A stretch of 25,587 nt of DNA from a virus: IMG/VR virus record IMGVR_UViG_3300037459_000029, positions 1 to 25,587 of that record; one strand, written 5' to 3'. Below the pieces are notes generated by a model. It had not been told where the DNA came from and searched no databases. It saw nothing but the letters and a program-made list of their open reading frames with translations. Numbering within the stretch: the first letter of the stretch is position 1; each line of letters opens with the position of its first letter. This document shows, piece after piece, positions 1-25,587 of the stretch. The position numbers and the translations under genes are program-made.

Positions 1-1
1 C

Positions 2-790
2 AGTTTCATGCCTGACAATGCGTCGAGCCGATCATTTGCCAACCAAATCAGACGCTACATACAAGCACAAGCCCGTGTCCAATTCGATAGCGAGAAGTTT
101 CATGGTCGGCTTGACAAGCGTGGGATCGTGCGGCTGGCACTACCACCCATTGATGGTGGCGAGTGGAACAAGAAGATATTTTACGAGATGCGATTGGCCG
201 ATGCGAGGTCCACCTGCATCATGGTACTCACCGACTGGTCCGGTTCAATGAACGGGATGAAGATGGTACATGCAGCCGACGCTAGTGGCCGACTGGTCCA
301 TGTGTTCGACCGCATACTACGGATGCCAGTACAACTGGCGGCCTTCACCAATGGGCGGTCCCGGTGTGACATTGGACTCATCAAGAAGTTCGATGATCGG
401 AGCGTGTCACCTACCGATATAGCTACCGGGTTCTCCCGGTTCTATCCGTACAGCTCGGGCAACAATGATGCCGACGCTGTAATGTGGGCGTACAACCAGT
501 GCAAGCGGCGCAAAGAGGACCGCAAGATACTGATCGTACTCAGTGACGGGTGTCCCGCAGGGTCATGGATGGGCGGCAACTCAGACGCCAACCTAATCCA
601 TGTGACCACCCACATACAGAAAGAGGGCGAGGTTGAATTGTACGGTGTCGGTATCCAATCCGACGCAGTTGAAACCTATTATGAAAACTGTAAGGTTCTC
701 AATAACGAGAGCCAGATCAATCGGACACTGTTCGAGATCATTAAAGGAGGCGTGAAAAATGCTCAACAAAGACGACGTAAAAATCATTGA
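2..790 (+). CDS. CobT-like VWA (von Willebrand A) domain protein, 5'-truncated by window edge
   Basis: The reading frame is open to the left edge, so the ATG at 8 may be internal. Numbering from that Met, residues 10-70 resemble the segment that precedes the VWA domain in CobT-like proteins (an NQIRRYIQ-type helix, then HGRLDKR). A VWA domain follows with a metal-ion-dependent adhesion site: DWSGSM at 76-81, the NNDADA stretch at 152-157 and SDG at 179-181. In cobaltochelatase, CobT works with the AAA+ ATPase CobS. Phages often carry CobS/CobT-like pairs whose role is unproven and need not be cobalamin synthesis. Full CobT-type proteins are longer than 260 residues, which also argues for missing N-terminal sequence. 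The gene overlaps the next one by 32 bases. VWA assignment is firm; a chelatase role is inference. Confidence 0.85.
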   Translation, partial: SFMPDNASSRSFANQIRRYIQAQARVQFDSEKFHGRLDKRGIVRLALPPIDGGEWNKKIFYEMRLADARSTCIMVLTDWSGSMNGMKMVHAADASGRLVHVFDRILRMPVQLAAFTNGRSRCDIGLIKKFDDRSVSPTDIATGFSRFYPYSSGNNDADAVMWAYNQCKRRKEDRKILIVLSDGCPAGSWMGGNSDANLIHVTTHIQKEGEVELYGVGIQSDAVETYYENCKVLNNESQINRTLFEIIKGGVKNAQQRRRKNH

Positions 791-1202
791 CCACAAGGTG
801 GTAGATGGTAAGACCACAGGTATAGCTGCTGTCCGAGCACCAATGGCAGTACCTGCCACCGCAGGTGTACGAGGCACGGTTATCATGGCATTTATTGTTG
901 CTGCAATGCTGATGCCGTTCTTTGCCCCGGCCTACCTGCTACAGATAGCAGTCTTCAATGGTTTCATTGCTCTCGGTTGGTACACACTATACCGTGGGGC
1001 TTGTTCCGCCGCAGCACGGCATCGCAATGAGCTGACCATCATGGAGATCATGAACAGTGGTGAGATAGAGGCCCAAATCACTGATATCATGAAGGAAATC
1101 GAGGGGAACTTACCTGACTCAGACTTGTCTAATGAGGGTAAGGACGCAATGGAAAACGAGGGCGGTCCAGTGGAACCGAGCGAACTGAAAAGTGGTGAGT
1201 AA
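759..1202 (+). CDS. Small membrane protein of unknown function
   Basis: 147 residues. An AAAGGAGG Shine-Dalgarno lies a few bases before the ATG, inside the end of the VWA gene. Residues about 42-80 form two adjoining hydrophobic stretches, consistent with a helical hairpin in the inner membrane. The C-terminal 60 residues are highly acidic and probably cytoplasmic. The stop codon shares one base with the primase ATG (TAATG), so the two are probably translationally coupled. I do not recognise the family. Its position between the VWA gene and the replication genes suggests early/middle expression, but no function can be read from the sequence. Confidence 0.75.
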   Translation: MLNKDDVKIIDHKVVDGKTTGIAAVRAPMAVPATAGVRGTVIMAFIVAAMLMPFFAPAYLLQIAVFNGFIALGWYTLYRGACSAAARHRNELTIMEIMNSGEIEAQITDIMKEIEGNLPDSDLSNEGKDAMENEGGPVEPSELKSGE

Positions 1203-2107
1203 TGATTAACCTAGATGACTTCGGAACCGAGGTAGCTAACCTAGGCCGAGGCGAGACAGTCAGGGTCAATCATACGGAATGTCCAGCGGGTCAGGATATG
1301 CGACGCAGGTTGTATATCACCCGGCCCGCTGGTTCTCCCGAGATTGTACTAGGCTACTGTCACAACTGCCAAGACAAGGGCGTGTGGCGTAGTGATGCGC
1401 CTTCGGCATACCGACAGTTCGACGACGATGCAGTCAGTACCATCCAGCTCAGTGGCGACGACTTCGCACCACCACCCAATCTCGTTGAGGACGTTGAAGA
1501 TTGGCCGGTCGAGGCTACTGCATGGCGGATACAGAAGCGGGTCACACCGCAGGATTGCGAGAGTGTGTGCATAGCATACGACCCGGCAACCCATCGTATC
1601 TACCTGCCAATGTGGAACCGCATACCTCACGGCATGAGTCCAGACGTAGGCAAGCCCGAGCTAATAGGCTACCAGTTACGCAGACTCACAGATAGGGGGG
1701 CTAAGTACCTGACTGCTATTAAGGACAAGACCCGGCAGCCGAGCACTGTGATTGATCCTAAACCTCCCGACAGTACCGACGTTTCAATGGCGATACTCGT
1801 CGAGGACCTAGCCAGTGGCCTAGCACTATCAAATGCACTGGAACTCAGCGGCTATAATGGCCCGGTGTTGGTGAACTACGGAACGAAGGTCACACCCGAG
1901 GTACTACACAGGGTCACTGACTTCAAGCTAGGCATAGTATGGTTGGACAACGACAGTGTGCATGTAGTTAATCAAGCGCACAAGATAGCCAAGGTATGGC
2001 GTATGCTCAGTGGAGCACTCATCAACGTAGAAGATGGTGACCGTGACCCGAAGGCATTGGACCCCAAAGAAATTATTGAAGTAGTCAGCAGGAATTGGAA
2101 TGGATAG
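1202..2107 (+). CDS. DNA primase (zinc-binding plus TOPRIM, T7 gp4 N-terminal-half type)
   Basis: Synthesises RNA primers for lagging-strand DNA synthesis. An N-terminal zinc-binding element is suggested by H24/C27 and the C53-x2-C56 pair. A conserved GYQLR-type strand and 'KYL' at 168-170 precede a TOPRIM fold. Its catalytic Glu is in 'LVEDLASG' (E201), with the Asp pair in 'WLDNDS' (D249, D251) and a downstream RDPKALDPKE stretch. In T7, primase and helicase are fused in gp4. Here the primase stops and the helicase ATG starts 8 bases upstream of that stop, so the two activities are on separate, overlapping genes. At 301 residues it is about the size of the T7 primase half. Primase call is good; exact zinc ligands are inferred. 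Confidence 0.85.
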   Translation: MINLDDFGTEVANLGRGETVRVNHTECPAGQDMRRRLYITRPAGSPEIVLGYCHNCQDKGVWRSDAPSAYRQFDDDAVSTIQLSGDDFAPPPNLVEDVEDWPVEATAWRIQKRVTPQDCESVCIAYDPATHRIYLPMWNRIPHGMSPDVGKPELIGYQLRRLTDRGAKYLTAIKDKTRQPSTVIDPKPPDSTDVSMAILVEDLASGLALSNALELSGYNGPVLVNYGTKVTPEVLHRVTDFKLGIVWLDNDSVHVVNQAHKIAKVWRMLSGALINVEDGDRDPKALDPKEIIEVVSRNWNG

Positions 2108-3362
2108 CATTGATCTTGATATCCTCAAGCTCATGAGCGAGCGAGAGAGTTACAACACGTACAAGGACACCATCACTAAGAACTTATGCACCAAGGAATC
2201 GTGGCGGTTAATCGAAGACTTCGGTAGGTACTACGAAGAGTTCCCCAAGGTGGATACAATCGACGACGACTTCACCCTATGGTTCCGGGTCACTGGACAC
2301 CCCGGTTGGAAGGCAGAGGAACATGAAATCTACGGTAAGATTATCAGTAACGTACAAGAGAGAGAGACTCCAGATAGACCAGTTTTCCTTGCCCAGTTGG
2401 ACCACACTCGACAGGTTGAAATCATCGGAGGACTCCATGCGGACCTACGTGGTGGGAGTATCAATCTTGATGAGTTTCATAAACAGATGGCACGGGCTAA
2501 CACTACCGGGTCTGAAGATACTAGGCCACAAGCTTTGCAGAGTCTCACCCTCGACACTATCGGTGCGGATCATAGATCGAACAAAGGATTCTTCTGGCGC
2601 CTCGAAGACCTTAACAAAAGTATTGGACCGCTCCGCAAGGGTGACTTCGTCATCATAGCCAAGCGACCAGAGGTTGGGGGCACATCGTTCCTAGTGAGCG
2701 AGCTGTCCCACATGCTGGAGCAACAGCCCACTAACGCAATCATCTTCAACAATGAGGAAGCACCGGCTAAGGTGTACACTCGCATGGTATCCAGCGCATT
2801 AGGTATAGACTACCGCACCATGATGAACGCTGACAAATTTTACCAGCAAAAATATGAACAGTGGTTGGATGGTAGATCGTGGGACCTAGTACACGACACC
2901 GTCATGACGATGCACAGCATCAACTGTCAACTGGATAGGAAGGACTATGGACTCATTGGAATCAACGTGCTACTTAAGGTTGGAGGGACTAAGGCGAAAG
3001 AGGACCACGACAAACTGCAAGCGTTGGGTGAAGAGTGCCGTCGTATCTCACAGCAGCACGGACCTGTATTGGCAATCGTTCAAGCTGATCCTTCCGCCGA
3101 AGGGGTACGGTACATCCCCCAAGATCGCATCTACAAATCTAAGACTGCGCTGCAAGGTGAGGCCGACGCGCTGGTTATGATCGGCAAGGACCATGACCTG
3201 CCCGACACCGCACGGTTCATTAACGTGGCGAAGAATAAGATACCCCCGGCTACATGCACTGACCTCAGTGTCAAGCACATCAAGTCAGAGGTAGAATTTG
3301 ATATGGGAACGGGACGGTATTCGTCCCTCAACTACAAGGGGAACAGTCGTGTCAAGAATTGA
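2100..3362 (+). CDS. DnaB-family (SF4) replicative helicase homologue with degenerate Walker motifs
   Basis: Family position rests on the RecA-like core: 'RKGDFVIIAKRP' (180-190), a 'FNNEE' motif (216-220), 'VQADPSAEG' (327-335) and 'KSKTALQGEAD' (346-356), in the order seen in phage DnaB-like helicases. An N-terminal helical domain (about 1-100) fits too. The P-loop reads RPEVGGTS: Gly194 sits where the catalytic Lys of GK[T/S] belongs. The Walker B strand reads GLIGIN, with Asn289 where an Asp is expected. Both changes are encoded by clean codons in an open frame. The protein may therefore be a poor or inactive ATPase, a structural loader, or use displaced residues such as Lys188. It overlaps the primase by 8 bases and the polymerase by 14. 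Confidence 0.85.
   Translation: MDSIDLDILKLMSERESYNTYKDTITKNLCTKESWRLIEDFGRYYEEFPKVDTIDDDFTLWFRVTGHPGWKAEEHEIYGKIISNVQERETPDRPVFLAQLDHTRQVEIIGGLHADLRGGSINLDEFHKQMARANTTGSEDTRPQALQSLTLDTIGADHRSNKGFFWRLEDLNKSIGPLRKGDFVIIAKRPEVGGTSFLVSELSHMLEQQPTNAIIFNNEEAPAKVYTRMVSSALGIDYRTMMNADKFYQQKYEQWLDGRSWDLVHDTVMTMHSINCQLDRKDYGLIGINVLLKVGGTKAKEDHDKLQALGEECRRISQQHGPVLAIVQADPSAEGVRYIPQDRIYKSKTALQGEADALVMIGKDHDLPDTARFINVAKNKIPPATCTDLSVKHIKSEVEFDMGTGRYSSLNYKGNSRVKN
3336..3341 (+). promoter_or_regulatory. Ribosome binding site deciding a GTG start for DNA polymerase
   Basis: AAGGGG ends 7 bases before GTG at 3349. The more upstream in-frame ATG at 3298 would add 17 residues and overlap the helicase by 65 bases without a comparable purine tract. 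The GTG start also puts the exonuclease motif DLE at residues 9-11, as expected for this family. Confidence 0.6.
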
Positions 3363-5235
3363 TATCGTTGTTGACCTAGAGACCACCGCCAATGGTCCGA
3401 AGGATAGCCCCGAGGCACAGTGGCCTGACAATCGAGTGTTGTACTGGGGCTGGATGTCAGGTAGCAACCCGGTCAGTACGTCTGACAAACCAGACGACTT
3501 GATGAATGATATCTGGGCTGCCTACCAAGAGGGTTGGCAGGTCCGTATCATTGGACACAACCTCAAGTTCGACTTGAAGTACATGATGAAGGCTCGACCA
3601 GATTTCCCGTGGCATAAGTTCGACTATTGCTGCACCATGCACCGGCACTACCGATACACCGGACACAAGGACAAGTTCATGAGCCTTGAGGACTTGGCTA
3701 AGCACCACGGCATCCCGTTTACTAAGACACTAGACCTCGGGGCGCTGCTCAAGAGCGGCGTTAAGATGGAGGACATACCAGAGAGCGACCTTGTTCCGTA
3801 CCTGATAGAAGATGTGCAGGTTACTAGGCAAATCAATATGTACCAAGACACGGTGGACAAGCACCTAGACAGTGCCCTTGTGTTACCGTTGGCACACATG
3901 GAGCTACTCGGGCTAGGTCTCGACAAGAAGAAAGCATCTGCCCTTATGACCACACTAGTAACGGACGAGGCTATGCTGGCTAAGGAAATGGAACTGTTCA
4001 TAGCTACCGGCCTACGGTGGAGCAACGGCGACCCCGTGCTGACAGGTGAGGTGAAGTTCAACGCACCCCGGACCATCAGCTACCTACTCACTGGCAAACC
4101 AGTGTCAGGTATCGTATGTGACAAGAGGACACTCGAATGGAAGAAGGGTTTCAATCCCTTACTACGAGCACCGGACTTCATAAAATTCTGGCCGGGTAAG
4201 ACACCGACCAACCTTGGTTTCCCAATGCCTGCCGACAAGCTGAAGCAGGTGCAAGCAGCGTACCCCACCTTTGACTACATCAAGTGGGTGCTGGAGTATC
4301 GCAAGATACAGAAACTGATGGGCACATATGTTGGCCCCTTCTTGGAGAAAACTAAGTACCTACCGACGATCCATCCCAAGATGCACGTCGTTAGTACAGC
4401 TACTGGACGCTTGAGTTCAGCCGAACCGAATGGACAGAACCTCCCGCCAACTGCGAGAGAGTTGTTCGAGTCAGAGCATGGTCAGTTCATGGAGATTGAC
4501 TTCTCCCAACTGGAGGTGTGTGCATTAGCGGCCATCACGGAGGACCCGGCACTGATCGGTGACCTCGTGATAGGCGAGGATGTGCATTACAACTCGGGCT
4601 GTAGGGTTATGGGTTGGAAGAAGAAGTCGGACATGACCAAGGAAGGGCGCACCATAGTGAAGCGTGTCAACTTCGGCCTGATCTATGGCGGCGGGGCTGC
4701 TAGTCTAGCCCTACAGACAGGGCAGGACAAGAAGCTAGTGAAGCAACTGATCGACAGTTTCTACAAACGCTACCCCGGTGTGGGTATATGGCAAGAGAAG
4801 TTCTACAAGGAGGTCGTCGCTAACCTACTGCCCTTCGATGTGAAGGACGGTGAGCAACGCTACGCCTCACTGGTGAAGCTGCCCATTAGTAACAGGTGGT
4901 TCCACTTCGTGGAGTCCGAGTCACCCAAGTGGCTCAAGATAAAGACGGGCCGGAAGTACAGCTTCAAGCCCACCGAGACAAAGAACTACCCCGTGCAAGG
5001 ATTTGCAGGGGGCGACATCGTCATGCTGGCACTGGTGCTACTGCATCATGCACTGTGGGACGAGATAAAGACGGAGATTAGAATGACGGTACATGACAGT
5101 ATCCTTGTGGATACGTGCATGTCCGAGGCTAAACTACGGGCTATCATGGCGATAGTCTGCGGACAACTCAGAGCGGCGTATAGTTTGCCGTTCGATCTTG
5201 AGTTCGACATTACGTCGGGCACACACTGGAGGTAA
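3349..5235 (+). CDS. Family-A DNA polymerase with 3'-5' exonuclease domain (T7 gp5 / Pol I type)
   Basis: Replicative DNA polymerase of 628 residues from the chosen GTG start. The proofreading exonuclease domain begins at once with DLE (D9, E11). The polymerase domain has motif A 'IDFSQLE' (Asp384), motif B R434-x3-K438-x3-F442-x3-Y446-G, and motif C 'VHDS' (His582, Asp583). Asp384 and Asp583 are the expected metal ligands. Residue F442 aligns with E. coli Pol I Phe762, the position that sets nucleotide selectivity; T7 has Tyr there. There is no 5'-3' nuclease domain, as usual for phage enzymes. Three bases separate its stop from the next gene's start. Confidence 0.95.
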   Translation: MSRIDIVVDLETTANGPKDSPEAQWPDNRVLYWGWMSGSNPVSTSDKPDDLMNDIWAAYQEGWQVRIIGHNLKFDLKYMMKARPDFPWHKFDYCCTMHRHYRYTGHKDKFMSLEDLAKHHGIPFTKTLDLGALLKSGVKMEDIPESDLVPYLIEDVQVTRQINMYQDTVDKHLDSALVLPLAHMELLGLGLDKKKASALMTTLVTDEAMLAKEMELFIATGLRWSNGDPVLTGEVKFNAPRTISYLLTGKPVSGIVCDKRTLEWKKGFNPLLRAPDFIKFWPGKTPTNLGFPMPADKLKQVQAAYPTFDYIKWVLEYRKIQKLMGTYVGPFLEKTKYLPTIHPKMHVVSTATGRLSSAEPNGQNLPPTARELFESEHGQFMEIDFSQLEVCALAAITEDPALIGDLVIGEDVHYNSGCRVMGWKKKSDMTKEGRTIVKRVNFGLIYGGGAASLALQTGQDKKLVKQLIDSFYKRYPGVGIWQEKFYKEVVANLLPFDVKDGEQRYASLVKLPISNRWFHFVESESPKWLKIKTGRKYSFKPTETKNYPVQGFAGGDIVMLALVLLHHALWDEIKTEIRMTVHDSILVDTCMSEAKLRAIMAIVCGQLRAAYSLPFDLEFDITSGTHWR

Positions 5236-5238
5236 ACA

Positions 5239-5760
5239 GTGAATACAATCAGCGGAGTAATTGACAGCATCTACACCAAGGAGATTCAAATCAAGCGTGG
5301 TGCGCGTGCTGGTCAGACGAGTCAGGTGTACCATGCAATGGTAGGCGGACATGATGTGAACCTTGGTTTCAAATGTGATTACCAAGAAGGAGAAATGGTG
5401 AACCTGAATGTCGAAGAGAAGTACGGTGGTTATCAGGTCGTCCAAGGGAATGGTAGTGCCGCTCCCGCAGCTACTGCTGCTGCACCGACAGTGGCTGCAA
5501 CGCCTGCACCGGCCCTTAAAGCCGCTTTCCCTACACCTAAGAATACGAAGGATATCAGTATCATCCGGCAGAATAGCATGAACCATGCGTCACGGATAGT
5601 GCGAGATATGATCGACACTAAGGTCATTGGGGCGCCGAAGAATGAGGCCGAGTACGTAGAGAAGGTGATCGAAGTAGCCTACTCAGTGTTCGACTTCAGT
5701 TCAGGGTGGCGTGAGCAGAAGATGGCAGACGCACAGGCTGCCTATGCAGGGGACGAGTAA
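5239..5760 (+). CDS. Probable OB-fold single-stranded DNA-binding protein
   Basis: 173 residues starting at GTG with a GGAGG box 6 bases upstream. Residues 1-70 have the alternating pattern of a small beta-barrel ('SGVIDSIYTK', 'EGEMVNLNVEEK', 'GGYQVV'), followed by an Ala/Pro-rich flexible linker (about 71-99). A C-terminal helical region includes 'IIRQNSMNHASRIVRD'. Phage ssDNA-binding proteins often combine an N-terminal OB barrel with a linker and a short tail, and the gene lies directly after the polymerase. It could instead be another OB-fold replication accessory factor. The call rests on fold pattern and context, not on a signature motif. Confidence 0.5.
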   Translation: MNTISGVIDSIYTKEIQIKRGARAGQTSQVYHAMVGGHDVNLGFKCDYQEGEMVNLNVEEKYGGYQVVQGNGSAAPAATAAAPTVAATPAPALKAAFPTPKNTKDISIIRQNSMNHASRIVRDMIDTKVIGAPKNEAEYVEKVIEVAYSVFDFSSGWREQKMADAQAAYAGDE

Positions 5761-5942
5761 TGTACAAGATCACTGAACTGAATGAGTACATCGAGGATTC
5801 GGACCTCACCTTATCTGCAAGGGTAGGTGAGGATGAAAATGATATCGTATTGACTGTCAACTGCCAAGAATGGTGTGTCACCAAGAAGGATATCGGAGTA
5901 TTTCAACGCTGGCTTAGGGCCGTACTGAAAGAGGCAGAGTAA
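5760..5942 (+). CDS. Small protein of unknown function
   Basis: 60 residues, acidic, with no membrane segment or signal peptide. Its ATG shares a base with the upstream TAA, and its own TAA shares a base with the next ATG, so it is embedded in a translationally coupled chain. This arrangement supports a real gene. The sequence shows predicted strands ('LTLSARVG', 'DIVLTVNCQEWCVT') followed by a helix ('FQRWLRAVLKEAE'). I do not recognise it. Position between an ssDNA-binding candidate and an exonuclease suggests a role in replication or recombination, which is inference only. Confidence 0.65.
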   Translation: MYKITELNEYIEDSDLTLSARVGEDENDIVLTVNCQEWCVTKKDIGVFQRWLRAVLKEAE

Positions 5943-6850
5943 TGAGTGACACGAAGTCCATAGTCACCCTGACTGCTGACATCTACGACGTACTTGATGC
6001 TTCCAAAGATCATACGCCGAACCCTGACTTGGCAGCCGACTATGCCATGCGTATAGGTGGAGAGTTCGCATCGTCTACCCTTAAACGGGACAAGCCCAGA
6101 GAACATGGGCGACTATGGGCCTCTGACCTTGGGAAGAAGTGTCGGCGGGCACAGTGGTATCAGTTCAATGAGCCACAGCACGCCGAGAAACTAACGGGCA
6201 ACACCAAGTTCAAGTTCCTGTATGGTAACATACTGGAAGAGGCGGTGTTGTACATGGCAGAGGAAGCAGGGCATGAAGTCTCACACCAACAGTTCACAGT
6301 TGAACACAAGGTTGACGACTGGACAATTCGCGGACGGATCGACGCGCTCATTGACGGGGTGCTGGTGGATGTCAAGTCTACTAGCAGCTTTGGATTCAAG
6401 CGATACAAGACAGGCATCGACGCTTCGAATGATTCATTCGGATACCTCGAACAACTTGGGTTCTACAGTGCGTTCGGAGATTATGGACAGATACCCACTG
6501 ACCAAGGATTCGTTTGGATTGACAAGCAGAACGGACACATCAAGTATACAAGCGCTGCTGTTAAGAGTGGAGCACAACTCGAAGGGATCGCCCGTGATAT
6601 CAGCGATGCTGTGGAACAGGTGGCTGAATCATCTGTGCCTAAAGCTTTCGCCCCGGCCCCCTACGGCAAGTCCGGCAACGAATCATTGCCGACGGCATGT
6701 AGTTACTGTGCCTTTAAGCGCCATTGCTGGCGAGACTCTAACAGTGGCAGAGGATTGCGGACATTTATGTATAACCAAGGTCCCGTCCACTTCACGACGA
6801 TAAATAGAGAGCCGAGGGCTAGCGTACCGGAGATAACCAATGAAGGATAA
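5942..6850 (+). CDS. PD-(D/E)XK exonuclease, Cas4/RecB-like with four-Cys Fe-S motif
   Basis: Predicted DNA exonuclease, 302 residues. The nuclease core is visible as 'GNILEE' (95-100), 'RGRIDALIDG' with D134, 'VDVKST' with D143 and K145, and 'YLEQLGFY' with Q171, which is the RecB/Cas4 order. One upstream cysteine (C68 in 'GKKCRRAQWY') and a C-terminal cluster (C253, C256, C262) fit the 1+3 cysteine arrangement that binds an iron-sulfur cluster in Cas4 and AddB proteins. In T7 the corresponding step, host DNA degradation and recombination, is done by the unrelated gp6. No CRISPR genes are nearby, so a phage recombination/degradation role is likelier than spacer acquisition. It overlaps the next gene by 11 bases. 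Confidence 0.88.
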   Translation: MSDTKSIVTLTADIYDVLDASKDHTPNPDLAADYAMRIGGEFASSTLKRDKPREHGRLWASDLGKKCRRAQWYQFNEPQHAEKLTGNTKFKFLYGNILEEAVLYMAEEAGHEVSHQQFTVEHKVDDWTIRGRIDALIDGVLVDVKSTSSFGFKRYKTGIDASNDSFGYLEQLGFYSAFGDYGQIPTDQGFVWIDKQNGHIKYTSAAVKSGAQLEGIARDISDAVEQVAESSVPKAFAPAPYGKSGNESLPTACSYCAFKRHCWRDSNSGRGLRTFMYNQGPVHFTTINREPRASVPEITNEG

Positions 6851-7199
6851 CCCCAAGCACATACAAGCAATGAAGGAAGGGAAGATACCATATGAGAAAC
6901 TACCTTGGAAGGTACTGGAAGCGGATGCGCTTGTTCATAACAGTGGGGCTGTCAAGTACGGAGAGCGTAATTGGAGGCTGGATAAAATTCTCGCCTCTAC
7001 ATATGAGGGAGCCATCATGCGTCACTTTACCGCATGGGCAAACGGCGAGGACACTGACCCTGACAGTGGGCACTCGCACCTTTATCATATCCGGGCTTGT
7101 TGTGCCGTCATGCTTGATGCAGACATGCACGGGATGCTAATCGACGACCGGGACAGAGCTGAATCAAAGGACAAAGACAATGATAGTAAATCTAAATAA
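6840..7199 (+). CDS. DUF5664 / dATP-dGTP diphosphohydrolase N-terminal-like protein
   Basis: 119 residues. It shows the conserved layout of this MazG-like phage family: a 'KIPYEKLPWKVL' start, 'GAVKYGERNW' (metal- and nucleotide-site region), 'RHFTAWANGEDTDPDSGHSHL' spanning about 62-82, and a following helix. Family members are annotated as dATP/dGTP diphosphohydrolases, and a relative (MazZ) works in 2-aminoadenine DNA synthesis in some phages. Here neither PurZ nor DatZ is present in the window, so base replacement cannot be claimed. A simpler role is trimming of nucleotide pools. The C-terminal 15 residues are Lys/Asp-rich and look disordered. GGAG lies just before the ATG, within the exonuclease gene. 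Confidence 0.75.
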   Translation: MKDNPKHIQAMKEGKIPYEKLPWKVLEADALVHNSGAVKYGERNWRLDKILASTYEGAIMRHFTAWANGEDTDPDSGHSHLYHIRACCAVMLDADMHGMLIDDRDRAESKDKDNDSKSK

Positions 7200-7401
7200 C
7201 ACCTCCGGTATGAGCGTAGACATAGACGTTGTCTACTACTACTTCACGGTGGATCAAAACCAAATGGTAACCAGTGTGAACTACACATACGACAATCCTG
7301 ATGGACCGTTCATGAACCACGGCGGCGATTTCAATAGCTTCAAGATGTCCAACCCCGGCTACCTGTTCATCCCGGTCCCGCACAGTGCGCTCCCCAATTG
7401 A
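7180..7401 (+). CDS. Small protein of unknown function
   Basis: 73 residues, overlapping both the gene before (20 bases) and the gene after (17 bases). An AAAGGA box lies about 9 bases before the ATG. The protein is rich in Asn, Tyr and Val, and looks mostly beta ('DIDVVYYYFTVDQNQMV', 'GYLFIPVP'). It has no signal peptide or membrane helix. I do not recognise the family. Position between nucleotide-pool and resolvase genes implies only that it belongs to the same transcription unit. Confidence 0.55.
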   Translation: MIVNLNNTSGMSVDIDVVYYYFTVDQNQMVTSVNYTYDNPDGPFMNHGGDFNSFKMSNPGYLFIPVPHSALPN

Positions 7402-7801
7402 GTACGCCTCCAAGTTCGAAGCGAGAATTGCCAAGGAACTTGGAGAGGCGGGGGTGTCGTTTAAGTATGAAGATACATCCTACGAGTACGATGAGCCGCT
7501 ACGCAAAAACAGGGCGAGGTGTGCAGAGTGCGATTCGACGGACCTTGTTCGGACGGGTTGGTACACGCCCGACTTCTTTCTTCAGTCGGGCTATATCATT
7601 GAGACTAAAGGTAGGTTCACTGCGGCTGACCGTCGTAAAATGGTCGCCGTCAAAGCGGACCACCCGGACGTGAAGATAGTGATGCTGTTCATGAGAGACA
7701 ATAAGATACACCGCAACAGTAAGACATACTACAGTGACTGGTGTATGGAGAATGGGTACGATTATGCAATCGGACACCCCAAACAGGAGTGGTTGAAATG
7801 A
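7385..7801 (+). CDS. T7 endonuclease I-like Holliday junction resolvase
   Basis: Cuts branched DNA so that replicating phage DNA can be packaged. 138 residues from a GTG start; no better start exists downstream before the conserved helix. The match to T7 gp3 runs the full length: 'KFEARIAKELGEAGVSFKYE' at 10-29 with E12, then 'YTPDFFL' with D63, 'IIETKGRF' with E73 and K75, 'DRRKM', 'HPDVKIVMLF', and a C-terminal SKTYYSDWCMENG segment. E12/D63/E73/K75 correspond to the T7 catalytic residues. An insertion just before the PDF motif carries a Cys pair (C46-x2-C49) absent from T7, possibly a half zinc site or a dimer contact. The stop overlaps the next ATG as ATGA. Confidence 0.92.
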   Translation: MRSPIEYASKFEARIAKELGEAGVSFKYEDTSYEYDEPLRKNRARCAECDSTDLVRTGWYTPDFFLQSGYIIETKGRFTAADRRKMVAVKADHPDVKIVMLFMRDNKIHRNSKTYYSDWCMENGYDYAIGHPKQEWLK

Positions 7802-8133
7802 AGAAGTGGACCAAAAGGAACCGAGTGTTCCTGAACAGTCCAGCGAGCGGATGCTTTGCTGGGGTGGCATGGCAGGTGGCGTTAGAGAGGCAGATAGATT
7901 GGCGCTGCGTCACCGACCAAGTGGTTGCTGCCGACGATTATGACCCAAAGAAACAGCCACATAAGTGGGTCTTGGATGCCCACATTGAAATAAATAAGGA
8001 GGCGCAGGACCACTACGTGAGCCGCAAGGCTAACCTGCGCGCCGTGAAGATCATGCAGCGTGAACTGAATACGTTTGTTGCACTGTGTGAGAAAGCATTG
8101 AAAGATGCGGAGGAGGCTAATGCCAAGAGTTAA
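7798..8133 (+). CDS. Hypothetical phage protein
   Basis: 111 residues from the ATG that overlaps the resolvase stop (ATGA). An earlier in-frame start at 7741 would overlap the resolvase by 61 bases and is less likely. The N-terminal third ('RVFLNSPASGCFAGVAWQVA') is strand-like and Gly/Ser-rich. The middle holds 'DDYDPKKQPHKWVLDAHIEI', and the C-terminal 50 residues form a charged helix. No catalytic motif is evident. It probably is a small DNA-metabolism accessory protein by location, but nothing in the sequence proves this. Confidence 0.65.
   Translation: MKKWTKRNRVFLNSPASGCFAGVAWQVALERQIDWRCVTDQVVAADDYDPKKQPHKWVLDAHIEINKEAQDHYVSRKANLRAVKIMQRELNTFVALCEKALKDAEEANAKS
8109..8113 (+). promoter_or_regulatory. 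Ribosome binding site for the DEDDy exonuclease
   Basis: GGAGG 6 bases before the ATG at 8120, within the end of the preceding gene. This favours 8120 over the in-frame ATG at 8105, which lies upstream of the purine tract. Confidence 0.6.
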
Positions 8134-8893
8134 ACTACCACTGAAGATGTTGTACCTAGACATCGAGACCTCGCCCCTAGAGGGCACGTTTTGGAACCTG
8201 TGGCCCAAGTACATACCTCTGAACCAACTGAAGGAACCAACATACATGCTATGTTGGGGTGCTCAGTGGCATGGGGAGCGAGAGTTACTCTTCGAGTCTG
8301 TCTTAGATGGACGAGAGCAGATGGTGCGGAAGATGCACGCTCTGCTAGATGAGGCGGATGCCGTGTGCCATTACAATGGCAAGGCGTTCGATGTCAAGCA
8401 CCTGAACAGGGAGTTCGCACTGTATGGGATGGGACCACCGAGTCACTTTGCACAGGTGGACCTACTGGGTGAGGTGCGGAAGAACTTCAAGCTACCGTCC
8501 AACAAGCTAGACTATGTGTGCCGGTACTTCGGTCTCGGCGGCAAGGTGAAGCACCAAGGCATCGAGCTATGGTATGGCTGTATGGAGGGGAACGAGCATG
8601 ATTGGAAGATCATGGAACGGTACAACAAGATGGACGTGAAGCTACTGCCCAAGTTGTACAAGTTCATGCGACCTTGGATCAAGGACCACCCCAACGTGGC
8701 CCTATGGATCAAGGACCCAACCAAGCCTACGTGTCCCAAGTGTGCCAGCACCAAGCTGCACAAGAAGGGGACACAGCACAACACCAAGAAGGCATCGTAC
8801 GATAGGTACACATGCCTGTCATGTGGTGAGCCGTGCCGTAGTAGGTTCCAGTCAGTGAAGACTAGCCCCAACGTACTGGTGAGGTCACAGTAA
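8120..8893 (+). CDS. DEDDy-type 3'-5' exonuclease (RNase H-like) with C-terminal zinc ribbon
   Basis: 257 residues. The RNase H-like nuclease shows motif I 'LYLDIETSP' (D14, E16), motif II 'HYNGKAFDVKHL' (D91), and motif III Y168-x3-D172 in 'YNKMDVKLL', the DEDDy signature. A C-terminal zinc ribbon has C205-x2-C208 and C232-x2-C235. It is separate from the polymerase's own proofreading domain, so the phage carries two DEDD nucleases. Phage proteins with this nuclease plus ribbon are generally annotated as ribonuclease H-like; whether the substrate is DNA or RNA is not visible here. TAATG coupling joins it to the next small gene. Confidence 0.85.
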   Translation: MPRVKLPLKMLYLDIETSPLEGTFWNLWPKYIPLNQLKEPTYMLCWGAQWHGERELLFESVLDGREQMVRKMHALLDEADAVCHYNGKAFDVKHLNREFALYGMGPPSHFAQVDLLGEVRKNFKLPSNKLDYVCRYFGLGGKVKHQGIELWYGCMEGNEHDWKIMERYNKMDVKLLPKLYKFMRPWIKDHPNVALWIKDPTKPTCPKCASTKLHKKGTQHNTKKASYDRYTCLSCGEPCRSRFQSVKTSPNVLVRSQ

Positions 8894-9042
8894 TGAGCAG
8901 CTTTGACTACGAGTATCACATGGATACCTTGCGGGAGCAAGACCCCGACTACATCGTGGACGCGCTCGCATTGACAACCGAAGAACTATTACACGCCTTC
9001 TCGCAGAAGGCTATCGACTACATCGAGGAAGAATATGGCTAA
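8893..9042 (+). CDS. Very small acidic protein (49 residues)
   Basis: Starts at the ATG sharing a base with the upstream TAA and ends 8 bases inside the next gene. The product begins MSSFDYEYHMD, contains 'EQDPDYIVDALALTTEELLHA' across about 15-35, and ends with an acidic helix. The pattern of aspartates followed by 'TTEELL' and a C-terminal helix is one I associate with many small phage proteins of unknown role. Tight coupling on both sides supports a real gene despite its size. No function can be assigned. Confidence 0.65.
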   Translation: MSSFDYEYHMDTLREQDPDYIVDALALTTEELLHAFSQKAIDYIEEEYG

Positions 9043-9487
9043 GTTTGTAATCACAGGTATGCCCCGGTCACGTACATCGTGGTTCGCGGCATACCTCACG
9101 CACGGTGACACGTTCTGCCACCATGAGGCTATCCACTTCAACAAGTCAATGGATATGCCGGGGTACAAGAACGTCGGCAACTCGGACAGTGGCTACCCAC
9201 TCAACGAAGCATGGGCCAAGGAACTAGGCAATCACAAGATTGTCATTGTCCATCGGGACATTGACGAGGTAGTGGAGAGCCTGTCATATGTAGGCATACA
9301 TGATGTACGCCCTCTATTGGAGGAAATACATCGCAACATGGATAAGCTGACCGGGCTGCATGTCAAGTTCGAGAACGTCAACGAGCACCTGCCTGATATA
9401 TGCGAGTACCTTGAAGTACCCTACGACGAACAGAGGGCCATGCTATTTTCGGCTCTGAACATAGAGCCAGTACAATTCACTGAATAA
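9035..9487 (+). CDS. Sulfotransferase-like P-loop protein
   Basis: 150 residues. The N-terminal strand-loop-helix 'FVITGMPRSRTSWFAAYL' (4-21) matches the 5'-phosphosulfate-binding loop of PAPS-dependent sulfotransferases (G-x-P-R-S/T-x-T). A second strand with 'IVIVHRDIDEVVESL' resembles the 3'-phosphate-binding segment. The protein is shorter than most cellular sulfotransferases, so the acceptor-binding part is reduced. It could sulfate a host glycan, a small molecule or a protein, or bind another nucleotide. The ATG overlaps the previous stop by 8 bases and GAGGAA lies just upstream. The superfamily call is good; the reaction is inferred. Confidence 0.7.
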   Translation: MAKFVITGMPRSRTSWFAAYLTHGDTFCHHEAIHFNKSMDMPGYKNVGNSDSGYPLNEAWAKELGNHKIVIVHRDIDEVVESLSYVGIHDVRPLLEEIHRNMDKLTGLHVKFENVNEHLPDICEYLEVPYDEQRAMLFSALNIEPVQFTE

Positions 9488-9496
9488 GGAAGGACA

Positions 9497-10045
9497 ATGA
9501 GTCATGTATATTTTATAGGAGACCTGCACTTTGGACACCACCACATCGGAGTATTCAGGAAAGAGTTCCCGAATGAGGCTGTCCATCGGCAATATCTCAT
9601 GGACATATGGACTGACACCGTCAGAAAGAGGGATGTTGTGTATGTTATGGGGGACGCAGCCTTCACTCAAGATGGTCTCGACTCCATATCTACACTCGCG
9701 GGTAGAAAAATACTTATCAGGGGCAATCACGACTTGCTCCCCACTGAGGCTTACCTTAGCGTGTTCGAGGAAGTCTACGGAGCACTAGCATGGAAAGGAC
9801 TATGGCTGACGCACATACCAATGCACCCATCGGAACTGTACGGACGCACCAACGTACATGGGCACTGTCACAGAGGCGGACCCTCTGGGGTCTACGAGGC
9901 TGCGGCAAGGCCGGGGGCGTTCGCTCCCACTGGAGCAATGGCCACCTACTTCAACACTTGTGCAGAGTTTCTGCCCACCAAGTACAAACCAATAGAATAC
10001 CACGCAATGAAGGAGTTAATCAATGAAACAATCACGAAAGGTTAG
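9497..10045 (+). CDS. Calcineurin-like metallophosphoesterase
   Basis: 182 residues with all metal-binding motifs in order: 'GDLHFGH' (8-14), 'MGDAAF' in the early middle, 'RGNHD', 'LTHIPMHP' and 'VHGHCH'. These bind a two-metal centre that hydrolyses phosphoesters. A GGAAGGA box precedes the ATG. Phage members of this family are variously cyclic-nucleotide, RNA or 5'-end phosphoesterases, and the sequence does not say which. Its neighbour is a sulfotransferase-like gene; PAP, the by-product of sulfation, could be a substrate, but that is speculation. It overlaps the next gene by 23 bases. Confidence 0.9.
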   Translation: MSHVYFIGDLHFGHHHIGVFRKEFPNEAVHRQYLMDIWTDTVRKRDVVYVMGDAAFTQDGLDSISTLAGRKILIRGNHDLLPTEAYLSVFEEVYGALAWKGLWLTHIPMHPSELYGRTNVHGHCHRGGPSGVYEAAARPGAFAPTGAMATYFNTCAEFLPTKYKPIEYHAMKELINETITKG

Positions 10046-10277
10046 CGCTACTGAGGCGTTCCTGAACATAGGAAGCGGCTTCATTATCGCTCTGATAGTA
10101 TGGCAGTCGCTGGCTGCCTTCTTGGGCATACCCATGCCACTGGGTACGAATGTGTTTATCACATCTGTGTTCACAGTGGTGTCAGTTGTGCGCTCATACA
10201 TCTGGCGACGGGTGTTCACCAACTGGCTGAACGAGAAGCTACACCTGTTCTATGGTGACATGGATGCCGAAGTTTAG
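10023..10277 (+). CDS. Two-helix inner-membrane protein, DUF7220-like
   Basis: 84 residues. It starts with a short basic stretch (MKQSRKVS), followed by two hydrophobic helices at about 13-33 and 41-58 separated by a Pro-containing turn. A basic RSYIWRRVF segment follows. This arrangement (S..EAFLN near the start, RSY..RR.F after the second helix) is typical of a common small phage membrane protein family of unknown function (DUF7220). AAGGAG precedes the ATG. It does not look like a holin by itself, and a better holin lies in the late lysis cluster. Possible roles such as superinfection control are not supported by sequence. Confidence 0.7.
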   Translation: MKQSRKVSATEAFLNIGSGFIIALIVWQSLAAFLGIPMPLGTNVFITSVFTVVSVVRSYIWRRVFTNWLNEKLHLFYGDMDAEV

Positions 10278-10509
10278 CACTAGGTGTCTCGCTTGCGAAC
10301 ATGATTGGGACGACATACTGAAGTATGACGAGTGGCCTAAGCCTTGCCCCGAGTGTGCCAGCGAGCGCACAGTAAGGCTGCCCTCGTACCCATCTAAGCC
10401 GTTCCACCGGGACACGGACCCGTGCAAGACAGGGAACCTTGACCCACCTATCAAGTCCTACGGTAATGACAGACGTAAGGGCGGGAAGGATACCACCAGT
10501 GGCGGATAA
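10264..10509 (+). CDS. FmdB-like zinc ribbon protein
   Basis: 81 residues from the ATG at 10264 (an alternative in-frame ATG at 10252 adds four residues). The start MPKFSTRCLACEHDWDD and the following CPEC give two Cys-x2-Cys knuckles, as in FmdB-type zinc ribbons, which normally begin close to their first Met. The rest is Pro/Lys-rich and probably flexible. Such small proteins are often annotated as putative regulatory proteins with no demonstrated function. It overlaps both neighbours. Confidence 0.65.
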   Translation: MPKFSTRCLACEHDWDDILKYDEWPKPCPECASERTVRLPSYPSKPFHRDTDPCKTGNLDPPIKSYGNDRRKGGKDTTSGG

Positions 10510-10705
10510 CGTAGTACGGGCTGGGACCTTCAGGCTAGCTGAAATGACAGCCCTCGAATTCTTACTGCAAATCACTGATGTGATGGACAGTAACCCTGAA
10601 ACTGCTCGACACACGATCACCTATGTTGATCGGTTCAAGATGCAGCGCGTCATGATAATGGAGGTGAATCCAGTTGTCACACGATCACAATCGAAAGAGC
10701 ACTAG
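10499..10705 (+). CDS. Small protein of unknown function
   Basis: 68 residues from GTG at 10499, chosen because GGAAGGA ends 8 bases upstream. In-frame TTG (10439) and ATG (10466) starts further upstream lack such a box and deepen the overlap with the zinc-ribbon gene. The product is helical ('RLAEMTALEFLLQITDVMD'), without signal peptide or membrane segment. The family is not recognised. It overlaps the next gene by 32 bases. Confidence 0.5.
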   Translation: MADNVVRAGTFRLAEMTALEFLLQITDVMDSNPETARHTITYVDRFKMQRVMIMEVNPVVTRSQSKEH

Positions 10706-11012
10706 GCAGAAGAACCAGATGATAGACGGAGCTATGGTGATAGTCGCCCTAGCTCTGATCTGTACGATGGTACTAGGTCAGTGCGCCCCGGCATATGCCG
10801 AGGAAGAAGAGGAACCGGAGGTCCACTACGTGGTCACAATGATCACATGGTATGGTGAGACCAAGCCGTTCAAACAGAAGTTCTCGTTCCAATGGCAGAC
10901 AGCCTGCGAGACCTTCCGAATTACCACGACAGAGAAGATGGAAGCGTACAAAATAGACCCGAAGTTCGGGTTCATTATGAGTGACGAGTGCAAAAAGGAG
11001 TTACAGAAATGA
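10674..11012 (+). CDS. Secreted or membrane-tethered acidic protein of unknown function
   Basis: 112 residues from TTG at 10674, with GGAGGT about 9 bases upstream. A basic N-region (RKSTRQK) and hydrophobic core (about 19-37) end in APAYA at 38-42, a good signal peptidase I site before a run of five glutamates. The mature part (about 70 residues) has '[15 protein letters not shown]' and two cysteines (in TACETF and DECKKE), which could form a disulfide in the periplasm. It overlaps the start of the secreted collagen-repeat gene, so both may act together in the envelope. I do not recognise the family. An uncleaved membrane anchor is the alternative. Confidence 0.6.
10995..11000 (+). promoter_or_regulatory. 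Ribosome binding site setting the start of the collagen-repeat gene
   Basis: AAGGAG lies 8 bases before ATG 11009. Starting there gives a classic signal peptide at the N-terminus, whereas the in-frame start at 10988 would precede the box. Confidence 0.6.
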
Positions 11013-11572
11013 AAGTAGTAATGGTGAAAGTAATACTTGCAATGCTGACACTGTTGGGGTTAGTGAACAGTGCGATGGCCGGTGGGCCAGATAACGATGA
11101 GCCTTGCTCACACCCCAACTTTGTCACCCACGAGTGCCTTGATTCTTTGGCCCTCGACGGGGCTGACGGCATCGACGGAGTCGATGGTGTGGATGGAGCC
11201 GACGGCATGTCCGGCCTTCGAGGACCTGTCGGTCCTACAGGTGCGACGGGCGCTATAGGTCCGGAAGGACCTGCCGGGCAGCCCGGTCCCCGAGGTCCTG
11301 CTGGACCGAGGGGAGTGGACGGCACGGTGTCGTCACAGTGGTACAACGACATACGAGGTCACTTTGCTGCCACAGCAGCGGCCCAAGTCCATCTACCACA
11401 AGATAAGAACAGCCGCCTGACAATAGGCACAGCTCGCGTCATGGGACGCACTGGTATTGGGGTTGGCTACGCCTATCGAGCATCTGATGAGGGCAGGACG
11501 GCCTTTACGCTAGCTCTGGGCCGTTCAAACGGCGCTAAGGTTGTCCAACTTGGCATTAGTGTGGAGTTCTGA
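11009..11572 (+). CDS. Secreted collagen-like repeat protein with YadA-like C-terminal beta-barrel anchor
   Basis: 187 residues. Signal peptide 1-24 (hydrophobic core 3-19, cleavage after AMA). The mature N-terminus has two cysteines (C33, C43). Residues 51-105 are uninterrupted Gly-X-Y triplets, about 18 of them, first Asp-rich (GVDGVDGAD) then Pro-rich. Residues about 112-187 look like a trimeric autotransporter (YadA) anchor: a helix with AATAAA, then four amphipathic strands ('[11 protein letters not shown]', '[11 protein letters not shown]', 'AFTLALGRS', '[10 protein letters not shown]') ending in a C-terminal Phe, the outer-membrane insertion signature. The likely product is a trimeric stalk on the host outer membrane. 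Collagen repeats in phages are normally in tail fibres, but those lack signal peptides. Anchor assignment is from pattern, not alignment. Confidence 0.75.
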
Positions 11573-11573
11573 T

Positions 11574-12041
11574 ATGACCACGATTGTAGTCAATAGGAAG
11601 GAAGGATACATAGCCGCCGATAGGCTGGCTACGTCCAATGACTGCGAAGTAGCTACTCGCTACCCAAAGATACGCACCGTCACGCTCAGTGACGGTGTGC
11701 ATCTGCTGGCCTCTAGTGGAATGGAGTCCAGCGCGCAGATATTTGAAGAATGGTATGAGTCCGAATCAAGCCACATGCTCATACCACTGGAAAGCATGGA
11801 GGATATGGATAAGTTCACAACTGTGATCCTGACCCCTAAGAATAAGGTCTTTGTAGCTGACCACTTCTACCGGCCCTACCGTATCTACGCCCCGATCTAT
11901 GGCACTGGTACTGGTGCGCCCTTCGCATGGGCGGTACTTGAGGCAACCGGGGACATTGATCTGGCAATGAAGACAGCCATTAAGATGGACCCGAACAGTG
12001 GCTTCGGCTACGACATAGTACGCCTCAGTGACTATAACTAA
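11574..12041 (+). CDS. HslV / proteasome beta-like Ntn hydrolase
   Basis: 155 residues from ATG 11574, one base after the previous stop. The product begins M-T-T-I-V, so removal of Met would expose Thr as the N-terminal nucleophile, exactly as in HslV and proteasome beta subunits. 'GYIAADRLAT' supplies the conserved Asp (D16) and K32 in 'RYPKI' can serve as the catalytic Lys. A 'HLLASSGM' strand and 'IYGTGTGAPFA' are also typical. It is a little shorter than HslV (about 175). No HslU-type unfoldase is in the window, so it may work alone, with host HslU, or as a decoy. Proteolysis is inferred from the family. Confidence 0.75.
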   Translation: MTTIVVNRKEGYIAADRLATSNDCEVATRYPKIRTVTLSDGVHLLASSGMESSAQIFEEWYESESSHMLIPLESMEDMDKFTTVILTPKNKVFVADHFYRPYRIYAPIYGTGTGAPFAWAVLEATGDIDLAMKTAIKMDPNSGFGYDIVRLSDYN

Positions 12042-12465
12042 GGTTCCAAAACACAGCCCTGTCTGGAATGACGCGGCCTTCAAGGAACAGGTTGCTAAGT
12101 ACGGAGCGAAGTGGCTAGCCGGACACAAAAACGCCCCAATCAAGGGGCGTCAGGCTGATATGATTATACTAGATGATCTAGTTGATGTAGCTCACGAGGC
12201 CATTAGTCACAGCTCTCTAAGGATTCGTCATGGGCACGAATCACGCCTTCCAAAACACGTACATGGGATTTCAAATTCACATCATTGGAAGCGATTTTTC
12301 CAAGGAGATTCCCACCGTCGATCCGCTTTATCGCTAACTGTTCGGATACGGAAACAGGTTGAAGAACAAAGTCCCGAAGAGGAACCTCCATCGGACATTC
12401 TAAAGGTATCGTATGGCTACAGGCTGCTACGACCAGAAGCAATGGTAAAAATAGTATCCTCTTAA
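12028..12465 (+). CDS. Hypothetical protein, 3' half antisense to the o-spanin gene
   Basis: 145 residues from GTG 12028, overlapping the end of the Ntn hydrolase gene by 14 bases. Residues 1-58 look like a genuine small protein ('WNDAAFKEQVAKYGAKWLAGHK', 'RQADMIILDDLVD'). From about residue 59 the frame runs antisense to the o-spanin gene and becomes His/Arg/Ser-rich, as shadow frames do. Either the true product is the whole frame with a 263-base tail-to-tail overlap, or the 3' part is a by-product of a lost stop codon. The leftward terminator hairpin lies inside its coding sequence. The function is unknown. Confidence 0.45.
   Translation: MTITKVPKHSPVWNDAAFKEQVAKYGAKWLAGHKNAPIKGRQADMIILDDLVDVAHEAISHSSLRIRHGHESRLPKHVHGISNSHHWKRFFQGDSHRRSALSLTVRIRKQVEEQSPEEEPPSDILKVSYGYRLLRPEAMVKIVSS
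12126..12150 (-). terminator. Intrinsic terminator of the leftward late operon
   Basis: On the minus strand the sequence reads ACGCCCC, a six-base TTGATT loop, GGGGCGT, then TTTTG: a 7-bp GC-rich perfect stem followed by a U-run. It lies 53 bases downstream of the o-spanin stop. In the plus direction the hairpin is followed by CAGGCTG, not Ts, so it should act only on leftward transcripts. Confidence 0.75.
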
Positions 12466-12472
12466 AAGTCAT
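12203..12472 (-). CDS. o-spanin (Rz1-like outer-membrane lipoprotein)
   Basis: 89 residues. A short basic start (MTFKR), a hydrophobic stretch and the lipobox VAAC (C18) predict a signal peptidase II lipoprotein with a periplasmic tail of about 71 residues. The ATG sits 11 bases inside the 3' end of the preceding i-spanin gene, in another frame, which is the usual layout of phage spanin pairs. With the i-spanin it would fuse inner and outer membranes in the last step of Gram-negative lysis. The tail contains two further Cys that could cross-link dimers. Confidence 0.8.
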   Translation of the reverse strand: MTFKRILFLPLLLVVAACSHTIPLECPMEVPLRDFVLQPVSVSEQLAIKRIDGGNLLGKIASNDVNLKSHVRVLEGVIRAHDESLESCD

Positions 12473-12749
12473 CTGTCTTTTCCCCGAGGCTGTCTATGCC
12501 GCTGAAGTCGGAATCTGGTTTCTCGATCTCCCGAGCGATGTCCGCCGACCGGCTGACAAGTCTCTCTCTTTCTTTCTTGATCAGTTTCTTTTTCGTTTGC
12601 TCGGCTTGATGCCGAGCTTTCAACGTATCCGATACTCTCTCTAGTCTTTCTGTCTTGTTCTTGAGATACTTCAATCTCAGGAGCAAGGCAGCAATCGCTA
12701 CGATGGCGGTTCCCACCGCCGCTAGCTTAGCCTGTAGTCCCAGCAACAC
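12462..12749 (-). CDS. i-spanin (Rz-like inner-membrane subunit)
   Basis: 95 residues starting at GTG, with a GGAGG box upstream inside the holin gene. A single N-terminal membrane helix (about 8-25) precedes a highly charged coiled-coil region rich in Lys, Arg, Glu and Gln (26-75). Type and size fit an i-spanin: N-in, C-out with a long periplasmic coil. It is preceded by the holin and overlapped by a lipoprotein gene, which is strong context. The sequence itself is low complexity, so identity rests on topology and order. Confidence 0.75.
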   Translation of the reverse strand: MLLGLQAKLAAVGTAIVAIAALLLRLKYLKNKTERLERVSDTLKARHQAEQTKKKLIKKERERLVSRSADIAREIEKPDSDFSGIDSLGEKTDDF

Positions 12750-12978
12750 CTTCGATTCCCTCCGTAGTAACCATTCTCAGTCCTATATTCAGGACACCTA
12801 CCCCAACCAATACCCACGGCATGACGCTCGCACTAATGACGGGCGTCAGGACGGGCAGTAATTGTTCAAGGCCGGTGAGCATCGCCGCCACTATTGTGGC
12901 GACGTTAGCCCACACGGTCTTGGACTTATACCAAGGCTTAGCCTTTGGCTTCAGCTTCTTTAACTTCAGCTTCGGCAC
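12727..12978 (-). CDS. Holin
   Basis: 83 residues from GTG, with AGGAAG 6 bases upstream. A very basic N-terminus (PKLKLKKLKPKAKPWYKSKT) is followed by two hydrophobic helices, about 22-42 and 47-68, with 'VWANVATIVAAML' and 'VLVGVGVLNIGLRMVTTEGI'. The YKSKT-W start and LN-x2-LR-x-VT end are typical of a common phage holin family. It would form lesions in the inner membrane and release or activate the endolysin. It lies immediately before the spanins, completing a lysis cassette, but the endolysin is encoded about 6 kb upstream in the same operon. Confidence 0.75.
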   Translation of the reverse strand: MPKLKLKKLKPKAKPWYKSKTVWANVATIVAAMLTGLEQLLPVLTPVISASVMPWVLVGVGVLNIGLRMVTTEGIEGVAGTTG

Positions 12979-13180
12979 TTGGGACTTCCTCTGCGAGTAA
13001 CTCGACGAGTACTGCGCTCTGTTTGACCCGACTCATAACTGGATCAGCTACTCCCCATTTGATCTGCCCGCCGATGAGTGAACTCAACTCATTGAATACC
13101 ACTTGCGGCAATGCTATATGGGTAGCGCTGTTGATGTCAGTTACTTTCTTAGCTTGTCGGCCTTTCTTTCGTGCTGCCAT
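12938..13180 (-). CDS. Hypothetical small charged protein
   Basis: 80 residues from the ATG at 13180, chosen because CAGGAG lies 8 bases upstream; the in-frame start at 13222 would overlap the preceding gene. The start is strongly basic (MAARKKGRQAKKV), the middle is mixed ('HIALPQVVFNELSSLI'), and the C-terminus is acidic and Ala-rich. It has no membrane helix or signal. It overlaps the holin gene by 41 bases. Because it sits between fibre-linked genes and lysis genes it may be a late structural or assembly accessory; nothing in the sequence shows which. Confidence 0.6.
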   Translation of the reverse strand: MAARKKGRQAKKVTDINSATHIALPQVVFNELSSLIGGQIKWGVADPVMSRVKQSAVLVELLAEEVPSAEAEVKEAEAKG

Positions 13181-13196
13181 GTTATGGCTCCTGCGG

Positions 13197-13568
13197 TTAT
13201 CCCGCGTCGATTTTACCTTCAATGAAGGTCTTCACTTGTGCCACTGTCCGTGGCGTAAAACCATGCTCCGTCCGGAGTAGGTTAATCTCACTTACTATCC
13301 CCTCTATTAACGCATTGAAAGCAGGCTCACTGAGCCTGATCTTTTCTGCGTCCTTATGGGCTGTGCCTTGGGCGTCAGCCTTAGCTGCGTCTATGTCGTC
13401 TTGGTTGACGATGTAGTCGGCCAGTGCTGTGTCCAGTGCTTCCTGAGTTACGTCCGGAACCTCTAGTTCCGAGGTAGTCGGGTCGTACATGATGAGCTTG
13501 CGATCCCCGCCACACATTTCTGTTATCTTGACCCAATCCTGTGAGCCTGTTACTACTACCTTTGCCAT
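13197..13568 (-). CDS. Hypothetical late protein downstream of tail fibre
   Basis: 123 residues. Its ATG overlaps the tail fibre stop (TAATG). The N-terminal part is beta ('KVVVTGSQDWVKI', 'RKLIMYDP'), the middle carries an acidic Ala/Asp helix, and the C-terminal half is helical ('EPAFNALIEGIVSEINLLR'). Small genes directly after fibre genes often encode fibre assembly or chaperone proteins, and translational coupling suggests partnership with the fibre. No diagnostic motif is seen, so this remains inference. Confidence 0.65.
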   Translation of the reverse strand: MAKVVVTGSQDWVKITEMCGGDRKLIMYDPTTSELEVPDVTQEALDTALADYIVNQDDIDAAKADAQGTAHKDAEKIRLSEPAFNALIEGIVSEINLLRTEHGFTPRTVAQVKTFIEGKIDAG

Positions 13569-16500
13569 TACTGTACCCTCTCGACGGTGAATAGCGTTCT
13601 GGTTGCGAAGTAATCGTCGCTGCCAGATATCTCTACCTTCTCTAGCTGCAAGGTGACGAAGTCACTTGCGGTCAGGTTCACATAGAACGTCTGGCTCAAG
13701 TGATTCTGCATGAAGTCGCCCGGAATGGACCCATCACTGAACACACCACATAGTGCGTCCGAGCCGGGGATTCCTACACCACTGTCATTTATCCTCACCC
13801 TTGCCTCGGCGGTTATGGTGCTCTCGTTCACCGTGTCTGTCTCAATGTCCACACCGTAGGTAATCTTGTACGTACCAGTCACACCTACTATGATGTTATC
13901 CGTATTAGTGGCAAGATCGTGGTTTACTACAGCGTCGTCTGTCTCTACATCCGTGGTGTCTAGTGTAACATCCACGAAGGCAGTTGTCAACTCTAGGTCC
14001 GTAGTGCGCCGCGCTTGTGCGACGTCGTTAACTATCACTACAGGTGCAGCCGGTATGTCCGACTGATATGCGAAGGTCTCAGCACCTTGTTCCAAACGGC
14101 CCGTAGTGTGATCGAATAGAATATTCGTGGCTCCAACTACTGCCAGTATGACATTCCCGTCAGGTTCCGCGACTGTTCCTGCGCCACCTGTGATTGTGAC
14201 ATCACCACCAGCACCATCAGAAGCAGCAGTAACACCAGCACCGCCAGTGATTTCTACACCGCCTCCATCGCCGCCATTAGCACCGCCGAGGCCGCCAATT
14301 ACCCTAGCTAGTCCGCCAACGCCAGCACCATTGTTACCTTCACCGCCGATCAGCGACGCTATACCACCGTCACCGGCTCCATTTGCGCTGCCTGCTTGCA
14401 CGGTAGCAGTACCACCATCGCCACTGCCTCCAGTGCCGTCGCCTGCTAGGGCTAAGAAGTCACCGCCATCATCGCCTGAACCATTAGCGTTACCGCAAGT
14501 GAGCGTAATGTCACCACCCTCTGCACCACCGCCTGCTCCATTAGTGGCTTCGATGACAACACTACCACCCTTGGTAGAGCTGCCGCCACTAGCGCCTGCT
14601 CTTATCGTGAGAGTACCGCCGTTACCACTTCCGTCCGTCCCAGCGATAACGCTGAGGTCTAGTGTGCTAGTATCTAGGTTCTCAATGTTGAACCCATTAG
14701 TATCAAGAGTAGCACCAAGCTGTGGTGTCACGTCCTCGACTATGTTAGCAAGGCCCGCAGCGGGTATCTCGGAAAGGAACGCTAAGGTTTCTGCGCCCTG
14801 CTTGATACGTCCACTGAGTCCCGTAAAGTTGACATCCGTAGTGGCTCCCAGACTCTCAAAGTTATAGTCCGTCGCATCATGGAACTGCCTTATTCTATTA
14901 GCATCGGTACTGTCGTATACAGTTAACCTCAATCCATCCCGCACACCAATTTCATTGGTATTTAGATCAATGATGAACTTAGAAACGCTTGATTCGGAGA
15001 AGTGCCACGCTGTATTACCAACGACGGAGTTCAGAATCATGTTCTGAGTATTGTACGAGATTGCTACATCACGACTTGAGCCGAAGGTGACAGCATCGTT
15101 GTCGAGCATGTCAATGTCGGAGCCGTTGCTATCCAGATCACCGCCTAGCTGGGGTGTTAGGTCATCAACGACATTCGCAAGCCCTGCTGCGGACCCGCCA
15201 ATCTGTAGAACGAATAGCGTCCGGACGTTAGAACCGTGTAGTGTGCCACTTGCCTCTACCGTACCCGTAAGAGTAAACCAGCCCGTATTATCTGTTGCAG
15301 GAGCTGTGACGTTAAAGACAATGAACGCAGCACTATCAGCTTCGCTTTGAATATAGAGCCTATCACCTGTGGTGATAATGCCCAAGATATTGGAGATATC
15401 GACACCATTCGATGTGACATCATCAATAAACACTTCTGTGACTGACGCTGGAGTAGCGCTATTGTAGCGGAACAGCCCCGAACCGGGGTCTGAGGCTACA
15501 GTGGAGGTACTGAATCTGTATTGGCCACTGAGTAGGCCGCCACCAACAACTGGGTTTACGAATGATAGAGCACCAGCTCCATCGGTCGCTATTACCTGAT
15601 CCGCACCACCGTCACCAGTAGGGAACGTGTAGTCGTTAAGCCTGAAGCTTGTGCCGACAAGCACAGCGACTTCGGACATGCCTTGGAGAGCAAATGTACC
15701 TACACCCGCTCCCGCCTGAGTCAGACCAGTGGCTAGCAGAGATGTAGCTACTCCACCACCTACGGTCGGATCGAATACGCTAACAAACTGGCCGCCTACT
15801 GAGGGTATAACTGCTATACCTCTATCAAACTGGTAGCTACTGGTTGAGCCAGTAAAGTCTACCGAGTTGGAGTTGTTGAAGGAGAAGTTGTACTTTAGGC
15901 CATCATGTCCTTGCGACAAACCATCCGTTGTACCGGGATCAAATGTGGATAAGACCGCACCATCCCAGAGGAAGTTATCGTTGCCTTCTATTCCACTAGG
16001 TCCGGTGAATACCGCGACCTGATTGTCTGCCCCAGTGCCTACCGTAACTCCACCGCCCGGAGCATCGTTATAAAGCGTGTCCCAAGACGTAGTATCACGA
16101 CCTAGGAAGATGCCAACCTCTCCCGCTGTAATGGTTATGGCTGTGTCAACGCCTGCCCCGATGTCATCACCGACTGCGGGGAATAGCTGAAGATCGTTGA
16201 CTCCGTTGTTGATGACAACGAGTCGATCACCGGCTTTAACCGGGGCGGCAGTGACTGAATCTCCTGCTATCGCTACTGTTGCGATTTCATTGTACGAACT
16301 GAGTAATGCGAGACCTAATGCCTGTGTCTGCGAGGGATCAGCAGTAAGTCCAGTGTGGTTCTCGTTCGTCTGTATGATGTGGCTGGCTAGTTCCCTGATA
16401 CGTACGCCTGCAACACCACCTGCGATAAGCGTCATGTTATCGACAAAGCCTATATCATAGCCAAGGCCATTATCGGTGTCTACGTTATTGACGACAAGCG

Positions 16501-17443
16501 AAGGTATATTAAACAGTGTTTGGACGTTGACTATGCCGCCACCACCACCAATCCATGTCTTAAACTGGCCTCCGAAGAAGCTGAATTGAGGGGAGCTACC
16601 AAGCGTGACGTCTATACTGTTAGCTTGTGCTTGAAAGAAGCCCGTATTACCGTCGTCAAACGCTAGTGCTGGTTTCGTCTGGGAGAGAGATATCACTCCC
16701 GGCATGACGATGAACTGATCATCACCTCCATCTTCTACGGCTCGCCAAATTTCCACGCCGCCTGCGATTCCCGAGAATTCGTCATTACCACCACTACCTA
16801 GACCAGTGTTGGAATCTCCCTGATTAGGCAGAACGGTAGGAACATCGTCCTGTGCTGTTGTGTTCTCAAGTGACGGGCCTCCACTAAACTCCGAGAAGAA
16901 TCTCCCGGTACTGAAGTTCCACGCCTCACTTCCTCCACCCATCCAGACAACCTGATTGGACCCGTTCCATACGAAGCCTGTATCAAGGTCGTTGAGGGAG
17001 GTAAGTCCGGGTAGTGACCCTGACCCCGGAGAAACTGCGAACTGATTAGTTGTACCTTCAATCGCCCTAGCGATTTCGACTCCGTTTGCTGCAAACCCTA
17101 CCTCACCGACCGCGTTAAGGAACATTCCTGCGCCAGTGTCGTTGAGGAAGCTGTAAGTAGGTGCGACAGCCGAGCCATCAGGCCCGCGTAGTGGGAATGC
17201 AAGTCCGCCAAACGCCGCCTGTTCAAGCTGGAATACAGTGACCGCATCTTGTGGGTCTATCCCGTCTTCCAGATTGATAACGCGATTCGAGTTCATATCG
17301 AAGTCGGCTTCCATCTGGTTAGGAGTAGTCCCATCTCTCGATAGTGTATTCTCTATTGCGGCTTCGATGAGGGCGTTGTTGGCATTGTACGTGGTGATTA
17401 ACCCAAAGCCTGCCCCAATATCCGCTAGTGTTAGTTTAGCCAT
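13568..17443 (-). CDS. Large tail fibre protein 1
   Basis: 1,291 residues. The first about 75 residues (MAKLTLADIGAGFG, 'NNALIEAAIENTLSRDG', 'DMNSNRVINL') form the virion-attachment domain also found in fibre 2. The shaft has repeated DTG-/NTG- and GVEIxRA modules (about 100-300) and two 'VxDxTPQLG' elements. A glycine-rich array of about 17-residue repeats lies at about 930-1095. The C-terminal about 150 residues are beta-rich and jelly-roll-like ('TYKITYGVDIETD', 'FYVNLTASDFVTLQLEKVEI'), a plausible receptor-binding head. The protein probably is a trimeric fibre that recognises the host surface. Start ATG overlaps the upstream TAA. Confidence 0.9.
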   Translation of the reverse strand: MAKLTLADIGAGFGLITTYNANNALIEAAIENTLSRDGTTPNQMEADFDMNSNRVINLEDGIDPQDAVTVFQLEQAAFGGLAFPLRGPDGSAVAPTYSFLNDTGAGMFLNAVGEVGFAANGVEIARAIEGTTNQFAVSPGSGSLPGLTSLNDLDTGFVWNGSNQVVWMGGGSEAWNFSTGRFFSEFSGGPSLENTTAQDDVPTVLPNQGDSNTGLGSGGNDEFSGIAGGVEIWRAVEDGGDDQFIVMPGVISLSQTKPALAFDDGNTGFFQAQANSIDVTLGSSPQFSFFGGQFKTWIGGGGGIVNVQTLFNIPSLVVNNVDTDNGLGYDIGFVDNMTLIAGGVAGVRIRELASHIIQTNENHTGLTADPSQTQALGLALLSSYNEIATVAIAGDSVTAAPVKAGDRLVVINNGVNDLQLFPAVGDDIGAGVDTAITITAGEVGIFLGRDTTSWDTLYNDAPGGGVTVGTGADNQVAVFTGPSGIEGNDNFLWDGAVLSTFDPGTTDGLSQGHDGLKYNFSFNNSNSVDFTGSTSSYQFDRGIAVIPSVGGQFVSVFDPTVGGGVATSLLATGLTQAGAGVGTFALQGMSEVAVLVGTSFRLNDYTFPTGDGGADQVIATDGAGALSFVNPVVGGGLLSGQYRFSTSTVASDPGSGLFRYNSATPASVTEVFIDDVTSNGVDISNILGIITTGDRLYIQSEADSAAFIVFNVTAPATDNTGWFTLTGTVEASGTLHGSNVRTLFVLQIGGSAAGLANVVDDLTPQLGGDLDSNGSDIDMLDNDAVTFGSSRDVAISYNTQNMILNSVVGNTAWHFSESSVSKFIIDLNTNEIGVRDGLRLTVYDSTDANRIRQFHDATDYNFESLGATTDVNFTGLSGRIKQGAETLAFLSEIPAAGLANIVEDVTPQLGATLDTNGFNIENLDTSTLDLSVIAGTDGSGNGGTLTIRAGASGGSSTKGGSVVIEATNGAGGGAEGGDITLTCGNANGSGDDGGDFLALAGDGTGGSGDGGTATVQAGSANGAGDGGIASLIGGEGNNGAGVGGLARVIGGLGGANGGDGGGVEITGGAGVTAASDGAGGDVTITGGAGTVAEPDGNVILAVVGATNILFDHTTGRLEQGAETFAYQSDIPAAPVVIVNDVAQARRTTDLELTTAFVDVTLDTTDVETDDAVVNHDLATNTDNIIVGVTGTYKITYGVDIETDTVNESTITAEARVRINDSGVGIPGSDALCGVFSDGSIPGDFMQNHLSQTFYVNLTASDFVTLQLEKVEISGSDDYFATRTLFTVERVQ
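14155..14625 (-). repeat. Nine glycine-rich repeats of about 17 residues within tail fibre 1
   Basis: The encoded repeats follow the pattern G-[GDTS]-x-hydrophobic-x-hydrophobic-x-x-G-x-x-x-G-x-x-[D]-G. Most units are 17 residues; one is 16 and one 19. Examples of cores are TLTIRAG, DITLTCG, TATVQAG, VEITGG and DVTITGG. The regular period of one strand plus a glycine turn suggests a beta-solenoid or triple-stranded shaft. Confidence 0.8.
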
Positions 17444-17709
17444 TAGTCCTCTCGTCCTGTTTCTATTCGTTGTACGGCCTGAAGGATCAACTTCACGTCG
17501 GCCTTAACGGTCGTCATGTCTTCTTTCACATGCTTGACCTCATTCTCGACCGTGATCAACCGATCATGGTCCTCCTTTGCTGTCTGTTGTGCCTGCTCTA
17601 GTGTCTCTACGTCTGACGCTAGTGCGCCTACGAAGATTCCCCCGCCCACTGCGATAGTCGCTAGTGATATGGCGGTGGCTACACTAATGTATGATGCCTG
17701 CTTGTTCAT
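17443..17709 (-). CDS. Single-helix membrane protein with coiled coil, between the two tail fibres
   Basis: 88 residues from the ATG overlapping the fibre 2 stop (TAATG). One hydrophobic helix at about 10-31 ('SVATAISLATIAVGGGIFVGAL') is followed by heptad-like repeats ('VETLEQAQQTAKEDHDRLITV', then 'VKHVKEDMTTVKADVKLIL'). Topology resembles an i-spanin or a membrane-bound accessory, but a better spanin pair exists downstream. It might act in lysis timing or as a fibre-associated factor. The gene position between two fibre genes is unusual. An alternative start six residues upstream is less likely. Confidence 0.65.
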   Translation of the reverse strand: MNKQASYISVATAISLATIAVGGGIFVGALASDVETLEQAQQTAKEDHDRLITVENEVKHVKEDMTTVKADVKLILQAVQRIETGRED

Positions 17710-18956
17710 TACCCTAGAACCTCGCACGAGAAGGCCGATGTTCCGCCGGTAATCCGGAGATCGCCAAAGTCTGAACCCTGTGACATCGTGGTCAATTCAA
17801 AGTAGTCGCCCTGAGATACGTTAATGGGCACAGTTGTGACCACATGGGCCATACGCCCGTCGCCATTGGCATCTGCAAATCCACCAAAGAATAGGCCGTG
17901 GACCATAGGGAAGTAGTCACCCATACCGGGGTCAACAGTCCCAAAGTGCAGTCCATTCTTGATTATCCGCATGAACCATGCACCGGAACCGTTCTGATGG
18001 AATAGGTCCCATTGTATTTGGCCAGTAAGTCGTACTATCGACACTCCTGCTGGAATCGTAATGCGGCTGATGTTGACTGAGTTGCTATGGAACTGCGTTC
18101 CAAAATCTGCGGCTCCTGTATCAATGGTTTCGGATGTAAACGGAATGGGTAGCTCACCCGGATTGATCCCGCCAGTTCCATCCCATGACAAGTCTACCGT
18201 TGTGTGGCCCGATGTGTGGTCTGTGGCCCGTGTTAGGACACAGCCACTAAAGGTTCCAGCTACGCCTACTACAGTCGCCAAGGTCGCTGGGGTTACCGCG
18301 CGGACTGCGTCTACGCCATCATTAACCTCGGTCTGAGTAGCTAGCTCGATGACGCCCGTTCTACCCTCGGTCGCTGTTCGCCCTGCCAATCGCAAGGGCG
18401 TAATGATTCGGTCGTTGTCCGTCCCTGTGTTTGTTTCCGGCTGGCTAGCAATCTCGGCTATACCTAGTGACGTCTGCGTTGCCTGCTGTATCTGTGGTAG
18501 ATTGGCCAGCTTGAGTGGCGTAACGAACCGGAGGTCGTCGCTCCCCGCATCAGTCTCTACTTGCGTCGCTATCTCTGCGATGCCGAGCGTTATCTCGGTC
18601 GCCTGAATTGGGAGAACGAGTGCTACTGGGAGGAACTGTATGCCATCCCACTGTAGGATGTCATCTAGCTGTATGCCGGTGAGGTCCACGTCGATTAAGG
18701 CGTCGATGGACACCGGCCCTGCTATAGAGGCTTGGATAAGCTGCGCTATAGTGACCGCGTCCTGTTGATCTATACCGTCTGCGAGGTTATTGATGCGGAA
18801 ACTGTTCATGTCGAACTGAGCCTCCATCTGGTTCGGCTGTGTGCCGTCCCTAGAGAGGGTGTTCTCAATCGCCGCTTCGATAAGCGCACTATTAGAGTTG
18901 ACTGTTACGTCAAAGCCCGGTGCTGAGGTGATGTCATCTAGTATTAGTTTTGCCAT
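17709..18956 (-). CDS. Tail fibre protein 2
   Basis: 415 residues. Residues 1-75 are a close paralogue of the fibre 1 attachment domain ('NSALIEAAIENTLSRDG', 'NQMEAQFDMNSFRINNL', 'DGIDQQDAVT'). Three shaft repeats follow, each of the type 'GIAEIATQxE...G.D..R.VTP..L', a common tail-fibre repeat. The C-terminal about 170 residues are beta-rich ('ISRITIPAGVSIVRLTGQIQW', 'VPINVSQGDYFELTTMS'), resembling receptor-binding jelly rolls. Sharing an anchor with fibre 1 implies both attach to the same virion site or to alternative copies. Confidence 0.88.
   Translation of the reverse strand: MAKLILDDITSAPGFDVTVNSNSALIEAAIENTLSRDGTQPNQMEAQFDMNSFRINNLADGIDQQDAVTIAQLIQASIAGPVSIDALIDVDLTGIQLDDILQWDGIQFLPVALVLPIQATEITLGIAEIATQVETDAGSDDLRFVTPLKLANLPQIQQATQTSLGIAEIASQPETNTGTDNDRIITPLRLAGRTATEGRTGVIELATQTEVNDGVDAVRAVTPATLATVVGVAGTFSGCVLTRATDHTSGHTTVDLSWDGTGGINPGELPIPFTSETIDTGAADFGTQFHSNSVNISRITIPAGVSIVRLTGQIQWDLFHQNGSGAWFMRIIKNGLHFGTVDPGMGDYFPMVHGLFFGGFADANGDGRMAHVVTTVPINVSQGDYFELTTMSQGSDFGDLRITGGTSAFSCEVLG
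18275..18600 (-). repeat. Three tail-fibre shaft repeats in fibre 2
   Basis: Three consecutive units of about 33-36 residues carry the pattern [LT]G-[IV]-[AI]-E-[IL]-A-[TS]-Q-x-E-[TV]...G-x-D-x-x-R-x-[VI]-TP-x-x-L-A, separated by short linkers. This pattern is widespread in phage fibre shafts. Confidence 0.75.
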
Positions 18957-19348
18957 TACATTATTTTCTCAAAGTGTGCCCAGTCACGGTCATTAAGACC
19001 TTTCCCAGTGTAGTTTTTCCAGTGGCCGCCCCACTTGATTGCTATTCCCCTTGCAGACGCGGCTGCGAGAATGTATGTTGCCAGCTCAAAGAATTCTTCG
19101 TAGCTAGCGTCGTATCCTGCCGGATACGGCACGATATCGAAAGCGTTAGAGGGGTACGCATTGTGCTTAGAAGTAGGCCAGCGATTGCGGGAGTTTCCAT
19201 CGTTAAACGCGGTGTTCTGCTCCTCCATATCCCTGTGCCCCCAGATAATCGAGAAGTCAACGTGCTTGATAGCTTCGTTGAGGATGCGTTGGAGGGAGTC
19301 ATTGCATGAATTCCTCGCTTGCTTACTGCTCGTCCCGAACTGTGGCAC
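18956..19348 (-). CDS. Endolysin, peptidase M15 type (L-alanyl-D-glutamate peptidase)
   Basis: 130 residues from GTG. The zinc-site motifs of the VanY/T5-endolysin family are present: 'SKHNAYPSNAFD' with H62 and D71, then 'KWGGHWKN' and 'NDRDWAHFE' with D122 and H125. The enzyme would cut peptidoglycan stem peptides. It has no signal sequence, so it needs a holin. Size and domain content fit a minimal single-domain endolysin. It is coupled (TAATG) to the fibre 2 gene and overlaps the upstream virion protein gene by 26 bases, so it is expressed from inside the structural operon rather than with the holin. Confidence 0.9.
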   Translation of the reverse strand: MPQFGTSSKQARNSCNDSLQRILNEAIKHVDFSIIWGHRDMEEQNTAFNDGNSRNRWPTSKHNAYPSNAFDIVPYPAGYDASYEEFFELATYILAAASARGIAIKWGGHWKNYTGKGLNDRDWAHFEKIM

Positions 19349-20717
19349 TTGCGCCTCCGAATCCCATTGCCGCCATCACGAAGGATGTCGCGGCTTTCGC
19401 CTGCTCCCCTGCGTTACGTGTGAACTGTGCATCCCACGGCGACGCCATAAGATCAGGATTCCAATTGATTATTGACAGAGAACCCTTGTCCTCTACTGAG
19501 TTGTGATATATTACGTGATCGAATCCCTTAGACTCGATGAATTTTTGTAGTGCTTTCTGCTGGGCCGCCTCACCCGAGGCTCCCAGTGCCACATCTATGG
19601 CAAGTAGGTTCTCTTCACCGGGGAAAATAGTCTCCAGTTGCTTGGCGACATTCCCAGTTTTGAAACCCCCGGTATCCTCTAGTAGCAGCCCGTTCTTTCC
19701 TCTAAAGAGGAACGGCGTAGTGTTCGGTCTGGGCATGGACTTGATTCCTGCCTTAAACTGGGCCGGTTCGTTCAGCCCCGGATTGAAAGTGTCTGCAAAG
19801 GTGTCTAGTATTTCATCTACCTCCTGCCACACATCCACGCCTGCTTGCTTAGTGAAGACTTGGCGGAAATGGTCATCAGCCGCTCTGCCAAATGCTCTCT
19901 CGATATCCTTAACGGGTCGGCCAATGATATTTGCGATCTGTTCAATAGCCTGTGTTTGCTGTTGCTGGTTTCGCATCACATTTTCGACACCGAGGCGATC
20001 TATAGTCGTTTCGGCTGCCTCATTTGTGCCTGAATGAATGCCAAATTCCCTCGGCTCTTCGAATTGAATGAAGCTATTCGCCCGAGTCGGGTCGGTATGG
20101 CGATCTACGTGAAACTGTAGGTCGTTAGCGTACGGGCTGTCTCCTATCCACTGCTCTACTGCTATTTTCCAGCGAGGACTCTTATTCAGGGGTTTGAAAA
20201 TGCCCTCGACCATCGTTTGATGGCGTTTCTGAGATGACCTGACTGCATCTACGGTCTCTACGAACTGTCTTTCTTGCCCTGACGCAGAGCCTGCGTCGAG
20301 CATGGTGCGTAGGTTACCCAATTCATCGGTCTCTGTCAGATTCATGATGGACCTAGCGGCAAATTCAGGGTCGGAGAGCTGATCATTCAGCCGCGTAGTA
20401 AATTCACTGGCGTCTATAGTCTGATGGTCCAGCCTGCGCTCAACTCCGGGGTCAGTAACACCCGCTATTCGGGCGTTCTCAATTTCCTCTAGCTGAGCCT
20501 GCTCTACCTGCTGCACTATGGTCTGGGGCGTGACCGCCCGGTCTATCTCAGCGGCAGTCTCTTCGAACTCATCTAGGAACGTGATGGAACTGCCCGGTGC
20601 ATTAGGGTCGAACCGGGCTACGTCAGCGGCACTAGCCGCTGCCTCTGCTCCGGTGTCTACCTTACGCGCGAGACCTAGATTCTCTGCAATTGTCCGTACT
20701 ACCTTAGCCTTCGCCAT
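19323..20717 (-). CDS. Virion-associated protein with ADP-ribosyltransferase-like (ART-PolyVal) domain
   Basis: 464 residues from ATG 20717; a TTG at 20741 would deepen the overlap with the upstream gene. The first about 200 residues are helical and Ala/Glu-rich, like internal virion proteins. A second region has 'REFGIHSGTNEAA' (223-235, His228), then 'TPFLFRGKNGLLLEDTGGF' (334-352) and 'GFDHVIYHNSVEDKGSLSII' (398-417, Tyr404 and Glu409), ending 'NPDLMAS'. This His...Tyr...Glu layout matches the ADP-ribosyltransferase module of phage polyvalent proteins. It follows two internal virion proteins, so it may be injected with the DNA and modify host targets. The C-terminus is Ala/Gly-rich. Catalytic activity is inferred. 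Confidence 0.7.
   Translation of the reverse strand: MAKAKVVRTIAENLGLARKVDTGAEAAASAADVARFDPNAPGSSITFLDEFEETAAEIDRAVTPQTIVQQVEQAQLEEIENARIAGVTDPGVERRLDHQTIDASEFTTRLNDQLSDPEFAARSIMNLTETDELGNLRTMLDAGSASGQERQFVETVDAVRSSQKRHQTMVEGIFKPLNKSPRWKIAVEQWIGDSPYANDLQFHVDRHTDPTRANSFIQFEEPREFGIHSGTNEAAETTIDRLGVENVMRNQQQQTQAIEQIANIIGRPVKDIERAFGRAADDHFRQVFTKQAGVDVWQEVDEILDTFADTFNPGLNEPAQFKAGIKSMPRPNTTPFLFRGKNGLLLEDTGGFKTGNVAKQLETIFPGEENLLAIDVALGASGEAAQQKALQKFIESKGFDHVIYHNSVEDKGSLSIINWNPDLMASPWDAQFTRNAGEQAKAATSFVMAAMGFGGASATVRDEQ
19354..19358 (-). promoter_or_regulatory. Ribosome binding site for the endolysin GTG start
   Basis: On the minus strand GGAGG lies 5 bases before the GTG at 19348, inside the end of the upstream gene. 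It supports this non-ATG start. Confidence 0.65.
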
Positions 20718-22785
20718 CGACTTCAGGCTCCACTGGTCCAAACACTACTTCGAATGAATTCTGGCCAGCCGTCCACATCGTCAAATAGTCAGGCTCGGGC
20801 AGCTCGTTCTGAGCGTACTCAATATGAGCACCTGCCTGTAGGTCCCGACTGATAATGTTCGTGAGTTGCTGGGCAACTCGACGTGCCTCTGCTATGGCGT
20901 TGTTCTGGTCACGTCGTATGCGTGACTGACCCTGTGTCCGTGCTCTTTGGCCCGTAAAGCCCCGCCCTGCGAGCGCAGCTTCAGATGCAGCTTTCGCAAG
21001 ACGCGATACCTCCGTGGTATTCGCGGTGAAGCGCACGGTCCCGTCTTCTACGTCACTAAAGTCGATGTTGATACACGCAGCACACGATAAACCGGGGATT
21101 AGCTCGGCATTTAGCAAGCGATTGTAGCCTTGTGTGCGACTACGTGCCCCTTGCGGGCCGCCACTACGGTCGAATAGGTTCTCTCCTGCGTCGCCCCACA
21201 GTACAGCCACGTTTGGGTTGGCACTTTCGCGGGCTGAGTCGATAAAAGGTATGATATCTTTGCTTGCAATCATGTCTACTACATGATTCGCGGCATCTTG
21301 GGGGACCTCGCCTGCTTCGAGCAGGTAGTTCATATACTGGGTCTCCCCGCCGACCACCTCGAAACCCGTTTCGGGTACTAAGGGTACGCCAGTCTCAATC
21401 CACTGCTCACGGAAGTTCCTAAGCTGATCAATGTTCTGAATCGCGCCAGTCTGGTCCGCTTCGCGGCCAGTCAAACCGTTATTGTTCAGTACTTTGCTTG
21501 GATTCCCGCGCCTAATCTCAGCGAGTTGCTGATCCAGTGTTTCCACATCTAGGCCAGACGTAAGCTGATTCTTGCCGGTGATGCCTCGCATTTTAGCTAG
21601 CATATTGGGTAGGGTATTTTGAATAATGATACTGAAGTCGTTAAAGGCAAGCTTCTCGCTACCTGTTAGGGTCTTGATGTTGTCAATGAGATCGCCTACG
21701 CGATCTGACCACATACCCACCTCGACGATCTCGGGATTCTCAAACTCAAAGCGGATGTTCCGCTCAGCCACCATAGTCTCATGGACTTGGATAATGTCAG
21801 GGCTATCGCCAACGATAGCTGAATTTAGCACTCGGAGTTCTTGGACCATCCGGTTCTTGAGATTAACTATGTTGTCATACTCAGGAGTACCTGCCCATTT
21901 CAAATCAATTCGATTGACGCCCGCCTCTAGCTGAGCAATTTGAGTCTCAACTGCGAGTACGTGGTTCTGGGCCTTAAAGTCGTTCCACTCGGTAATCTTC
22001 TGTCTATTCAGAGGCTCATTCGGATTCAATAAGGCTTCCGAAATCTCTCTGGTGGCCGCGCGGGTCTTATCCATCTCTGCTTCGACGATTCCAGCGTCGT
22101 TAAACAAGGCTGTCTGCCACTTAGAGAGTTCACCCTTTACGTTCACGGCTTCTTCAGCCGACTGAGCTGCGAGCAAGCGGGTAGCGTTGTTGCGCCTACC
22201 TTCCTGCTCTTGGAAGAACAGGTACGACTCAGTAAACTCCTTGCTGCCGAAGGGTTTGGTTAAGGGGTCCATACCAAACTGCCCGACGCCGTCGCCGTAC
22301 GCTTGGTCTTTGATATCATTGATCTCGGCTAGTGCAAAGGCAGATGTAGCTGTGCGTGTAGTATCCTGCAATCCCAGCTCAAAGAACTCGGGGTCACCCC
22401 GCTGGAACATGCTGAACTCAGCGCTAAGGGCCGACCGCATCCGGGGGTTTGCAGTAATAGCGTTAGCTAAGAGCGTCCGGCCCTCTAAGGAGGCCCGCCC
22501 CTGTATGCTACGGTTACCTTGGGCAGCGTCGAACTTGAGCTTCTGGAGCCTATCAAACTCAGGACTACCTGTTAGTGCGGGTGAAGTAGTTTGCTGCGAT
22601 TTTACCTGATCTGTTGCTACGTTTAGGTCTTGTCGGAATCCACCGAGGACGTCTTCCTGCTTCTTCGTCTTTCTGATCAGCGCAAGCTGCTCGACGGCGC
22701 GCAGGATATCCTGACTCGACTCCTCTATTGCTTGAGCTTCAAGATTTCCCGTCTGTCTAAATTCAATACTGCCTAGTTCTGCCAT
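20704..22785 (-). CDS. Internal virion (ejection) protein, 693 residues
   Basis: A long, mostly helical, Gln/Glu/Ala-rich protein with no signal peptide or membrane segment. It starts 'MAELGSIEFRQTGNLEAQ' and continues with heptad-like helices ('ILRAVEQLALIRKTKKQEDV'). No enzyme motif is seen; a 'SCAACINIDF' segment near residue 560 is the only cysteine-rich spot. Its place between the giant virion protein and the ART-domain protein, with TAATG coupling on the upstream side, fits the T7 internal core gene order (gp14-gp16 region). Assignment is by size, composition and context. Confidence 0.65.
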   Translation of the reverse strand: MAELGSIEFRQTGNLEAQAIEESSQDILRAVEQLALIRKTKKQEDVLGGFRQDLNVATDQVKSQQTTSPALTGSPEFDRLQKLKFDAAQGNRSIQGRASLEGRTLLANAITANPRMRSALSAEFSMFQRGDPEFFELGLQDTTRTATSAFALAEINDIKDQAYGDGVGQFGMDPLTKPFGSKEFTESYLFFQEQEGRRNNATRLLAAQSAEEAVNVKGELSKWQTALFNDAGIVEAEMDKTRAATREISEALLNPNEPLNRQKITEWNDFKAQNHVLAVETQIAQLEAGVNRIDLKWAGTPEYDNIVNLKNRMVQELRVLNSAIVGDSPDIIQVHETMVAERNIRFEFENPEIVEVGMWSDRVGDLIDNIKTLTGSEKLAFNDFSIIIQNTLPNMLAKMRGITGKNQLTSGLDVETLDQQLAEIRRGNPSKVLNNNGLTGREADQTGAIQNIDQLRNFREQWIETGVPLVPETGFEVVGGETQYMNYLLEAGEVPQDAANHVVDMIASKDIIPFIDSARESANPNVAVLWGDAGENLFDRSGGPQGARSRTQGYNRLLNAELIPGLSCAACINIDFSDVEDGTVRFTANTTEVSRLAKAASEAALAGRGFTGQRARTQGQSRIRRDQNNAIAEARRVAQQLTNIISRDLQAGAHIEYAQNELPEPDYLTMWTAGQNSFEVVFGPVEPEVDGEG

Positions 22786-25587
22786 TACTGGTCCTCAATT
22801 TGCTGTTGGATTTTTTCAATCCCCTCAGCTTCGACATTTATTCGTCCCTGCCATACTTCTTCTGCAAGCTGCTTAAGCTGCGTGCGCTTTTCTTCTGGGA
22901 TATCAGTGAAGCGGTCTATCATTCCGATCAGCTCTCGCGGATCGAACTCGGTATCGCTCATCGCCTCCATTAGCTGCTTCTCAATCGTTGGATTGTCCTG
23001 ATCGAGCTGCTCTAATACGGAGCCTCGGATAATATCGAGGCGTGCTCCTTCCGGAAACTCCTCCATCCAGTTCGTAATGAACTTGATGTTACGTCCGAAC
23101 TCTTCTTCGTTAAGCTCCCCGCCTCTGAATAGGTTAATCTGCTTGGTGAGATACAGTTGGTTCTGGCGCTTGATATTAGCGACGTTCTCTTTGTTCTCCC
23201 AAACCTTGTTCTGTAGTCTGTAGTAGCCCAGCTCTTCGCGGGTCCTAGCACCGAATAAGCCTCGGGCCAGTAGCGCGTTCATGGTCGGGCGCAGAGGCAT
23301 AGCCTCAAGCGAGTTACTGTACCAGCGGTTGTGCTGGTAGCCTAGGTACGCTAGGACAGCGTCGTTGTACCCCGGAAATACGCCCGATAAGATCACCGTA
23401 GCACTCTGGAGGAACTTATCACCCGGAGGTGTATCCGGATCGCCCTTATGAATCTCGGTGATCCAGTGGTACGACATCAGAGTCTTGCTGAAGATGTTAC
23501 CGAAGGCGCCAAAGACGGCCTGTGTCGGCTGGTTCAACAGACCTTGGAGCTGTAGCTCCCAGATACGGTTGAAGTCAACACCCGGAGCGAGGAACCCTAG
23601 GTCTATGTCCTTCCAATCTTCGGTAGTCATGTCGCCTATAGAATTGAACATGGTCTCAATGAGACCTGCGCTCAACAGATCGACGAGGGTAGCTCCCTCG
23701 ATGCCCGGTATCTCTGCATCTCTGACGCCTATGGCTGTCAGTTGCTCTGAGATAAAGTCTCGTGCTCCGAACATGTTGGCCCCGTACAGCATGTACGTGC
23801 CGAACAGAATCTTTAAGGTGTCTGTGCCCTTGATCGCTGGGTTCTTGCCCAGCAGCGCAAGGGCTGCCTTATGTGTGAAGCTAAAGAACTGCGTCGCTAC
23901 ACCCACGGCTCCCGTCTGGTAGCCGAAGTTGTTGGGTCGGATCATACCCAGTGACATGTTGGACGCTTCTAAACGAAGATCGTCCCAGTCCTTAGCGTTC
24001 ATCTCCAGTAGCGATTTGTATTCCTTTCGCTTCATAGCACGCTTCAGAGCTAGGTTGTAGGTGAACGTCAAGTTGTTACGCTCCCCGAAGTTGAACCCCA
24101 CTCTCTGCATGGTTTCGCGTATAGCGGTGGGAAGCTGCTTAGCCCGGTAGCCTATGGTCCCTAGCCGCGTGTTGCCGGTAGGGAGTGCCAGTTTCTTGGA
24201 CTGGCGTGCGCCACCCGCGAACGAATGGACATCGACAAGATCGACTAGTCCACTGCGGTCGAATTCTTTGATCAGCTTTCGGTATTCTTTCGAGCTGAGG
24301 CCCATGGCCTTGGCCGCCCTAGATACCGAGTAGCCGTCATCGAACCCAGACCTGCGTAGCTTGGTTATGCCGCGCCGTAGCATGTAGGCGTCCTTAAAGA
24401 ACTGCACACTGGCTACATATCGAGGTTCCAGAGCCGCTAGAAATCCAATCTGGCCACTCTGGAGCAGTGCTTGGCGCACTGGACGAAAGACCATGAAGGC
24501 GTTAAACGCTACCGACCGCATAGTGCGGAAGGGGTCCATGGTCTGGAAGTATTTCTCTGCTGCTCGGGTGTTGGCGCCTGTAGTGCGCCCTACCCACGCT
24601 GCTAGATTCAAAGCCTGCTCTCTCATCCACGGGACAAGGGCAGATTCAGTCCCTTCGATCAAACGAAGGTAATCAATCATCTCTTTTGACTGTTTTACAC
24701 GCTTCCGAACCTTTGGATCGGTGACTTCTTTCCTTAATTGGCCTAACCGATTGGATAATTCCTTCAAATCCAGTCTATCTACCAGTTCAGGAGACACGAG
24801 ATCGCCAAATTCGTTTTTCCAAGCATTCTTCAGGCTCCGGAGCGGGTCCTCGTGCGTTAAGGTACGTGCTGCGATGGCTATGCCCCGCTCTAGGGACTTG
24901 ACAGGGTCCTCTAGGGTCGCCCGGTTCCCGTTTACGTCGGGCAGCCGGTCGAAGTTCCTGCTATCCCAGAATAGGCGCCCCTCTCGGTGCATGGCCTCCT
25001 TCTGAAACAGCGTAGACTCTGTATTGGACAGGTTGTTGGCCCGTACGATCTTGAAGTTCACGTTATCAACCCCGCGTGCGGTGTTGCGTGTGCTTGCTCT
25101 ACGTACAAAGCGCTCTGCCTCGGCGCTTGTGCCCGCCGTCTTGATCGCCTGCTCTACTATGCTGGCTTTGCCTGACCGCACTGCGCCGTTGAAGGCGACA
25201 CCAGTAGTCTCTTTGACTATGAAGTACGGGTCATCATAGAACCTGAAGCTATAGCCGGGGTGGTACACTAGCGGAGTAGTGCTTAGCTCATCAATATCGT
25301 ATGTGCCGGGTCGCAGGACAATCAGGTCGGCCTTATTATTGGCCTCCTTCGCTGCGTCCACGCTCATGTCGAGCTTCATCACCTTGCCGCCGCTATTGTA
25401 CAGGTCGTCTACTTCCCGACTGGACATGCGTATCATCTTACCCGTATCCGGGTCTAGGTACGAGCCGCTCGGCACACTCTCGCGCGCCAGCTCGTCGCCA
25501 TGAAATATGGGCAGGTCCGGGTTACGCGGACGGGCTGTCTTGTAGCCCAGTGCTTGGAACTCTCGATATAGCTTACGATTGAACAGC
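22785..25587 (-). CDS. Giant internal virion / ejection protein, C-terminal part (cut by right window edge)
   Basis: The frame stays open to the last base; the GTG at 25475 is not a start because coding-like sequence (ending 'FHGDELARES') continues upstream of it. About 934 residues are visible. The region is helical and basic, with moderately hydrophobic helices near the middle ('AVGVATQFFSFTHKAALALLG', 'LKILFGTYMLYGANMFGA') that could insert into the host membrane. The C-terminus is Glu/Gln-rich. This suits a T7 gp16-like protein that forms the DNA ejection channel. Enzymatic domains, such as a transglycosylase, would lie upstream, outside this window. No catalytic motif is visible here. 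Confidence 0.7.
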   Translation of the reverse strand, partial: LFNRKLYREFQALGYKTARPRNPDLPIFHGDELARESVPSGSYLDPDTGKMIRMSSREVDDLYNSGGKVMKLDMSVDAAKEANNKADLIVLRPGTYDIDELSTTPLVYHPGYSFRFYDDPYFIVKETTGVAFNGAVRSGKASIVEQAIKTAGTSAEAERFVRRASTRNTARGVDNVNFKIVRANNLSNTESTLFQKEAMHREGRLFWDSRNFDRLPDVNGNRATLEDPVKSLERGIAIAARTLTHEDPLRSLKNAWKNEFGDLVSPELVDRLDLKELSNRLGQLRKEVTDPKVRKRVKQSKEMIDYLRLIEGTESALVPWMREQALNLAAWVGRTTGANTRAAEKYFQTMDPFRTMRSVAFNAFMVFRPVRQALLQSGQIGFLAALEPRYVASVQFFKDAYMLRRGITKLRRSGFDDGYSVSRAAKAMGLSSKEYRKLIKEFDRSGLVDLVDVHSFAGGARQSKKLALPTGNTRLGTIGYRAKQLPTAIRETMQRVGFNFGERNNLTFTYNLALKRAMKRKEYKSLLEMNAKDWDDLRLEASNMSLGMIRPNNFGYQTGAVGVATQFFSFTHKAALALLGKNPAIKGTDTLKILFGTYMLYGANMFGARDFISEQLTAIGVRDAEIPGIEGATLVDLLSAGLIETMFNSIGDMTTEDWKDIDLGFLAPGVDFNRIWELQLQGLLNQPTQAVFGAFGNIFSKTLMSYHWITEIHKGDPDTPPGDKFLQSATVILSGVFPGYNDAVLAYLGYQHNRWYSNSLEAMPLRPTMNALLARGLFGARTREELGYYRLQNKVWENKENVANIKRQNQLYLTKQINLFRGGELNEEEFGRNIKFITNWMEEFPEGARLDIIRGSVLEQLDQDNPTIEKQLMEAMSDTEFDPRELIGMIDRFTDIPEEKRTQLKQLAEEVWQGRINVEAEGIEKIQQQIEDQ

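Follow-up and report, generated by a model that had tools for sequence, protein, structure and literature searches.

The open reading frame at 11009-11572 (+ strand, ATG to TGA) of the window, by which we mean the whole 25,587-nucleotide stretch of IMG/VR record IMGVR_UViG_3300037459_000029 analysed here, encodes a 187-residue product that is, with high confidence, an outer-membrane fibre held by a YadA-type anchor. The overall explanation that we consider probable is that this product is a very small type Vc (trimeric autotransporter-like) protein on the surface of the infected cell. A preliminary description of the DNA had proposed the layout of a trimeric autotransporter, not of a tail fibre, and this proposal is backed by the profile, family and fold evidence presented below. 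The features are collected in Table 1.

Table 1. Features of the anchor gene, its neighbours in the window and the transmembrane-segment ORFs that follow the long-tailed genes of its relatives (coordinates are those of the window unless a record is named).
Feature	Coordinates	Strand	Evidence or remark
Upstream ORF, predicted exported, about 112 aa	10674-11012	+	stop overlaps anchor-gene start; possible operon partner
Gene for the collagen-stalk YadA-anchor protein	11009-11572	+	ORF call; homologues in IMG/VR scans
Sec signal peptide, residues 1-24 (AMA/GG)	11009-11080	+	read from sequence
Mature N-terminal tip, residues 25-50, with the motif C33-x-H-P-x-F-x4-C43	11081-11158	+	family conservation; dN/dS 0.07
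Collagen-like stalk, 19 Gly-X-Y triplets, residues 51-107	11159-11329	+	Pfam PF01391, E 1.5e-9
Short helix into the barrel, residues 108-127	11330-11389	+	AlphaFold helix 2-17 of segment
LPQ motif and four-strand YadA-type anchor, residues 128-187, ending VEF	11390-11569	+	PF03895; fold match to YadA/Hia/AtaA anchors
Downstream ORF, HslV-family-like peptidase	11574-12041	+	1 nt past anchor-gene stop; phrog_1040, E 4.2e-24
Spanin- and holin-like genes	12203-12978	-	convergent with the anchor-gene strand
TM-segment ORFs after long-tailed genes	L027:4765-5070; L029:3793-4086; L031:8495-8779; L032 about 8579-8871		
TM-segment ORFs after long-tailed genes, continued	L033:8624-8935; L037:8486-8818; L040:6537-6800; L151:5654-5965		

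A Shine-Dalgarno-like AAGGAG lies a few bases 5' of the anchor-gene start, within the preceding ORF, and the start itself overlaps the stop of that ORF in the ATGA at 11009-11012. The Sec signal peptide that had been described is present, with a basic N-terminus, a hydrophobic core and an AXA site; signal peptides in the window and in the relatives were judged by reading the sequence, without a dedicated predictor. The collagen run also stood, with the count revised from about 18 Gly-X-Y triplets to 19 without interruption, compared with a longest run of 8 in 20,000 residue shuffles. The protein matches the Pfam Collagen family, and an NCBIfam search returned only partial matches to collagen adhesins, far under the cut-offs. 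Such a collagen stalk would imply a trimer.

Scans of IMG/VR gave eleven relatives, near-identical copies being counted once, all of them on contigs of uncultured phages (P0002 in L002, and one each in L027, L028, L029, L031, L032, L033, L036, L037, L040 and L151). Common to all members of the family are a signal peptide, opening with the same basic-hydrophobic-AXA pattern, collagen repeats and the anchor. Both cysteines of the tip (C33 and C43) are invariant in the 10 aligned members, and HPxF is found in 8 of them; the stalk ranges from 12 to 23 triplets across the family. Between the window gene and its L002 homologue the dN/dS was 0.20 for the whole gene, 0.25 for the collagen, 0.13 for the anchor and 0.07 for the tip. 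These values point to strong purifying selection on anchor and tip, which are the parts kept; the length of the stalk varies. A tblastn search with P0001 against the INPHARED phages gave no match, and two scans of genome contigs found no bacterial relative. Most other loci returned by the scans for relatives were set aside as collagen-repeat phage proteins; this anchor was absent from the end of every one of them whose C-terminus was read.

The case for the anchor rests on profiles and on predicted structure. In the HMM search that had been suggested as a check, YadA_anchor (PF03895) aligned with the window protein over nearly its entire length (profile positions 3-60 of 60; 18.3 bits, E 0.0026) under the Pfam gathering cut-off of 22.7 bits, and the L028 relative, at 31.6 bits by hmmscan, lay above it. 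Nine of the 10 aligned family members matched this profile (E<0.1), and the L031, L032 and L040 records exceeded the cut-off in whole-record searches. A YadA match was thus obtained, against the refuting outcome named in the preliminary description, although the window protein by itself stays under the threshold. When AlphaFold was run on the family alignment, the 80-residue anchor segment was predicted as a helix followed by a four-strand meander (strands E28-37, 40-52, 57-66 and 69-78; mean pLDDT 90.1); the full-length model was poor (pLDDT 60) and was set aside, and it shows the same four strands. In Foldseek the four highest-ranking solved structures were all TAA anchors, those of AtaA and Hia coming first; YadA ranked sixth. 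In VIA-align the five best-scoring chains were TAA anchors of YadA, Hia and AtaA (Z 8.4-9.6, rmsd 1.8-1.9 over 74-78 residues), the next chain, an unrelated one, reaching Z 5.6. A profile-profile comparison of the family anchor with the anchors of isolated phages gave E 9.1e-5 and a probability of 59. Searches of PDB sequences lent the anchor no support: the anchor-only family profile had no match, and the best 60 matches of the full-length family profile were nearly all collagen or collagen-like chains. We consider homology and fold of the YadA type highly probable, as judged by profile matches and a predicted structure. YadA, Hia and AtaA, whose anchors share 12-22% sequence identity with that of the window, are, unlike the window protein, bacterial adhesins that possess both a head and a long stalk.

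Four amphipathic strands ending in Phe had also been described. The strands, as predicted, and the final Phe were borne out, but amphipathic alternation is strong only in strands 2 and 4 of the window anchor, and in the window sequence alone it did not exceed that of shuffled strands (p 0.20; p 0.025 for the family). The C-terminus of the window protein, QLGISVEF, fits the BAM signal zeta-x-G-x-x-Phi-x-Phi and ends the chain in the window and in L002; the remaining relatives run on past an FEF motif. The fold was predicted for a single chain, and three such chains would make up the 12-strand trimeric barrel.

Phage proteins combining a signal peptide with a YadA anchor are already known, from phiEco32, FSL SP-076, vB_EamP-S6 and phiR1-RT. 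The 'agglutinating adhesin' phi32_119 of Escherichia phage phiEco32 (Kuravirus; ABY52920) shares with the window protein the signal peptide, a two-cysteine tip before the collagen, an array of Gly-X-Y triplets (here 22), a helix and a C-terminal YadA anchor, in 226 aa counted from an internal Met. It differs in having a tip (CGVGQSTNGCG) that lacks HPxF, and a canonical PF03895 anchor (69.1 bits) that is about 18% identical to the window anchor; it belongs to phrog_26246, whereas the window anchor falls in no PHROG. The phi32_119 protein has matches in 84 records, of which few span its full length, and the phiEco32-type coliphages with this counterpart include SkaterBoy_Bas90. In Salmonella, Switt et al. 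2013 described yadA homologues in virulent phages, off the tail genes and next to a dUTPase, with no function reported (PMC3728262). The homologue of FSL SP-076/SP-058, from a virulent phage with the gene beside the dUTPase and far from the tail genes, has the signal peptide, collagen and YadA anchor of the window protein, but is 320 aa long and has additional sequence at its N-terminus as well as a coiled-coil-like segment ahead of the anchor. The 'adhesin' gp046 of vB_EamP-S6 (Erwinia, Schitoviridae) resembles the window protein in its signal peptide, YadA anchor (52.2 bits) and early-side location, but has a helical stalk without collagen; the adhesin genes of S6 and FSL SP-076 are both placed with early nucleotide-metabolism genes. 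The phiR1-RT protein consists of little more than a signal peptide and a YadA anchor. N4-like phages also carry PF03895 (PMC10654107), and a BFVD search returned many YadA-anchor proteins in phage isolates. By its sequence, then, the window family is a divergent member of an already known kind, outside the PHROG groups.

Two side observations concern these counterparts. In the T4-like Yersinia phages phiR1-RT (L066:1498-1866, an ORF of 122 aa) and vB_YenM_TG1 (L065) the YadA anchor is nearly passenger-free. Signal-peptide YadA-anchor phage proteins are filed as tail in phrog_26246 and phrog_17426, which spreads a doubtful annotation.

The order on the + strand of the window is replication genes (the DNA polymerase being assigned by PHROG), exported ORF, anchor gene and HslV-like ORF, and the anchor gene is located near the end of this replication-gene strand, apart from the fibre genes at 13568-18956, which are convergent with it on the - strand. 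Judged only by gene content and order, the + strand would be expressed early or in the middle of infection. The exported ORF, for which Pfam, PHROGs and NCBIfam gave no family match, is coupled in translation to the window's anchor gene and also neighbours that gene in L002 (L002:7678-8004). The two versions of this small exported protein have two conserved cysteines. Where the window has the HslV-like ORF, L002 has one judged by eye to be SPFH/prohibitin-like (L002:8540-9064), both closely following the anchor gene; gene order in L002 is otherwise as in the window. Since spanin-like genes are present, the host should be Gram-negative, as an outer-membrane protein needs. Elsewhere in the window, 13568-17443 (- strand) encodes a fibre-like protein of 1291 aa that has long Gly-rich repeats and, at its C-terminus, weakly matches BclA (E 0.002).

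These surroundings bear on whether the product, taken here for a membrane protein, is instead a fibre of the virion or the tip of one. Collagen repeats do match many phage tail families, PHROGs class the phiEco32-type proteins as 'tail', and a YadA-domain protein is found in cyanophage virions, with collagen and YadA-related domains in virion proteins of other phages (PMC9146016). However, the signal peptide, whose absence is a hallmark of tail fibres along with an N-terminal virion-attachment domain, is present in the window protein and in all other members, the anchor fold is there, the gene lies outside the tail module, and the PHROG matches listed for the window protein are centred on its collagen repeats, a PHROGs search with the anchor alone giving none. 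We consider a virion fibre very unlikely, and set it aside on account of the signal peptide and the gene position.

For a protein of the infected-cell surface and not of the virion, the following course may be envisaged. Exported by Sec, as its signal peptide suggests, the protein would insert through its YadA-type anchor into the outer membrane of the infected cell, where three copies would form the 12-strand barrel; the collagen stalk would pass through the pore and wind into a rod of about 16 nm (19 triplets x 3 x 0.286 nm), which would carry the conserved tip, with its two cysteines, at the cell exterior. Our leading guess, offered tentatively and somewhat short of an even chance, is that this change of the surface may block adsorption of sister or related phages, and of released progeny, to the doomed cell or its debris. 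The analogy is with Llp of T5, a periplasmic superinfection-exclusion lipoprotein that jams FhuA (PMC9586334): the proposed purpose is alike, an outer-membrane phage protein that halts adsorption, but the proteins are unrelated and the likeness is functional only. Lysis genes beside the genes of some relatives would also suit a role at the time of lysis.

Trimeric autotransporters (TAAs) are typically adhesins, and as an adhesin the protein could make infected cells clump, or tether progeny and cells, and so promote aggregation and spread in biofilm or particles. The prophage Eib proteins, which are TAAs, weakly match the phiEco32 protein, in keeping with such a role. The window protein, however, lacks a head domain, its mature passenger comprising a 26-residue tip and the stalk, and the nearly passenger-free phiR1-RT type makes adhesion unlikely as a shared role. 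On balance we regard aggregation as an unlikely function.

The newest feature of the family is found in the relatives. Eight of them extend past the barrel in a proline-rich, charged tail of tens to more than 100 residues, and each of these long-tailed genes (8/8) is directly followed or overlapped by a small ORF (about 87-110 aa) whose product has a single transmembrane segment at the N-terminus and then a charged tail. This partner ORF accompanies none of the four members without a long tail (window, L002, L028 and L036), giving P 0.002 if the members were independent; they are related, and so the P value overstates their independence. That tail and partner may be coiled coils is a judgement by eye. 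Four of the eight long-tailed relatives (L027, L029, L032 and L040) have the gene within the lysis cassette or next to it; the genes of L028/L036, L033/L151 and L037 are situated elsewhere. As a separate observation, the lipoproteins in the Rz1 position at L029:2475-2903 and L027:3478-3909, which overlap an Rz-like ORF, also carry a hydrophobic C-terminal segment, as if they were spanins anchored twice, by a lipid and by a transmembrane segment.

Gene position in those four relatives and the association of tail with partner could point to an envelope or lysis factor, in which the barrel and its periplasmic side, with the inner-membrane helical partner, bridge or destabilise the envelope around lysis, and the collagen merely blocks or signals outside. 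We judge this improbable: the window and L002 lack tail and partner and yet have separate spanin-like genes, and L028/L036, L033/L151 and L037 carry the gene away from the cassette. Moreover, the partner may equally assist in export instead of forming a bridge, because SadB, an inner-membrane helper encoded with the trimeric autotransporter SadA, assists SadA (PMC3953254). A wider arrangement, which we find doubtful, would be an envelope-spanning system for surface remodelling or lysis, made of an outside collagen fibre, a YadA-type outer-membrane barrel, a periplasmic tail and a co-encoded inner-membrane helical partner, of which the window would encode a stripped-down version that perhaps works with the upstream exported protein.

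Returning to the surface-anchored fibre, virulent phages of several families carry trimeric fibres with a signal peptide and an outer-membrane anchor, mostly annotated 'tail' or 'virulence'. Because a divergent family keeps the layout and is under purifying selection, we argue that these fibres have a real function during infection. Why a lytic phage should decorate a doomed cell is a question that can be tested directly in laboratory E. coli, since phiEco32-type coliphages carry the closest counterpart.
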